From Bifidobacterium crudilactis (GTDB lineage: Bacteria; Actinomycetota; Actinomycetes; Actinomycetales; Bifidobacteriaceae): a DNA stretch of 64,000 nucleotides. A program made the translations under genes and the position numbers. Each line of letters starts with the position of its first letter. Position 1 is the stretch's first letter. The stretch spans positions 680,634-744,633 of the forward strand of contig NZ_JHAL01000002.1 of assembly GCF_000738005.1 (NCBI RefSeq), in the 5' to 3' direction. The notes under the pieces are model-generated. The model was not told where the DNA came from. It worked only from the letters and a program-made list of their open reading frames with translations, and ran no database searches. Positions 1 to 64,000 of the stretch are shown here, in pieces.

Positions 1-620
1 AAGAGGAGCAGTGGCGTGTGCGCACTGATGGCCTGGGCGCAAGCGACTTTCTGAAGTTCCCCGCCAGACATCTGCTTGAGCTGCCGTTCCATCAGATACC
101 CGATGCCGCATTCCTCGGCAGTGCTCTTCACTGATGCGTTCATTGCCTCCTGCGGCACACCGTGGTTCTCCATCCGGAAGGCGAGCTCGCTGCGGACCGC
201 GCTCGTGAAGAACTGTGTCTTCGGGTTCTGAAAGACGGTTGCGCTTACTTCTCCACAGGCACCGATGTCTGCCGAGCCGATATCGAGATCGGACACGCGT
301 ACGGCACCGGTGATGGTCCCATGATGGAAATGCGGTACCAGACCGTTGAGCAGCTGAAGTGCACTGGTCTTTCCCGAACCGCTCGCCCCGCACAGCAGGG
401 TCACGGTGCCGGGTGTGATGTCCAGCGTGATGTCGTTCAGGGTCGGAGCGTCGCTCCTGGGCGACGAAGAGCCCTCGTGCAAGGCGTGAGCTGATTCTGG
501 TGATGCAGCCTCCCGCGTAGCAGAGGAGTAATACACGGAGCGCTGAGCGGGATCGGCGCCATACCAGAAACTCACATGGTCGATTGCGGCGACCGGTGTC
601 GGTGCTGAGGATGACGTCAT
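1..620 (-). CDS. ECF transporter ATP-binding subunit (partial, 3' end outside window)
   Basis: This is the N-terminal 206 codons of an ABC ATPase that would power an energy-coupling-factor importer at the cytoplasmic face of the membrane. Seen: Walker A GASGSGKT (residues 78-85), a Q-loop FQNPKTQF near 130-137 and the signature MSGGELQKVACAQA from residue 184. The Walker B region is cut off by the window edge. Residues about 26-60 form a Ser/Ala-rich insertion between the first strand and the core that is longer than usual in EcfA proteins. The start ATG overlaps the TGA of the upstream T-component gene (ATGA), so the genes are translationally coupled. The family is certain; the substrate is set by the S component. 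Confidence 0.9.
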   Translation of the reverse strand, partial: MTSSSAPTPVAAIDHVSFWYGADPAQRSVYYSSATREAASPESAHALHEGSSSPRSDAPTLNDITLDITPGTVTLLCGASGSGKTSALQLLNGLVPHFHHGTITGAVRVSDLDIGSADIGACGEVSATVFQNPKTQFFTSAVRSELAFRMENHGVPQEAMNASVKSTAEECGIGYLMERQLKQMSGGELQKVACAQAISAHTPLLL

Positions 621-1381
621 AGAGCAAGGCCCTTCCCGAAGAGGCTGAAAGCGGTCAGGGCGACGATGCACGCGAGTATCAAGGCGTCGCCGAAGTGGAA
701 TCTCAGTCGTTCGATGGATGTCGGATGCCGGTGAGTACCCAGTCCGCGGAGCATCGCGGATGCGCTCAGGTCATCGGCGATGCGCGAGGATGCCGCGAGC
801 AGCGGCACGATGATGAATTCTGCACTCCGGATGGGATGCATCAGAGCGCCGATGGGACCCGGGTAGATTCCGCGCAACACCATCGCTTCGCTGATTGCAT
901 GCAACTCCTGTGCCACGGTCGGAATGAACCTCATGACCACGACCAGCGGCACCACCACGACCTTGGGAAAACGCAAGGCGACCAGAGCTGCGGAAATCTG
1001 GGCCGGACCGGTGGTGGAGATGAAATACGCGGCATAGCCGCATGAGACCCCGAAACGGGCAAGCCAGTAACCGGTGACCGCGAACACCGCACCGATGGGG
1101 CCGCCTACAATCCCGGGCAATACCAGGAAAGCTGCGGAACAGACGCCCACGAATACCGTGAATTTCATCGCGCCCCGCCAATTCGCCACACTCAGATAGA
1201 GCATCGCGACTATTCCTGCCGCCGTCAGGGTGATGACGAAGGGGCCGCTTCCAAGTACCAGGAAGTTAATCAGGACCAGAACCACGATTTTGGTGCGTGG
1301 GTCCACTGCCGTCACATCCCTATGTGCCGAGTCGTGAAGTCTCGCTGCCGCAGGTGCGGACGCGACTGTTTCGCAGCTCAA
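617..1381 (-). CDS. ECF transporter transmembrane subunit T
   Basis: Membrane coupling subunit (CbiQ/EcfT family) that joins the ATPases to the substrate-binding S protein. Seen: an early DPRTK motif typical of the family N-terminus, then several hydrophobic helices (IVVLVLINFLVLG, IVAMLYL and others), and a charged cytoplasmic stretch ending in LRGLG that fits the coupling helix. A longer open frame exists upstream but overlaps the S-component gene. I chose the TTG that overlaps its stop (TTGA); a GTG at 1315, just before the TAVDPRTK segment, is an equally possible start and would give 232 residues. It sits in the middle of the S-T-A operon with overlaps on both sides. Confidence 0.85.
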   Translation of the reverse strand: MSCETVASAPAAARLHDSAHRDVTAVDPRTKIVVLVLINFLVLGSGPFVITLTAAGIVAMLYLSVANWRGAMKFTVFVGVCSAAFLVLPGIVGGPIGAVFAVTGYWLARFGVSCGYAAYFISTTGPAQISAALVALRFPKVVVVPLVVVMRFIPTVAQELHAISEAMVLRGIYPGPIGALMHPIRSAEFIIVPLLAASSRIADDLSASAMLRGLGTHRHPTSIERLRFHFGDALILACIVALTAFSLFGKGLAL

Positions 1382-1989
1382 GATACCAGACCGGCTTTGG
1401 CGAAATGACGGTCGATGAGTTTGGTCCCGATCCATGCTCCGAAGAGTCCCACGAAGCACAATATGACGATGAAAACGGCCACGACCGCGGGAGTGAATAT
1501 CTGGGACATCTGGCTTGCATATTGCGCACCCATGCTGCCACGCATGTCTTCGTAATACGCCTTGGTGTTCATGAACAGCGGGACGAACGGTCCGATGAGC
1601 CAGAGCTGAAACACGCCGTACGCAACGATGTTGTGTCCCCTCGAGTGGTAGCCGCCCGCTTTCACGATGAGGTCCGCCACCAATCCGAGAGCCGCGCAGA
1701 TGGGGATGCAACCCCAGAAGTGTCCGGTGGCCAGCATCAGCACGCCGACGATCAGAACCAGCACGGTCATGGCTCCCATAACCGGCGTTTTGGCCAGGAA
1801 GAGCATGATGACCGTGCCTCCGACGATGGCGCTCAGTGCGAATCCGACGAACATGCCGATTGGGCTGACGATGCCCGCCATTCCACCGAGGAAGGTGACA
1901 ACATAATAGATGGTGGTGTACACGCCGATGTTCACCAGGTCTCTGGTGCCGAGTTTCGGGCGTGAAACAGTGGATTGCCGTGAGGTCAT
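1378..1989 (-). CDS. ECF transporter S component (MptS / Trep_Strep family)
   Basis: Integral membrane substrate-binding subunit, 203 residues. Seen: an N-terminal LGTRDLVNIGVYTTIYYVV segment followed by about five or six hydrophobic helices, a layout typical of the Trep_Strep (MptS) group of S components. It heads the operon with the T and A components and ends with a stop that overlaps the T start. The weak AGAAAG-type site upstream supports the ATG at 1989. The substrate of this group is not firmly known; related S components in some Gram-positives import haem. The Fur box about 250 bp upstream makes iron, haem or another metal-linked cofactor a reasonable inference, not a demonstrated fact. 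Confidence 0.8.
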   Translation of the reverse strand: MTSRQSTVSRPKLGTRDLVNIGVYTTIYYVVTFLGGMAGIVSPIGMFVGFALSAIVGGTVIMLFLAKTPVMGAMTVLVLIVGVLMLATGHFWGCIPICAALGLVADLIVKAGGYHSRGHNIVAYGVFQLWLIGPFVPLFMNTKAYYEDMRGSMGAQYASQMSQIFTPAVVAVFIVILCFVGLFGAWIGTKLIDRHFAKAGLVS

Positions 1990-2409
1990 AAGAGTGCTTT
2001 CTATATGTGACTAAATGTGCGATTTGAGCTGTCGGACAACTATTACTGTGCCGTGAGATGTGGCTTCTGACGTCGCCGCAGCTTCCTATTGGATGCTAAA
2101 TTCCCTGAAAGAGAAAAACAAGACTGTGAAACCAAGAAAAATTTTGATAATGTACAAAGTTCGCATCACTGTATATGGGTGATGTGGCGTTGTCATGTGC
2201 TGAATATCTGCTATGAATGAGTCTTTCTACAAATAGATAACGATAATAGTTATCATATACACGAAGACGTGACACATGCAAGGTGATATGGATTATCGGA
2301 AACACCGTGATGCTCCGAGGAGAAGGCGACACCCGAGGGGCTTGACTGGCGCGTGGTTAAGTGTGCCGTATTCATGCCAATGGAGCCTGACTCCGAATTT
2401 CGGAATCCG
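1990..2409. other. AT-rich intergenic region with transporter promoter and leader
   Basis: This 420-base stretch holds no convincing gene. It is AT-rich between 2090 and 2260. It contains a Fur box (2236-2254) and a possible minus-strand promoter over it (TTGCAT, 18 bases, TATGAT). It also has a short hairpin with CATCAC/GTGATG arms (2164-2184) in what would be a long, roughly 240-base leader of the ECF operon. I see no match to a riboswitch class that I can name. Confidence 0.5.
2236..2254. promoter_or_regulatory. Fur box
   Basis: GATAACGATAATAGTTATC matches the classical 19-bp Fur consensus GATAATGATAATCATTATC at 16 of 19 positions. It overlaps a possible minus-strand -10 region for the ECF operon, and a Fur-family regulator gene lies just on the other side. 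Binding is inferred from sequence only. Confidence 0.75.
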
Positions 2410-2862
2410 CTATGAATTGGCCTTGGCCCGGCAGTCGCTGCAGAGCCCGTGCAGGACCAGATCGCCCGAGTCGACACGAAAGCCCTGGTTCATTGCCGCA
2501 GTGACGTCGTCACTGTTGACCGGAGGTATGTCCAGGTCGAAGATGCGGCCGCAATTTCGACACACCATATGGGCATGTGGACGCTGCTGTCCGGTGTCGT
2601 AGAGCATCACGCCGTCTATCATCGCCATTTTGCGCACGATTCCCAGATCGGCGAACAGTTCGAGGGTTGCGTACACGGTCGGCAAAGAAATCCCCGGCAT
2701 CAGCGTTTCCAATTGATGCTGGACATGTACGGCACTGAGATGTTGCGCGGAGGAGGAAACGATTCGGTAGATGAGCTGACGCTGCGGCGTGTTGCGCAGG
2801 CCGTGCTCATGCAACAGCTCGTCCAAGTCCAAGGCTTTGGACTGAGGTGTTGCGGTATTCAT
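2410..2862 (-). CDS. Fur-family metal- or peroxide-responsive repressor
   Basis: 150-residue DNA-binding regulator of the Fur/PerR/Zur superfamily. Seen: winged-helix region with LRNTPQRQLIYRIV and GISLPTVYATLELF (recognition helix), a His-rich dimerisation segment (PHAHMVC), and two CxxC pairs (CRNC and CSDC) for a structural zinc. The ATG at 2862 gives the usual family length and has GGAG close upstream; a longer reading to 2949 adds 29 residues unlike the family. It is divergent from a VIT1/CCC1-like exporter and next to a Fur box, so iron is the likely signal. PerR-type sensing cannot be excluded. Confidence 0.9.
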   Translation of the reverse strand: MNTATPQSKALDLDELLHEHGLRNTPQRQLIYRIVSSSAQHLSAVHVQHQLETLMPGISLPTVYATLELFADLGIVRKMAMIDGVMLYDTGQQRPHAHMVCRNCGRIFDLDIPPVNSDDVTAAMNQGFRVDSGDLVLHGLCSDCRAKANS

Positions 2863-2915
2863 ATCTCCGAGTGTACTAGCTGCGTAAAGTATTTCAAGGG
2901 ATTCGTACTTTAAAT

Positions 2916-2943
2916 TTGCATCTAATTTGAAACCAATTAAAAT
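2916..2943 (+). promoter_or_regulatory. Putative promoter with operator for the VIT-like gene
   Basis: A TTGCAT -35 (2916-2921), 16-base spacer and TAAAAT -10 (2938-2943) precede the exporter gene. An imperfect inverted repeat, TAATT-N7-AATTA (2923-2939), lies in the spacer and is a candidate site for the divergent Fur-family regulator. Confidence 0.4.
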
Positions 2944-2976
2944 AAGCAAATGACAAGGTATGAAAGAGGCTGAAAT

Positions 2977-3510
2977 ATGGAGATTGAAAGCGATTCAAGC
3001 GTGGCGTTGCCTGGCAATACGACGACATCAATGCATGAAGGTTCGGAACACGATGCCTTCGTGCTCAGATATGTGCAGCCGGGGCTGGTCGGGCTCATTG
3101 ATGGAACGGTCAGCACTCTCGCACCCGTTTTCGCGGCTGCCATCTTTTCCGGCCCTCATGCGGCCTTCATTGTCGGTATGGCCACGGCACTGGGCGCGGG
3201 GGTCAGCATGGGCTGGTCGGAAGCGCTTTCGGACAACGGCAAGAAAACAGGCCGGGGGTCCGCCATCGTTCGTGGTGCGATTACCGGTGCGGCCACGACC
3301 ATCGGCGGTACCTTCCATACGCTGCCGTTCCTTATCCCGAGTCTGCACTGGTCGTTAATCGCCGCGTTCATCGTGGTGGCGATTGAGCTGGTCGCAATAG
3401 CCTGGGTCCGCTATCGATTCCTGCACGTCCCCATGAAGAATTCGCTGATGGTGGTCACCTTGGGCGGCGCCATCGTTCTGGCCATTGGCGTCGTTCTGGG
3501 TGCCAGCTGA
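2977..3510 (+). CDS. VIT1/CCC1-like membrane metal transporter
   Basis: 177-residue integral membrane protein. Seen: a 25-residue polar N-terminus, then about five hydrophobic helices. The segment VGLIDGTVSTLAPVFAAAI and the following GVSMGWSEALSDNGK match the VIT1/CCC1 family, whose members move Fe2+ or Mn2+ out of the cytosol. The start has a good GAAAGAGG site at 2962-2969. It is divergently transcribed from the Fur-family gene with about 115 bases between them, the arrangement expected of an iron-detoxification unit. It is shorter than plant and yeast VIT proteins; the inference of iron export rests on family and context. Confidence 0.75.
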   Translation: MEIESDSSVALPGNTTTSMHEGSEHDAFVLRYVQPGLVGLIDGTVSTLAPVFAAAIFSGPHAAFIVGMATALGAGVSMGWSEALSDNGKKTGRGSAIVRGAITGAATTIGGTFHTLPFLIPSLHWSLIAAFIVVAIELVAIAWVRYRFLHVPMKNSLMVVTLGGAIVLAIGVVLGAS

Positions 3511-3576
3511 CATCGTGCTCCCTTGGTGTGAACTCCGATAGTGAAGGACGGTCTTACGCTGAGCGCATTTGAGAGC

Positions 3577-3607
3577 TTGACCTCAAGTGGACTTTAAGAC
3601 CTACACT
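3577..3607 (+). promoter_or_regulatory. MerR-type promoter of the aldo/keto reductase gene
   Basis: A TTGACC -35 (3577-3582) and TACACT -10 (3602-3607) are separated by 19 bases, the long spacer typical of MerR-activated promoters. The spacer holds the inverted repeat CTCAAGTGGACTTTAAG, which is shared with the cupin-MerR intergenic region at 5572-5589. Confidence 0.65.
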
Positions 3608-3689
3608 CGTGCTTGACAGACCAACCGCTGACTTATGGTGGCGGTTGCATGGTGTGCAGATGAACCATGAAGCCAGTGATGGAGGGACG

Positions 3690-4559
3690 ATGATGACAGG
3701 TATATTGCAAGAGCATTTCACTTTGGCGAACGGCGTGGAGATTCCGAAAATCGGTTTTGGAACCTGGATGATCGAAGACGACGACAAGGCTGCGCAAGCC
3801 GTCCGGGAAGCCATTGAGGTGGGGTATCGCCATATCGACACCGCAGAGGCATACGGCAACGAGGCAGGTGTCGGGGAAGGCGTACGCTCGTCCGGCCTCG
3901 ACCGCAAGGAGGTGTTTGTAACCACAAAACTTCGTGCCGAATACAAGGATTACGAAGGTGCCAAGCAGGCCATCGATGATTCCTTGAGGACGCTGAATCT
4001 CGGGTATATCGACCTGATGATTATTCATTCGCCCAAGCCTTGGGCCAAGTTCGGCGAGGATGAGCACTACTTCGCAGGAAACCTTGAAGCCTGGAAGGCC
4101 TTGGAAGAGGCTCATAAGGCGGGAAAGATCCGTGCGATAGGCGTCTCGAATTTCGAGCAGGTCGACTTGCGGAACATCATCGACAACTCGGAAACTCTTC
4201 CCGCCGTCGACCAGGTGCTTGCCCACATCGGGAACACCCCGTTCGAACTGATGGATTACGCAAGACAGCACAATATCCTTGTCGAGGCATACTCACCCTT
4301 CGGACATGGGGATATGCTGCACAATGGTGAAGTGCAGCGAATTGCGGAACGCAACCAGGTGTCCGTGACGCAGCTGGCGGTCAGATATCTGCTGCAACTG
4401 GGTCTGTTGCCATTGCCAAAGGCCTCAAGCACCGAACACATGCGGCAGAATGCCGATGTGGATTTTGTCATCGGCGATGAGGACATGATGCAGCTGCGCA
4501 ATATCACCAAGCAGCAGTACTCGGATGCCAACAGGCAATTCCCCGTCTATCAGTCATGA
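3690..4559 (+). CDS. Aldo/keto reductase (2,5-diketo-gluconate reductase type)
   Basis: 289-residue NADPH-dependent oxidoreductase of the AKR superfamily, cytosolic, acting on aldehydes or ketones. Seen: the catalytic tetrad Asp50, Tyr55, Lys80 and His113 in HIDTAEAYGNE, VTTKL and IIHSPK, the GVSNFEQ motif, and a C-terminal KASSTEHMRQN cofactor-binding segment. GGAGGG at 3681-3686 selects the ATG at 3690 over an upstream frame extension. A MerR-type promoter precedes it, so it probably belongs to the aldehyde- or thiol-stress regulon of the MerR protein at 5610. The actual substrate cannot be read from the sequence. Confidence 0.9.
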   Translation: MMTGILQEHFTLANGVEIPKIGFGTWMIEDDDKAAQAVREAIEVGYRHIDTAEAYGNEAGVGEGVRSSGLDRKEVFVTTKLRAEYKDYEGAKQAIDDSLRTLNLGYIDLMIIHSPKPWAKFGEDEHYFAGNLEAWKALEEAHKAGKIRAIGVSNFEQVDLRNIIDNSETLPAVDQVLAHIGNTPFELMDYARQHNILVEAYSPFGHGDMLHNGEVQRIAERNQVSVTQLAVRYLLQLGLLPLPKASSTEHMRQNADVDFVIGDEDMMQLRNITKQQYSDANRQFPVYQS

Positions 4560-4621
4560 GTCGTGGTATCGAGCGCCGTCGGTCGTGCCCGACGCTTCGC
4601 GCCCGGCGCGCAGGATGACGA

Positions 4622-4657
4622 CTCATTCGCCGGGTTTGGTGATACTCGGCGAATGAG
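4622..4657. terminator. Putative bidirectional terminator
   Basis: Perfect 11-bp arms (CTCATTCGCCG and CGGCGAATGAG) around a 14-base loop lie between two convergent genes. There is no clear T-run, so rho-independent action is uncertain. Confidence 0.5.
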
Positions 4658-4757
4658 ATGCTGCCCAATCCTCCGCTGAAAGAGATCGTAAGGTTGAAGC
4701 ACTGGTTGTGTTGTCCCGACAGGGAGGTGGCGTCGGCATTGTCGCTTCGGCGGCGGC

Positions 4758-5519
4758 TCAGTCCCAGATTTCCTTCGCCATGGTCAATACTGACCAGGCC
4801 TTCGGCCAGCCGACATAAAATGCGACGTGCGTTACGGCTTCCGTGATTTCCTGACGCGTGATGCCATTGTTCCTGGCGGTTTGCAGGTGAAAGCGCAGAG
4901 AACTGTCGAGCATCCCACTGGACATCAGGCTGATTACGGTTACGAGACTTCTGTCCCGGGCACTGAGCTGTTCCTGCCTGGACCAGACCTCGCCGAAGAG
5001 GATGTCGTCATTGAGATGAGCGAATTCGGGTGCGAAGGTGCCCAGCCGGTCATGACCCTCAGTTACCTTGTTGTCCATTGCATGGGCGTTCGTCGTTGGG
5101 CTGGCCGTGAAGTGTTCGGCTGCCGTGGCGTTTGCCGCTTCGTATTCTTCATCGCTCACGGACCGGCCCCAGGTTACCGCGTTGCCCTCAGCATCCTTCA
5201 GTGTGACCGCGACATGCTCCATGGAGTGGTTCGCGCAGGCGCCATGCCAATGATTCACATCTTTGCCGGTAGTGACGATGTCACCGGGCTGTAGCAGTCT
5301 TGCGGCTTCGCCTTGTTCCTGATAGAGGCCTAGCCCTCGGGTCACCACCAGAATCTGTGCAACAGGGTGTGTATGCCAATGGTTGCGACAGGCTGCATCG
5401 AAGTGCACCGTACCCACCGAGAGTCCAGGTGCCGATTCTTGCGGAGTCAGTGTTCCTGTTCCATCAAAAAACCGTGGGTCAAGCGTTGTCGTGTGTGAAT
5501 CTTCATGGTGTTCTGTCAT
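4758..5519 (-). CDS. Cupin - carboxymuconolactone decarboxylase fusion protein
   Basis: 253-residue two-domain protein. Seen: an N-terminal cupin barrel (residues about 25-115) with metal-ligand motifs HWHTHPVAQ and GKDVNHWHG, and a C-terminal carboxymuconolactone-decarboxylase domain (about 155-253) with RDRSLVTVISLMSSG, LRFHLQTARNNGITRQEITE and HVAFYVGWPKA. The C-terminal domain lacks the CxxC pair of AhpD-type peroxidases. Fusions of this kind are common beside MerR regulators and are thought to handle small reactive organics. It is divergent from such a regulator and shares a MerR-type promoter with 19-base spacing. The exact reaction is unknown. Confidence 0.85.
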   Translation of the reverse strand: MTEHHEDSHTTTLDPRFFDGTGTLTPQESAPGLSVGTVHFDAACRNHWHTHPVAQILVVTRGLGLYQEQGEAARLLQPGDIVTTGKDVNHWHGACANHSMEHVAVTLKDAEGNAVTWGRSVSDEEYEAANATAAEHFTASPTTNAHAMDNKVTEGHDRLGTFAPEFAHLNDDILFGEVWSRQEQLSARDRSLVTVISLMSSGMLDSSLRFHLQTARNNGITRQEITEAVTHVAFYVGWPKAWSVLTMAKEIWD

Positions 5520-5562
5520 CGTCGCAATCCTTCACATGGTCTATCGAACGGGTTCTGCTCGT

Positions 5563-5593
5563 ATACTAAATCTTCGAGTGAGCTTTAAGTCAA
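5563..5593 (-). promoter_or_regulatory. MerR-type promoter of the cupin gene
   Basis: Read on the minus strand: TTGACT -35 (5588-5593), 19-base spacer, TAGTAT -10 (5563-5568). The spacer contains the inverted repeat CTTCGAGT-GA-GCTTTAAG (5572-5589), 13 of 17 positions identical to the operator before the aldo/keto reductase. Confidence 0.65.
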
Positions 5594-5609
5594 ATGGGTG
5601 GAGGACTCG

Positions 5610-6104
5610 ATGGAATATGCGATCGGGCAGGCTGCAAAGGCCGCGGATATGACGGCATCGACGCTGAGATACTACGAACAGGAGGGTCTCATCGTGGCGA
5701 AACGGCATGAGAACGGCAGACGCTACTTTGACCAGGAGGATGTCAACTGGCTGAAATTCATCCACCACATGCGTAGCACCGATATGCCTATCGCGGATTT
5801 GGCCAGATACGTCAAGTTCCGCAGGCAGAAAGTGGAAGGCTCCCAACAGGAACTGCTGCTGATCATGAAGAAGCATGAGCGGCATCTGATAGAGAAGATG
5901 GCTCATTACCAGAGCAATCTTGATCTGGTCCGCTACAAGATTTCAATGTACGAGCATGAGCTCAAGGACAGAGACGCGGATCTCTTCGAACTCTTCAAAG
6001 AGCGCAGGTGCGCTACTGTCGCTGAAGGCACCGATGCCGGCGTTGCCGGTGGGGTAGTCGCTGGTGAAGGCGGGGAGCCTTCGATTCGGGGGGCAGAACT
6101 CTGA
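5610..6104 (+). CDS. MerR-family transcriptional regulator
   Basis: 164-residue activator. Seen: N-terminal winged helix (IGQAAKAADMTASTLRYYEQEGLI) with the conserved RYYEQEGL, a second HTH part (RRYFDQEDVNWLKFIHHMRS), then a coiled-coil dimerisation helix (about 75-125). The tail is Gly/Ala-rich with a single Cys, so no obvious metal site. GGAGG at 5600-5604 selects the ATG at 5610; a GTG at 5598 is a poorer choice. Proteins of this group (AdhR/NmlR-like) respond to aldehydes or thiol stress and act on promoters with 19-base spacers, of which two are seen nearby. The effector is an inference. Confidence 0.9.
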   Translation: MEYAIGQAAKAADMTASTLRYYEQEGLIVAKRHENGRRYFDQEDVNWLKFIHHMRSTDMPIADLARYVKFRRQKVEGSQQELLLIMKKHERHLIEKMAHYQSNLDLVRYKISMYEHELKDRDADLFELFKERRCATVAEGTDAGVAGGVVAGEGGEPSIRGAEL

Positions 6105-6241
6105 AACGATAACCTCGGACGGTCGGATGCTGCGCGAACACGTTCGGCGTAGACGAGTCTTATGCGGCGCTGCGATTGACCGATTGGGGCGACGCGTTCG
6201 TTCTTCGCGGCACGTGTTACAGAGAAACGCAGCAGAGCGGA

Positions 6242-6302
6242 TTGTAAAGTGCTTGACAAATAGTGAAGCGGCCCTTACTGTCGAATTTGTAAAGTACTTG
6301 AC
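6242..6302. promoter_or_regulatory. Pair of MarR-type operators
   Basis: Two direct copies of TTGTAAAGTRCTTGAC (6242-6257 with G and 6287-6302 with A), 45 bp apart. The first extends to a near-palindrome of 18 bp, TTGTAAAGTGCTTGACAA. They lie just upstream of the MarR gene and are likely autoregulatory sites. Confidence 0.6.
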
Positions 6303-6327
6303 TATTAATCGGCATGAAAGGACAATC

Positions 6328-6984
6328 ATGGCTGACGACGTAAGACCACAGGTATTGAATCAGCTCCGTGAACTGAGCATGATGATGATACGGAATCGAA
6401 CCAGGGTCGCCCGTATCGACGGACTCGGTATATACGGAGAAGGGCACGGTCGCCCTGCGATGCGTTCGGTAAGACGCGGGGGGCGTTCCTCTGAGAGCGG
6501 GGAACGAGCGCAAGGCGATTCTGCATCGGTGCGGGCTTCGATGATAGGAGCAGGTGATTCCGCCATGAGAGGTCAGGGCAGGGTCCTGCTGACCCTCACA
6601 CTGAGTTCCACGGTGAGCCAGCGGGATTTGGCGACCATTCTGGGTCTGAGCAGACAGGCGCTCGGGCAGCTGCTCTCCAAGCTTGAAGCGAAAGGATACG
6701 TATCCAGGCAGCCGTCGCAGGAGGATAAACGTGTGACGATGGTGCAGATCACCGATAAGGGCAAGCAGGCGGCAAGCCAGCTGCACGACAGCATGCAGCA
6801 CGATGCTGACATCTTTGACTGCCTGAGCGATGAGGAGCTTGCACAGTTCAGTGGATACCTCAACAGGATTATCGACAACATCGAACGAAAGCATCCTAAG
6901 GATGACTTTATTGAGCGGCGCAAAATGATGAGGGAAGCCATGAGGGAATTCCGCCGCGCCAATCGACAGGAAGAAGTCCAATGA
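6328..6984 (+). CDS. MarR-family transcriptional regulator with internal insertion
   Basis: 218-residue winged-helix repressor. Seen: a C-terminal MarR core with VSQRDLATILGLSRQALGQLLSKLEAKGY and the wing SQEDKRVTMVQITDKG. Between the first helix (about 1-32) and the core (from about 85) there is a Gly/Arg/Ser-rich insertion of some 50 residues not expected in MarR proteins. AAAGGA at 6317-6322 supports the ATG. The stop overlaps the ATG of the next gene (ATGA), so the two are coupled. Two palindromic direct repeats upstream are likely operators. Ligand unknown. Confidence 0.85.
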   Translation: MADDVRPQVLNQLRELSMMMIRNRTRVARIDGLGIYGEGHGRPAMRSVRRGGRSSESGERAQGDSASVRASMIGAGDSAMRGQGRVLLTLTLSSTVSQRDLATILGLSRQALGQLLSKLEAKGYVSRQPSQEDKRVTMVQITDKGKQAASQLHDSMQHDADIFDCLSDEELAQFSGYLNRIIDNIERKHPKDDFIERRKMMREAMREFRRANRQEEVQ

Positions 6985-7742
6985 GCGCAAGACCATCGAT
7001 TTCAATGTTTTCCTCGAGTGAAGCCGTTGCTATCGAACAGCACAGCACGACGCCATCGGTCAGTCGTAACGCACCCGGTACGGCAAGGATAGAAGGTCGT
7101 CTCACGTCGCCGATAGCCCGAGTGCCAGAATCCACGGCCTCGGCAGGAGGCATCACGGTCAAGGGGCACACGATACGCACCTTCGCATACACCACGGATG
7201 CTGCCGTGATACGCAATACCAATGCGGACGCGATTCTGGCGGTCTACCCATTCACCGGTGAACCGGTGATCACCAAGGCCTTGCTGACGGTGGCACAGCA
7301 GCCCCTGTTCGTAGGTGTCGGGGGAGGAACCACCACGGGGACACGCGTGGTCGAATTGGCCATGGTGGCCGAGATGCAAGGAGCCGCAGGTGTCGTCATC
7401 AACGCCCCTGCGCCCGCAGAGACCATAGAGGCCGCAATGAATTCCGTCGATATCCCCGTTGTGGCGACCGTCACGGCGGATGACGAAATCACCGAGGAGA
7501 AGATTCTGGCAGGGGCGGCAATCATCAATGTCGCTGCCGGGGCCAGAACGGCGGAAGTGGTCGCCAGCATCAGAACGCATCATCCGGAAGTGCCGATCCT
7601 GGCTTCGGGAGGTTCCTCCGATGAAAGCATCGCGGCCACTGTGGCAGCCGGTGCTGACGCATTGAGCTGGACACCGCCAAGCGCCCAGCAATTGCAGTCT
7701 CAGATGATGGCCCGGTACCGCGGTGACGAGCCAAAGGCTTAG
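6981..7742 (+). CDS. TIM-barrel protein, KDPG-aldolase-like (uncharacterised)
   Basis: 253-residue protein coupled by a 4-base overlap to the MarR gene. Seen: about 55 disordered N-terminal residues, then alternating strands and helices with Gly-rich phosphate-loop-like segments (FVGVGGGTTTG, ILASGGSSDESIAA) as in KDPG aldolases and related phosphate-binding barrels. I do not see a clear set of catalytic residues, so no reaction is assigned. The conserved core begins near residue 58 (VKGHTIRTFAYTTDA), so an internal start is possible. Its coupling to MarR suggests it metabolises the ligand or is the main target of the regulator. Confidence 0.6.
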   Translation: MSARPSISMFSSSEAVAIEQHSTTPSVSRNAPGTARIEGRLTSPIARVPESTASAGGITVKGHTIRTFAYTTDAAVIRNTNADAILAVYPFTGEPVITKALLTVAQQPLFVGVGGGTTTGTRVVELAMVAEMQGAAGVVINAPAPAETIEAAMNSVDIPVVATVTADDEITEEKILAGAAIINVAAGARTAEVVASIRTHHPEVPILASGGSSDESIAATVAAGADALSWTPPSAQQLQSQMMARYRGDEPKA

Positions 7743-7855
7743 TCAGGACTTGGCTTGTTGAGGTGTGCGTGACACGGGCAACATGCCAATTTGCATTGTT
7801 GGAAAAGTGACGGTAATATCTACTTCTTGTGTGCAGCGCATGCTACACACGACAT

Positions 7856-7931
<76 letters not shown>

Positions 7932-7935
7932 CATG

Positions 7936-7969
7936 AAAGCCCTACAGCCACAACGGTTGCGGGGCTTTT
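7936..7969 (+). terminator. Terminator after tRNA-Asn
   Basis: Arms AAAGCCC (7936-7942) and GGGCTTT (7962-7968) with T-rich 3' end, directly downstream of the tRNA. Confidence 0.75.
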
Positions 7970-8033
7970 CTCATGTCACGAAAACAATGAAAAAAGACGC
8001 ACATGAACCATATATGAACCATAAATTGCAGGG

Positions 8034-8061
8034 CAAAAAGAAAAACCCCGCCTGAGCGGGG
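8034..8061 (-). terminator. Minus-strand terminator of a vanished gene
   Basis: Arms CCCCGC and GCGGGG (8046-8061) are followed on the minus strand by a T-rich tract (complement of 8034-8045). No intact minus-strand gene precedes it. An open frame ending just upstream (stop at 8083-8085) looks like a gene tail, so the unit is probably a relic. Confidence 0.6.
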
Positions 8062-8082
8062 CGGGGAACGTGAATGCGAATC

Positions 8083-8235
8083 TCAATCATTGAGGTGGGC
8101 GACGGCGTAGTTGGTTTGTTTGCTTGGTGGTGTTTCTGCCGTATTGGGTATTGTATCCACGATTTTGGGTGTTTCATCGCTGAGGGTTTCCGTATTCGGT
8201 TTCGTGCTGGTTATGGTTGTTCCGAATGGAGGGAG
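8083..8235 (-). pseudogene. 3' remnant of a phage-like or integrase-like gene
   Basis: The minus-strand frame that ends at 8083 codes for a polar Thr/Pro/Asn-rich tail (…TLSDETPKIVDTIPNTAE…AVAHLND) followed at the right distance by a strong minus-strand terminator. Upstream it runs antisense into the intact LytTR gene, so only the tail is left. Its position beside tRNA-Asn fits the end of an integrated element. Which family it came from cannot be told. Confidence 0.35.
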
Positions 8236-8241
8236 ACATTG

Positions 8242-8688
8242 ATGGAGATTGATTACAGCCAGGATTCTACTGCAGATGCCCCGCGGGTTGTGGTTTATGC
8301 GCGGCAGCGTGATGCCGGCATCAATGCATTGCTGCAGAGGATCTCCCTTTTGGATACTCGTGACATGATTCAGGCCCGTTCGCCCGATGGCGCGGTTATT
8401 CTCAAGGTTGCTGATATCGCGTTGTTCCGTTCCAGCGACAAGCAGGTGTTCGCCAGATTCGGCGGACACGATCTGGTCGTCAGGGAGACGTTGAAGATGT
8501 TGGATCGGAACCTGCCCGAACACTTGTTTCAGAGAGTATCCAATAGCGCCATAGTCAACTTGCGGTTTCTCCGACGGTTCGATCTGCATGCCAATGGTGT
8601 CGTCAGTGCGACGCTACGCGACGAGACAAGCGTCAAAGTCACCGGAACATACATGAACGCCCTCAGAGAAAGGTTGATATCATCATGA
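8242..8688 (+). CDS. LytTR DNA-binding domain protein
   Basis: 148-residue regulator with a LytTR domain over roughly residues 45-145 (VADIALFRSSDKQVFARF, VVRETLKMLDRNLPEHLFQRVSNSAIVNLRFL). No receiver domain is present, so it belongs to the stand-alone LytTR group that is usually paired with a small membrane protein. GGAGGGAG at 8228-8234 fixes the ATG at 8242. Its stop overlaps the next start (ATGA). Such pairs are thought to be membrane-controlled regulatory systems in which the membrane partner holds the regulator back. Targets unknown. Confidence 0.85.
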   Translation: MEIDYSQDSTADAPRVVVYARQRDAGINALLQRISLLDTRDMIQARSPDGAVILKVADIALFRSSDKQVFARFGGHDLVVRETLKMLDRNLPEHLFQRVSNSAIVNLRFLRRFDLHANGVVSATLRDETSVKVTGTYMNALRERLISS

Positions 8689-9149
8689 GAATCTCATTTA
8701 ATAGAATAGTCGCCAGCATCTGCACTGGAGCGGTGATAGGCCAGTTTATAGGGTTTTGGATCTCCGTGGTGTTCTCTGCACTCAACGGTGCGGCACAATG
8801 GATACCTTCCACCCCGGGTTTTGTCGCAAGGTTCGGACAGTTCCCCGCGGTGGTGTTGTCCGCATGTATCTGGAGCGCCATCGGCGTCATGTTCAGTCTG
8901 ACGGCCGAACTGGTTTACAACCATGAGACATGGGGCATCTGGCAAAAGATGGGTGTGTACTACGTGGTGACCCTGCTGCTCTTCACACCACTGGCGAGCG
9001 TGGCGGGCTGGTTCCCACTGAACCCGCTCAACTTTCTAGGATTCGCTATCATATTTACCGTCTTGTTCGCCATCATCGGTGCGATTAACATGCTCATGGC
9101 CCGCAGAAAAGTCGACGATCTCAACCAGCATCTCAACCGCAATCGTTAG
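8685..9149 (+). CDS. DUF3021 membrane protein
   Basis: 154-residue integral membrane protein with four hydrophobic helices (about 5-30, 45-70, 88-108 and 118-138) and a basic polar C-terminus, the size and pattern of DUF3021 proteins. It is translationally coupled to the preceding LytTR gene, the usual partner. The likely role, inferred from the family, is to control the LytTR regulator at the membrane. Confidence 0.75.
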   Translation: MRISFNRIVASICTGAVIGQFIGFWISVVFSALNGAAQWIPSTPGFVARFGQFPAVVLSACIWSAIGVMFSLTAELVYNHETWGIWQKMGVYYVVTLLLFTPLASVAGWFPLNPLNFLGFAIIFTVLFAIIGAINMLMARRKVDDLNQHLNRNR

Positions 9150-9322
9150 CCGTCGGTCTCCACAAATGACTCGCTTTTAACTGAGATTGTCGTCAGTTCG
9201 CATTCGATGCGAGATGAGGGGGTCTTGGTATTGCTGGGTGTCGTTGTTGCCGTGGGTCTTCTGTGATTGCAGTCAATGGTTTCCGGCAAAGATGCCGTCA
9301 TCATCGCGTATGGACGAACCTG

Positions 9323-9351
9323 TTGACGACCTCTAGCCCATCGGCTAGTAT
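9323..9351 (+). promoter_or_regulatory. Consensus sigma-70-type promoter
   Basis: TTGACG (9323-9328), 17-base spacer, TAGTAT (9346-9351). It is one of the best promoter matches in the window yet precedes no annotated gene. Confidence 0.7.
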
Positions 9352-9357
9352 GGAATA

Positions 9358-9600
9358 GCACCCAGTGCTGGTCCTTTGTCACTTGATTCTGCCCCATCAG
9401 ACATAATGTAAATCTCATTTGCGTATGGTTGAGGACAACACCGAAGCTGAGTTTGTGAGTTCTGAGGAAATCTGTCCAGGTGAAAGGGAAATACGAATGT
9501 TCCGTATATCCGGGGAAATGTTTCCGGTCGGATTATTCTCTGGAGAACCGTTTTTAGCTCCATGAGATAGTGCAGCAGCGCGCTATAGGCGCGCTGCACG
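9358..9600 (+). ncRNA. Candidate structured small RNA
   Basis: The predicted transcript runs from about 9358 to a strong GC hairpin (arms GCAGCGCGC and GCGCGCTGC, 9575-9597). In between are several small perfect stems: ATACG/CGTAT, GGAAA/TTTCC and TTCTC/GAGAA. I do not recognise it as 6S, SRP, tmRNA or RNase P RNA. It may instead be the mRNA of the 22-residue peptide at 9497. Confidence 0.4.
9497..9565 (+). CDS. Candidate 22-residue peptide
   Basis: An ATG 8 bases after GAAAGGG opens a 22-codon frame that ends immediately before the GC-hairpin terminator. The peptide is MFRISGEMFPV followed by GLFSGEPFLAP, with no known match that I can recall. The promoter, ribosome site and terminator are well placed, but short frames arise by chance. 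Confidence 0.3.
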   Translation: MFRISGEMFPVGLFSGEPFLAP

Positions 9601-9604
9601 TGTT
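9575..9604 (+). terminator. Terminator-like GC hairpin
   Basis: Nine-bp perfect GC arms with a TATAG loop, followed by a weak T-rich stretch. Confidence 0.55.
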
Positions 9605-9995
9605 CTTGTCGCGTGGATTCTTGGTACAGCTGAATGCTTGATTGCAGATATCAGTTCCGTTATGAAATGGTACCAAGAGACGATAGCCGGCATGCACTAC
9701 GGGGAAGCTTGTGGATCATCATTGCCGAATCATCAGAACCGCTAGAACACGACCGTTTTCTATACAATTCCAATGCGCGATGATTCCGGATGTTTTCGCG
9801 TTCAGACGTATACGGAAACCCGTGAATTGATCAACGTGCAGTATCTTCAATCTTGTGGTGACCAGGCAACCAAGACATCTGTCTGGACGCAATATTGTGA
9901 TACCACACCATATCCGAGCATCCTGGTTCTGCATAGTGCCGGTGCATCCAGTCAAGGTACAAGTCCGGAAGGCTCGTGGAAGGAGAGGAACGACG

Positions 9996-10300
9996 CACAA
10001 GCTCGCGAAGCAGGATTTGAGAGAGCTGACCGAATGGGTGGAGTCAGCTGGACCTGTCGATTCCGGTATCACGTTCGGCGCAGACGAGGCTGACAGGGCG
10101 GCGGAGGAAACGCTGCGGATGATGGACGTCCCTCGTTCGGGCACCTCGGCCGACCGGAGACGGCAGCAACCCGCGATGTTAAGTGCGTTTGCTGCGCGAG
10201 TTGAACTGCGAGTTTGATGAGTATGCTCGAGATGAGCGGGCCAAGGCGAGCGAGGTCGTCCGGCGCGCGGTCAGCGAGTGCATCCACCGATGCAAGTCCG
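9996..10300 (+). pseudogene. Broken ribbon-helix-helix (CopG-type) antitoxin-like gene
   Basis: Two fragments in different frames read together as one RHH protein. The first (9996-10173) gives KLAKQDLRELTEWVES and GADEADRAAEETLRMM. The second (10174-10300) gives VRLLRELNCEFDEYARDE and KASEVVRRAVSECI, the signature of an RHH DNA-binding segment. A single frameshift near 10173 separates them. Such proteins are usually antitoxins; no toxin gene is recognisable next to it. Confidence 0.55.
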
Positions 10301-10738
10301 ATCCTCGCCAACATCTAGGTGTATATGTCCATCGGCTGTTCCAGGGCAGTACCCCGGAACATGGCGAAAGTTGTAAAAGTCTGACGGAGAACATGGACAT
10401 CACCGGCCCTGTGGTGCGGGTCTGGGATGTGTTCCGCGTGACGGCATCGTTCGAAGGTGATCTGGTCCGGGATCGCACCGACCTGAGACTGCAAGTGAAC
10501 AGCCTCAAGGGACGCAAGGATGGTCATCCCTTGAAGCTGAATATGAGGCAGCTCGCACGAATCCGCGAGATATATGAGAGCCGTGTGCTCGTGGAATGTA
10601 GGAAATCGTGTACGCAGGTTCAGCGAGGTGCCTCCTTTGCCTGTAGGGGATTGCATACCTGTATTCGATCTCGGCAGAAAATGAATATCGTTTAGTATGT
10701 AGTAATACATATTTCCTGTTTGAGGGGCGGGTGGCACG

Positions 10739-11842
10739 ATGACGAGCGGAGGGTTCGATTCAGGTGTTGTCGTTGAGCGGCTAATCACTGATGTCCGAGA
10801 AACTCTTGAAAAGGTGTTCCTCGATATTGAAAACTCATGGAGAACGGTCACTGAGGGTATCAGCAGCATGCCATTCGATGCTGCTGATATTGTAAAACAG
10901 GCGCGAAAAATGGCTGGAACAGGGAAAATGTTTCGTCCCAAGCTTTGTATCTGGTCGTATATTGCAAGTCGAGGATCGGTTTCTGATTCTTGCTATCGAG
11001 AACTGGTGCAGGTGACAAGTGCTTTGGAGCTATTTCACACCTCCGCCCTGATCCATGACGATGTTATGGATAGAGCGGACACCAGACGCGGTTTCCCCAG
11101 CATAAACGCATGGGCCAGGGATTCGATGGCTAACATTCCAGGGCAGTCAGAGGCAGCAAACCTTTTTGGTGACAATGTAGCCATTTTGGCTGGAGATATT
11201 ACCTTGGCCTCATCCTTGTCGTTAGCTTTTACCTCTTCTGATGCGATACGACGAATATGGACGGACCTGTTGAATGCCGTCTATGCCGGACAGACGTTGG
11301 ATATTTTAGGCTCGACAGGAATCGATACCGATGAAAAACGTATTGAGATTGTGGGAGCGTTGAAAACCGGCTCCTACTCTGTCTGGTATCCACTTCGTTT
11401 TGGTGCTGTTATCGGTCAGGCGAATGAAATGCAAGTATCGTTGTTGCGGCGATATGCCTTGCATGTATCGCGGGCATTCTCGTTGCGTGATGATTATCTC
11501 GGCGTTTGGGGGGATCCAGACGTGATGGGAAAACCAGCTGGGCTTGATTTGGCCGAAGGAAAATCTACTTCGATACTCCGGTTGGCGAAAAACAAGCTCA
11601 GTTCACAGGATTTCGAACGCATAGCTAAAATGAAATCCCAAGGCACTGTGTCAGAGTCCGAAATTCGATATGTCACAGACCGACTTCAGCAAGCTCAAAT
11701 CGATCAGGATATCCAGACCCTAATCAACCATGAATATGAGGAGTCCCTCGCGATGCTACAGCCGGCTAGAGGAGTATTGACCCCGGTGGGTGTGGAAGGC
11801 TTAGCTGAGATCGCGAAACAGATTGCATACCGCGTAAAGTGA
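10739..11842 (+). CDS. crtE: Polyprenyl diphosphate synthase (GGPP synthase-like, CrtE/IdsA)
   Basis: 367-residue trans-prenyltransferase that extends dimethylallyl or farnesyl diphosphate with isopentenyl diphosphate. Seen: first Asp-rich motif DDVMD (107-111), RPKL earlier, and second motif DDYLG (251-255), the form common in actinobacteria. The residues 4 and 5 before the first motif are Ala103 and Ser102, both small, which in this family allows chains longer than farnesyl; GGPP is therefore likely. The gene is clearly richer in A and T than its neighbours, suggesting transfer or a different history. It lies before desaturase and phytoene-synthase genes. The product length is inferred, not shown. 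Confidence 0.85.
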   Translation: MTSGGFDSGVVVERLITDVRETLEKVFLDIENSWRTVTEGISSMPFDAADIVKQARKMAGTGKMFRPKLCIWSYIASRGSVSDSCYRELVQVTSALELFHTSALIHDDVMDRADTRRGFPSINAWARDSMANIPGQSEAANLFGDNVAILAGDITLASSLSLAFTSSDAIRRIWTDLLNAVYAGQTLDILGSTGIDTDEKRIEIVGALKTGSYSVWYPLRFGAVIGQANEMQVSLLRRYALHVSRAFSLRDDYLGVWGDPDVMGKPAGLDLAEGKSTSILRLAKNKLSSQDFERIAKMKSQGTVSESEIRYVTDRLQQAQIDQDIQTLINHEYEESLAMLQPARGVLTPVGVEGLAEIAKQIAYRVK

Positions 11843-11870
11843 AACGCCACCTGCACGCATTCGACTTTTC

Positions 11871-12179
11871 GGGATGTGGAGGTATATGGAAGGTTGCTTG
11901 ATCTCGCTGCCGTCGAATATGCTCCGAAGATTCGCGTCGTAGTCCGAGGAGATCACGAAATTGTGTGTGGACAGACTCTCGTAGGTGCCCGTCACTCCCC
12001 AGTAGAACACCAGACAGGAACATGAATACTTCATGGAGTCAATGCGTTCGGGCGTATACCGTCCGCGTACCTTTGCCTCGTTGACGAGTTCCTTCATCGC
12101 GTAGGGGAAATCGGCGTTGCACACCACGTCGTCCGCTTCGATCAGCTCACCGTCGACCTGGATGCCAAGCACACGCGAA
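11871..12179 (-). pseudogene. Inverted 309-bp internal copy of the desaturase gene
   Basis: This segment is the reverse complement of 13512-13820 inside the crtI-type gene, with only two mismatches and no gaps over 309 bp (GGGGAGATG in the gene, GGTGAGCTG in the copy). It starts 28 bases after the crtE stop. It would code for the middle of the enzyme (about residues 257-359) on the minus strand, without start or end, so it is not a gene by itself. The near identity points to recent duplication or ongoing recombination between the copies. Confidence 0.95.
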
Positions 12180-12744
12180 CCCCTTCCTGCGCTTTTCGCA
12201 GTTCGTGTCATGTAGCCCCATCGGGCTTGTATCTGCGTGGTACGGCGATTCGCCTGTCATGTCCGTGCAGTGGTGGCCGGAGCTGCTCGAAGTGGTGTCT
12301 GAGAGCTGCCTTCACAGTAAGTCGTGAGCGGAGACAGGAAGCTCGTTTCACTGGTTGATGCCTGTCCGGACAGTGTCACTGCTGTGTCAATAATTGTTTT
12401 CGACAGGTGCTCGGGATAAGCTTCGTAACGGGATGGGTTGGGATAACCGGTGCAACTAGGACTTTCATCTATGGTGAGTTATGACATGTGAACTAGGACA
12501 TGTGAGTTAGGACTGGATGAATAGGAGCGACATACCGCGAACATGCAGCAGTCCGATAGATGAGGGATTCGACGTGCGAGGTGCAGTGTCCGCGCGCTTT
12601 ACAGGCGTCGTCGCTGCCGTTGAAGTTTCAGCACGTCAGGAACAGAAAGTGTCGAGACGTTGTCGAGAATTCGCAGGCTTCGTCGTAAACGAGGCGTGTA
12701 CGGTGATGGAAACATTCCCTGCACGACCAGAGAAGAAGGATAAC
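12180..12744. other. Upstream region of the desaturase gene
   Basis: About 560 bases between the inverted copy and the chosen crtI start. An open frame from 12517 runs in phase into crtI, but its first 76 codons do not look like the family. The notable content is a set of 14-bp tandem repeats (12474-12515). I see no other gene. Confidence 0.5.
12474..12515. repeat. Three 14-bp tandem repeats before crtI
   Basis: Units GTGAGTTATGACAT, GTGAACTAGGACAT and GTGAGTTAGGACTG follow each other without gaps; a degenerate fourth copy lies at 12450-12464. The position in the leader or promoter of crtI suggests a regulatory array or a slippage tract. Confidence 0.7.
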
Positions 12745-14250
12745 TTGACCAAGCGCGTCGTCGTTGTCGGTGCAGGTATCGGTGGCTTGTCCGCCGCCAT
12801 TCGATTGCAACATGCCGGATATGCCGTCGAAATCTATGAACGGCTGAATATGCCGGGCGGGAAAATGCATCAGATCCGCGAGAAGGGTTTCACCTTCGAC
12901 GTGGGTCCCACCATCGTGATGATGCCTTCGGTGTATCAGGACATCTTCCGACTGGCAGGCAAGGACCCGGACGACTATATTCCCATGACCAGAGTCGACC
13001 CGATGTATCAGGTCTTCTTCCAGGGCGATCCGATGAGGGAGTACACGGTGGATAACGACCTGGTGCATCTCATGAAGATGGTCGAAGGCAAAGGTCCCAG
13101 GAACGCCAAAGGTTTCCTCGACTATCTCTCCTCCATGTACACCAGATACCAGGTCGCCTTCCAGCACTTCATCACACGGCCCTTCCGTAAGCCGAGCGAC
13201 ATCTACAACCCCTTTATGCTCCGTCAGGCGTTGAAGCTCAAGACCTTTGACAGTGCCGACCATATGATGGCGAAGTTCATGCCTGACGAGGATCTGCAGC
13301 ATATGCTGAGTTTCCAAACGCTGTACATCGGCGTCTCACCGAAGAACGGCCCTTCGCTGTACAACATCATTCCGATGATCGAACTGTTGTACGGGGTGTG
13401 GTACGTCAAAGGCGGCATGCACACGGTGGCCGAGCAGATGGCACGGCTGTTCACCGAACTGGGGGGCGTCATCCATTACGGTGCCGACGTTCAACGCATC
13501 GTCACCAAGGATTCGCGTGTGCTTGGCATCCAGGTCGACGGGGAGATGATCGAAGCGGACGACGTGGTGTGCAACGCCGATTTCCCCTACGCGATGAAGG
13601 AACTCGTCAACGAGGCAAAGGTACGCGGACGGTATACGCCCGAACGCATTGACTCCATGAAGTATTCATGTTCCTGTCTGGTGTTCTACTGGGGAGTGAC
13701 GGGCACCTACGAGAGTCTGTCCACACACAATTTCGTGATCTCCTCGGACTACGACGCGAATCTTCGGAGCATATTCGACGGCAGCGAGATCAAGCAACCT
13801 TCCATATACCTCCACATCCCATCTCAGACCGAGCCCGACATGGCTCCTGAAGGACAGTCCGCCTTCTATGCGCTGCTGCCCATATCGGAGCTCGGAACGG
13901 CACAGTACGAATGGAACGAGCAGACAGTGAAGCTGTATCGCGACAAGGTTCTGGATGCGTTGAGCGCACTTCCCGGACTCGAGCACCTGCGCGAGAACAT
14001 CATCATGGAGCGTATGTTCACGCCTGAGGATTTCGAGCGAGAGTTCCACGCCTATCGCGGCGCCACTTTCGGCTTGCAGCCGACCTTGCGACAAAGCAAC
14101 CATTGGAGACCGCAGGCCAAGGCCAAGCATTGCCAAGGCTTATATTTCACCGGCAGCAGCACCCATCCCGGTGCCGGAGTGCCGATCGTGATGCAGAGCG
14201 GGAAGATCTGTGCGGAGGAACTGATGCGTGACGAGGAAGGAACACTGTGA
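12745..14250 (+). CDS. Phytoene/diapophytoene desaturase (CrtI/CrtN family)
   Basis: 501-residue FAD-dependent desaturase that would introduce double bonds into the colourless C40 or C30 carotene made by the next gene. Seen: N-terminal dinucleotide fold VVVVGAGIGGLSAAIRL, MPGGKMHQ, FDVGPTIVM, the internal FQTLYIGVSPKNGPSLYNIIP and YVKGGMHTVAE, and the C-terminal TGSSTHPGAGVPIVMQSGK, the hallmark of the family. I chose the TTG at 12745 because it follows AGAAGGA and gives the usual N-terminus; an ATG at 12706 is the main alternative. Its stop overlaps the GTG of the synthase gene. C30 versus C40 cannot be settled by eye. A 309-bp inverted copy of its centre lies upstream. Confidence 0.9.
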   Translation: MTKRVVVVGAGIGGLSAAIRLQHAGYAVEIYERLNMPGGKMHQIREKGFTFDVGPTIVMMPSVYQDIFRLAGKDPDDYIPMTRVDPMYQVFFQGDPMREYTVDNDLVHLMKMVEGKGPRNAKGFLDYLSSMYTRYQVAFQHFITRPFRKPSDIYNPFMLRQALKLKTFDSADHMMAKFMPDEDLQHMLSFQTLYIGVSPKNGPSLYNIIPMIELLYGVWYVKGGMHTVAEQMARLFTELGGVIHYGADVQRIVTKDSRVLGIQVDGEMIEADDVVCNADFPYAMKELVNEAKVRGRYTPERIDSMKYSCSCLVFYWGVTGTYESLSTHNFVISSDYDANLRSIFDGSEIKQPSIYLHIPSQTEPDMAPEGQSAFYALLPISELGTAQYEWNEQTVKLYRDKVLDALSALPGLEHLRENIIMERMFTPEDFEREFHAYRGATFGLQPTLRQSNHWRPQAKAKHCQGLYFTGSSTHPGAGVPIVMQSGKICAEELMRDEEGTL

Positions 14251-15251
14251 CATTCGCCGAAGGAGGTCCAGCGTTGTCCGATTCGAAGATTGCCGAATCG
14301 TTTGAGGCCGCAGAGGCAATCATGCGAGAGCAGGCGGTGAGTTTTTACCAGGCGTTCCGCAGTCTTCCGCCGGAACGTTTTCGCGCGGTGACGGCTGTGT
14401 ACGCGTTCTGCCGTTACGCCGATGATGTGGTCGACGAGGGAGGTTCATCCTCGCTGCCGCTGCTGGATGATCTCGAAAGGGGCGTCCATCACCTGTATCA
14501 CGGTGTCGCCGACGCGGAAGATGGCGGAGATTCGACGCCAGACGTAGCTTCGGGCAAGCCCTGGTGGGATGCATTCGCATTCAGCACGGCGGCATACCAT
14601 GTCCGGGAAGCGGACCTGATGATGCAGATCACCGGGCAGCGCATGGACGCGCACTTCCATGATCTGGAAAATACTCAGGAACTCGTGGAATACGCGCGTC
14701 TGGTCGCAGGATCGGTAGGAAGGGTACTGGTGCCGATTCTGGTCAAGGACAGTACGGTCATCGGGAACGACGAATTCATGAAGGCATGTGAATCCCTGGG
14801 CGTGGCCATGCAAATCACCAACATCCTACGAGATGTGGGAGAGGATATCCGGGAACGTGACCGCGTGTACATCCCACGCAGCGTGATGCTCGAATTCGGC
14901 ATATCACGAGCTGACCTCGAAGCGCTCTCGAAACCTCGGCAGGAAGAGCTTCGCACGGATGCCGAAAACACTGCGACCGCTCTTGATGTGCCTCAGAATT
15001 TCGTCAGGCTGTGGGAGCATCTCGCCGCTCTCGCCGATGACTGCTATCTCCCATACGAGCGTTGGATATCGGCCTTTGACGAGTCCGCACGTTTTCCATT
15101 GCTGTGCGCCGCGAAGCTGTACCAGGCGATAGAGCAGGCGGTGCGTGACCACGACTACAACTGCTTTACGCGACGTTGCTATACCGATGCGACGACGCGT
15201 GAGACCATCGTCCGAGATATTCTGTCCGCACAACGCCCGGTACAGGACTGA
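14247..15251 (+). CDS. Phytoene/squalene synthase family protein
   Basis: 334-residue head-to-head prenyl synthase that condenses two prenyl diphosphates. Seen: both Asp-rich motifs, ADDVVD (Asp59, Asp60, Asp63) and NILRDVGED (192-200), plus RVYIPRSVM. It starts with GTG inside the stop of the desaturase gene (GTGA) and has a strong GAGGAAGGA site. With an upstream prenyl synthase that has small pocket residues, GGPP and phytoene (CrtB activity) are favoured over the C30 CrtM route, but this is inference. The insertion around residues 75-95 is acidic and variable. Confidence 0.9.
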   Translation: MTFAEGGPALSDSKIAESFEAAEAIMREQAVSFYQAFRSLPPERFRAVTAVYAFCRYADDVVDEGGSSSLPLLDDLERGVHHLYHGVADAEDGGDSTPDVASGKPWWDAFAFSTAAYHVREADLMMQITGQRMDAHFHDLENTQELVEYARLVAGSVGRVLVPILVKDSTVIGNDEFMKACESLGVAMQITNILRDVGEDIRERDRVYIPRSVMLEFGISRADLEALSKPRQEELRTDAENTATALDVPQNFVRLWEHLAALADDCYLPYERWISAFDESARFPLLCAAKLYQAIEQAVRDHDYNCFTRRCYTDATTRETIVRDILSAQRPVQD

Positions 15252-15276
15252 TATACCCGCAGGGGAGTAATGCCAT

Positions 15277-16731
15277 ATGTCCAATATCCTGAGTCTGATC
15301 GTCTCTGTGGCGTATATACTTCTGGTGCTCGGGTGCTCCGCCTTGATCGCTCGTCATCAGGGGAATCGCAGCGAATTCTCAAGAAAATTCGTGCATATCA
15401 TGGTCGGGAATTGGGTGTTCATCACACCGTGGTTCACATCGCTGTGGGCTGTGGCGCTCGTGCCGGCAGCCTTTGTGATCATCAACGCTCTGAGCATTCG
15501 CTTTGCCTTCTTCACATCAATGGCCAGAGAGCACGAGGACTACGGGACGGTATATTACGCATTGAGCATGCTGCTGCTCAGTTCGGCCGCCTTTGCTCTC
15601 GGATGGCGTGAACTGTCCTTCATCGGTCTGCTCACCATGGCGTATGGTGACGGCTTCGCCGCCCTGGTCGGCAAACGTTGGGGCAGACACCACCCCTTCT
15701 CATTCGCTCCGGATAAAACACTCGAAGGCAGCATCACCGTGGCTGCCAGCGCATTCATCGTCACGCTTGCTTGTGTGATGGCGTTCCCCGAACTCAGAGC
15801 GCAATACGAGCCCTGGCTGACGATGGGGGTGATTCCAGCTCTTATAGCAGTGCTTGCGGCATTTGTGGAACTCACAGCAGGCCGTGGCTGCGATAATCTG
15901 TCGCTTCCCATCTCGACCGGTATAGGCGCTTCGCTGTTATTGCGCTACAGCAGCGTCGGTCTCTATGTATATCTGCTGCTCGCCCTGTCGATACTGCTCA
16001 TCGCCTACGGACGCAAGGCGATAACCGAGGACGGCATCGTGGCGGCGATACTGACCGCAGCCACCCTCTACACTTTCGCCAATGTCTGGATAGGTATCAG
16101 CCTGCTGCTGTTCTTCGTGGCGGGTTCGGTGGTTTCCGCCATCAGCAACGACGCCAAACGAGCAGGTGAACGACGGCAGATCAGCGGCAGCGCCCGCAAC
16201 TGGAAACAGGTGATCTGCAACTCCCTGCCCGCAAGCGCGGCCTTGTGGATTGCCCAGTTCTCCACGGAGAAGAACGTGGCCATGCTGATATGCTTCTGCG
16301 TGTTCGCCGCCGCATGCGCCGATACCTTCTCATCGGAGATCGGCATGCTCGGAGGTGGCAGGGTGCTCAGTCTGACGACGCTGCGTCCGACTCCGCACGG
16401 CACCTCGGGCGGTGTATCCTTGCTCGGCCTCGCGGCAGGACTGTTGGGCAGCGCCTTGCTGGCCGTGCCCAGCATCGTGCAGTTCGGATTCAAGGGATTT
16501 GTTTTCGTGTGTCTGCTGGGCGTATGCGGGACGCTGATCGACAGCATTCTCGGTTCCTCCATCCAGCAGCGTTTCAAAGACAGGAAGGGCCAGTTGATGG
16601 ATGTTCCTGCCTATGCGAGGCAGCAGGTTTCCGCGGGCATCGCCCATATCGGCAACAGTGCGGTCAATCTGCTGTCATTGTGTGCCGTCTGTATCCTGGC
16701 GTATGCCGCCAGCGGCGTCATCATTCCATGA
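15277..16731 (+). CDS. Fused phytol/dolichol-kinase and DUF92 (VTE6-like) membrane protein
   Basis: 484-residue polytopic membrane protein made of two enzymes that are usually separate. Residues about 1-225 match the phytol/dolichol kinase family (FSRKFVHIMVGN, then AYGDGFAALVGKRWGR and DKTLEGS). Residues about 235-484 match DUF92 (ITEDGIVAAILTA, ACADTFSSEIG, TPHGTSGGVS). In plants and cyanobacteria VTE5 phosphorylates phytol and VTE6 phosphorylates phytyl phosphate. Together they make a prenyl diphosphate from the free alcohol. AGGGGAG at 15262-15268 sets the start. Position in a carotenoid-type operon suggests recovery of geranylgeraniol or a related alcohol; activity is not proven. Confidence 0.85.
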   Translation: MSNILSLIVSVAYILLVLGCSALIARHQGNRSEFSRKFVHIMVGNWVFITPWFTSLWAVALVPAAFVIINALSIRFAFFTSMAREHEDYGTVYYALSMLLLSSAAFALGWRELSFIGLLTMAYGDGFAALVGKRWGRHHPFSFAPDKTLEGSITVAASAFIVTLACVMAFPELRAQYEPWLTMGVIPALIAVLAAFVELTAGRGCDNLSLPISTGIGASLLLRYSSVGLYVYLLLALSILLIAYGRKAITEDGIVAAILTAATLYTFANVWIGISLLLFFVAGSVVSAISNDAKRAGERRQISGSARNWKQVICNSLPASAALWIAQFSTEKNVAMLICFCVFAAACADTFSSEIGMLGGGRVLSLTTLRPTPHGTSGGVSLLGLAAGLLGSALLAVPSIVQFGFKGFVFVCLLGVCGTLIDSILGSSIQQRFKDRKGQLMDVPAYARQQVSAGIAHIGNSAVNLLSLCAVCILAYAASGVIIP

Positions 16732-16740
16732 AAGGACATC

Positions 16741-17406
16741 ATGACCGTTTCAGCACCAGCATCCTCGGCAATACGATATCGGCTTGCACGGCCGGGCGAA
16801 GAGGAGGGTCTTGGTCGTCTGTCCGCGGAATCCTTCGGCGACTACCCTTTTTTCTCCTTTGCGTTGAGAGAGCCGTTTGACTCGTACCAGAAGTATCTGG
16901 ACTATATGACTCGTCTCCATCGGATGCTCATCAAGGCATACATCAAGAAGCAGGTATGCCTGGTCGGTGTCAGCGACGGCGCCGTGGTATCGGTGGCTTT
17001 GCTCCATGACCCTCGTTCACGGGACATAGGTGTCACCGATTACATTCTTGCCGGTGGTCTGGGTCTGGTACGCGGCGTAGGGTTGCGCCGTCTGCTGGCG
17101 TTCTTCGATATCAGTGAAGCGGCGCAGTCGGCGTGCACGGCAAAGCATCCGGATGCCTGGTATGTCGAGTTGCTGGCTGTGGATACGCAGCTCAAGGGGA
17201 GAGGGCTGGGCGGCAAGATGATTCACGATTGCGTGGAACCCTATGTGCGTGGGCATGATGGTCGCAGTCTGAGTCTGATTACGAATACGGAACAGAACCG
17301 CCGCTTCTATATGTCCAAAGGCTTCACCGAATTCTCGGAATCGACCTTGTCATGCCGCGGACAGACCATAGGCAACTGGAGTTTCTTCAAGCAGCTTGAA
17401 ATCTGA
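16741..17406 (+). CDS. GNAT-family acetyltransferase
   Basis: 221-residue N-acetyltransferase fold protein. Seen: the acetyl-CoA loop LAVDTQLKGRGLGGKMI (around residues 142-158) with the Q/R-x-x-G-x-G pattern, and a C-terminal SLITNTEQNRRFYMSKGFTE segment. GAAAGGA 6 bases before the ATG and a gap of only 10 bases from the preceding stop place it last in the carotenoid-type operon. GNAT enzymes act on amines, peptides and sometimes sugars. A role in modifying the end product or in resistance is possible but there is no direct sign of either. Confidence 0.85.
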   Translation: MTVSAPASSAIRYRLARPGEEEGLGRLSAESFGDYPFFSFALREPFDSYQKYLDYMTRLHRMLIKAYIKKQVCLVGVSDGAVVSVALLHDPRSRDIGVTDYILAGGLGLVRGVGLRRLLAFFDISEAAQSACTAKHPDAWYVELLAVDTQLKGRGLGGKMIHDCVEPYVRGHDGRSLSLITNTEQNRRFYMSKGFTEFSESTLSCRGQTIGNWSFFKQLEI

Positions 17407-17493
17407 GAGGCACGGACGTGCCACTGCTTTCCGACCGGATTGCGGTACGCGTCATCGGCATGGTTCCTGCTGCAAGGTCGATGCAATGCGCGG

Positions 17494-17796
17494 CTACGCC
17501 GACTTCCTGAGATGTCGGCGCCGTTTCGACACCGTTAGTACCGGGCATCCCGCACAGACGAAGGACTCCGGGTCTGGCTGGCAGCTGCTGCCACCGCATT
17601 TGGCGGAGGACATGTCCAGAACATCGAGCCTTCCTGCCGCCTTGGCCTGCTCCATCACCAATTCCACGAAGTCAAGCGGCATGTTCAACTGCCGCGAAAC
17701 CATTCCTGCAGTCATTCCCAAGCCGAGAGCGTGAATGATCTGCTCCGACACGGGCGCTTGGAAGACCATGTGTTCGGTGTGCCTGAACGCCCTCAT
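17494..17796 (-). CDS. FeoC-like small protein
   Basis: 100-residue protein that starts inside the feoB stop (ATGA). Seen: a winged-helix-like stretch (ALGLGMTAGMVSRQLNMP, then VMEQAKAAGRL) followed by a Cys cluster CGGSSC and CAGC, and a basic tail. This layout matches FeoC, which in some bacteria carries a 4Fe-4S cluster and tunes FeoB. The Cys spacing and size support the call, but FeoC proteins diverge strongly, so the assignment rests largely on coupling to feoB. Confidence 0.65.
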   Translation of the reverse strand: MRAFRHTEHMVFQAPVSEQIIHALGLGMTAGMVSRQLNMPLDFVELVMEQAKAAGRLDVLDMSSAKCGGSSCQPDPESFVCAGCPVLTVSKRRRHLRKSA

Positions 17797-20027
17797 AACA
17801 GGCTGCCTACCTGGAAGATAAGCACTGCCAGAGCATAGGCGATGGCCAGTCCCATCAGCACCGATTGCAGTGCCGTCCTGCCGCCGAACTGCCGTTTCAT
17901 TTCAGCCACGGTCGCGAGGCAAGGCGTGTATGCGAGCACGAATATCATGAACGCCGCGGCAGCTGCTGCACCATGACCTCCGCTTGATTGCTCGAAACTG
18001 GCGCGAACCGCATCGCCAAGGCGTCCCTGGCCTTCCGAAGCTCCGGAGGCATCATCTGATTCCTCTATCGCATAGCTCTGGGTCATGGACCCGACGACGA
18101 CCTCTTTGGCTACGAAGCCTGTGATCAAGGCCGCCGAAGCGTGCCAGTCGTTGAATCCGGCAGGTTCGAACACCACTGCGCTTTTGGAGGCGATTGCCCC
18201 GTACAGCGAGTGCTCAACCGTGTCGACATGACCGAAACTGTTGTTTCCTGCGAGTCCGGCGCTCACAGGGACAGCTGCGAGCAGCCACATGATGATGGTC
18301 ATCGAGATGATAATCGAGCTTGCTCCGGTGATGAAGGCCCACAACCGTAGTGCGACCGACTTCATCAGGCGGAATACCTGAGGCAGTTGGTAGGGTGGGA
18401 GTTCCATCGCGAAGGGTTGGGTGCGCAGATCCGAGAACTGCGTTTTCCGCAGCGCCAGGCCCACTAAGAGGATGATGACAATCGACGAGACATACATCAG
18501 GAATATCGCCAGGCCAGCGAAATTGCCGAAAAAGGCGTAGGCCAGCACAATGTATACGCTTAACCGGGCAGAGCATGAGGTGAAGGGAATCAGCAGCCCG
18601 GTGAGCAGACGCTGTCTGGAATCGGGCAGGGTTCTGGTGGATGCGAGCGCCGGAAGGTTGCAACCGAAGCCGACCACCAGCGGCAGGAAGGCTCTGCCGT
18701 CAAGGCCGATAGCGCGCATCGCCTTGTCCATCACGAATGCCGCACGTGCCAGGTATCCGGAATCCTCCAGCATTGAGAGGATGATGAACATGATGCCCAT
18801 AGGAGGTACGAAGGTCAGCACTGTTATGGTGCCGTTGAGCACGCCGTCGATGACCAGTGAATGGAACCATCCATCCGTTGCTCCCGAACCGCCGATAAGG
18901 GTGAACACCCAGTCGATGCCGGTGGTGAACCAGGCTCTGACGTTGACGTCGAAGAAATCAATCAGGGGACTCGCCATAGTGGTGATGGATTCGAATACGG
19001 CATACATGACCATCAGGAAAGCGAGGATGCCGAATACGGGGTGCAGCAACACACGGTCGATGCGATCCGACAGCGTGGTGTGGTGGCTGAAGGCTGTGCC
19101 CCCGCCGAAACTTCGTACCGTTGCCGCGACCCACGAGAAGCGTTCGTCGGCGGTGCGCCTGACCCAATCCGAGACTTGCTCCGGAGACGAGGCGTTCCTT
19201 GGGGCGGGAATCCGGGTGATTCCCGCATCGGTATCGATGACCGAATAGTCGGCCGTCTCCTGGCTTTCCTCGTGATGCGTGGTGCTCCGGGTGCGTGCAA
19301 TCGTCGAGTCTATGGCTTGAAGCAGTTGCTCTTGTCCGTTGCCGTTTCTTCCGTCAATCGGGATGAAGGGAATATCCGGTATCGCCTTGGACAGTTCGGT
19401 GACGGTCACAGGAGAGTCCTGTTTGCCGGCCAAATCCAACATGGTGACGGCCACGACCAGAGGATGTCCCAGATCAATGAGCTGACTCAGCAGATACAGG
19501 GATTTGGAAGGTGAGGTCGCATTGAACACCGCCACGATCACATCAGGGGGAGCCATGGTGTCGGTGCCCATGGCAGCCTCGCATGATACCTGTTCGTCAG
19601 GGCTGATGGCATCAAGCGATGCGGTACCGGGGGTGTCTATGAATTCCCAATGCCTGCCGTGATAGTTCAAATCACCGGACTCAATGAGTACGGTGGTACC
19701 AGGCGCATTCATGACTTTTGCGCTGCCGCCCAGCAGATTGTTGAAGAGTGTGGACTTACCGACATTCGGATTGCCCATGCACACGATGCGCGGCCGTGTT
19801 GATGACGGCGTCGATGGTGTCTCGTCAGACGAGGCGGGAATGATTGCTGCCAGGCCTCGCCGGTGGTGGCGGTGCTTCGCAGGCTGGCATTTCGGGCACC
19901 CCGCAGGCGTGGGGAGTGAGGATGCGGACGATACAGGATGGGCGGCGCATCCGCATTCCTCGGGGATAGGGTGCTCCAAGGCAGCAGTCGTTCCAGTGCC
20001 GTGGTGCTGTTGTTGCTGTGATGCCAT
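17793..20027 (-). CDS. feoB: Ferrous iron transport protein B
   Basis: 744-residue Fe2+ importer with a cytosolic G domain and a membrane pore. Seen: G1 GNPNVGKST, G3 DTPGT, then repeated FeoB membrane signatures (GFGCNLPALASTRTL, CSARLSVYIVLAYAFF). The position of the G4 motif NxxD reads TMLD, so the guanine-contact Asn is Thr. Before the G domain is an unusual Cys/His-rich extension (residues about 1-75, with CGC, CPKC and several His). GGGGA before the ATG at 20027 supports this start over one 36 codons upstream. It lies between feoA and a feoC-like gene. Confidence 0.95.
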   Translation of the reverse strand: MASQQQQHHGTGTTAALEHPIPEECGCAAHPVSSASSLPTPAGCPKCQPAKHRHHRRGLAAIIPASSDETPSTPSSTRPRIVCMGNPNVGKSTLFNNLLGGSAKVMNAPGTTVLIESGDLNYHGRHWEFIDTPGTASLDAISPDEQVSCEAAMGTDTMAPPDVIVAVFNATSPSKSLYLLSQLIDLGHPLVVAVTMLDLAGKQDSPVTVTELSKAIPDIPFIPIDGRNGNGQEQLLQAIDSTIARTRSTTHHEESQETADYSVIDTDAGITRIPAPRNASSPEQVSDWVRRTADERFSWVAATVRSFGGGTAFSHHTTLSDRIDRVLLHPVFGILAFLMVMYAVFESITTMASPLIDFFDVNVRAWFTTGIDWVFTLIGGSGATDGWFHSLVIDGVLNGTITVLTFVPPMGIMFIILSMLEDSGYLARAAFVMDKAMRAIGLDGRAFLPLVVGFGCNLPALASTRTLPDSRQRLLTGLLIPFTSCSARLSVYIVLAYAFFGNFAGLAIFLMYVSSIVIILLVGLALRKTQFSDLRTQPFAMELPPYQLPQVFRLMKSVALRLWAFITGASSIIISMTIIMWLLAAVPVSAGLAGNNSFGHVDTVEHSLYGAIASKSAVVFEPAGFNDWHASAALITGFVAKEVVVGSMTQSYAIEESDDASGASEGQGRLGDAVRASFEQSSGGHGAAAAAAFMIFVLAYTPCLATVAEMKRQFGGRTALQSVLMGLAIAYALAVLIFQVGSLL

Positions 20028-20169
20028 GTGTTCCCCAAGTGTTGAGTGCCGGAAAGCCTTGTCGTGCCTATGATGCGGTATGGGCGCTGAAGGCATGCGA
20101 AAGCCGGGCTTCGATAGATGTGCACGCGCACCCATAGATTACGAATATGAGGATGCGCGATTTCTGCGA

Positions 20170-20397
20170 TTAGCTGGGCTTGACGAGAATGCGCCTGGCG
20201 GTCGCCCCGTCGACTGCAATGCGCTCAGAGCCATGGGAAACCACGCACCCACCGAAATTGGCCTTCTGAATCACGGTCAGCCGTTCGTGTTCGCGGAAGC
20301 CGAGTTCGTTGAGACGAAAACGGTATCGTTCCGAAAGTTCTATTGCGCAAATCTCTATCTCCATGCCAAGAGGGCAGGTGCGCAACGATTGAGTCAT
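20170..20397 (-). CDS. feoA: Ferrous iron transport protein A
   Basis: 75-residue SH3-like protein that supports FeoB. Seen: LGMEIEICAIELSERYRFRLNELGF followed by GGCVVSHGSERIAVDGATARRILV, the usual FeoA pattern with the LxxLGF turn. The ATG at 20397 gives the normal family length, though its ribosome site is weak; a longer reading to 20529 adds 44 non-family residues. feoB follows 142 bases downstream on the same strand, so both are probably one iron-responsive operon. Confidence 0.85.
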   Translation of the reverse strand: MTQSLRTCPLGMEIEICAIELSERYRFRLNELGFREHERLTVIQKANFGGCVVSHGSERIAVDGATARRILVKPS

Positions 20398-20501
20398 GCA
20401 ACCGACAGTAGTGGAGTTCACCGCGGATTGTAAAGAGTGTTGCTCGACTTTGGCGAGAATGGGTCGTGAAGATTCTTGAATCACGGACGGCATGGAAGGC
20501 A

Positions 20502-20562
20502 GTGACATCACGGTATGCCGTGACATCATGGTATCCGGTGCGTGGCCTTCGACGGTATCCGG
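20502..20562. repeat. Direct repeats upstream of feoA
   Basis: GTGACATCA occurs at 20502-20510 and again at 20520-20528, with CACGGTATGCCGTG palindromic between them; GGTATCCGGT recurs twice further on. The array sits between feoA and the EF-Tu-like gene and may be an operator for feoA. Confidence 0.5.
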
Positions 20563-20576
20563 TTGATGCCGGGATG

Positions 20577-21020
20577 TTATCTTGCAGGGGTGTTCGCTTT
20601 GCGAATCATACGGTTGTTCAATGCCTTCGTGTCCAGTGCAAAGCCTGAACCGTTTCTGGTGTATGGCAGATCATCCACATTCACACCTCTGATAATCAGT
20701 CCTGCCTCGTCGCCTTTCTGGATGGACTGAGTTCTGCGGTGCCGGGATTCGATGGCACTGATGGTGCCGTGCAGTTCGACTGGCGACGGTTTCGGCGAAG
20801 CATCCGGCGAATCGTGGGTGATATCCACGATTACGGCATCACCGACGCCTAGTGAACCGCTTTCCATGATGCCGGTGAATACGGGACCTCTGCCAGTGAT
20901 GACGAAGACGTCGGTGATGACGAAAAGCCCTTGGTCGTCCGAAGTCGATGATTCCCAGGAGCGTTGGTTCACAACGTCGGAGGAAGGTTTGCGGAATCGA
21001 GAGAATAGGCTCATGTGCAT
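20577..21020 (-). CDS. EF-Tu domain-2-like protein (function unknown)
   Basis: 147-residue protein whose middle (FVITDVFVITGRGPVFTG, then GSLGVGDAVIVDI) resembles the second, beta-barrel domain of elongation factor Tu, without any GTPase domain. Such orphan barrels occur in actinobacteria and have no agreed role. The N-terminus is basic and Ser-rich, the C-terminus basic. Two close ATG codons exist (21020 and 21014). It lies downstream of an SDR gene on the same strand with about 20 bases between. Confidence 0.6.
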   Translation of the reverse strand: MHMSLFSRFRKPSSDVVNQRSWESSTSDDQGLFVITDVFVITGRGPVFTGIMESGSLGVGDAVIVDITHDSPDASPKPSPVELHGTISAIESRHRRTQSIQKGDEAGLIIRGVNVDDLPYTRNGSGFALDTKALNNRMIRKANTPAR

Positions 21021-21042
21021 CACTGTATCGGATGGGACCATA

Positions 21043-21756
21043 TCAGGAATTGCGTTCTACGACGAGATCGGCGACGGTGAGATTAGCCTTGCTGAGGATG
21101 TTGTCGAGGAGCACCGTCGCGAGCTCATTCGCCTTCATGAAGCTGTGTTGCTTCTGTTCGTCGACGTAGTCCCGGCTGTCGGTGTAGAAGTTCGTGTCTA
21201 TTCCACCGGGGTAGAAGCCTACGATTTTCACGGAGCTGCCCTTATACGCGGTCTTGAGACTTTCCGTATATCCTCGTTCTCCCCACTTCGCCGCACAGTA
21301 TACAGATTCGTGGGCGTTGCCCCTCAACGCTGCAGAAGACATGACATTCACGATATGCACATCCCGCTCGGCTGTTGCGCGCAGTACCCCGGTGGTCCAG
21401 ACGATCATTCCTCGAAGACCTGTCAGGCACAGTTCGATATCGGTTGAGGTGTAGTCAATGGGCGCCTTGAAGGATGGTCTGCCTGCATTGTTGATTAGCA
21501 GAGAGATCGTGCCGAGATTCGAGATCGCGTCGAGGCTTCGGCGTGCGAAATCCTCATCGGCCACATCGCCGATGAAACCATGGTAGGTCCCGGGATTCCT
21601 GGAACCCAGTGAAACGTCAAGCTGGCTCATGGCTTGGGCATCGATATCGATATTGGCGACGATGAAGCCTCGCTCCATCAGCTGGTGTACGAGCTCAAGA
21701 CCCAATCCTGCCGCTCCGCCGGTGACTATCGCTACTGTTCTACCGTGATGTTCCAT
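21043..21756 (-). CDS. Short-chain dehydrogenase/reductase
   Basis: 237-residue NAD(P)-dependent oxidoreductase with a Rossmann fold. Seen: TGGAAGLG nucleotide loop, NNAG, and the catalytic Ser (VMSSAA) with YxxxK (YCAAK). GGAGAAG before the ATG at 21756 favours this start over the one four codons earlier. Its substrate is unknown. The adjacent TetR gene (22040) is on the same strand and separated by about 280 bases; control by that regulator is possible. Confidence 0.9.
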   Translation of the reverse strand: MEHHGRTVAIVTGGAAGLGLELVHQLMERGFIVANIDIDAQAMSQLDVSLGSRNPGTYHGFIGDVADEDFARRSLDAISNLGTISLLINNAGRPSFKAPIDYTSTDIELCLTGLRGMIVWTTGVLRATAERDVHIVNVMSSAALRGNAHESVYCAAKWGERGYTESLKTAYKGSSVKIVGFYPGGIDTNFYTDSRDYVDEQKQHSFMKANELATVLLDNILSKANLTVADLVVERNS

Positions 21757-22039
21757 GAGCTTCTCCATTGACCGTTTTCAAGATATTCAAGATTGTTCAA
21801 GATTTTCAAACGAAGCGAGTCGTTATCAGCATTGTACGAAGGGGCTGCATTGCCTGTCCATCCGACGTATGTGTCCGGATGCTGCTGATTCCGGATGCAG
21901 GGTGATGAATTAGTGAACACGATAACCAACGGCGTCCTGCGACTTGTTCGGTCACATTACCAGCCTGACCGAGGTCACCTCGATGTGTTGTATCGTGGAA
22001 GCCGTTGATTATCGATTCAATGGATTGATGCGGGGGACA

Positions 22040-22690
22040 TCAACCTTCTGTGATCTTTCCGCTCTTCAATGAATCACTCAGCATATCGAATGCTTCCGAG
22101 GCGAGTTTCTCCATGTCCAGCGAGTTATCGATGAGCCACTGTATCTGCAGACCATCCAGGATTGCCTGCGTGATTCTTGCGACGTGTTCGGAACTCACTG
22201 TCGGGCGAGACTCATGTACCTCTGCGTATCGATCGACCAGATGCCCGACCAGTTGGCGTTCAAAGCTTCCGCGTTCATTGAAGTAAGCGTAAGCGGGACT
22301 GCCATGATCGGAGGCTTTCACCGACATATGCGCGTAAAGTTCCACAAGGCCTGGTGTCAGCGTATTCTTTTTCGTGATAGCGCTGATGACCCTAACCGGA
22401 TTCCAGTCCTTGTCTATCTCCTCATCGAACATATCGACGCTTGGAACTTCGGTTTTACCGAAATTGACCATATCCTGGATGTCTCGTTCCTTGAGAACCT
22501 CGACAAGGAGATCATCCAAAGAGTGGAAATAGTGAAGCACCCCTGCTTCAGAGATATTTACTGCCTGGGATATTTTCGCCAGAGTCGTGTGATTGAAACC
22601 ATCCACTGAGATGATGTGCAACGCAGCGTCAAGAATTTCCTTGCGCTTCGCGATGCCCTTTGGATAGGAACCACGACTGCCTTTTGCCAT
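22040..22690 (-). CDS. TetR-family transcriptional regulator
   Basis: 216-residue repressor. Seen: N-terminal HTH with KEILDAALHIISVDGFNHTTLAKISQAVNISEAGVLHYF (given here in overlapping parts of the motif: DGFNHTTLAKI, NISEAGVLHYFHS), then a helical ligand domain. The perfect AGAAAGGAG site supports the ATG at 22690. It precedes the SDR gene on the same strand and could regulate it. Ligand unknown. Confidence 0.9.
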   Translation of the reverse strand: MAKGSRGSYPKGIAKRKEILDAALHIISVDGFNHTTLAKISQAVNISEAGVLHYFHSLDDLLVEVLKERDIQDMVNFGKTEVPSVDMFDEEIDKDWNPVRVISAITKKNTLTPGLVELYAHMSVKASDHGSPAYAYFNERGSFERQLVGHLVDRYAEVHESRPTVSSEHVARITQAILDGLQIQWLIDNSLDMEKLASEAFDMLSDSLKSGKITEG

Positions 22691-23338
22691 TTCGCTCCTT
22701 TCTTGCAACAGAATTACCGTAGGGAACACTCGGATTGTGAGTGTTGGTTGAGCTATCAAATAGTAATCCCTGAAAAGTGACTTTTGTTAAATAATGGCCA
22801 TAATCATGAATACTATGAAATATTTCATATATGCGAGAAGTTCTTCGCGTTTACTAATTGCTGAAGTTGCAGTAGTTCTACTCCTTCCCTGACTGTACGA
22901 GATACAGGCCTCCGGTGTGTCGAAATGATTCGGAGTATGGATAGCCACCCGTTTCTGAGTACCGCAGGTAGCATCGACAGCCCTCGCCGGAGCACCGATT
23001 CGTCTATATGCAAGCGTGCTGTTCCTTCAAGTGTCCCTGTGGTGCGGGTACAGCGCAAGGGCTTCAGGCAAGAGCTAAGAGCTTATGGTCACGAAATGAG
23101 CGCAGGCGTGAGGCAAAACATACATGAACGCCCGATTTCGACCTTGCTCCGGCCAAAGGATGCATCAGTCCACAATGAGCCTAAGAATGGTTCATTCGAC
23201 CACAAGGCGTCTGCGAATGGTGCGAATTCGATGAATTGTCGATGATGAGGTCAGTAAGGGATGTTGGCATGATGGCCGTGTTTGACGACGCTCGGATATG
23301 ACCAATCTGAGAGGTGACCATCGGTAAGGAGTAGAACG
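22691..23338. other. Intergenic region, no gene seen
   Basis: About 650 bases between divergent genes. The first 170 bases are AT-rich and probably hold the TetR promoter. The rest has only short frames without family resemblance or convincing ribosome sites. Confidence 0.5.
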
Positions 23339-24025
23339 ATGAGGTTTCGGCATGCGGCGCATACGCAATTTCGTCATGCGGCAATTCATCCGAGGTGCGT
23401 CACGCTGATTGTCGTCTCCTGGCTCTTCGTGGTGGCTGCCATGGCGTTCTTCGGCTCGACTGCGGAGGCGGTTTCGACGGCTGCCACCGCAAAGCCCTCT
23501 GCAGCACAGTCTGTGGGTCGATTGCAGCGTCGTGAAGTAATATGTGCGCAGCCAGCTTCTCCGTGGAACAGCGCCACGAGGATGACGCACCTTGCATTGT
23601 CCGATGCTCCCGACCCGTGTGAATCCGAAATGTCAAGGCCTCTGGAGTACTGGGAAGTGACGAATCCCTTCGCTGCTCCTGCACAACCGTGGCTTTCAGG
23701 ACACCGAGGCCTTGACCTTCGTGCTTCCGAGGGGGATGCGGTGCTGGCCCCGCAAACCGCCGTCATATCCTTTGCAGGGAAGGTAGCAGGCAAGGATGTT
23801 GTCAGTCTGCGCAGCGGGAATTGGCTCCATAGCTTTGAACCCGCCACGACGGACAAAGCGCCCGGTGAGCTGGTTGAGCAATCACTACCCTTCGCCGTCG
23901 TTGGCGGCAATTCCGATCACTGCGAAACACAGTGTCTGCATTGGGGTGTACGTGATGCGGCCAATGAGTACAGGAATCCTGAAACTCTGCTTCGAGCCAG
24001 ACGCATCGCGCTCAAAGCGTGGTGA
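23339..24025 (+). CDS. M23/LytM-like secreted peptidase-domain protein
   Basis: 228-residue exported protein. Seen: a basic N-terminus and a hydrophobic helix (about 20-44) ending AEA, fitting a signal peptide; then a LytM-type fold with GHRGLDLRASEGDAVLAP and HWGVRD near the end. The first metal-ligand pair HxxxD is present (HRGLD) and the HxxH-type second site appears as CLHWG. Cell-wall peptide cleavage is the family role. A Cys pair (CETQC) is present near the second site. GTAAGGAG-like sequence precedes the ATG. Confidence 0.8.
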   Translation: MRFRHAAHTQFRHAAIHPRCVTLIVVSWLFVVAAMAFFGSTAEAVSTAATAKPSAAQSVGRLQRREVICAQPASPWNSATRMTHLALSDAPDPCESEMSRPLEYWEVTNPFAAPAQPWLSGHRGLDLRASEGDAVLAPQTAVISFAGKVAGKDVVSLRSGNWLHSFEPATTDKAPGELVEQSLPFAVVGGNSDHCETQCLHWGVRDAANEYRNPETLLRARRIALKAW

Positions 24026-24086
24026 ACGAGCCAAGGGCGGTGGACGGCAACGCGGCTCCTCGTTTTGGCGTGTAAGGTCCCAATAC

Positions 24087-24157
24087 GATAGCTGCACTAC
24101 AAGGACAGCTATGAGGAGAAATGATTACCACATTGCTGTCCTTGTAGTGCAGTTATC
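24087..24157. repeat. Long hairpin with 27-bp arms
   Basis: Arms at 24087-24113 and 24131-24157 match at 25 of 27 positions around the core CTGCACTACAAGGACAGC, with a 17-base loop. There is no T-run. A related half-copy lies near 61938-61963, so this may be a dispersed palindromic element. Confidence 0.8.
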
Positions 24158-24268
24158 TACGCACATATGGTGAGATAGTCGTCTCGACACAGGGAAGTAT
24201 GTCGTCTGCGCGACTTGAGCTGCAGGCATTGTAGAATTCAATAGAGTCCGCATGAGACAGGGAGCGCC

Positions 24269-26086
24269 ATGTTCAAGGAATATTCTCGTCCGATTACCGA
24301 AGCGATCGACGATGACCGCAACATCTTTTCCGTATTGCAGGAGCGAGCTGACCGCGCACCCGACGACGCTCTTATAGAGTACAAGGACTCCAGGAACGCG
24401 TGGATGTCGTTCAGCGCCTCCGAATTCAGGAATATCGTCGTTGCATTGGCCAAGGGCCTGATAGCCAGGGGCATCATGCCCGGAGACTCCGTGTCGATTA
24501 TCTCTCACACGCGCTGGGAATGGACCGCCCTTGATATGGCCATCATGTCTATTGGAGCCCTGACCGTTCCGGTGTATGAGACGAACTCCTCGGCACAGGT
24601 CCGTATGATATTCAACGACGCCAAGGTCAAGATGGCCTTTGCCGAAACCGATGACCAACGAGACAAAATCGAGTCGGTACGTGACCAATGCGCGTATCTG
24701 AATGACGTGTATGTGATAGATCTCGGCGCTCTGGATGCCCTGACGGCGTATGGGCGTGGTGTGAGCGACGAGGAATTCCTCGAAAGAGAGCAGGGGGTCA
24801 AGGGCTCTGACCTGGCTACCATCGTCTATACATCGGGCTCGACGGGAACTCCGAAAGGCATCGAACTGTCCCATAGCAACTTTGTGTTTGTGACTCATTC
24901 GGGAGTGCAGACCATGCCAGACATCAGTTTGAAGCCGAACAGGCGACTGCTGCTGTTCCTACCGCTGGCACACGTGTTTGCACGATACATGCAGTATTTC
25001 TGTTTCGCAGGGAACATCACCTTGGGTCTGTCGAGCAATCTCAAAACCATTCTTGCGGATTTCCATGCCTTCAAACCAACCTTCATTCTTGCAGTACCCA
25101 GGATTTTCGAGAAGATTTTCAACGCTTCCTCCCAGCGGGCCGGGAAGGGTTTCAAAGGGAGGCTATTCCTCAACTCGGTGGAGGTTGCACGACAGTGGTC
25201 CGCATATCAGCAATCCGGAGAGCGGATGCCCATCGTGTTCAAAGCCAAGCATGCCTTCTTCGACAAGCTGATTTACAGCAACATCATGGAGGTCTTCGGA
25301 GGCTCTGTGGAGTATGCCATTTCAGGCGGCGCTCCGCTGGACACCTCCATCGCGCACTTCTTCAACGGCGTCGGACTGCCCTTGCTTGAAGGCTACGGTA
25401 TGACCGAAACCAGTGCTCCGGCTACGGTCAATCCCACCGAGGGCTACAGGATAGGCACCATCGGAAAGCCGCTCGAAGGCATCAGCGTGGGCATCGACGA
25501 TGACGGGGAGTTGTGCATCAAAGGCGCGAGCGTCTGCGTGGGCTACCACAACCATCCTGAGATCACCACGAGTCAGATCACGGACGGTTGGCTTCACACC
25601 GGTGATCTGGGAACTGTTGACGACGACGGCTTCGTTGCCATCACTGGCAGGAAAAAGGATTTGATTATCACCGCAGGAGGCAAGAACGTCTCACCAAGCG
25701 TGCTTGAAGCGTCGGTCATGACTTCTCCGGTAATCGGACAGTGCCTGGTTATCGGCGACCGCAAGCCCTTCATCGCTGCCTTGGTGGCACTTGACCTTGC
25801 CGAAACGAATACCTGGTTGAAGGCACAGGGTGCAGAAACGGTCGCCAGTCTGGAAGAGGCCAGGCAGAATCCTATCGTGAAGACGGAGGTCGAGCGAGCG
25901 GTGGATACGGCCAACGATCTGGTGTCAAGGGCCGAGTCCATTCGAAAGTTCGAAATCCTGGCTGATGATTTCACCGAGGAGAACGGGATGATCACGCCGA
26001 GTCTCAAAACCAGGCGTGATGCCATCATCGCCAGATACCGTGAGCTTATCGACACCGTCATCTATCGACCACGCAACAAGGCCTGA
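24269..26086 (+). CDS. Long-chain fatty acid--CoA ligase (AMP-dependent synthetase)
   Basis: 605-residue acyl-CoA synthetase that activates a fatty acid through acyl-AMP. Seen: P-loop-like YTSGSTGTPKG (from residue 187), GYGMTETSAP (375-), GWLHTGDLG and [16 protein letters not shown] near the hinge. GGGAGC before the ATG supports this start. A paralogue lies 5 kb away at 31230. The two are similar in length and motifs but differ in the C-terminus. Probable role: membrane-lipid acyl activation or scavenging of exogenous fatty acid. Confidence 0.92.
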   Translation: MFKEYSRPITEAIDDDRNIFSVLQERADRAPDDALIEYKDSRNAWMSFSASEFRNIVVALAKGLIARGIMPGDSVSIISHTRWEWTALDMAIMSIGALTVPVYETNSSAQVRMIFNDAKVKMAFAETDDQRDKIESVRDQCAYLNDVYVIDLGALDALTAYGRGVSDEEFLEREQGVKGSDLATIVYTSGSTGTPKGIELSHSNFVFVTHSGVQTMPDISLKPNRRLLLFLPLAHVFARYMQYFCFAGNITLGLSSNLKTILADFHAFKPTFILAVPRIFEKIFNASSQRAGKGFKGRLFLNSVEVARQWSAYQQSGERMPIVFKAKHAFFDKLIYSNIMEVFGGSVEYAISGGAPLDTSIAHFFNGVGLPLLEGYGMTETSAPATVNPTEGYRIGTIGKPLEGISVGIDDDGELCIKGASVCVGYHNHPEITTSQITDGWLHTGDLGTVDDDGFVAITGRKKDLIITAGGKNVSPSVLEASVMTSPVIGQCLVIGDRKPFIAALVALDLAETNTWLKAQGAETVASLEEARQNPIVKTEVERAVDTANDLVSRAESIRKFEILADDFTEENGMITPSLKTRRDAIIARYRELIDTVIYRPRNKA

Positions 26087-26149
26087 ACATCACGGGCTCG
26101 TCGTCAGTTCTGGCTGAGGAGCCAGTGATGATGATGAGCCTGACCGAGG

Positions 26150-26187
26150 CAGGAGAGTGGTCACGAGAGTGACCGCATCGTCCTGCT
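26150..26187. terminator. Hairpin between convergent genes
   Basis: Inner arms GGTCAC and GTGACC around GAGA (26159-26174), enclosed by GCAGGA and TCCTGC. It lies between the stops of two convergent genes and may serve both. Confidence 0.45.
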
Positions 26188-26189
26188 CT

Positions 26190-27941
26190 CTACAATCCGG
26201 CGTCTGCGGCCGTGACGTAGTTGGTGTCTATCAGTACGCTTTTGAGATTCGATGCGGAAACGGTCAGCAGTTCCTTCTGCAAGGTCGGCGCGCTGATGCC
26301 GTTGCTGGTCTCCGTCCTGATTGAGTCGTCGGCATTCACCTGCTGCGAGGTATTCAGCTGGACCACCGCTTTCGCCAACGTACTGCCGATGCCTTTACGG
26401 TCCTCCAACGAGGTCATCCACTGCTGCCCGTCGACGATGTTGGGAATATTGTCGAGGTAGGCGCCGTAACCTGTGACGATCGGCCAGGCGCTGCTGTTCA
26501 AACCACCGGTATCGTCTGACTGCTGAGATGACGAGGAATCTGACGACGAGGAATCTGACGACGAGGAATCCTGGGAGGATGAGCCGCCGGAGGAATCGGC
26601 ATCGCCGTTTGTCGATGGCGCGACGCTGGGGTCCGGAGCCTTGCTCTTTTTAAGGTCCTTTTTGCCTGTGATGTTGTCCACGATTCCGGCAATCGATATT
26701 TCAGGATTGATATCTGCCGAGGAACCCGTATATCCCATGGAAGTGAGTGTTTCGGTCACCTCGGAGGCCACATAGTCGTTCATGGACAGGATGCCGTCGA
26801 TGCGTGTTCGTGTTGAAGCCGACTTGTTCTGCTTCCCGAGCCTTGCAGTGAGTTCCTTTTTTACGGAGTCCTCGTTCGAAGCGTTGAATTTCAGAAGCTT
26901 CCAGCTATCCGCAGAGCTGTTCTTATCAAGCAGCCCTGAGGGGCTTTCCACTGCACCGCTGCGGAAATAGGGGCCAAGCACCTCCCAAATCGCCGAGAAG
27001 GCGGTCTTGTTGAAGGTGTCGACATCGGCGGTGTCCGTGGTCGAGGAGCCTGAGGGGAGCAGGACCTCGATCTGCTTGGGGTTTTCCTTGCTGGTCTTGT
27101 CCAGCTCGAGTTTACTGACCAGCTGCTTTGCCTGCACCTGCGCCATCTGCGCGACTGAGGCCATAGGAACGAAAAGGTCGGGTGTGAACCCTTCGAAGGT
27201 TGAGGACAGCAGGACGACGTGCATGCCCGAATTTCGGGCCAGATTCAGCGCAGAACGCAGACGGACGATCGCTTCATGCCGTGTTGTCGAAGCATCGTTC
27301 GAGGTTGTCGAAGGTGATGCCGACGAGTTTGAGGAGTCTGTATCCAAGGACGCTCCGGAGGGGGACTCGGTTGTCGAAGGCGAACTGCTCGACACTGACG
27401 CAGAGGTCTTCTCTGTGATGTGGCTGCCGAAATAATCACCGTACTGACGCTGTGAATCGGTGGTGTCAGTTACGGGCGCCACAATAATCGTATGGTTTTT
27501 CGCCGAGGCCGCAGCCGTCGTCTGCGAGGAGCCTGCACTGGTGGTCGAGCCGCCGGACGATGAAGTCGAGGAAGCTATGTGGCTGACCACATAGTCCTGT
27601 ACCGCCTGGCTCTGGTCATCCAGGTTGTCGAAACTCTTCGCGGTGATTGAGCTCTTCTTCATATGCTGATTCTGCAGGGATGCCATCAGTTCGGAAACGA
27701 AGGCCGTCCACTTGTTGAGAGGAGTGTGCTGGGAAAGCGTAATTCCGTCCGATGGCGTGAAAATCGCCGCGTTTCCGGAGTCGGCGGATGAGGTCGTGGG
27801 ACTTGAGCTGGTCTCGCCTGTATCTGGGGCCAAACTACATCCGGAGAAGGAGAACACCAACGCCACGGTAAGCACCGCAGTGAGTGCTTCACCTGTACGC
27901 CTGCGCAAACCTGACCTGTTCCTGCCGCCATGAAGTGTCAC
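26190..27941 (-). CDS. Ser-rich lipoprotein resembling sugar-binding proteins
   Basis: 583-residue exported lipoprotein. Seen: signal peptide with lipobox-like FSGC (Cys near residue 35), then Ser/Thr-rich linker, and segments such as TIIVAPVTDT, GMHVVLLSSTF and DGILSMNDYVASEVTETLTSMGY, which look like a periplasmic-binding-protein fold. A low-complexity Ser/Asp/Gln stretch near the C-terminal third comes from a 15-bp DNA repeat (26525-26575). I chose the GTG at 27941 because AAGGGG precedes it and it gives a proper signal peptide; an ATG at 27992 is possible. No transporter genes are adjacent, so the ligand is unknown. Confidence 0.7.
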   Translation of the reverse strand: MTLHGGRNRSGLRRRTGEALTAVLTVALVFSFSGCSLAPDTGETSSSPTTSSADSGNAAIFTPSDGITLSQHTPLNKWTAFVSELMASLQNQHMKKSSITAKSFDNLDDQSQAVQDYVVSHIASSTSSSGGSTTSAGSSQTTAAASAKNHTIIVAPVTDTTDSQRQYGDYFGSHITEKTSASVSSSSPSTTESPSGASLDTDSSNSSASPSTTSNDASTTRHEAIVRLRSALNLARNSGMHVVLLSSTFEGFTPDLFVPMASVAQMAQVQAKQLVSKLELDKTSKENPKQIEVLLPSGSSTTDTADVDTFNKTAFSAIWEVLGPYFRSGAVESPSGLLDKNSSADSWKLLKFNASNEDSVKKELTARLGKQNKSASTRTRIDGILSMNDYVASEVTETLTSMGYTGSSADINPEISIAGIVDNITGKKDLKKSKAPDPSVAPSTNGDADSSGGSSSQDSSSSDSSSSDSSSSQQSDDTGGLNSSAWPIVTGYGAYLDNIPNIVDGQQWMTSLEDRKGIGSTLAKAVVQLNTSQQVNADDSIRTETSNGISAPTLQKELLTVSASNLKSVLIDTNYVTAADAGL

Positions 27942-28040
27942 GATGCCCCTTATTGTCGAAATGCAATCTGTTGCAACTGTAGCAACGCTCACTGGAAAGG
28001 ATATTCGCGGGTGTGCGTTTCTCCCAGGTCATGGCAAAAA

Positions 28041-28092
28041 CTGCACCATACATGCAGATGCGGAACCTTGTGTACCGGCATGTATGGTGCAG
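28041..28092 (-). terminator. Terminator of the isocitrate dehydrogenase gene
   Basis: Perfect 15-bp arms (CTGCACCATACATGC and its complement) with a 22-base loop. On the minus strand the stem is followed by TTTTT. It begins about 20 bases after the icd stop. Confidence 0.85.
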
Positions 28093-28113
28093 CGAGCTGG
28101 AGACGATGCGCGA

Positions 28114-29331
28114 CTATCTGCTCAAGGCTTTCCGCAGATTGTCGTCCAGAGCATCCATGAACCCTTCGGTATCCAGCCAGGCCTGCTCGTGTCCGACCAG
28201 TGTCGCGAGATCCTTGGTCATGCTTCCGGATTCGACGGTCGAAATTATCACTTGTTCAAGCGTCTGGGCGAAATGAGCGACATCCGGTGTGCCGTCGAGT
28301 TTCGCGCGGTGCTTGAGGCCGCCGGTCCATGCATAGATGGAGGCGATGGGGTTCGTCGAGGTCTTTTCGCCCTTCTGCCAACGACGATAATGTCTTGTGA
28401 CGGTACCGTGCGCGGCCTCGGCTTCGACGGTCTGCCCGTCCGGAGTCATCAGCACGGAAGTCATCAGGCCGAGTGAGCCGAATCCTTGGGCGACCGTATC
28501 GGATTGGACGTCGCCGTCGTAGTTCTTGCAGGCCCAGACGTACCCTCCGGGCCATTTCAGTGAGCTTGCGACCATATCGTCTATCAGACGATGCTCGTAG
28601 GTCAGACCGGCCTCCTCATAACGCTGTCGGTACTCTTCTTCGAAAATCTGGGCGAAGATGTCCTTGAAGCGTCCGTCGTACGCCTTGAGGATGGTGTTCT
28701 TCGTGCTGAGGTATACGGGGTAGTTCCTCAGCAGCCCGTAATTGAAGCATGCCCGTGCGAATCCGGTGATTGATTCGTCCAGATTGTACTGGACCTGCGC
28801 CACTCCGGACCCTGGATAGTCGAAGACCACATGCTCGATGGCTTCTCCGCCATCCTCGGGAGTGAAGGTCACCGTCAATCTGCCCTTGCCCGGAACCTGG
28901 AAGTCGGTGGCTTTGTACTGGTCTCCGAATGCGTGTCTGGCGACGATGATGGGTTTTTCCCAGCCAGGTACCAGACGGGGAATATTGGAGATGACGATGG
29001 GCTCGCGGAAAATCGTGCCGCCGAGAATATTGCGAATCGTGCCGTTCGGAGACTTCCACATCCGTTTCAGCCCGAATTCCTCGACCCGTGCCTCGTCGGG
29101 CGTGATGGTGGCGCACTTGACTCCGACATGCTCGCGCTTGATGGCGTTGGCTGCATCTATGGTCACCTGGTCGTCGGTGGCATCACGGTATTCGATGCCT
29201 AGGTCGTAATAGTCGAGATTGATGTCAAGATAAGGCAGAATCAGTCGGTCCTTGATGTCCTTCCAGATGACACGGGTCATCTCATCGCCGTCGAGTTCGA
29301 CGACGGTACCTTCGACTTTGATTTTGGACAT
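28114..29331 (-). CDS. icd: NADP-dependent isocitrate dehydrogenase
   Basis: 405-residue dehydrogenase of the eukaryote-like homodimeric type, converting isocitrate to 2-oxoglutarate and NADPH in the cytosol. Seen: [18 protein letters not shown] near the N-terminus, [19 protein letters not shown] (substrate site), and the late segment [12 protein letters not shown]. Length matches the family. A strong terminator lies just downstream. In bifidobacteria, which lack a full TCA cycle, it supplies 2-oxoglutarate for glutamate synthesis; that role is general knowledge. Confidence 0.97.
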
Positions 29332-29436
29332 GCACAGCCTCCTATATGAATATGTTAGGAATACGGGTCAAGTTTTACCCGACGTGTGTTACTGACATTA
29401 GCCGAGCGGTCGGGCATGCGCATTAATCTGTTTGGT

Positions 29437-30560
29437 ATGTCTCAGGAAATCGAAATAGGTCTCGGTAAAAAAGGTCGTCTTGCGTACTCGCTTGATGACG
29501 TAGCCATTGTTCCCTCACGCAGGACTCGCGACCCTCAGGACGTGTCCACAACCTGGCAGGTCGATGCCTATGAATTCGATATCCCGGTGCTCGGAGCCCC
29601 GATGGACTCGGTGACGAGCCCCAAAACCGCAATAGCGATGGGCAAGCTCGGCGGTCTTGGTGTCCTGGACCTGGAGGGGCTGTGGACACGCTACGAGAAT
29701 CCCGAAGCGCTGCTGCAGGAGATAGCGGAGCTTCCCGCAGAATCGGCGACACGACGCATTCAGGAGATCTATGCCGAACCCGTCAAACCCGAGCTCATCA
29801 CCCAGCGTCTGCATGAGATTCGCGATGCCGGCGTCACGGTCGCAGGGGCACTGTCTCCGCAACGTACCCAGCAGTTCTCTTCCACGGTTATCGATGCTGG
29901 TGTGGACCTCTTTGTGATCCGCGGCACGGCCGTCTCGGCGGAACACGTTTCGACCACGCATGAACCGCTGAATCTCAAGCAGTTCATCTACGACCTTGAC
30001 GTCCCCGTCATCGTGGGAGGCGCGGCGACCTATCAGGCAGCCCTGCATCTCATGCGCACCGGTGCCGCAGGTGTGCTCGTCGGCTTCGGCGGCGGAGCGG
30101 TATCCGCCACGCGTGGCACGATCGGCGTGCATGCGCCCATGGCGACGGCCATCGCAGACGTATCCGAGGCGCGCCGCGACTATATGGATGAGTCCGGTGG
30201 GCGTTACGTTCAGGTCATAGCGGACAGCGGGATGGGCAGGTCCGGCAGCTTTGTCAAGGCCTTGGCCCTGGGCGCGGATGCCGTGATGCTGGGAACACCA
30301 CTCGCCAGAGCCGACGAGGCTCCCGGACATGGCAAGCACTGGGGGCGGAAGCCCGCCACGCGGAGTTGCCACGTGGTTTCAGAGCCGATGTCGGTACTGT
30401 CGCCCCGCTGCAGGAGATTCTCAACGGGCCGAGCCATCAGCCTGATGGCAGAACCAATTTCGTCGGTGCACTGCGCCGTGCAATGGCCTCGACAGGATAT
30501 GTTGACATCAAGAACTTCCAGCGCTGCGGTGTGGTGGTGACGCCTTTCGCCAAAGCCTGA
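29437..30560 (+). pseudogene. GuaB3-family IMP dehydrogenase-related protein, frameshifted near the 3' end
   Basis: The N-terminal 300 residues match GuaB3: MSQEIEIGLGKKGRLAY, APMDSVTSP, and the phosphate loops VGFGGGAVSATRG and IADSGMGRSGS. At 30341-30345 the frame changes inside a run of five G. One more G would restore HWGAEARHAELPRGF and the rest of the family C-terminus, which is found in another frame to 30560. As given, the product would end at 30540 with an unrelated tail of about 65 residues. Either a true mutation or a homopolymer sequencing error. The start at 29437 follows the family N-terminus; upstream in-frame starts exist at 29386 and 29416. Confidence 0.85.
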
Positions 30561-30705
30561 CCCGGCCCGGTCAAGGTCGGATGACACTCGGCAGTCCGGC
30601 ACTTGTCCACAAATTGGCGGTATGCGATTGACCCGTGGTCGACAACCTTGAGATGCTCGTGGAATGTAACTATTTCACGAGCATCACTAGTTGTAAGGAG
30701 TGGCT

Positions 30706-31188
30706 ATGGGAGGGATAACAGGATTTCGGAACGAGTACGGCATAGCGACCGCCGAAAGCATCGTGGCTTTGGGGAGGGGGATGCTGCCGGTGTCGATGCA
30801 TATCGCCCGGTGTGCTCCCAGCACCCTGAGCAACGAGCAGTGCCAGGGCCTTTCGGTCTCTGCATGTCGACTCGCATGCATGGCGCTCGACGTGACACGC
30901 GGTCGCCTCAACCCACGGCTGCTGCAGCGAGCGGTCGATGCACCCATTATCCATAAGCTTGAGATCCTGGGGACTCTGCTCAGCGAGCATCTTTCCGGGG
31001 ATGATGTCGGCAACCACGAGATTCTGCGGCTTCCCGTGGTTGCACGCGACCTGGAGACGGTGCTGGTGAGTCCGCAGCTTCTGGAGGTCGTGGTGCATAT
31101 GAATATCGGGCGGACCCAGTATTGGGCGAATGTCATCATGCGCCATCGAAACGGCCGATGGATATGCACCATGCTTGATGTTGGCTGA
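30706..31188 (+). CDS. Uncharacterised actinobacterial protein (possibly Rv3235-like)
   Basis: 160-residue soluble protein with good AAGGAG at 30695-30700 before the ATG. I see no catalytic motif. The C-terminus (VSPQLLEVVVHMN, then MRHRNGRWICTMLDVG) resembles the end of Rv3235-family proteins, which have no known function. The middle is helical and Cys-containing. It lies between the GuaB3 gene and the second acyl-CoA ligase on the same strand, with small gaps. Confidence 0.45.
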   Translation: MGGITGFRNEYGIATAESIVALGRGMLPVSMHIARCAPSTLSNEQCQGLSVSACRLACMALDVTRGRLNPRLLQRAVDAPIIHKLEILGTLLSEHLSGDDVGNHEILRLPVVARDLETVLVSPQLLEVVVHMNIGRTQYWANVIMRHRNGRWICTMLDVG

Positions 31189-31229
31189 ATAGCGTACCTC
31201 GGACCGTGCATCGTCTTATAGTTGAAGTC

Positions 31230-33338
31230 ATGCTTAGAGAATTTTCCATAGAGACCTCTCGTCCGACGAACGATGACGATACCGTGTTTTCCCTGCTCAG
31301 CAACCGGGCGCAACAACATCCTGAAGACGTCATTGCACAGTGGCAAGACCAATTCACGAAAGAGTGGCACGATGTCAGGGCCGAACAGATGCTCGAGCGC
31401 GTCCGTGAAGTCGCCAAGGGTCTGGTTGCCCTGGGCGTAGAGAAGGGCAGCACCGTTCTCATCTATTCGGCCACATGCTACGACTGGGGCGTCGTCGACT
31501 TCGCGTGCGCCTCCATAGGTGCCGTCTCCGTGCCCATCTATGAGACCGACTCCAGCAAACAGGCATCGGCGATTGTCAAGGATGTCAAGCCTGTTGTGGC
31601 GTTTGCCGGTGACAGCGATCATGCTCAGGTACTGGAGGCGTTGCGGGGTACCTCGCAGGCGATGACCTACGTATTCAACTTCGAATCCGGTGGTCTGAAT
31701 GCGGTGAGCGATTTTGGCGAGTCGGTTTCCGACGAGGACCTGAACGCGCTGATTGCCAAGGTCAAGGCGGATGACCTCAACACCATCGTGTACACATCGG
31801 GTTCCACGGGCAAGCCCAAGGGCGTCATGCTCACGAATCGTAATTTCACGCATATCGTATATGCCGGGTACGAGGCCTTGCCGAATATGCTGGCTGCTCC
31901 CAGTCGGCTGCTGTTGTTCCTGCCTCTGGCCCACTGCTTCGCCCGATACATTCAGTATGTGGCGATCGGTTCCCAAGGCGTGGTCGGTTATGTACCGAAC
32001 ACCAGGCACCTGCTCGCCGATCTGCGCAGTTTCAAACCTTCGTATCTGCTCGGCGTTCCCCGTGTATTCGAGAAGGTCTACAACGCCGCGTCACAGAAAG
32101 CGGGAGCGGGAATACGCGGCCGCCTGTTCGCGAACGCCTTCGCTCACTTCGTCCAATGGTCAAAGACGGCCCAGCAGGGTGAGAGGCATTCCCTTGTACA
32201 ACGGATGCAGCATCAGTTCTTCATGAGCACCGTCGGCAGCTCCATACGTTCGGCGCTGGGGCCCAATCTGCGCTTCCTCGCGTGCGGAGGTGCCCCGATG
32301 AACGCCGATTTGGCGCATTTCTTCAACGGCATCGAAGACATCACCTTCATTCAGGGGTATGGCATGACCGAAACCGCAGCGCCTTGCTGCGTCAACGGCG
32401 AGATCGAGAACGAGGTCGGTTCGGTGGGACGGCCCGGTCCCGGCATCGCCGTCGCCCTCGGAGACGATGACGAGCTGCTGGTCAAAGGTCCGAACGTCTT
32501 CGTCGGCTATTACGGCAGCAAGCGCATGGACAAGTCGGTTGTCGACGCGGACGGTTGGCTCCACACCGGTGACCTGGCCTCTATCGACGACAACGGTTTC
32601 GTATTCATCACCGGGCGCAAGAAGGACATCATCATCACCGCGGGCGGCAAGAACATCAGCCCGGCTCCGTTGGAGGACACCATCTCCAGCTGCCCGATCG
32701 TTTCGCAATCCGTCGTGGTCGGCGATGGCAAGCCCTTCATCGGCGCTCTGGTGACCCTTGACCCCGATATGCTCGCATCATGGCTCAAATCACAGGGGCT
32801 TGATACGGCGATGTCGGTGGAAGAGGCGGCAGGCAACGACGCGGTCAGGGCTTTCGTGCAACAGTTCGTGGATCAGGCGAACAGCACGGTTTCCAGAGCG
32901 GAGTCGGTGCGGAAATTCATCATCCTCAACGAGGACTTCACGCAGGACCAGGGAACCTTGACTCCAAGCATGAAGGTGGTACGGCCGCAGGTTCTCAAAA
33001 TCTATGCGCAGGTGATCGACAAGGTACTCTATGCGCCGAAGAATCCTAATGCCAGAGCCGTTCCCGCAACATCGAAATTCATTGAAAAAGCCAGCGAATC
33101 GGTTACTCCACTGGTCAGTATGGCTCAGGAAAACGCCATGCCGAAGATCAATGAGATGCGTGAGGCACTGGACCGTGCAAGAAGCAATGTGTCTGATTCC
33201 TTTGCTAGCGTTTCCGAAAGAATCCGCTCGACCCAGGAAAACGACGGTCATGATGCCGACGAACAAGGTGCGGAACATGACGTCCAGACCGGGTCGGATA
33301 CATCGGACAACAAGAACAGTGACGCCAACGAGGAGTAA
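31230..33338 (+). CDS. Long-chain fatty acid--CoA ligase with C-terminal acidic tail
   Basis: 702-residue acyl-CoA synthetase, paralogue of the protein at 24269. Seen: [11 protein letters not shown] (from residue 188), [22 protein letters not shown] and [16 protein letters not shown]. After the usual C-terminal lid it continues for about 95 residues as a helix ([20 protein letters not shown]) and a highly acidic Asp/Glu/Asn tail, absent from the paralogue. The start at 31230 was chosen because it aligns with the paralogue; the ribosome site is weak. Two bases after its stop begins the deformylase gene. Confidence 0.9.
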
Positions 33339-33340
33339 TT

Positions 33341-33826
33341 GTGGCAATTCGTGACATACGGGTGGTTCCTGATCCCGTGCTTCGCACACCCTGCGAGACC
33401 ATCACCAATATCACCCCGGCGGTGCGCAGACTGGTGACTGACCTTCTGGAAACGGTCGATGACCCCGGCCGGGCTGGCTTGTCGGCGAATCAGATAGGCG
33501 TCAGTCTCAGGGCGTTCTCGTTCAACATCGAAGGCAAGCTGGGGTATGTGCTCAATCCGGTGATAGAGGAGACATCGGGGGAGCAGTATGGCGACGAGGG
33601 ATGTCTCTCCTTGCCGGGGTTGTGGTATCAGACACGGAGGGCTGATTACGCACGTGTTCGTGGCATCGACCTCGAAGGCGAGGAAATCGTACTTGAAGGC
33701 AGTGGTCTGATGGGACGCATGCTGCAACATGAATGCGACCATCTGGACGGGCACGTCTACATTGATCGGCTTGAGAAGGATGTTCGGCGCCAGGCGTTGA
33801 AACAGCTCAGAACTCAAGGTCTCTGA
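33341..33826 (+). CDS. def: Peptide deformylase
   Basis: 161-residue metalloenzyme that removes the formyl group from nascent proteins. Seen: all three family motifs, GLSANQIG (G[Al]xAxQ with Ser), EGCLSLPG and the zinc/iron site HECDH. Starts with GTG at 33341 after GAGGAG. It overlaps closely with the acyl-CoA ligase operon upstream and is followed by the rpsB leader. Confidence 0.97.
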
Positions 33827-33864
33827 AGCGTGCCACGGGCAGGGAATGTTGTGGTATCGTAATT

Positions 33865-33940
33865 ATTCGTGTGTCGCCTTGAATCCGATGCAGTCGCAAA
33901 CATCGGATTCGCTTTTGTAACCACTATCAGACACACGAAT
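33865..33940 (+). promoter_or_regulatory. Structured leader of rpsB
   Basis: Nested stems: outer ATTCGTGTGTC (33865-33875) with GACACACGAAT (33930-33940), inner GAATCCGATG (33881-33890) with CATCGGATTC (33901-33910). The inner stem is followed by GCTTTTG. Either an S2-binding autoregulatory leader or a terminator after def; the nested form favours a leader. Confidence 0.6.
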
Positions 33941-34038
33941 TCGCGTCATGCCAGCGATGACCTGTGTCGGTCGGCCTTCGGGTTGCACTCAGGATCGCAT
34001 GACCAGGCAATAACCGGCAATGAAAGGCACAATTCAAT

Positions 34039-34917
34039 ATGGCACAGATCACCATGAGCGAAATGCTCAAGGCAGGCGTCCATTTCGGTCACCAGACCCG
34101 TCGTTGGAACCCGAAGATGAAGCAGTACATCTTGGTGGAGCGCAACGGCATTCATATCATCAATCTTTTCAAGTCCCTCGAGCTCATCGACAAGGCCTAT
34201 GACTTCATTCGTCAGACCGTGGCCCACAACGGCACCGTTCTGTTCGTCGGCACCAAGAAGCAGGCTCAGGAAGCGGTTAAGAGCCAGGCAACACGAGTGA
34301 ACATGCCGTATGTGTCCGAGCGTTGGCTCGGTGGCATGCTCACCAACTTCCAGACCGTCTCCAAGCGCGTTTCGCGTCTGAAGGAACTGGAGGAGATGGA
34401 CTTCACCGACGTCCACGCCTCCGGTCTGACCAAGAAGGAACTGCTGCTGCTCGAGCGCGAAAAGGACAAGCTGGACAGGCAGCTCGGCGGTATCCGCAAC
34501 ATGAACCGCACGCCTTCCGCACTGTTCATCGTGGACATCAACAAGGAAGCCCTCGCCGTGCAGGAGGCTCATAAGCTCGGGATTCCCGTGGTGGCCCTGG
34601 TCGATACGAACACCGATCCGGAACAGGTCGAATACCCCATTCCCGCCAACGACGACGCCATTCGTGGCATCGAACTGCTTACCAGCCTTATGGCCGATGC
34701 GGTTGCGGAAGGTACGCTCGATCGCTCCAACAAGGCAAGCAAGACGGAGACCACCGCAGAGCAGCCTCTGGCCGAGTGGGAACAGGAACTGCTGAAGAAG
34801 CAGGATTCCGAAGCTCCAGCCGAAGCGCAGGGCGAGAAGAAGGAGGCTGCGGCTCCTGCCGAGGCCGCTGCCGAAGCTCCCGCCGAGGTCAAGACCGAAA
34901 CGGCCGAAGCCGAGTAA
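34039..34917 (+). CDS. rpsB: 30S ribosomal protein S2
   Basis: 292-residue small-subunit protein. Seen: [26 protein letters not shown] and the S2 segments [23 protein letters not shown] and [14 protein letters not shown]. The last 45 residues are an Ala/Glu/Lys extension as in other bifidobacterial S2. The promoter/leader region upstream is structured. tsf follows after 55 bases with a hairpin between. Confidence 0.99.
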
Positions 34918-34925
34918 GTTTGCTG

Positions 34926-34951
34926 GCCGTCCCGGATTACGGGGCGGCCTT
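34926..34951 (+). terminator. Attenuator-like hairpin between rpsB and tsf
   Basis: Arms GGCCGTCCC and GGGGCGGCC with TTTA after the stem. It probably reduces but does not stop read-through into tsf. Confidence 0.6.
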
Positions 34952-34972
34952 TATCATCAGAGGAGAACATCA

Positions 34973-35821
34973 ATGGCAAAGATCACAGCCGCACTTATCA
35001 AAGAGCTTCGTGACGCCACGGGCGCTGGAATGATGGATGTGAAGAAGGCACTGACGGAGGCCGAAGGCGATGTTGCTCGTGCCAAGGAGATCATCAGGGC
35101 CAAGGGCATTCAGGCAGCCGGTGCGCGTGAGGGTCGTAAAGCCCAGGAAGGGCTTATCGCCTCAACCGTGAAGGACGATGCCGAGGGGCAGACGGCATAC
35201 GCCGTGGAGCTCAATTCCGAAACCGACTTCGTGGCCAAGACGCCGCAGTTCGTGGAGTTCGGTGACGAGGTCGTGGCGGATGTCGCCGAGGCCGGAGCCG
35301 CGACCGCCGATGAGGCGCTCAAGGCAGCATCGAAGGCCGGAACCGTGAACGACACCGTGGAGGAGGCTGGAGCCTTGTTCCACGAACATGTCAAGATGGG
35401 CCAGTTCGCCAAGGTTTCAGGACCGAAGGTCGAGATCTACGCTCATCACAAGTCCGTCGAGCTGCCTCCGTCGATCGTGGCGATCATCGCCACTGACGAG
35501 GCTGGTTCAAAGGTCGCCCACGAGGTTGCATTGCAGATTTCCGCGATGAGCCCCAAGTGGCTCAGCCGTGAGGATGTGCCTGCCGAGATTGTCGAATCGG
35601 AGCGTCGCGTCGCAACCGAGAAGTCCCTGGCCGAAGGCAAACCGGAGAAGATCGTTCCGAAGATCGTCGAAGGTCGTCTCAACTCCTTCTTCAAGGAAAC
35701 CGTGCTGCTCGAGCAGCAGTACGTCAAGGATTCCTCGCGAACCATCGCCGACCTGTTCAAGGAAGTCAACGGCCAGGCCGTGGCTTTCGCCCGTCTTGAG
35801 GTTGGCAAAGGCGAAGAGTGA
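34973..35821 (+). CDS. tsf: Translation elongation factor Ts
   Basis: 282-residue nucleotide-exchange factor for EF-Tu. Seen: N-terminal UBA-like domain KELRDATGAGMMDVKKAL, then the core TDFVAKTPQF and the segment AMSPKWLSREDVP. Length fits actinobacterial EF-Ts. GAGGAG precedes the ATG. It is cotranscribed with rpsB. Confidence 0.99.
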   Translation: MAKITAALIKELRDATGAGMMDVKKALTEAEGDVARAKEIIRAKGIQAAGAREGRKAQEGLIASTVKDDAEGQTAYAVELNSETDFVAKTPQFVEFGDEVVADVAEAGAATADEALKAASKAGTVNDTVEEAGALFHEHVKMGQFAKVSGPKVEIYAHHKSVELPPSIVAIIATDEAGSKVAHEVALQISAMSPKWLSREDVPAEIVESERRVATEKSLAEGKPEKIVPKIVEGRLNSFFKETVLLEQQYVKDSSRTIADLFKEVNGQAVAFARLEVGKGEE

Positions 35822-36199
35822 CGCCGAGATGCAGGAACTCCACCATCGAGAACCCTGCATCGCTGATGAATCTCGCTAAGTAGTCCGCATGTGCGGGGGT
35901 AACCGATATGGTCGCCCCCGCATTGCTGTGTGTCGGGCAGGCAATCGGCACCTCGTTCCAGTCGACGGTTGTTGCGTAGGGATTCTCCCTGGGGTTTGCG
36001 GCGGCTAGCGACCGGATTGTCGGCATTCCAGCGAGATGGTGATGTCGAAGATGACATCTGCTTCGGGAATCGCTGCATAACGGAAAGTCCGCAACACTGC
36101 GGTCTTCTCCGGGTCGTGTTTTGGTTAGACTATGTCTCCGTTCGTGTATATCCTGTTAGACGGTCTGCTAAGGACTTACAGTTATCAGAAAGGTTTCAT
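35822..36199. other. tsf-pyrH intergenic region
   Basis: 378 bases without a gene. It holds a GC hairpin (TGCGGGGG 35892-35899 with CCCCCGCA 35915-35922) that may end the tsf transcript, and upstream of pyrH a TAGACT -10-like box near 36125 followed by AGAAAGG at 36187-36193. Confidence 0.5.
35892..35922 (+). terminator. Hairpin after tsf
   Basis: Perfect 8-bp GC arms with a 15-base loop; the following sequence has few T, so efficiency is uncertain. Confidence 0.55.
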
Positions 36200-36946
36200 A
36201 TGACTGACACCGACCCGACCGTTCACACACGCAGAGTACTGCTAAAACTTTCTGGGGAGGCATTCGGCGGGGGTGCCGTTGGGGTGGACACCACCGTGGT
36301 TCGCAGAGTCGCGAGCGAAATCGAACTAGCCGCACGTCATGGTGTGCAGGTCGCCATCGTTGTCGGAGGTGGCAACTTCTTCAGGGGTGCCCAGTTGAGC
36401 CAGGCAGGCATAGACCGGTCCAGAGGCGATTATATGGGCATGCTCGGCACGGTTATGAACTGCCTGGCGCTTCAGGACTTCCTTGAGCAGGAGGGACAGG
36501 CGACGCGAGTGCAGACGGCCATCACCATGGGGCAGGTCGCAGAGCCCTATATACCACAAAAGGCGATTCGTCATCTCGAGAAGGGGCGTGTGGTCATTTT
36601 CGGTGCAGGTGCGGGAATGCCGTATTTCTCCACGGATACCGTGTCCATTCAGCGGGCGCTGGAGATTCACTGCGCCGAAGTTCTGATGGGCAAGAACGGA
36701 GTCGATGGCGTATACACAGCCGATCCACGCAAGGACAGCGAAGCCAGGATGTTCACTCAGCTGAGCTACAAACGTGCACTGGTCGACAACCTGGCCGTGA
36801 TGGATGCCTCGGCACTGTCCATGGCTCGGGACAACAACATGAGAATCAGAGTGTTTGGTCTTGAAGAACCCGGAAACGTGACCAAAGCGCTTGAGGGGGA
36901 CCAGATAGGCACCCTGGTGTGCGGCGGGGATTCCTTGACCAGATAG
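36200..36946 (+). CDS. pyrH: UMP kinase
   Basis: 248-residue bacterial-type UMP kinase, amino-acid-kinase fold. Seen: [43 protein letters not shown] and [13 protein letters not shown]. The chosen ATG follows AGAAAGG and removes a long non-family extension that is open upstream. It makes UDP for nucleic acid and cell-wall synthesis. Confidence 0.98.
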
Positions 36947-37222
36947 CGTTTCGTCCGGACGGGGACGAGTTTCGTCGCCTCCAACAGATAACGAAGCCCG
37001 TTATGCCTCGGTATCCAAGAAAATTGCAGCACCGATTCTGCATGCGGCAGGCATGAAGCTTCGGTCCGAAACAACATCTGCCGTCAACGGATAGTCTCCG
37101 TTCGGCGTCAGAGCGAACAAGAGTGCATACTTAAAGCAGCGTTGCTGCGATGGCCCAGTCGCATTTACCCAGTCACATACACATCGTCAGATACACGCAG
37201 TCACAACACGAAGGAGTCAATA

Positions 37223-37777
37223 ATGGCGAAGGTCATAGAACAAGCCAAGGAACAGATGAACAAGTCCGTGGAGGCGACCAAGGAGAATTTTTCCGGGATT
37301 CGCACAGGAAGAGCGAATCCGGCGCTGTTCAACGGCATCGTCGTCGATTATTACGGAGCGCCGACGCCGTTGAAGGCTCTCGCATCCATCGGCGTACCCG
37401 AGCCTCGCACGCTCTCGGTGACACCGTTCGACGCTTCGCAGGCGGCTGCGGTGGAGAAGGCCATTCGTGATTCGGACCTGGGCGTCAACCCGAACAGGGA
37501 CGGCAATGTGATTCGCGTCGCTCTGCCGGAATTGACCGAAGAGCGCCGCAAGGAGTATGTGAAGCTGGCCAAGACCAAAGCCGAGGAAGGCAAGGTGGCC
37601 GTTCGCAATATCCGCCGCAAGACCAAGGAAGGCATCGAATCCTCCGTGAAGGATGGAGACCTTGGTGAAGATGAGGGCGACCGTCTGCAAAAAGACCTTG
37701 ATGCATTGACCAAGAAGGTCAGTGATCAGATCGACGAGCTGCTTGACGGCAAGCAGAAGGAAATTCTCGAGGTCTGA
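37223..37777 (+). CDS. frr: Ribosome recycling factor
   Basis: 184-residue factor that splits post-termination ribosomes with EF-G. Seen: RTGRANPALFNGIVVDYYGAPTPL, then LPELTEERRKEYVKLAK and NIRRKTKEGI, the three-helix bundle. ACGAAGGAG precedes the ATG. The order pyrH-frr-cdsA is a common core arrangement. Confidence 0.98.
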   Translation: MAKVIEQAKEQMNKSVEATKENFSGIRTGRANPALFNGIVVDYYGAPTPLKALASIGVPEPRTLSVTPFDASQAAAVEKAIRDSDLGVNPNRDGNVIRVALPELTEERRKEYVKLAKTKAEEGKVAVRNIRRKTKEGIESSVKDGDLGEDEGDRLQKDLDALTKKVSDQIDELLDGKQKEILEV

Positions 37778-37818
37778 GCTGTAAGGACAGAAGGATAGCG
37801 CAGGAGCGGAAGGCGACG

Positions 37819-38811
37819 ATGACGAATTCGGGAGATAGGCACGGCGAAGCCGAGGACGCGCTGCAATCCATCAACAAACGCACCGGCAGGAACATGCCCC
37901 AGGCCGTCGCCACGGGCGCGGTCCTGGTTGTGGTCATACTCGCGAGTCTGCTGATCAGGGTGGATGCTTTCGTCGTGCTGATCATGATATTCATGATTCT
38001 GGGGCTATGGGAGCTGCGTGTGGATTTCGCCACAGCCGGTCTGCACATACCCCTGCTGACGCTATGTCTGTGTTCCAGTGCTTCCCTTCTGCTCACCTAC
38101 TATGCTTCCGACCATCTGCTCGCCATGATGCTGTGCGTTATGGCGACGGTGCTGCTGGTGTGTCTGAGTGCATCCACGAGAATCAACATGGGTACCAGGG
38201 TTTCGGTCGCAGTGGCCAGGAAGCTCTCGAGTTCGGATTCCAATGCTCGCGTGGAATCCTCCTACAACAAGGCCGCAGTCGATGAGGGCGAGCACCAGAG
38301 TCGAATGAGCAACGTGGGCGCATCCCTCTTCACCGTTCTATATATCCCTCTGCTCGCATGCTTTCTGGTATTGCCTCTGACATTCGGGGGACATCCGGTC
38401 GCACATGCCTTCATGAGCATCTTTCTCCCGGCGCTCAGCGACATCGGTGGATTGTTCTTCGGTGCATGGTTCGGCAAACACAAGCTCTCTCCACGCATAT
38501 CCCCGAAGAAGTCTGTCGAGGGTCTGATAGGCTCCATGCTGTTCAGCACCGTGGGGGCTCTGTCGATTGTGGCGACCACTTACGACGCATCGCAATGGGC
38601 TTCGCGCTGGTGGGTTCCCGTTCTGCTCGGCATGATGACCGGGGTGGTCGGAACGTTCGGAGACCTCTGTGCGTCGATGCTCAAGCGCGATATCGGCATC
38701 AAGGGCATGGGCCATCTGCTGCGAGGTCACGGCGGTGTCCTGGACCGTGTCGATTCGATTCTGTTGGCTGCGCCCTTCATCGCGACGGTGCTGTTCATTA
38801 CGGGAATATAG
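37819..38811 (+). CDS. cdsA: Phosphatidate cytidylyltransferase
   Basis: 330-residue integral membrane enzyme that makes CDP-diacylglycerol from phosphatidic acid. Seen: about eight hydrophobic helices and the C-terminal signature SMLKRDIGIKGMGHLLRGHGGVLDRVDS split here as SMLKRDIGIKG and GHGGVLDRVDS. In most relatives the residues after KR…GIK are Asp and, before GHGG, Pro; here they are Gly and Arg. A Lys/Ser-rich loop of about 40 residues sits in the middle. It follows frr with 41 bases between. Confidence 0.93.
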   Translation: MTNSGDRHGEAEDALQSINKRTGRNMPQAVATGAVLVVVILASLLIRVDAFVVLIMIFMILGLWELRVDFATAGLHIPLLTLCLCSSASLLLTYYASDHLLAMMLCVMATVLLVCLSASTRINMGTRVSVAVARKLSSSDSNARVESSYNKAAVDEGEHQSRMSNVGASLFTVLYIPLLACFLVLPLTFGGHPVAHAFMSIFLPALSDIGGLFFGAWFGKHKLSPRISPKKSVEGLIGSMLFSTVGALSIVATTYDASQWASRWWVPVLLGMMTGVVGTFGDLCASMLKRDIGIKGMGHLLRGHGGVLDRVDSILLAAPFIATVLFITGI

Positions 38812-38834
38812 GGAGCATTCAGGGGAGAGTGACG

Positions 38835-40073
38835 ATGCAGGAAAGCACGACGATGGAGAATACCGACGATAGTGCGGAAGGCACTGCGGAAAACGGTGTC
38901 GAAAGTACTGTGGAAAGCGGCATCACGCCTGGCGGCGACAGCGGAGCCTTTCGCGATGTGCTGGCCAGCAACCACGTAAGAAGAGGCAAACCTCCAGTGC
39001 ATTTCGCCGACATGACGCCGGAAATGCGTCTGGAGGCAGCAAAAGCACTGAAATTGCCGAAGTTTCGAGTGAAGCAGCTCGCAAACCACTACTTCGAGCA
39101 CCTGTCCACCGATGCCGAGGGTTTCACCGATTTGCCCGCGGTCATACGAGCCAGCGTCGCCGAAAGCTTCTTCCCGACGCTTATCGAACCCATCGCCCAA
39201 CAGCAGGCTGATGAGGGCACAACCGTCAAAACCCTATGGAAACTGTTCGACGGAGCCGAAATTGAATCGGTGCTGATGCGCTATCCGAACAGGGCCACAT
39301 TGTGCATCTCGAGCCAGGTCGGATGCGGTATGGGATGCCCGTTCTGCGCCACAGGGCAGCTGGGACTGACCCGCAACATGTCGACCGGGGAGATCTTGGA
39401 ACAGGTGAGAATCGCCGCCGCGGCCATGCGCAACGGCGACATCGCCGGAGGTCCCGGAAGGCTGAGCAATGTCGTGTTCATGGGCATGGGGGAACCGATG
39501 GGCAATTACAGGGCCGTGGTGGCCGCCGTCCGTCAGATATGCACTCTTGCTCCCGGAGGCTTCGGTATTTCGGCTCGCAACATCACCATCTCCACGGTGG
39601 GTGTGGTGCCGGGAATCAGAAAACTCGCCCTTGAGGGATTGCCCATACGTCTGGCCGTGTCTTTGCATGCGCCAAGCGACGAGCTGCGCGACGAACTGGT
39701 ACCGATGAACAAGCGCTTCAACACGACAGCGGTACTGGATGCGGCCCACGACTATTTCATCGCCTCAAAACGCCGTGTCAGTATCGAGTACGCCCTGATG
39801 CGCGGCATCAACGACCAGGAGATTCATGCGAGGCAGCTGGCCAGAAGACTCAACCACTACGGGGACGACTGGGTGCATGTGAACCCGATCCCGCTGAATC
39901 CCATTGAAGGGTCGAAGTGGACGGCGTCAAAGCCCGAGGACGAGCGACGCTTTTTGGAGATACTGCACCAGGCAGGCATCGCGGCGACCCTACGTGACAC
40001 CCGTGGCTCCGAAATTGACGGAGCCTGCGGTCAGTTGGCGGCGAAGATGCAATCCCATCACCCGGCTGCCTGA
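38835..40073 (+). CDS. rlmN: 23S rRNA (adenine2503-C2) methyltransferase
   Basis: 412-residue radical-SAM enzyme that methylates A2503 of 23S rRNA and A37 of some tRNAs. Seen: 4Fe-4S motif CGMGCPFC, VVFMGMGEPMGNY, and the late Cys in RDTRGSEIDGACGQLA. The first 55 residues are a Glu/Ser-rich extension. AGGGGAG supports the ATG at 38835. Confidence 0.96.
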   Translation: MQESTTMENTDDSAEGTAENGVESTVESGITPGGDSGAFRDVLASNHVRRGKPPVHFADMTPEMRLEAAKALKLPKFRVKQLANHYFEHLSTDAEGFTDLPAVIRASVAESFFPTLIEPIAQQQADEGTTVKTLWKLFDGAEIESVLMRYPNRATLCISSQVGCGMGCPFCATGQLGLTRNMSTGEILEQVRIAAAAMRNGDIAGGPGRLSNVVFMGMGEPMGNYRAVVAAVRQICTLAPGGFGISARNITISTVGVVPGIRKLALEGLPIRLAVSLHAPSDELRDELVPMNKRFNTTAVLDAAHDYFIASKRRVSIEYALMRGINDQEIHARQLARRLNHYGDDWVHVNPIPLNPIEGSKWTASKPEDERRFLEILHQAGIAATLRDTRGSEIDGACGQLAAKMQSHHPAA

Positions 40074-40360
40074 TGCCTCTGTTTTTCGCTGTCTGATACC
40101 GGCCCTGCGCCGGTCTCATCATTATGGAAGGCCGTCCCGTCATCGCCGGTACGGGATGTCGCGCGGCGCTTGGTGCCACACACTTTCGCGAAGTAAGGTG
40201 CGCGTCTGCTGATGCGGTTATCCTGTTGAGTAGTCCACCGGAAGAACAAGCCGTCGTGCCGCGACAATCCAGGAATTCTGGACGTGGTCGGCATCCGCCT
40301 GTCTGAAGGCGGCCCATGCGGTTCGGGAATGGTCATGATACAAGATTTTGGAGGCATGAG

Positions 40361-41131
40361 ATGTCGCTTGCGGTCAGAGTGATCCCTTGTTTGGATGTCG
40401 ATTCAGGCCGCGTAGTGAAGGGCGTACATTTTGAAAACCTTCGTGATGCCGGTGACCCGGTGGAGCTGGCGACCGAATACTATCGGCAGGGCGCCGATGA
40501 GGTGACCTTCCTCGATGTGACGGCATCGACATCCCATAGAGGAACCATGGTGGATGTCGTCGGCAGGACGGCGGACACGCTGTTCATCCCGCTTACCGTA
40601 GGCGGAGGCGTCCGAAGTGTCGAGGATGTGGATTCGCTGCTGCGTTGCGGCGCGGACAAAATAGGCGTCAATACCGCTGCGATCAACGATCCCTCGTTGA
40701 TTGAGAGCATCGCCGACAGGTTCGGGTGTCAGGTGCTCGTGCTGTCTGTCGATGCGCGCAGAGAACGCGGTGAGCGGCACACGCAGTCGGGTTTCGAAGT
40801 CACCACGATGGGTGGCAGAAAAGCCACCGGTATCGATGCGATTTGGTGGGCGAAACGTGCCGAGGAACTCGGTGCGGGGGAGATCCTGCTGAATTCCATG
40901 GATGCCGATGGCACCGAGAACGGTTTCGATCTGGAGATGATTTCGGCGGTCAGGGCAGCTGTCTCGATTCCCATCATTGCCAGCGGCGGTGCCGGAAAGG
41001 TCGAAGACTTCCCTCCTGCGATAGCGGCTGGTGCCGATGCCGTATTGGCCGCATCGGTGTTCCACTACGGCAAGGTGACCATCGGCGAGGTCAAGAAATC
41101 CTTGAAGGCGGCAGGATATACCGTTCGCTGA
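40361..41131 (+). CDS. hisF: Imidazole glycerol phosphate synthase subunit HisF
   Basis: 256-residue TIM-barrel cyclase subunit of histidine synthesis. Seen: [16 protein letters not shown] with the catalytic Asp, [12 protein letters not shown], and the phosphate loop [12 protein letters not shown]. The start at 40361 gives the family N-terminus [12 protein letters not shown]. hisI follows after about 105 bases; the remaining his genes seen (hisE, hisG) are 7 kb away. Confidence 0.98.
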
Positions 41132-41238
41132 AGGCGGCGGGCCCGGTCAGGGCAGTCAGTCGGATGACACAATGGTGCTGCAGAGACCCGGGCAGCGGGA
41201 TACGGTGTTCGAATAACCAACAGAAGGAACTCGACGAC

Positions 41239-41682
41239 ATGAGTGCGGATGGTATGACGGCGAAACACGATGAGACTTGCGAAGATGCGGTCTGCGACTC
41301 CGGGCAGACCTTGGACCCGGCAATAGCGAAGCGGCTGAAACTCGATGCCAAGGGATTGGTCGCCGCGGTCGTTCAGCAGTATGACACCAAAGAGGCCCTG
41401 ATGGTCGGATACATGAATGAGGAGGCCCTGAGGCGCACCCTGACTTCAGGTCGTGTGACCTTCTGGTCCAGGTCACGGCAGGAATACTGGCGCAAGGGTG
41501 ATACCTCCGGGCACGTCCAATACGTCAAAGGAGTGCATATCGATTGCGATGGTGACGCTTTGCTCATTTCCGTGGACCAGGTGGGTGCCGCCTGCCATAC
41601 CGGAGCGAGGTCATGCTTCGATGCGGGCGGAGTGCTGCCGAGCAAGGAAGGTTTCCGAAGCGCCGAAGAGGAGGTCATCTGA
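41239..41682 (+). CDS. hisI: Phosphoribosyl-AMP cyclohydrolase
   Basis: 147-residue zinc enzyme of histidine synthesis. Seen: [40 protein letters not shown], and the metal site DCDGDALL with the late [14 protein letters not shown] precedes the ATG. An N-terminal Cys/Asp-rich segment of about 35 residues is extra. The stop overlaps the trpE start (TGATG), so his and trp genes are coupled here. Separate from HisE, as in many actinobacteria. Confidence 0.96.
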
Positions 41683-43256
41683 TGGAGACTGAGAAGACTG
41701 CGGTCGACTGCGACGTCAGACAGCTGCGCTGGGGCGAGACCTGGCCGTCCAAGCAGGAGTTTCGCTCCCTCGCGGAGCAGGGATACCGGGTCCTGCCGGT
41801 GGTCAGAAGACTGCTCGGCGATGCCTTGACACCGGTAGGTTTCTATGCGCGTCTTGCCGCAGGACGCAGCGGTACCTTCATTCTGGAAACGGCCGAGCAT
41901 GGCGGTTCATGGAACAGGTATTCCTTCATCGGCGTCAATTCCATAGCCCAGCTGCGTTCGAATCATGGGCAGGCGAGCTGGCTTGGTCAGGTCCCGGTGG
42001 GCATCCCCGAGGAGGGGGATGTGATGGATGTCGCGCATCAGACGCTGAATATTCTCAAAGCGCCTGATGTCAAGGGGCTGCCGAGTCTGACCAGCGGTCT
42101 GGTCGGTACGGTCGGTTGGGATGCGATTCGGCATTGGGAGCCGACGCTGCGGGCGCAGGCTCCGGACGAGACAGGACAACCTGAACTGGCTTTGGCCCTC
42201 GCCACGGACATCGCGGTGGTCGATCATATGGATGGGTCCCTTTGGTTGATCGCGAATGCCGTGAACGCGGATGACAAGCCCACGAAAGTCGACGAGGCAT
42301 ATGATGCCGCGCTGGGCAGGCTCGACGTGATGCAGCGCGATGCCTCGAACAATGCAGCGGATCAGGTTGGCGTGAATGTCCTCGATAACGCGGTTCGCAA
42401 GCCTGAATTGAGATTCAGAACCGAAAAATCCGTGTATGAGCAATCCGTCGAGGCGGCGAAACGCCATATTGTTGACGGTGATGTGTTCCAGGTGGTGATC
42501 TCCCAACGTCTGGACCTCGATTCTCCGTCCCGTCCCTTTGACGTCTACCGCGTGCTGAGAACGCTCAATCCCAGTCCATACATGTATTTCTTCGCTCTGA
42601 CCGATGCTCAGGGCAGGGATTTCAATGTCATCGGTTCAAGCCCGGAGACACTGATCAAGGTTGAGCGAGGGCATGCCATGACCTTCCCGATTGCGGGGTC
42701 GCGTCCACGCGGCGTCACTCCCGAAGAGGATGAGCGTCTGGCCAAGGAACTGCTGGCCGATCCCAAGGAGCGCAGCGAGCACATCATGCTCGTCGACCTG
42801 TCCAGAAACGACCTTTCCCGGGTGTGCCTGCCGAGTTCGGTGGAGGTCGTATCGCTGATGGACATCAAACGCTTCAGCCATATCATGCACATTGCTTCCA
42901 CGGTTACCGGTCAGGTCAATCCTGAGCTGAGCACCTTCGATGTGTTCACTTCGGCCTTCCCTGCAGGAACATTGAGCGGCGCACCTAAACCGCGTGCTGT
43001 GGAGATCATCGACGAGATCGAGCTCGCTGACCGCGGCATATACGGCGGCACTGTGGGATATTTCGATTTTTCCGGCAATATGGATATGGCGATAGCGATA
43101 CGCACCGCATTCCTGCGCGATCACCAGGCCAGCGTACAGGCTGGTGCCGGAATCGTGTTGGACTCAGTTCCTGAAACGGAATGGCAGGAGACGAGGAACA
43201 AGGCCGAGGCGTCGGTGGAAGCGATTCAGATTGCGGCACAACTCGCCAGAGCATGA
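41682..43256 (+). CDS. trpE: Anthranilate synthase component I
   Basis: 524-residue chorismate-utilising enzyme that makes anthranilate with a glutamine amidotransferase partner (not in the window). Seen: FILETAEHGGSWNRYSFIGV (tryptophan feedback region), GSSPETLIKVERG, PIAGSRPRG, and MLVDLSRNDLSRV. It starts within the hisI stop. trpCB follows after 143 bases. Confidence 0.97.
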   Translation: METEKTAVDCDVRQLRWGETWPSKQEFRSLAEQGYRVLPVVRRLLGDALTPVGFYARLAAGRSGTFILETAEHGGSWNRYSFIGVNSIAQLRSNHGQASWLGQVPVGIPEEGDVMDVAHQTLNILKAPDVKGLPSLTSGLVGTVGWDAIRHWEPTLRAQAPDETGQPELALALATDIAVVDHMDGSLWLIANAVNADDKPTKVDEAYDAALGRLDVMQRDASNNAADQVGVNVLDNAVRKPELRFRTEKSVYEQSVEAAKRHIVDGDVFQVVISQRLDLDSPSRPFDVYRVLRTLNPSPYMYFFALTDAQGRDFNVIGSSPETLIKVERGHAMTFPIAGSRPRGVTPEEDERLAKELLADPKERSEHIMLVDLSRNDLSRVCLPSSVEVVSLMDIKRFSHIMHIASTVTGQVNPELSTFDVFTSAFPAGTLSGAPKPRAVEIIDEIELADRGIYGGTVGYFDFSGNMDMAIAIRTAFLRDHQASVQAGAGIVLDSVPETEWQETRNKAEASVEAIQIAAQLARA

Positions 43257-43399
43257 GGCTGTGTGCCTTAGAATAGGCGCATTCAGGCAGAAATCGTGCC
43301 TGTGAATCTGTGAGGGCGTGTGAAAGACGGCGGACGGAATCTCTGCTCCGCTCCGAACCACTCGCCATCCGTGAAGATGTATCAACAACAAGGAGCAAT

Positions 43400-45496
43400 A
43401 TGTCAGTACTCGACGACTTGGTGTCAGGGGCAGTGGAGGATCAGCGTCAGCGCGAGGAGCGCGTGTCGCTGGATTCATTGAAGCACCGGGTTCGTGAGCA
43501 GTGGCATAGTCCAAGGCCTGTTCTCGACATCCTGAAGTCCTCGACGTCCATACCTGTTATCGCGGAAATCAAACGAGCATCGCCGTCGAAGGGCCACCTT
43601 AGCGACATACCCGACCCGGCCGCTCTCGCGAAGGAATACGAGCGTGGTGGCGCCAGTGTCATATCCGTGTTGACGGAAGGCAGACGTTTTCTCGGGTCTT
43701 TTGCGGATTTGGACGCCGTCCGAGCCGCCGTGGATATCCCGGTGCTGAACAAGGATTTCATCGTCACCGACTATCAGATATGGGAGGCCAAGGCCCACGG
43801 CGCAGATTTGGTGCTGCTGATCGTCGCCGCCCTTGACGACGAGCAATTGCGTCATCTCCTCGACCTTGCGCATGAACTCGAGCTGACCGTGCTGGTTGAG
43901 ACCCATACCGCAGAGGAAATCCGTAGGGCTGTCGACGCCGGAGCCAAGGTCATCGGCATCAATGCGAGAAATCTCAAGGACCTTCACGTCGATGTGAGCA
44001 AATACAGCGAGCTCGCCGCAGACTTGCCCGACGATGTGGTACGAGTGGCTGAATCCGGAGTGTTCGGCTGCGTCGAGCTCGAAGATTATGCCCGTGCTGG
44101 AGCGGATGCTGTCCTGGTTGGCGAAGGCGTAGCGACTGCGGAGGATCACACGGCCGCAGTGCGTCGATTGGTGGAATGCGGTGAAAGGGTAATCATGTCA
44201 GAGCAACGTCCGTTGGAAACGCATCAGGGCCCCTATTTCGGACGCTACGGAGGCCGATTCGTCCCCGAGGCACTTATCGGTGCACTTGATGAACTCGAAA
44301 GGGTCTATGACGAAGCCAAGAACGATCCTGAATTCCAGGCTGAACTGAAGCGCCTGAACAGGGATTATGTGGGCAGGCCGTCCTGTCTGACCGAAGCGCC
44401 CCGTTTTGCCAAGCGGGTCAGCGACGAGGTCGGTTCAGAAGTGCGGGTGTTCCTCAAGCGTGAGGATCTCAACCATACCGGTGCCCACAAAATCAACAAC
44501 GCTCTCGGCCAGGCACTCCTGGTCAAACGCATGGGCAAGACCCGCGTGATAGCAGAAACGGGTGCCGGACAGCATGGTGTGGCCACAGCGACGGTGTGCG
44601 CTCTGTTGGGCCTCAAGTGTCGCATCTATATGGGGCAGATAGATGCCAGACGTCAGGCCTTGAACGTGGCACGAATGCGTCTTCTCGGAGCTGAAGTCGT
44701 CGAGGTGACTCAGGGTACCAAAATCCTCAAGGACGCCATCAACGAGGCCTTGCGCGACTGGGTCACCAATGTCGAGAACACCCATTACCTGCTGGGCACA
44801 GTGGCGGGCCCGCATCCTTTCCCCACGATGGTCAGGGATTTCCAGAAGATTATCGGAGAGGAGGCCAAGGAACAGCTGCAGTCGCAGTTCGGCATCGATC
44901 ACCCCGATGCCGTGGTGGCCTGCGTGGGCGGAGGCTCCAATGCCATCGGTGTGATGAACGCCTTCCTCGACGATGAACGCGTGGGTCTGTATGCGTACGA
45001 GGCTGGCGGGCACGGTCCGCAGACTCCCGACCACGCCATACGCCTCACCGAAGGCACCGGGCAGCTCGGAGTCTTCCAAGGGGCGAAATCCTATCTGCTC
45101 GAGACCAGCGAAGGGCAGACTCTGGATACCTATTCCATTTCGGCCGGACTGGATTACGCCTCCGTGGGGCCGGAGCACGCCTGGCTGAAGGACATCGGCC
45201 GTGTCCACTACGACTACGCGACCGACGACGAAGCGATGTCCGCCTTCGCGGATCTGTGCCGGACGGAAGGCATCATTCCGGCTCTGGAGTCCTCTCACGG
45301 GCTTGCGGGTGCGTACAAGGCGGCCCGAGATCTGATCGCCAAGGGCGTGAGCAAGCCGGTGATTCTGGTCAACGTTTCCGGCAGAGGAGACAAGGATGTG
45401 GCCACTGCGGGCAAGTGGTTCGGATATCTGACCGATGAGCAGAGCAAGGCCCTGGACGCCAACGGCGCCCACGGCAACAGCGTGGATGGAGAGTAA
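43400..45496 (+). CDS. trpCB: Fused indole-3-glycerol phosphate synthase / tryptophan synthase beta (TrpC-TrpB)
   Basis: 698-residue bifunctional protein. Residues about 1-262 are TrpC ([39 protein letters not shown]). From about residue 270 it is TrpB ([14 protein letters not shown], pyridoxal-phosphate Lys in [34 protein letters not shown]). There is no stop between. The junction keeps a ribosome-site-like GAAAGGG and an in-frame ATG at 44195. TrpC and TrpB steps are not adjacent in the pathway (TrpA lies between), so the fusion could help tether enzymes. AAGGAGC precedes the first ATG. Confidence 0.97.
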
Positions 45497-45500
45497 AGCG

Positions 45501-46400
45501 ATGAGCGACAACACGTCATTTCCGAACGACGGGCAATCCGGAAGCTCTGTGAGCAAGGAGCAGCCTCTGGGCTTCAAGCATGCGGCAAGCCCTGTAGGTA
45601 CCTTGCTCGACGATTTCGACAAGCGTAACCAGGCGGCCTTCATAGGGTATCTGCCCTATGGTTTTCCCGATCCGACGGTATCCCTTGATGCTTTCAGAAC
45701 CATCGTGGAGCACGGTGTGGATGTGGTCGAAATTGGATTGCCCTATTCCGACCCTGTTATGGACGGCCCGGTCATCCAGTCCGCGTCACAGATCGCCCTG
45801 CAGCATGGCGAGAGGATTGCAGGGGTGTTCGATGCGGTCGAGACCGTTGCGAATGCCGGTGGCACGCCACTGATCATGAGTTATTGGAACCTTATCTTCC
45901 ATTACGGGGTCGAGCGTTTTGCCAGGGACTTCTCCAATGCTGGCGGTGCCGGTCTGATAACCCCTGATCTGATACCCGATGAGGCGGGGGACTGGATCGA
46001 GGCTTCTGACCGTTACGGTCTGGACCGAATTTTCCTGGCTTCTCCCGATTCCTCAAGCGAGCGACTGAAAATTGTCGCAGAGCATTCGCGCGGCTTCGTC
46101 TATGCGGCCTCAAGAATGGGTGTGACGGGTGAACGCAGCAGCATCACCTCATCTCCGGAACTGCTGGTTCAACGCACTCGTCAGGCCGGGGCCGCCCACG
46201 TCTGCGTGGGCATTGGGGTGTCCACGCCTGAACAGGGGGCGAAAGTCGCCACCTATGCCGATGGCGTGATAGTGGGCTCCGCATTGGTGCATACGATGCT
46301 CGACGAGTCCGGAGCCGCAGTGGAGCCCGCTTTGGGGCTGGCTGCTTTGGCGAAGACCACCGAGCAACTGGCACAGGGCATTCATCAGGCCAGGCAGTAG
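45501..46400 (+). CDS. trpA: Tryptophan synthase alpha chain
   Basis: 299-residue TIM-barrel enzyme that releases indole from indole-glycerol phosphate. Seen: FIGYLPYGFPDP, VDVVEIGLPYSDPVMDGPVIQ (catalytic Glu and Asp), YWNLIFHYG, and VGIGVSTPEQ with GSALV. A Ser-rich N-terminal extension of about 30 residues precedes the barrel. GGAGAG before the ATG; only 4 bases after the trpCB stop. Confidence 0.98.
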   Translation: MSDNTSFPNDGQSGSSVSKEQPLGFKHAASPVGTLLDDFDKRNQAAFIGYLPYGFPDPTVSLDAFRTIVEHGVDVVEIGLPYSDPVMDGPVIQSASQIALQHGERIAGVFDAVETVANAGGTPLIMSYWNLIFHYGVERFARDFSNAGGAGLITPDLIPDEAGDWIEASDRYGLDRIFLASPDSSSERLKIVAEHSRGFVYAASRMGVTGERSSITSSPELLVQRTRQAGAAHVCVGIGVSTPEQGAKVATYADGVIVGSALVHTMLDESGAAVEPALGLAALAKTTEQLAQGIHQARQ

Positions 46401-46487
46401 CTTCGTGGCTGCCTTCATACCCGTGGAATCCACGCACGGCACACCTTTGGACGCCGGTTCAAAGCCGATGTCAGTTATCGAGGAATC

Positions 46488-47507
46488 ATGACACTTGCAT
46501 ATATCCCCTCACCTTCGATCTCACAGTTTTCGATTGGTCCGATCACCATTCATTTCTATGCGATCACCATGCTCGTAGCCATCGCAGTCGCGATCTGGAT
46601 GGCCTCGGTCAGATGGAAGCGTCTCGGCGGCACCACCGACCAGATTTTCGACATCGCCATCTGCGCCGTGCCCGCGGGTATCATCGGGGCGCGTCTGTAT
46701 CATGTGGTGACCACTCCGGAGCGTTTCTTCGGGCCTGACGGGCACTGGGTCGACATGTTCAAGATCTGGCAGGGAGGCCTTGGCATCTGGGGCGCTGTCC
46801 TCTTGGGTGCTCTGGCGGCGTGGGCATGGTGCCGACATCGTCATTACCCGGCGGCTCTGCTCTGTGACGCCATCGCGCCGGCACTGCTGGTCGCTCAGGC
46901 CATAGGACGCCTGGGCAACTGGTTCAATCAGGAGTTGTATGGTGCGCCTACCACTCTGCCATGGGGCCTGAAGCTCAACACCAGTGGTACCTCAATAGGT
47001 TCGACGGAACAGTGCTACGACGGCAGCACATGCCCGACCGGCACGCTGTTCCAGCCCACCTTCCTGTATGAGATGATATGGAATCTCATCGGCGCGGCCC
47101 TGCTGATCTGGATCGGGCGCAAAGCGGTCCGCGTTCTTAAGGCCGGAGCATTGTTCACCTTGTACATCATCTGGTATACGGCCGGAAGAACATGGATCGA
47201 GTCCTTGCGCATCGATTTCGCGCACGAGTTCCTCGGTGTTCGCGTCAACGTCTGGGTGTCGATGGCGGTGTTCGTGCTGGGCGTGATGGCATTCGTCCTG
47301 GTCATAAATCGCGGGAAGTCCACGGCGCTCCTGGCTGAAAAGCTGCGTACGGTCACCGAGATGGAAGAGCGACGACTCAGAGAATCCGAAGGGCAGGATT
47401 CGGCGAGCAGTGATAGCGCCGACGCCGCGGTATCCGGCGTTACGTCGCATTCCCCGGAAGCGTCCGGAAGGGATGTCGAGTCCGAGAAGCTATCTCAAGA
47501 GCAGTAA
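46488..47507 (+). CDS. lgt: Prolipoprotein diacylglyceryl transferase
   Basis: 339-residue membrane enzyme that adds diacylglycerol to lipoprotein Cys. Seen: seven hydrophobic helices, YAITMLVAIAVAIWM, RLYHVVT, and the signature GRLGNWFNQELYG. The last 55 residues are a polar Ser/Glu-rich tail. It would act on lipoproteins such as the one at 26190. Confidence 0.97.
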   Translation: MTLAYIPSPSISQFSIGPITIHFYAITMLVAIAVAIWMASVRWKRLGGTTDQIFDIAICAVPAGIIGARLYHVVTTPERFFGPDGHWVDMFKIWQGGLGIWGAVLLGALAAWAWCRHRHYPAALLCDAIAPALLVAQAIGRLGNWFNQELYGAPTTLPWGLKLNTSGTSIGSTEQCYDGSTCPTGTLFQPTFLYEMIWNLIGAALLIWIGRKAVRVLKAGALFTLYIIWYTAGRTWIESLRIDFAHEFLGVRVNVWVSMAVFVLGVMAFVLVINRGKSTALLAEKLRTVTEMEERRLRESEGQDSASSDSADAAVSGVTSHSPEASGRDVESEKLSQEQ

Positions 47508-47547
47508 GGCAGTGTCTTCGTCTCTCACCCTCCCTAGAATGGAAAAC

Positions 47548-48213
47548 ATGCAGATTCACATAGCTCCGAGTATTTTGTCCGCTGACTTCGCCAATCTGGA
47601 AAGAGATCTCAAGGCAATCTCAAATGCGGATATGGTTCACGTCGATGTCATGGATCATCATTTCGTACCCAATCTCACCTTGGGCGAACCTATCGTCAAA
47701 CGTATCTGCGAGGTCACTGACCTTCCGGTAGATGTGCATCTGATGATCGAGGACCCCGACAGGTGGGCCCCTGAGTTCGCCAAACTCGGAGCATCATCGG
47801 TGACCTTCCATATGGGAGCCACACATGCTCCCGTTCGTCTGGCCCGTCAGCTCAGGGAGATGGGTGTAAAAGCCTGTTTTGCCGTTCGCCCGGCCGAATC
47901 GGTGGAACCCATCTTCGACATTCTCGATGAATTCGACATGATTCTGATCATGACCGTCGAGCCCGGCTTCGGCGGGCAGAAGTTCCTGGCGAATCAGATG
48001 GCCAAAACACGCAGGCTGCGTGACGAAATCACCAGACGAGGCCTGAACACGCATATTCAGGTTGACGGGGGAGTCAGCCCCAGCACCGCTCCGACCGTTG
48101 CAGAGGCCGGTGCCGATGTTCTGGTGGCCGGTTCGGCCGTCTATGGTGCAGAGAATCCCGCACAGGCCATCGATGCCATCAGGGCACAGGCACAAGAGCA
48201 CTTTCGCGCGTAA
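47548..48213 (+). CDS. rpe: Ribulose-phosphate 3-epimerase
   Basis: 221-residue TIM-barrel epimerase linking ribulose- and xylulose-5-phosphate, the latter a substrate of the bifid shunt. Seen: APSILSADFANL, VHVDVMDHHFVPN, TVEPGFGGQKF and QVDGGVSPST. Two in-frame ATG codons (47539 and 47548) exist; TAGAAT at 47535-47540 could be a -10 box, in which case the mRNA may begin at the second ATG without a leader. Confidence 0.97.
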   Translation: MQIHIAPSILSADFANLERDLKAISNADMVHVDVMDHHFVPNLTLGEPIVKRICEVTDLPVDVHLMIEDPDRWAPEFAKLGASSVTFHMGATHAPVRLARQLREMGVKACFAVRPAESVEPIFDILDEFDMILIMTVEPGFGGQKFLANQMAKTRRLRDEITRRGLNTHIQVDGGVSPSTAPTVAEAGADVLVAGSAVYGAENPAQAIDAIRAQAQEHFRA

Positions 48214-48232
48214 GAGGAAGCAAGGATAGAGC

Positions 48233-48496
48233 ATGAAGACATTCGATTCGCTGTTCAAGGAACTTTCGGAAAAAGCAGCCAGCAATGCAGCGGGGTCTCT
48301 GACGGTTGACGAACTCGCCAAGGGCACCCATTTCATCGGCAAGAAAATCGTGGAAGAGGCCGGGGAGACCTGGATCGCTGCGGAATATGAAGGCGCTGAC
48401 CGCACGGCTGAGGAAATGAGCCAGTTGCTATACCATCTTCAGGTCATGATGATCGACAGGGGCATCGATCTCGAGGATGTGTACCGCTATCTGTGA
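48233..48496 (+). CDS. hisE: Phosphoribosyl-ATP diphosphatase
   Basis: 87-residue helical pyrophosphohydrolase of histidine synthesis. Seen: [12 protein letters not shown], then [17 protein letters not shown] and [14 protein letters not shown], the MazG-like metal-binding acidic helices. It precedes hisG by 29 bases. Confidence 0.95.
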
Positions 48497-48525
48497 GCGC
48501 TTGACCGGCAAGTTGAGGAGAAGAG

Positions 48526-49377
48526 ATGTTAAGAATTGCAGTGCCTAACAAAGGCATGCTTTCAGAGCCTGCCTGGAATATGCTGTCCGAGGCGGGATAC
48601 CGACTTCGCAGCAATCCAAGGCAGCTGGTGGTCGAAGACCCCGACAACGATATCGAGCTGTTTTATCTTCGACCAATAGACATAGCGGTGTATGTCGGCC
48701 GTGGAACCGTGGACGTCGGCGTAACCGGGCGTGATCTGCTGCTGAACTCTGGCACGAAGGCGGTGGAGCATCTGCAGCTCGGTTTCGGTGCATCCACCTT
48801 CCGTTTCGCCGCGCCGAATGACTCGGATATTTCCCGTCTTGAAGACATCGACGGCAAGCGTGTGGCGAGTTCCTTCGACAAACTGGTGGATGATTACCTG
48901 AAGTCCAATGGCATTACCGCTGATATCATCCACTTGGACGGAGCTGTCGAGTCCTCCGTGCACCTGGGTGTCGCGGATTTGATAGCCGACGTGGTATCGA
49001 CCGGAACGACACTGAGGAATGCCGGGTTGAGGATTTTCGGTGACCCGATTCTGCACTCCGAGGCCATCCTGATACGGTCTCCGAGAATCTCCACGGAGGA
49101 TGAGAGGCTCACCGTGCTCAGCAGGAGACTGCAGGGCGTATTGACCGCGCAGCGGTATGTGTTGATGGACTATGACATTCCCGTCGAGAAGGTGGCTTTG
49201 GCTGTAGGCGTCACCCCCGGCTTCGAATCGCCGACGGTTTCATCGCTGCACGACAAGCAGTGGGCTGCGGTACGCGCCATGGTCCCCAAGCAAGAGGTCA
49301 ACAATCTCATGGACCGGCTTTACGACATAGGTGCCCGAGCGATTATCGTAACCGCGTTGCAGGCATCGAGAATGTGA
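48526..49377 (+). CDS. hisG: ATP phosphoribosyltransferase (long form)
   Basis: 283-residue first enzyme of histidine synthesis. Seen: [54 protein letters not shown], and a C-terminal regulatory domain of about 75 residues ending ALQASRM, so it is the long, histidine-sensitive form. GAGGAGAAGAG before the ATG. Confidence 0.97.
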
Positions 49378-49381
49378 GAAC

Positions 49382-49996
49382 ATGCAGACGCCGGAGACAA
49401 GCTCAGACACCAAATTCAGTCCTGAACCGAAAAACGTTCTGTGGACGATACCCAATGCGATAAGCGTGTTGCGTATCCTCACCATCCCGGTTATCGCCGT
49501 GTTGGTGTCCCAAAGGCATCTGATGATTTCACTGGTACTGATTGCGGTCTCCGCGGCTTCAGATGGTGTCGACGGCTTCATAGCGAGACGCTTCAATCAG
49601 GTGAGCAGGGTCGGGCAGATTCTTGATCCCATCGCCGACAGGATGCTGATCCTCTGCACCATCGTGGCCTTGGGTTTTGCGCAGATTCTTCCATGGTGGC
49701 TGTTGGTCGTCGTGGGTTTGCGCGATCTGGTGATGGGGGTGCTCATACTTATACTGGCGCAGCACGGCTACGGTCCTCTGCCGGTGCATTATGCGGGGAA
49801 GACGGGCACAGCGATGCTGATGCTGGCCATTCCTGCCTTGATTCTCGCGGATTTTCAGGAGACCCATTTCTTTGGCATTCTGCACCTCGTCGCGCTGGCC
49901 GCCGTGCTTTGGGGCGTGGTATTGTATTGGTTCGCCGGGGTGCTGTATATCTTTCAGGGTGTAGGTCTGATACGGGATGACACGCTTCATGACTGA
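49382..49996 (+). CDS. CDP-alcohol phosphatidyltransferase (PgsA-type)
   Basis: 204-residue membrane enzyme of phospholipid synthesis. Seen: CDP-alcohol motif DGVDGFIARRFNQVSRVGQ followed by LDPIAD, i.e. the DGxxAR-x8-GxxxDxxxD pattern, and about five hydrophobic helices. Synteny with Mycobacterium (pgsA2 next to DUF881, small membrane protein, DUF881, GarA) supports the assignment. Glycerol-3-phosphate is the probable acceptor, but other head groups are possible. Confidence 0.88.
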   Translation: MQTPETSSDTKFSPEPKNVLWTIPNAISVLRILTIPVIAVLVSQRHLMISLVLIAVSAASDGVDGFIARRFNQVSRVGQILDPIADRMLILCTIVALGFAQILPWWLLVVVGLRDLVMGVLILILAQHGYGPLPVHYAGKTGTAMLMLAIPALILADFQETHFFGILHLVALAAVLWGVVLYWFAGVLYIFQGVGLIRDDTLHD

Positions 49997-50972
49997 TGAA
50001 TTCCACATGCCGCTTTCATTTGAGGTGACCCCTGACAGGGTGCCCATCCATCGTCGTGCGGTGTTTTCGAATTCGGTCCATGCAATCACACAGACCACTA
50101 TTGCTCTGGAAGCTCATGACCCGCTCACCGGTAGCATCCGAAGGCGCAAACTTGCCGACGAATCCTTGAGACTCATCGACGACCTGACCAATCGTCCCAT
50201 GGATCCGATGTTCGAGGACGCCTTGCTGATTCCCAATGGGCATAGGTCGAAGTTCGCCATATGGTTCGGTCGAGCGGTCGTATTCCTCATATGTCTGGCA
50301 GTAGGCTTCTCCGGTTGCCTGATTATCCGGGATTTGCATCAGGACACCAGGCAGAAGGTTCGGCAGGAGCTGGCTGCACAGATTCAGTCGGCATCCTCCC
50401 GTTCGGATGAGTTGTCCAACAATGTCGACGATCTGCGTAGCCAGATAGACAAGCTGTCGGCGGAGGTCGGCGGAGGCAGCAACAGCGCTTTGGCCGACAA
50501 AGAGAATATTCTCAATGGCGGTACTTCGGTCGAAGGGCCCGGAATAACCGTAACCTTGACGGATCCGCTTGCGGCATCGTCAGACAATGGCGATAGCAGT
50601 AGCGGTAATTCGGCTGATTCATCCCATATCCGCGTAGTCTCTGACGCGGACCTGCAGTCCTTCGTCTCAAAACTCTGGGCTGCCGGAGCGGAAGCCATTG
50701 CCATCAACGGCAATAGGATAGGTGTGCAGACCTCTGTTCGTACTGCAGGTTCGACGATTCTCGTGGGTGTAGAGTCTGTTCAAAGCCCATACACTATCGA
50801 GGCGATCGGCAGCAAGGACTCCCTGAAGAAGGCTATGAGCGCTGATTCCGAGGGGAACCTGTTCTCCTCGTTGAAACAGGCGGGTATCTATCCTCAGGTG
50901 TCGAGCAAGGATTCGATTACCATGGAGGCTGCAGGTTCTCCGGATCTGTCGTATGCGAAAAGAGAGGAATAG
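49989..50972 (+). CDS. DUF881 family membrane protein
   Basis: Roughly 327-residue protein with a cytosolic N-terminus of about 95 residues, one membrane helix (AIWFGRAVVFLICLAVGF), a coiled coil (HQDTRQKVRQELAAQIQ) and an extracytoplasmic DUF881 domain with EGPGITVTLTDP and AEAIAINGNRIG. Its start overlaps the preceding gene; the ATG at 49977 is an alternative. A Ser/Asp-rich loop splits the domain. Family function is unknown; a link to cell division or envelope has been suggested from context. Confidence 0.85.
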   Translation: MTDEFHMPLSFEVTPDRVPIHRRAVFSNSVHAITQTTIALEAHDPLTGSIRRRKLADESLRLIDDLTNRPMDPMFEDALLIPNGHRSKFAIWFGRAVVFLICLAVGFSGCLIIRDLHQDTRQKVRQELAAQIQSASSRSDELSNNVDDLRSQIDKLSAEVGGGSNSALADKENILNGGTSVEGPGITVTLTDPLAASSDNGDSSSGNSADSSHIRVVSDADLQSFVSKLWAAGAEAIAINGNRIGVQTSVRTAGSTILVGVESVQSPYTIEAIGSKDSLKKAMSADSEGNLFSSLKQAGIYPQVSSKDSITMEAAGSPDLSYAKREE

Positions 50973-50974
50973 GT

Positions 50975-51307
50975 ATGGCGGCTGTACTTGGTTTGGTGGT
51001 CGGGGTAGTGGGGGGAATCTTCCTTCAGCCTGATATTCCGATTGTGCTTCAGCCCTATCTGCCGATTATGGTGGTGGCTGCACTCGATGCCTTGCTGGGA
51101 GCCGCACGGTCCTTTTTCGAGCGCAGCTTTTCCGACAAGGTTTTCGTCATATCCTTTTTGTCGAATGTGATTACCGCGGCCTTGCTGGTGCTGCTGGGCA
51201 ATCAGCTCGGCGTGGGTTCACAGCTTCAGACTGCGGTTATCGTGGTTCTCGGCATACGGATATTCTCCAATGTCTCCTCCATCCGTCGTTTCATCTTCAG
51301 AGGGTGA
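50975..51307 (+). CDS. sbp: Small basic membrane protein (Sbp, DUF1290)
   Basis: 110-residue membrane protein with four hydrophobic segments (AAVLGLVVGVVGGIFL, LPIMVVAALDALLGAA, VFVISFLSNVITAALLVLLG, TAVIVVLGIRIFSN) and a basic end. It lies between two DUF881 genes with 2 and 9 bases to the neighbours, the same order as in other actinobacteria. The role is unknown. Confidence 0.88.
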   Translation: MAAVLGLVVGVVGGIFLQPDIPIVLQPYLPIMVVAALDALLGAARSFFERSFSDKVFVISFLSNVITAALLVLLGNQLGVGSQLQTAVIVVLGIRIFSNVSSIRRFIFRG

Positions 51308-51316
51308 GGCTTGCGT

Positions 51317-52213
51317 ATGACAGAGCAGCATGATTCACATAAGGATTCGACGCGGACAGGCGAGGGCACGCCTGAGGAACGCTCGGACGAGTACAGATTC
51401 GCTCATAGGAGCGCGGAGGGGGAGACGCGTCCTCGTACGGACAGGCGTCACCGCCATCGCAGCAATGACAACACGGACACCGGTTCGTTTCCTATGGTCA
51501 GGCGACGTCCTTCGCGCTCGGTGAACGTCAATGCCAAACGCGCTCGTATGGTCACCAGTGTGTTGGTGGCTCTGCTCTGCGCCTTGCTGGGTTTCGGATA
51601 TGTGGTCCAGGTGCGGAACACATCCTCTTCGTATGAGTCCTTGAGTGAGGATGAGCTGGTTCGCGTCTTGGACGAGACCAGTACCCAGGTGGATAAATTG
51701 GAGCAGCGCCGCAATGAATTGAACCGGCAGCTCACCTCCATTCAGTCTGCGGCGGACAAGCAGAAGGAGGCCGAGAAGATTGCCGAGCAAAATGCGCAGA
51801 CGAGCGGTATCCTCTCCGGAAGGCTGCCTGCGGAGGGCAAGGGTGTGACCATTGTGGTCACCCAGCATGACACGCGTGTCGATGCAGCCACGATGTTCAC
51901 CCTTATCGAGGAACTGAGGAATGCAGGCGCCGAGGTCATTTCCTTCAATTCGGTGCGTATTGTCACGTCGAGTTATGTGAAAGACGCGAAGAGCGGCCTT
52001 GTCGTTGACGGGAGCCAGCTCTCAAGTCCTTACACCATCAAGGCCATAGGTAATCCCTCAGACCTCCAGAACGCCATTCAGATCGCAGGGGGAGTGGGTT
52101 CCAGATTGAAGGTGTCCTTCAACGCGACGGTCAGCGTCACCCAGAACGATAGTGTCAGAATTGACGAGGTTCGCCAACCTCAGCAATATCAGTATGCAAG
52201 AACGGTAGAATAG
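51317..52213 (+). CDS. DUF881 family membrane protein (second)
   Basis: 298-residue paralogue of the protein at 49989. Seen: an N-terminal Arg/Asp-rich cytosolic region of about 75 residues, a membrane helix (MVTSVLVALLCALLGFGYVV), a coiled coil (ETSTQVDKLEQRRNELNRQL) and the DUF881 domain with GKGVTIVVTQHD and GAEVISFNSVRI. GTGAGG precedes the ATG at 51317. Confidence 0.88.
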   Translation: MTEQHDSHKDSTRTGEGTPEERSDEYRFAHRSAEGETRPRTDRRHRHRSNDNTDTGSFPMVRRRPSRSVNVNAKRARMVTSVLVALLCALLGFGYVVQVRNTSSSYESLSEDELVRVLDETSTQVDKLEQRRNELNRQLTSIQSAADKQKEAEKIAEQNAQTSGILSGRLPAEGKGVTIVVTQHDTRVDAATMFTLIEELRNAGAEVISFNSVRIVTSSYVKDAKSGLVVDGSQLSSPYTIKAIGNPSDLQNAIQIAGGVGSRLKVSFNATVSVTQNDSVRIDEVRQPQQYQYARTVE

Positions 52214-52218
52214 CGAAT

Positions 52219-52662
52219 ATGACTGATCCGATTCCAACAGCTGGCGAAACGACCATCATTGGTATGCCAGCACTTCATATGCCCGTGGTAACCAGCGCTG
52301 ATCGACCTTTGTCGAAGGACGACCTTGAAACGATCGCAAAGCTTTCCGAGGGTACCGCATTGTTGATTTCCACCAGGGGAGCCGTTTCCGGTTCGCGTTA
52401 CCTTCTCGATGAGGACAAGGTGACAGTCGGTAGGGACCCGAATGCCGATATTCTTCTGGACGATTCCACCGTTTCGAGAGCTCATGCCCTGTTCCGGAGA
52501 GTCGGGAATGCCTTCCACGTCGTGGATGCAGGAAGTCTCAATGGGACCTACGTCAACCGTGAACGTGTTGACGACGCCGAATTGCACAACGGGGACGAAA
52601 TCATGGTGGGGAAGTTCCGCCTGGTATTCTTCACGAAATCCGCTGTTATGCAGTCACTCTGA
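52219..52662 (+). CDS. garA: FHA-domain protein (GarA-like)
   Basis: 147-residue forkhead-associated protein that binds phosphothreonine. Seen: N-terminal ETTIIG, matching the region that Ser/Thr kinases phosphorylate in GarA, and the FHA core VTVGRDPNADILLDDSTVSRAHAL with SLNGTYVN and NGDEIMVGKFRLVF. In mycobacteria and corynebacteria the homologue controls 2-oxoglutarate and glutamate flux. It lies directly before a MerR gene, the usual neighbour. Confidence 0.88.
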   Translation: MTDPIPTAGETTIIGMPALHMPVVTSADRPLSKDDLETIAKLSEGTALLISTRGAVSGSRYLLDEDKVTVGRDPNADILLDDSTVSRAHALFRRVGNAFHVVDAGSLNGTYVNRERVDDAELHNGDEIMVGKFRLVFFTKSAVMQSL

Positions 52663-52754
52663 TTCCTGCTGCGGCGTTAGACTGAAATCATTAGTCAGAA
52701 TTGCATGCTTGGAATTTCAGGCATGTGGGGATTTCAGAAGCGAGAGGCGCAGAG

Positions 52755-53420
52755 ATGACAGCAGACGGGCGTGACGGGCACAAAGACGGCGAGACTACTC
52801 TCAGACTTCATGTTCCTTTGGAGCAGCGTGACGATCTCAGAGCCGATGATGCGATACAGGGGGAGTTGTTCGGTTTCCCCGAGGATGACAGTGACATCCG
52901 TGGTTACCGTGGCACCGTAGCGTCCAAGGTGGCCGGAATCACCTACCGTCAACTGGATTATTGGGCGCGTAAGCAGATTGTCGAGCCTTCTATCAACCCT
53001 TCACACGGTTCGGGATCACGCCGACTGTATTCCTTCAAGGACATCGTGATTCTCGCAGTGTCCAAGAAGCTCCTGGATGCCGGTGTGAATCTGCAGAATG
53101 TCACGACGGCCATCGGGTACTTGCTCCAGCGCGATGCGCAACATCTCGAAGACGTAACCATCATGTGCGACGGCTCGGATGTTCGAGAGTGCACCGATGT
53201 CGAACAGCTTTCCGAGATGATGAATTCCGGCAAGGCCGTCTTCGCAGTGTCGGTGAGCTCGTTATGGCATCAGATGGAACAGCAGCTCGAGCACGAGGAC
53301 TTCGTGGAAATTCGTCGTTCGTCAAATCGCAAGCCAGCAGGACGTCCTATCGACGAGCTGACTGAAATGCGCATGCGTCGCCGTCTGGAAGCACAACGAA
53401 CCGAACGCGAAAGAGCCTAA
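52755..53420 (+). CDS. MerR-family regulator (FtsR-like)
   Basis: 221-residue regulator. Seen: HTH in KVAGITYRQLDYWARKQIVEPS with SGSRRLYSFKDIVILAVSKKLLDAG, then a long helical C-terminus. The N-terminal 50 residues are acidic. Position after a GarA-like gene matches Rv1828/FtsR, a regulator tied to cell division in corynebacteria. The ATG at 52755 was chosen because it follows GAGAGG-like sequence; a reading from 52701 adds a non-family segment. Confidence 0.88.
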   Translation: MTADGRDGHKDGETTLRLHVPLEQRDDLRADDAIQGELFGFPEDDSDIRGYRGTVASKVAGITYRQLDYWARKQIVEPSINPSHGSGSRRLYSFKDIVILAVSKKLLDAGVNLQNVTTAIGYLLQRDAQHLEDVTIMCDGSDVRECTDVEQLSEMMNSGKAVFAVSVSSLWHQMEQQLEHEDFVEIRRSSNRKPAGRPIDELTEMRMRRRLEAQRTERERA

Positions 53421-53428
53421 CTCACTAG

Positions 53429-53471
53429 GGTCCCGTTGGTTTCTGCAGTCAATTCTGGTACCCACGGGACC
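53429..53471 (+). terminator. Hairpin after the MerR gene
   Basis: Eight-bp GC-rich arms GGTCCCGT and ACGGGACC directly after the stop. No T-run follows, so action is uncertain. Confidence 0.45.
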
Positions 53472-53706
53472 ACCCAAAAAGACTACACATAGGGATTGGA
53501 AAACCATATCAACAACGCCGTTGATTTCTATTTGGTCCCAGTCATTGTCTGATTCACAGTACGCATGTTACTCCGTGCACGGTACTCATATGCTCAGCAA
53601 GCAATGCAGTCACTACAACGGTTGTACTGGAGTTTCGCCACAAACCAGGTATTGGATTGTGATAAGAAATCCAGTCATATAGACATACGGCACCTATAAG
53701 GGTAAC

Positions 53707-53846
53707 AGTGCCGTGTGCGTGTGGTTATGTCAGCAAGTGTGGTGTTGCTTGCGATATAACCACACGACGTTACGAGGAATAGTGCTGCATGCGTGTGGTT
53801 ATGTCAGCAAGTGTGGTGTTGCTTGCGATATAACCACACGACGTTA
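53707..53846. repeat. Two tandem palindromic repeats (74-bp period)
   Basis: A 56-bp core is identical at 53717-53772 and 53791-53846; the copies start with AGTGCC/AGTGCT at 53707 and 53781. Each core folds into a hairpin with arms CGTGTGGTTAT and ATAACCACACG and inner GCAAG/CTTGC. The spacing and palindromy resemble small mobile or REP-like elements. Confidence 0.85.
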
Positions 53847-53871
53847 TGTCAGATGGAATCTGACATAACGT
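53841..53871 (-). terminator. Perfect 14-bp hairpin beside the HAD gene
   Basis: ACGTTATGTCAGAT and its exact complement with a GGA loop, just after the stop of the minus-strand phosphatase gene. No T-run; it may be a terminator or part of the neighbouring repeats. Confidence 0.5.
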
Positions 53872-53874
53872 ACA

Positions 53875-54597
53875 TTATCGGCTAACCTTGAAGTATTCCT
53901 CAACAGCACCGTCAAGTTCTTCTACGTGCTGGATGATACGGCATGCGCCGTGCTGTTTGAGTTCGCCTTCTTCGGCGTAACCCCAGGCGCATCCTATGGC
54001 GTCCAGTCCAACGGCGATGGCGCCGTCGACATCGGTCCAGCGGTCGCCGACCATCACGGCACGGTCTCCAGCGTCACTGTGGAATCCGATGTGGTCGAAA
54101 GCGTATCGGATGACCTGATCTTTGTTGATGCGGCTGTTGTCTTTGCTGGCACCATAGATTCCGTCGACCATATTGTCGATGCCGAAATGTTTGCATACGG
54201 GAATGGCCTGGTATTCGGGTTTGCATGTGGCGACGGCCAGAAGGTATCCGTCCTTGCGTAGCTGTTCGAGTTGCTCCGGTATACCGTCGTAGACGGAATT
54301 CACCAGGCACCCTGGCACCTTATGCTGAGGATTCATCGGATCCGTGAAGTGGTCGATTTCCGAGTAGTACTTGCGGTAGAGTGCGACGGCTTCGGTCAGG
54401 GTCGTGCCACTGAGGCCATTGCGCTGCAGGGATTCGATGATTGCTGGACCTATGAAGCGATGGAGTTCTTCCTGGTCGGGAATCGGCTGGTGCAGGTCGG
54501 TCAGCGTCTGTGTGACGGATGCGATGATGCCGGGTGCGGATTCCGTCAAGGTGCCGTCCAAGTCCAGCAATACTATGCGTTTCGCTGTTGTTGCCAT
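53875..54597 (-). CDS. HAD-family phosphatase (Gph-like)
   Basis: 240-residue haloacid-dehalogenase hydrolase, cytosolic. Seen: motif I LLDLDGTLTES, helical cap, motif II VATCKP (Thr), and motif III/IV VMVGDRWTDVDGA. Family members dephosphorylate phosphoglycolate or similar small molecules. Next to rbpA on the same strand with 120 bases between. Substrate cannot be told. Confidence 0.88.
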   Translation of the reverse strand: MATTAKRIVLLDLDGTLTESAPGIIASVTQTLTDLHQPIPDQEELHRFIGPAIIESLQRNGLSGTTLTEAVALYRKYYSEIDHFTDPMNPQHKVPGCLVNSVYDGIPEQLEQLRKDGYLLAVATCKPEYQAIPVCKHFGIDNMVDGIYGASKDNSRINKDQVIRYAFDHIGFHSDAGDRAVMVGDRWTDVDGAIAVGLDAIGCAWGYAEEGELKQHGACRIIQHVEELDGAVEEYFKVSR

Positions 54598-54717
54598 ATC
54601 CGTATCTTTCCCCTAGCGGTGCCTTGTAGCGACGCTCGTTTCGTCACCGATGCATGCACCCGTCACCTATGCTGTGATACTGCAATTGGCACGGTGCTAA
54701 CAGTTAATGATTCGAGG

Positions 54718-55065
54718 TTACTCGTAGTCGGGTATCCATCCGTCGTGGTGCATGTGGAGGCGTTTCTCCAGCAGGGTCTTCAACTCGTCTTCGCTGCGTC
54801 GTTCGAGAAGCATGTCCCAGTGGGTTCTTGTCGGCTTGGTGATTTCGTCCGCCTGTGAGTCGTGCTCCCCCTCGCGTTTGGCGATCGAACCGCAGCGGCA
54901 CTCCCACTCATCGGGAATCTCGGCTCCTTCTGCGAATGGCAGGATGGTGCGATGACCCTTCGGACATACATATGCGACGTCCATACGTGCCGCGAAATCG
55001 ACGTTATCGTCGGATTCCAATGATTTTGCACCAATGCTCATACCGCGCAAACTGCGTTCGGCCAT
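54718..55065 (-). CDS. rbpA: RNA polymerase-binding protein RbpA
   Basis: 115-residue actinobacterial activator that binds the principal sigma factor and RNA polymerase. Seen: N-terminal MAERSLRGMSIGAKSLE, the zinc-type segment YVCPKGHRTILPF with ECRCGS, and the sigma-interacting end TPTRTHWDML-like stretch (KPTRTHWDMLLERRSEDEL). Unique to actinobacteria, so a useful marker. Confidence 0.96.
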   Translation of the reverse strand: MAERSLRGMSIGAKSLESDDNVDFAARMDVAYVCPKGHRTILPFAEGAEIPDEWECRCGSIAKREGEHDSQADEITKPTRTHWDMLLERRSEDELKTLLEKRLHMHHDGWIPDYE

Positions 55066-55186
55066 ACTGCCTCCTCAAATTGTCCTTATCCAAACTACAA
55101 AACAGCGGGGACGTCAGGATTATTCCGCTCCCGACGATGTTCCTTCATGGGAGAATTCCGCGATATTCCTGACAGTCGATGCCAAA

Positions 55187-57862
55187 TCAGTCCACACCTG
55201 AATATGCGACGATGCCGCGGTTGACCAGATCGGAGGCGATGACGGCCGTATGGGCGAGCTCATCACCGGATTCCGGAAGGTATGAACCGATCTGCGCGAT
55301 CTGACTGAGTATGTCGGCAAGACGCTTCGCGTTACGCACGAAATCGCCGCCGGTCATCTCGCTGTCCTTGAGGATTGTGGAGAGTTCCTCTCCCCCCGCC
55401 CATGCATACATCATGTCGCACATTCCAAAATCCAGTTCTTGTGAGGCATCCAGGCCGTTGTCCTCACACAGGGTGTTGATCTGACCCCAGACACGGTTCA
55501 TTGATTCGGCACTGCGCATCACGATGCCGTCGGGACCGCCTGGATAGCTTCGTGGGGCACCGCCTTCACCACGGCGTGACTCGTACACCATGGATGACAG
55601 TACGGACGCCAGTTCCTGTGGGTCCAGCTCATCAAGGATGCCGCTCAGCAGTATCTGTGACAGCACGAGGTCCTGATCACTGTAGATTCGTCTGAGCAAT
55701 TGCCCTCTTGATGTCAGCACATAATCCGATGTCGGTGCTTTCGCAGGAGATGTCGCTTCTCCTGCCGTCGGGCCGTTCCTATCCGGAGCATTGGCGACTG
55801 TTCGGGTCAGATAGCCGAGTTCCTCCAGGATTCCGCAGATACGGTCGAATCTGCGGGCGACGGAACCTGTACGTGATTCGAAGCGATTGGAGATGCGTTC
55901 GTATTCGCGTTCCTCTCTCGCCCAGCGATGCCCCCACCTGAGATGAGCTTGCAAATCCGGGCAGGATCGGCATGGGTGTTCGCGTTCCCGCTCTTTCAAC
56001 ATGGCGATTCTGCGGTCCAGTCGGCTGAATGCTCGGCTGCGTTCCTGTTCGGAGGAGAAGGGGCGGTGCTTGAGTTCGCGCCTCTCCCCTTTCTGCGCGT
56101 CGGCCAACTGCATGCGAATGGTCATGAATTCCTTGAAATCGCCGTACTCGCAGGTGAATGCCTCCTCATACCCTTGCAAGGCGTGTTTGAGCGTGTCCAT
56201 CTGGGATTCGAGCTGCCAGGCGGACTCGTTGGCCTCCCACTGTGCGAAGGAGTGGTCCAAGGTGATGCGTGAACTTTCGTAGTCGCTGGTGTTCAGCAGG
56301 TTCACGGCCATATTGAAGGTCGGCTTGAAGCTTGAGTGCAGCGGATAGACACGTTTGCTGGAAAGGGATGCGGCCGTTGACGGTACGAAACCACGATGGT
56401 CGACGACGATGGCATGACCGAGGGTGTCGATGCCTCGTCTGCCCGCGCGGCCGGTCAGCTGGGTGAACTCCCCCGGTGTCAGAGCCACATGCCCTGTGCC
56501 ATCGAACTTTTCCAGTTTTTCGACGACGACGGATCTGGCGGGCATGTTGATTCCCAGGGCAAGGGTCTCAGTGGCAAAGACCACCTTGATGAGTCCTTCC
56601 TCGAACAGGCGTTCGACAATATGACGGAACAACGCTACCATGCCGGCATGATGGGATGCGAAACCTTCTTCCAGAGCGAATCTGAAGTTGCTGAAATGCA
56701 AGGTCTTCAAGTCATCTCTGCTGAGCTGCCCTTCGACCATGTCGTCGACGATGCTTCTGATCCTTCTGGATTCCTCGTCCGTCGTCAATTCCAGACCTGC
56801 TCTCAAACACTGTTCGACAGCCTGGTCGCAACCATTGCGTGAAAAGATGAAGTAGATGCCTGGCAACATACCGAGATAATCAAGCTCATCGACGACTGCC
56901 CAGCGACGCGGGACATGTCTGTCCGTCCCTTCATTCCGACCCGCGACACGAGGATGCCGTGACTGTCTTCTGCCGTGGTCCGCGCGTTCGTGACTTCTGC
57001 GTGCTCTGTGGTCGAGCTGTTCCAAGCGATTGACCAGTTCGGGATTGAGCTTAAGCGTCTGCTGCTTCGAAGCCTTGCGCCTGTAAAGATCATAGAGTTC
57101 AGGTTCGTCGGAGTCGCTGGCCTGCACCATGATGTGCTGTTCGAGTGGCACCGGTCGACGTTCGGAAACGACCAGCGTCGTGTCACCACGCACGGATTCG
57201 ATCCACGAGGAGAAATCCTCGACATTCGACACGGTTGCCGACAGCCCTATGATTCTCACCGACTGAGGAAGGTGGATGATGACTTCCTCCCATACGGGTC
57301 CGCGGTACCGGTCAGCGAGGAAATGCACCTCGTCCAGCACCACGTACCGCAGGGCGTGAAGCGTCGAGGACTGCTCGTAGAGCATGTTGCGCAACACCTC
57401 GGTGGTCATCACGACGATGTCGGCCTCCGAATTGATGGAGGTGTCTCCGGTGAGCAGCCCGACCCTGCTCTCGCCGAAGACAGAGACGAGATCGTGGTAC
57501 TTCTGATTGCTCAGGGCCTTGATTGGAGTGGTGTAGAAGGCCTTGACGTTGCGCTCCTGCGCTAGGAACACCGCGAAATCGGCGATAACCGTCTTGCCGG
57601 CACCTGTAGGAGCCGCCACAAGGACATTGCTTCCCGATTCAAGGGCGTCCATCGCCTGCAGTTGGAAATCATCGAGGTCGAAGGGCAGAGTTCGCATGAA
57701 CCGTGCTGCTGCGCTGGTGCTGTGCTCCTGCCTTCTGCGAGCCTCGGCAAAGCGCCTGGCCGGGCTCAGTGTCTCATTGTGCGCTTCGCCCGGTGTTTCG
57801 TTCCCCTTGCTGACCTCAGAGCCGTCACCGATTCGAGAGGATTTGCGCTGTCGCTTAGTCAT
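55187..57862 (-). CDS. DEAD/DEAH-box RNA helicase (HelY/Mtr4-like)
   Basis: 891-residue superfamily-2 helicase. Seen: Walker A AAPTGAGKT, motif DEVH (LDEVHFLADRYRG), SATVSN, ETLALGINMPARSV and QLTGRAGRRG. A long insertion of charged residues (about 310-345) lies between the two RecA domains. C-terminal DSHCT-type domain. The ATG at 57862 is preferred to one 21 codons earlier. In mycobacteria HelY has this form; a role in RNA processing or turnover is inferred. Confidence 0.92.
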   Translation of the reverse strand: MTKRQRKSSRIGDGSEVSKGNETPGEAHNETLSPARRFAEARRRQEHSTSAAARFMRTLPFDLDDFQLQAMDALESGSNVLVAAPTGAGKTVIADFAVFLAQERNVKAFYTTPIKALSNQKYHDLVSVFGESRVGLLTGDTSINSEADIVVMTTEVLRNMLYEQSSTLHALRYVVLDEVHFLADRYRGPVWEEVIIHLPQSVRIIGLSATVSNVEDFSSWIESVRGDTTLVVSERRPVPLEQHIMVQASDSDEPELYDLYRRKASKQQTLKLNPELVNRLEQLDHRARRSHERADHGRRQSRHPRVAGRNEGTDRHVPRRWAVVDELDYLGMLPGIYFIFSRNGCDQAVEQCLRAGLELTTDEESRRIRSIVDDMVEGQLSRDDLKTLHFSNFRFALEEGFASHHAGMVALFRHIVERLFEEGLIKVVFATETLALGINMPARSVVVEKLEKFDGTGHVALTPGEFTQLTGRAGRRGIDTLGHAIVVDHRGFVPSTAASLSSKRVYPLHSSFKPTFNMAVNLLNTSDYESSRITLDHSFAQWEANESAWQLESQMDTLKHALQGYEEAFTCEYGDFKEFMTIRMQLADAQKGERRELKHRPFSSEQERSRAFSRLDRRIAMLKEREREHPCRSCPDLQAHLRWGHRWAREEREYERISNRFESRTGSVARRFDRICGILEELGYLTRTVANAPDRNGPTAGEATSPAKAPTSDYVLTSRGQLLRRIYSDQDLVLSQILLSGILDELDPQELASVLSSMVYESRRGEGGAPRSYPGGPDGIVMRSAESMNRVWGQINTLCEDNGLDASQELDFGMCDMMYAWAGGEELSTILKDSEMTGGDFVRNAKRLADILSQIAQIGSYLPESGDELAHTAVIASDLVNRGIVAYSGVD

Positions 57863-57930
57863 GATGTTCGGACTTCCCTGAATATGTGATGAGGCCGCCG
57901 TGTAGTGGTCTCGGGGAATTGACATCGCGA

Positions 57931-58248
57931 TTACTCATTGAAATGTTTCCACTGCTCCCAACGTTGCATATGCTTCAGACGTCTGTCGGCTTTGCGCTCC
58001 ACGACTCTGGCGTGTGCGGTGGCATAGCGTTCAGAAGCCACTCTCAGATCGCGTGTGAACAACGGGGGCTCAGTGCTCTCGGCATCGGCGGAAGGTTGAT
58101 TCAACGCAGCGAATTTCTCATTGACCGTCGAACCGAGTTGCGAGACCTTTCCCATGGCCCGCAGTGCATGGGTGACCACGTACCAGGCACCTACGCCCAA
58201 CACGACGAACATGCCGATCGTGATGACCAGCCATATCCACCAAGGCAT
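57931..58248 (-). CDS. Small membrane protein, unknown
   Basis: 105-residue protein with one N-terminal membrane helix (WWIWLVITIGMFVVLGVGAWYVV, residues 3-25) and a charged helical cytosolic part with many Arg and Ala (RYATAHARVVERKADRRLKH). It lies between the helicase and WYL genes on the same strand. Conserved position suggests a shared unit, but no function is visible. Confidence 0.7.
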   Translation of the reverse strand: MPWWIWLVITIGMFVVLGVGAWYVVTHALRAMGKVSQLGSTVNEKFAALNQPSADAESTEPPLFTRDLRVASERYATAHARVVERKADRRLKHMQRWEQWKHFNE

Positions 58249-58260
58249 GACGTCTCCTTT

Positions 58261-60198
58261 TCAGTCGTCTACTAGAGTGACTTCCTGTTCAAGACTCAGC
58301 TCCCGACGTGCTCGCGCGAGAATCATTGTCCTGAGAGTACCCGGTGCAACAGCCACGATATGACGAGCGTGCGAGATGCAGAATGCCACGAACCATGAAT
58401 CCGAGGATACGGTCAGGTGGACCTTCTCTCCCTCTCCGTGTGCTTCGGTTCTGGCATCGGGAAGCGATTTCGTGAAGGGCAGATCGGGCTTGTCGGTGAT
58501 GAACATCGCAGCTGTACCGTTGTCAAAACTCCATTTTCTCAATTCACTAATCGGAGCATCGGGGAATTCCACCTTGTGCAAAGGCGTGAGCAGCTCCGCA
58601 TGCTCGATACGGGCCAGTCGGAGCATCTGCCACGCATTCGAGGACGTGTCGCTTTTTCCGTTGCCATTAAGAGGCCTGACGCCGTTGACGTCGGGTTCCG
58701 TTCTCTGACTTTCGCTGATTGCGTCGCCGACATCGGTCCAGACTGCGGTATAGTACACGCCTTCGTCAACGTATATCTTCGCAGGGGCGACGATCTTCCG
58801 GCGGGTTCTTCCGGCGCCGTCGGTGTACTCCATATCCAACAGCGAAGCAGTGTCGATGGCACGCTTCACCACGGTGAAACTCGTCGGTTCCAACTCGTAG
58901 CCTGTAAGGCTTAGCCAAGGGGTCTCCCCCGGCTCCACATGCTGCCTGAGGCGTTTGTACAGCGAGTCGGCCTGGGCACGGGATTCGTCGGGCAGCAGGG
59001 GCGAATGCGCCAGATAGCTGACCGAAGCGGTTATCAGACTCAGGTATTGCGGGGACACGCCGGCAAGTCGTTCCAAGCCGAGTGAGTTGGTTGCCGAGAC
59101 GATGTTCTCCGTGTCCAGCAGCGACCAGTCGATGTCGAAGAACTGACTCCCGGCCATTTCGCCGTCATCGGACACGGTGGTCAGGGTGTTGATGTCCTTG
59201 TGAATGACGTTGACGGCGCGTTTGAGCTCGTCGTCGTTGCGGGTTTTGCCGACGAAGCGTTCCGCGAGTTCGGCCAGGGAGAATTCCTCCCCGAGGTGCG
59301 CCGAAAGGAACAGCATCAGGCGCAGTCTTCTGTCGACCTCGGAGCCGGTCTGGAAGGATGCATTGGCCCGCTGAGCGAGGTTGTCATCCAGCTCCGCAAC
59401 GTCGTGGTCCGGGGTGCGGTCGCGTTCGGACAGCGACACCTCATGAGGCTCATCGTTCAGTTCCGTATTGGAGGCCTCGGCGAATTCGGTAGCCGCCACA
59501 AGCCTTCGGTGGAAGGCGTCAGCCGCTTCGCGAGGACTGATGATGGTCGAACCCGGGTGTTCGAGCACGAACATCGCCAAATCGTCGGAATCCGTATAGG
59601 CGACGTTGATGTGTTCGCCGTCCACATCCACGGTCGCTGCGAAACGTCGTGAGTCGATGACGCGTTGCAAGGCATCCGGAATGGTTTGCGTACCCAGTCC
59701 GGGGGCGATGGAATCCAGGCCTAATCCTGGAATCGGTATCTGAGGGACGCGCGGTGTGGTCCGTGAACTCTGATGCACCTGTTGTTCCGCCGTCTGGGAC
59801 ATGGAAATCGAACGTGCCAGGTAGTTCGCTGCGGCGAGTACGGGGAGGTCATCGAGATCGAAGCGCAGTCGTACCCGTGGTTCATCACCGAGCTGCAGAC
59901 GGTAGGATGCGAAATCCTGACCCTCCGATTTGGAGGAGTACTCAGGTTGTCTCGATTCGATGGCAATGCCCATCGCGGCCAGTTTCGCTCTGTCGCGCTG
60001 GAACTGTTTCGCAAAAGCTGCCTTGGCGGCTTGATCCGCCAGCTCACCATATGAGTCGGCATATGCCTTGACTCGTTGAGCTATCTGACGAGAGGTAAGC
60101 CATTGGGGGAAAGCGGAGGACAACACTGCAAGAACATCCAATTCATGTTTCCCCCACTTGTCGGAGAACCGTCGCCTACCATTCGTTCCCTCTGCCAT
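58261..60198 (-). CDS. WYL-domain regulator (PafB-PafC fusion-like)
   Basis: 645-residue regulator. Seen: an N-terminal winged helix (KHELDVLAVLSSAFPQWLTSRQIAQ split as LDVLAVLSSAFPQ and WLTSRQIAQRVKAY), a WYL-like domain around 100-230, a second HTH (LMLFLSAHLGEEFSLAELAE) near 290, and a second WYL-like domain (430-610). That is two PafB/PafC halves in one protein. In mycobacteria PafBC controls DNA-damage genes; here this is inference. Confidence 0.8.
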   Translation of the reverse strand: MAEGTNGRRRFSDKWGKHELDVLAVLSSAFPQWLTSRQIAQRVKAYADSYGELADQAAKAAFAKQFQRDRAKLAAMGIAIESRQPEYSSKSEGQDFASYRLQLGDEPRVRLRFDLDDLPVLAAANYLARSISMSQTAEQQVHQSSRTTPRVPQIPIPGLGLDSIAPGLGTQTIPDALQRVIDSRRFAATVDVDGEHINVAYTDSDDLAMFVLEHPGSTIISPREAADAFHRRLVAATEFAEASNTELNDEPHEVSLSERDRTPDHDVAELDDNLAQRANASFQTGSEVDRRLRLMLFLSAHLGEEFSLAELAERFVGKTRNDDELKRAVNVIHKDINTLTTVSDDGEMAGSQFFDIDWSLLDTENIVSATNSLGLERLAGVSPQYLSLITASVSYLAHSPLLPDESRAQADSLYKRLRQHVEPGETPWLSLTGYELEPTSFTVVKRAIDTASLLDMEYTDGAGRTRRKIVAPAKIYVDEGVYYTAVWTDVGDAISESQRTEPDVNGVRPLNGNGKSDTSSNAWQMLRLARIEHAELLTPLHKVEFPDAPISELRKWSFDNGTAAMFITDKPDLPFTKSLPDARTEAHGEGEKVHLTVSSDSWFVAFCISHARHIVAVAPGTLRTMILARARRELSLEQEVTLVDD

Positions 60199-60348
60199 TA
60201 GTCCTCGCGTATCACTAAAATCCTGAATTGACCATGCATGAAGCCACGCACTCTATCCATGATAGATGCTTTTTGTCATTCTGACTGCATATTCCTCTAA
60301 TATATGAGCCATTTTCTTGTGTGGCGGAACCATCATCACGGATGACGT

Positions 60349-61779
60349 TCACAGCCACTCGTCGGGTTCAATCCCCTGCGGACCTACGTACTCGCCATTC
60401 GGAACGTATGACGGATAACCGAGGTCTTCAAGCACGGCATCCCCGAACATGGACACATTCTGTCCAAAAGTCCAGTCGCCCTTGATGGTTACCGAGTTCG
60501 CGGCCGCGAGCGACGGTACTGAGTACGGGAAGCGCTCATTGAAATCGTTGATGTTCTTGTAATAGCGTTCATCAAGCTCCACATTGGGGAAGATGTAATT
60601 GCCATCCTCCATTTCAAAAGAATCGGTGAGATGGAATCTGTCCGAACGCATGATGAGCAGGTCGTCGGTGGTCTTAACGGGAAGGAAGCGCATTCTGTCC
60701 ACTTCGATGCAGGTGGCGTCATCGAAGAGGTTGATAGCCGAACCCATCGCCGTTTCCAACTGAATCACCGCCGGTGAATCAGGGTCGCTCGGGTCGACGG
60801 TCTTGTCGTTGCAGATGACGGGAAGCGGCAGCACTCCGTCGTATTCGTCGAGTTTCTCCTGCAGAGCGTCGACGCGCACCCAGATGCTGTTCGTATTGAA
60901 GTACGGATGCTTCTTGATGTTGGTCGCCGCTCGTTTGTCTCCAGGACGAACCTGACTCATCTCGCGAAGCAGCAGCTGTCCGCTGTGCTTGTCCACGACG
61001 ATATGCCCGCCCTTGCGGTCGGCGTTCGTGCGTTTTGCGACTTCGACCATGAAGGAGGAACCCGATTCGGCGAAATGGCCGGCTATCGTTCTGGAGGGGC
61101 GGGCACCGAGATTGTCGGAGTTGGAGATGAAGAGGTATTCGATGCCTTGTTCCTCAAGTGCTTCCAGCAACCCGGATTCGTGGATTGTGGAGAACACATC
61201 GCCGTGTCCTGGCGGGCACCATTCGAGGTCACGATTATCGGGGAAATCGACGGGTTCTCCGGTGTCGGCCAGTATCTTGGGCTCGATGTGCTGAATGATT
61301 TCGACCGGGATGTCGTGCTGTTCGAAGGCCTTGGTTCTGTTCAGCACGCGCTTGGTGTCCGCTGAGGTGCGGAAGGAATTCATGAAGGTCAAGGGCAGCG
61401 GGACTTCCAGCCGTTTGCGTGCGGTAAGGACCTGGCCGAGGATAATATCCAGGAAACGCATCTGACGTGCCTTGTGACGGCGGACGGGAAGCATGGACTT
61501 GGCCCCTTCAAGACCCATGGATGTGCCGAGACCTCCGTTGAGCTTCAGAAATGCCGTTTTGGAAAAAGCCTCGAGGGCCTTGTCGGCATCTATGCTCTCG
61601 TGTACGTCTCTGACGGAGGGAATGTCCGTGAGCGCTTTGATGTTCTTCTCGCTGATCGCGTCTCCGGATTCGTCCTGTCGCCAAGCGCTGTAGAGTCGTT
61701 CGAACTGCGATATGGCTACTTCGCTGAGCCCTTTGTCGCGCATCTTGGCTGCCGATTGCTCAAAACCTGCATCGCTCAT
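60349..61779 (-). CDS. ugpA: UTP--glucose-1-phosphate uridylyltransferase
   Basis: 476-residue nucleotidyltransferase of the eukaryotic UDPGP type used by bifidobacteria. Seen: LNGGLGTSMGLEGAKSMLPVR (nucleotide loop), NSFRTSADTKRVL, LFISNSDNLGA and FNTNSIWVRVDAL. GGAGAC before the ATG at 61779 is a better fit than one ten codons upstream. It makes UDP-glucose for galactose and exopolysaccharide metabolism. Confidence 0.95.
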   Translation of the reverse strand: MSDAGFEQSAAKMRDKGLSEVAISQFERLYSAWRQDESGDAISEKNIKALTDIPSVRDVHESIDADKALEAFSKTAFLKLNGGLGTSMGLEGAKSMLPVRRHKARQMRFLDIILGQVLTARKRLEVPLPLTFMNSFRTSADTKRVLNRTKAFEQHDIPVEIIQHIEPKILADTGEPVDFPDNRDLEWCPPGHGDVFSTIHESGLLEALEEQGIEYLFISNSDNLGARPSRTIAGHFAESGSSFMVEVAKRTNADRKGGHIVVDKHSGQLLLREMSQVRPGDKRAATNIKKHPYFNTNSIWVRVDALQEKLDEYDGVLPLPVICNDKTVDPSDPDSPAVIQLETAMGSAINLFDDATCIEVDRMRFLPVKTTDDLLIMRSDRFHLTDSFEMEDGNYIFPNVELDERYYKNINDFNERFPYSVPSLAAANSVTIKGDWTFGQNVSMFGDAVLEDLGYPSYVPNGEYVGPQGIEPDEWL

Positions 61780-61937
61780 GGTCGGTCTCCTTCCAGACAC
61801 AATATCCACCAGTCTAACCGCTCCCGGTCCGGTGAAGATTTCATCCCTTTGGAGAATTCGCCCTATCGGCTGCCGATTTCACTCATTGTGCGCAGATATC
61901 TGCATCATGAGGATAGTTCTCGCTAAGAATTAGAAGC

Positions 61938-61963
61938 ATATTGCTGTTCTTGTGATGCAGTTA
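61938..61963. repeat. Half-copy of the 24.1-kb palindrome
   Basis: TTGCTGTTCTTGTGATGCAG here matches TTGCTGTCCTTGTAGTGCAG in the right arm at 24133 onward, and both continue TTATCT. Three differences in 26. Confidence 0.6.
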
Positions 61964-61985
61964 TCTCGTTCAGGTTCGCTGGATG

Positions 61986-62190
61986 GCGCACTGGCGCAAA
62001 TAGTCTGCGCCGATCGGGGAAGTTGAACCGCTTCGCGGCGCTGTGATTAGCGAAGTGCGCTCGATAAATTGCGCACTGCTACAAATAATGCACTGCATTG
62101 TTTGAGAAGTTGAACCGTTTTGCGGTGCTGTATTTTGCGGAGTGCGCTCGATTATCTCGCACTGCCACAAACAGTGCACCGCACTGTTTG
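61986..62190. repeat. Tandem repeats of about 86 bp next to tRNA-Pro
   Basis: Two full and one partial unit. Shared landmarks recur about 86 bp apart: CGCACTG at 61987, 62072 and 62158; AGTTGAACCG at 62021 and 62108; AGTGCGCTCGAT at 62055 and 62142 approximately. Copies are diverged. They lie immediately 3' of the tRNA-Pro gene. Confidence 0.75.
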
Positions 62191-62264
<74 letters not shown>

Positions 62265-62509
62265 ACGGTGCTGAGAAGCACCAAGGAGATAAACTACCAC
62301 AAAGGTTGGATTTTGCCAAAACACATCAGTGCAGTCGAATCACCAAGACACAGGCGATGTCCTTTGACCTGGTGATTCAACCGCACGCTGATGCGAATGC
62401 ATGGCTTCGGTCACTGCTCGGAAGAAGTGACGCTGAAAGCATGCAAACGTCTGACGCGAGTTCGAATATGCCGTGTTGGCACTTTGATGAATCTCAGCTA
62501 CAGCCGCAA

Positions 62510-63736
62510 TCAGCCCCATAGCTCTTCGGAGGCCAATGCCGCGCCTTTGGCGAGCGTGTCGAGCTTGGCCCAGGCGATATGAGGATGAACACGCCCACCG
62601 AGCCCGCAATCCGTCGATGCGATGACGTTCTCCTTGCCGACCAGGCTGGCAAATCGTTCGATCCGGTCGGCGACCAGTCGGGGGTGTTCGATGACATTGG
62701 TCGAATGGGTCACTACGCCGGGGATGATGACCTTGCCCTCCGGCAGCTTATGATCCTCCCACACACGCCACTCGTGCTCGTGGCGCACGTTGGCGGCTTC
62801 GAAGGTGTATCCACCGGCATTGATCTGCAGTACCTTGTCGATGATGGCTTCGAAGGGGATGTCGGTCGTATGAGGACCATGCCAGCTCCCCCAGCAGACA
62901 TGGAATCTCACCTGTTCCTCCGGAATGTCTTTGAGTGCATAATTCATCGCGTCGATTCTCGGTTGGATGAAGTTGAGATAATCGTCGATGGACGGCTCCG
63001 GGTTGATCTGATCGAAGCCTTCGGCTATCGAAGGGTCATCAATCTGCAATTCCAAGCCGGCGTCGGTAATCGCCTTGTACTCTTCGTGGAGCGCATCGGC
63101 CCAGGCGAACAGGAGCTCCTCGTCGCTGCCATAGTATTCATTGCCCATACGAGCCGCCGAGCCCGGGGACACGGCCGTGATGAAACCCGTACCGGCACCT
63201 TCGCTGGTCAAGGCTGCCTTGAGGTTGCGAATATCTTCGGCAACGGCCTCCTGCCCGATGTAGGTAATCGGCCCGACAACGCTGGGATACGCGGTTGCGG
63301 TCTTCCCCACCAGAATGGCGCCGTTGGGATCTGTGTAGACATCCCTGAAACGAGTCCAATCACGCCTGTCGAGGAAGGTGGTGTACCGCAGATGCCCGGG
63401 CGTGCTCCTGACAGGAGCCGCATCGAAGGGGTCGGAATCGGCAATGCGCAGACCTCCGACACGTTGCGCGATGTAATTCCACCAGGCTCCGTAGTCGACC
63501 GGCGAGCTCATCGCCTTGCCGTATTCCCCGTCGTTGGGAATATCGACGCCGACTTCGCGCTGATGCCGCACGACCTCGTCGACTGCGGCGCTTTCCAAAG
63601 ACTCGAATGCTTCGTTGCGTTGCAGCGTGTACCCGTCTTTGGCGAATTGCCGTGCGGCATTGGCCTCAATGAGTTGTTCGCTGCGTGGAAGACTGCCAGC
63701 GTGAGATACCAGAATGTGACTGTCGTTATGTAGCAT
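62510..63736 (-). CDS. MetE-like cobalamin-independent methyltransferase
   Basis: 408-residue protein with the C-terminal catalytic barrel of MetE only. Seen: HAGSLPRSEQL, DGEYGKAMS, LQIDDPSIAEG, and the zinc ligands His-x-Cys in FHVCWGSWHGPHTTD and Cys in STDCGLGGR. It lacks the N-terminal barrel of classic MetE (about 750 residues), so it belongs to the short family whose members include methyltransferases for other thiols. The ATG at 63736 gives the family N-terminus. The methyl donor and acceptor are not known. Confidence 0.85.
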   Translation of the reverse strand: MLHNDSHILVSHAGSLPRSEQLIEANAARQFAKDGYTLQRNEAFESLESAAVDEVVRHQREVGVDIPNDGEYGKAMSSPVDYGAWWNYIAQRVGGLRIADSDPFDAAPVRSTPGHLRYTTFLDRRDWTRFRDVYTDPNGAILVGKTATAYPSVVGPITYIGQEAVAEDIRNLKAALTSEGAGTGFITAVSPGSAARMGNEYYGSDEELLFAWADALHEEYKAITDAGLELQIDDPSIAEGFDQINPEPSIDDYLNFIQPRIDAMNYALKDIPEEQVRFHVCWGSWHGPHTTDIPFEAIIDKVLQINAGGYTFEAANVRHEHEWRVWEDHKLPEGKVIIPGVVTHSTNVIEHPRLVADRIERFASLVGKENVIASTDCGLGGRVHPHIAWAKLDTLAKGAALASEELWG

Positions 63737-63748
63737 ATTCCCACGATA

Positions 63749-63811
63749 GGGCTTTTCGCCCGTATGCAGGTCGAGTTGCCCACGATGTGCTCCCAGCGAA
63801 TTGAACTCGAC
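63749..63811 (-). promoter_or_regulatory. Structured leader of the MetE-like gene
   Basis: Just upstream of the ATG (minus strand) lie two stems: GGGC/GCCC (63749-63761) and GTCGAGTT/AACTCGAC (63770-63777 with 63804-63811). Position suggests translation control; I cannot assign a riboswitch class. Confidence 0.35.
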
Positions 63812-64000
63812 GTGCTCTTCGCCGTGTCCGCAATGAAGTACCGAGCCTGTCTCAGAAAACATCCTGACAGACACATGACCTGTGTATTGCAGCATGCGGA
63901 ACCGTGCACTGAGCTTATGAGTATCCCTCCCTTCGCGACTTCCGAATACCTTGGAGAGTGCGAGGAGAGGGATTGACGAGTCCGCGAAACGTTTACTTTT

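Follow-up and report, generated by a model that had tools for sequence, protein, structure and literature searches.

In the pneumococcal spnIII locus (also called ivr or cod), truncated inverted copies of hsdS are part of the layout. Gene-altering programmed inversions (Milman et al. 2023) and intragenic inversions (Chanin et al. 2024) have reportedly been recognized from observed orientation differences. For the 333-bp repeat of the pneumococcal locus, one experiment gave 16.8% switching per colony and another an average of 15.8%, with 12.7% in a creX mutant; inversion was unchanged without recA and slightly lowered without the invertase CreX (PMC6620402, in excerpt). Classical invertons combine an invertase with short repeats of 10-40 nt (PMC11892184, in excerpt), and the Rin shufflon of Bifidobacterium prophages acts on a phage tail gene that has a tyrosine recombinase gene as its neighbour (PMC6109161, in excerpt).

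We analyzed a long inverted repeat that overlaps a carotenoid desaturase gene (crtI) in Bifidobacterium crudilactis, almost certainly strain LMG 23609, which came from raw cow milk and has a 6-contig draft genome of 2,362,816 bases (PMC5540593, in excerpt). The window, that is, the whole stretch of DNA analyzed, covers 64,000 nucleotides (680634-744633 of contig C2, which is 1,716,957 bases long). As in the gene-altering and intragenic inversions, a breakpoint would lie within a coding sequence and the protein would be altered or truncated; those are said to come from observed orientation differences, whereas a single orientation is assembled here. The locus is like spnIII in that a full gene is accompanied by an inverted partial copy, with long, near-identical arms of 309 bp as against 333 bp in spnIII (PMC6620402, in excerpt). 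Unlike spnIII, where a swap of specificity-gene alleles was measured, the copy is a plain internal one and the predicted flip would break the gene. Like classical invertons, the invertible segment would carry a presumed promoter, but the arms exceed inverton repeats about tenfold in length, one arm is within a gene, and no intact invertase was found in the window. The Rin shufflon shares the genus and an inversion that decides which coding sequence is complete; in contrast to its target, crtI is a chromosomal metabolic gene without an adjoining recombinase. The listed literature on Bifidobacterium carotenoid genes, pigment in this species, pigment phase variation and inversion in Bifidobacterium contained no report of the locus, a weak negative as it covers open-licence papers only.

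The earlier note had described 11871-12179 and 13512-13820 as gapless reverse complements that differ at two positions, and the base-by-base comparison bore this out (mismatches at 12145/13546 and 12149/13542, zero gaps). A repeat finder run on the window returned a slightly wider pair (11871-12182 and 13509-13820; 312 nt, 99% complementary, 1326 nt between them); the third difference, at 12180/13511, is the repeat edge, and the flanks beyond it match no further. One of the two mismatches is silent, and both are at most 35 nt from one arm end, which has a probability of about 0.025 under random placement in a test picked after the data were seen. When the 309-bp block was searched against the whole genome, it matched two places (E values of 7.7e-160 and 4.0e-157), with no third copy.

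The length of the pair was compared with a self-BLAST control (words of 14, pairs inside one stretch, at least 60 bp and at least 80% identity) on 21 stretches totalling 464 kb, namely twenty 20-kb stretches of contig C2 plus the window. Apart from the 309-bp pair, no inverted pair exceeded 76 bp, and the others were dispersed repeats of 69-76 bp, so the 309-bp pair is far from what chance provides. The B. crudilactis chromosome carries a family of such dispersed repeats of about 70 bp in both orientations (for example, in stretch L044, 9212-18702). At 53697-53844 of the window, 74-bp units form a tandem pair that is 91% alike, with an inverted repeat inside each unit as judged by eye.

Table 1 Features of the crtI locus, in positions of the window.
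Feature	Position	Strand	Evidence
C-terminal remnant of a decayed serine recombinase of the DNA invertase/resolvase type	10363..10590	+	phrog_125, E 0.002, profile 102-178/254; tblastx to the recombinase on contig C3, 49% over 59 and 62% over 16 residues
Polyprenyl synthetase ('crtE'-like) gene, lower G+C; a different gene is upstream of crtI in three relatives	10739..11842	+	PF00348, 3.8e-42
Open frame across the fragment, 136 codons; its end at 11801 would be the stop of the flipped crtI	11801..12211	-	ORF list; in-silico inversion
Left arm, inverted partial crtI copy without start or C-terminus	11871..12179	-	Encodes crtI residues ~256-359 (501-aa numbering)
Segment inverted if the arms recombine: crtI upstream region and first 255 codons	12180..13511	.	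In-silico inversion
Single-copy spacer, presumed crtI promoter region	12180..12744	+	Sigma-70-like match at 12367-12394 (+), chance level
14-bp direct repeats GACATGTGAACTAG, 2.2 copies, upstream of crtI, possible regulator site	12483..12513	+	Repeat search
crtI family carotenoid desaturase gene, 501 aa, TTG start, intact as assembled	12745..14250	+	TIGR02734, 462.6 bits (cut-off 238.1); P0001 exact match; alignment with three relatives
Right arm, counterpart inside intact crtI	13512..13820	+	Repeat search; genome search; base-by-base comparison
crtB/crtM-like squalene/phytoene synthase gene, 4-nt overlap with the crtI stop	14247..15251	+	PF00494, 2.6e-53
DUF92 membrane protein gene, same position in three relatives	15277..16731	+	PF01940, 1.8e-52
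GNAT acetyltransferase-like gene, presumed operon end	16741..17406	+	PF13673, 1.5e-5, 25.4 bits (cut-off 23.6)

The gene that holds the right arm belongs to the crtI family, as its score is above the curated cut-off of TIGR02734. Its start is the TTG at 12745, where both the database protein P0001 and the similarity to relatives begin, and for the same reason the ATG at 12517, which opens a 577-aa frame, was rejected as an over-extension. In PADLOC, crtI matched a family with a desaturase name (E 1.5e-18), which we take as ordinary homology between desaturases, and the polyprenyl synthetase had no match. Neither the polyprenyl synthetase at 10739-11842 nor the crtB-like protein reached an equivalog cut-off. 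The synthetase gene has a G+C content of about 48% (56% for the window), and the genome encodes a second polyprenyl synthetase at C2:1094815-1095750. In 24 of the 26 other genomes of the genus the best matches to the first synthetase are only 29-36% identical, and the remaining two have no match, so judging from these comparisons the gene was probably acquired.

In the only orientation that was assembled, crtI is intact (ON). The earlier note had proposed that inversion of 12180-13511 would join the start of crtI to the fragment and end the protein near 11801, and in silico the inversion indeed gave a minus-strand product of 381 aa, composed of 359 crtI residues and 22 foreign ones, with its stop at 11801. 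This product has Leu instead of Met at residue 268 and lacks the last 142 of the 501 crtI residues. If the crossover fell in the arm interior, residue 268 would instead be Met, because the mismatches are on the inner side of the arm. The flipped protein covers positions 1-283 of the 443 in the Amino_oxidase profile, compared with 1-442 for the intact frame, and the missing segment aligns with the C-terminus of the solved desaturase 4dgk; the predicted product is almost certainly a dead desaturase. The C-terminal remainder of crtI and the synthase gene stay on the plus strand in silico, without their present upstream region. The parting of crtB and later genes from their promoter, also foreseen earlier, holds in the sense that the in-silico flip leaves them across the breakpoint from this upstream region, where the promoter is presumed to be. 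As crtI and crtB overlap by 4 nt, the flip is expected to affect both. On paper, the inverted repeats flank a segment whose inversion would change the product.

The region 11700-12800 has one promoter-like match, which equals the chance rate, and no terminator-like site was found in it. The spacer at 12180-12744 was considered as a multi-copy element and rejected, being single copy in the genome. A LytTR-family regulator gene is located at 8074-8688 (profile match).

A protein search with the fragment frame retrieved P0121, a 116-aa protein whose cluster comprises four sequences on two contigs, the longest with 226,860 bases (1,716,957 for the window contig). It spans from just before Leu 268 across the left junction to the frame end with two substitutions; none falls in the 93 residues of the arm part and both are in the 23-residue tail, including one at the codon spanning the outer edge of the arm. 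The same fragment and left junction thus recur in a second assembly, which is probably that of another strain. P0121 carries the fragment-type Leu, as the ON orientation predicts. P0121 has no start Met, suggesting a contig end within the arm; such an end is expected where a short-read assembly meets a repeat and is no firm evidence on mixed orientations. The unchanged arm and the mismatches clustered at one end could reflect recombination or conversion that keeps the arms alike, or simply a young duplication.

To place the copy among relatives, crtI was searched in 189 genomes of the family, and four carried it (E ≤ 1e-20): that of the window and G005, G006 and G016, each with one crtI of 77-81% identity. 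None of these three has a second copy or an inverted repeat of at least 30 nt touching crtI, so by this comparison the inverted copy is peculiar to B. crudilactis among the four crtI-bearing family genomes, and it was discarded as a shared trait of crtI loci in the family. A scan of the class found matches to the arm protein in 9 of 394 genomes (E ≤ 1e-8), with two copies only in the genome of the window, in a sample that includes few close crtI relatives. The three relatives conserve the order of crtI, synthase and DUF92 genes by DNA similarity, with DUF92 confirmed by Pfam, and have an aldo/keto reductase gene upstream of crtI in place of the polyprenyl synthetase. Two further differences were observed among them: G016 has a 52-nt inverted repeat (83% alike, 26 nt apart; L016 10424-10553) between the aldo/keto reductase gene and crtI, and the crtI of G006 (L018 9288-11057) has about 30 extra in-frame residues near the position of the right-arm start in the window, as has G005 with about 16. 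At residue 268, crtI has Met, and the fragment and the four closest relatives compared (the three genomes and P0002) have Leu. It is likely but not firm from this pattern that crtI changed and the fragment did not; of 1024 homologues found, the 120 listed vary widely at this residue (26 E, 16 L, 2 M).

The DNA to the left of the arms contains two decayed genes. The serine recombinase remnant at 10363-10590 is 1.3 kb left of the left arm, and the N-terminal part of the profile, which is the catalytic part in such recombinases, is unmatched. A related serine recombinase with a full open frame is encoded on contig C3 beside a transposase-like frame that we take to be IS3-like; serine invertases act at short specific sites. 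At 9936-10290 there is a frame-shifted copy (79% DNA identity) of a small gene at C2:485210-485558, whose open frame looks by eye like a ribbon-helix-helix protein, presumably. Both decayed pieces sit between LytTR/DUF3021 genes and the polyprenyl synthetase. The decayed remnant was rejected as a flipping enzyme. A dedicated invertase in the window was likewise rejected: PF00239 and PF00589 searches of the genome (E ≤ 0.001) placed all matches outside it, the nearest at C2:600726-601253, about 79 kb to the left. Within the two families PF00239 and PF00589, the window thus lacks the dedicated recombinase of an invertase-driven inverton, and the 309-bp arms are beyond the short-repeat range of about 10-40 nt. 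The genome encodes recA. The plasmid collection gave no match to 11840-12520.

We favor, as the probable explanation, a young inverted partial duplication that is recombinogenic and yields pigment-off cells as a by-product. An internal 309-bp piece of crtI would have been duplicated and inserted in inverted orientation into the gap between the polyprenyl synthetase gene and crtI, most likely when a rearrangement or a template switch took place in DNA that mobile elements had already scarred, and would have stayed near-identical since. The inverted copy of the crtI piece and the acquisition of the polyprenyl synthetase gene may share one history. With long arms that are nearly identical and separated by 1.3 kb, general recombination should be able to invert 12180-13511. 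The inversion would truncate the desaturase and separate crtB and the genes after it from the upstream region, and the reverse flip would restore all of them. Pigment-off cells would then arise from the duplication as a by-product, not as the output of an evolved, enzyme-driven switch. Flipping at the B. crudilactis arms is plausible by analogy, because inversion at the pneumococcal 333-bp repeat is frequent in the absence of RecA and largely independent of the invertase. The duplication origin, inversion in living cells, the inversion rate and the lack of selection are what we infer.

A selected phase switch is the strongest competitor, though an unlikely one. The fragment would be kept because reversible flips give pigmented and unpigmented cells, through general and possibly RecA-independent recombination without an invertase. 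One orientation leaves crtI whole and the other truncates it, which fits this reading, as do the joint effect expected on crtI and crtB through their 4-nt overlap, an arm length near that of the pneumococcal repeat, a frequent switcher without RecA (PMC6620402, in excerpt), and a fragment common to a second source with its arm unchanged at the protein level. On the other hand, the flipped product retrieved 91 proteins at E ≤ 1e-150, all of 492-529 aa and hence none in the flipped form, although the 90% clustering of the database could hide one; P0001, for example, is a 90% cluster of 60 sequences that could do so. Among the 126 proteins compared with the flipped tail, again under 90% clustering, only P0121, the fragment itself, shares at least five consecutive residues with it. 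The window is also free of PF00239 and PF00589 matches, and the copy is found in only one of the four crtI-bearing genomes among the 189 of the family. The earlier suggestion of a phase switch for pigment therefore stands as far as the geometry goes, which the in-silico flip reproduces; that it works as a switch is less likely: a single orientation is assembled, the protein search, a weak test under 90% clustering, gave no flipped form, the two recombinase families searched have no match in the window, and the three crtI-bearing relatives lack the copy. An invertase-free on/off switch of a bifidobacterial pigment gene, arisen from one duplication and with its arms kept alike by conversion, is likewise doubtful.

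A role of the fragment as RNA or as a donor is less likely still. Read-through from the polyprenyl synthetase gene could yield a crtI antisense or a long hairpin, or the fragment could convert codons 256-359. A plus-strand transcript over 11871-12179 would be antisense to crtI by construction, and the region has no terminator-like site (11700-12800); against this, the one promoter-like match there is at the chance rate, and the fragment RNA folds no better than its shuffles (z +1.06). A known RNA at the locus was rejected with the fold being ordinary and the two Rfam matches of the window being tRNAs elsewhere. The copies do differ, as a donor requires (Met268 in crtI, Leu in the fragment and the four closest relatives compared), but two mismatches, one of them silent, leave little to donate, and residue 268 is highly variable in the 120 aligned homologues. 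Nothing pointed to a function of the fragment itself.

An assembly artefact, in which a chimeric join or a misplaced repeat in the draft genome created the copy, is very improbable: the assembly is a draft of six contigs and P0121 is without a start Met, as would be expected if its contig broke off within the arm, but the arms differ by two mismatches, their flanks are unrelated, and the same fragment and left junction are encoded with two substitutions on another contig, which largely answers the doubt about an artefact that had been raised with the original observation.

Under the favored reading, a young inverted duplication, the meaning of the locus depends on whether cells flip. If they do not, it would be an ordinary partial duplication. 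If they do, it would represent a minimal route to phase variation without an invertase, opened in a bifidobacterial metabolic gene by a single accidental duplication, and the pigment would offer a color reporter for long-repeat inversion.
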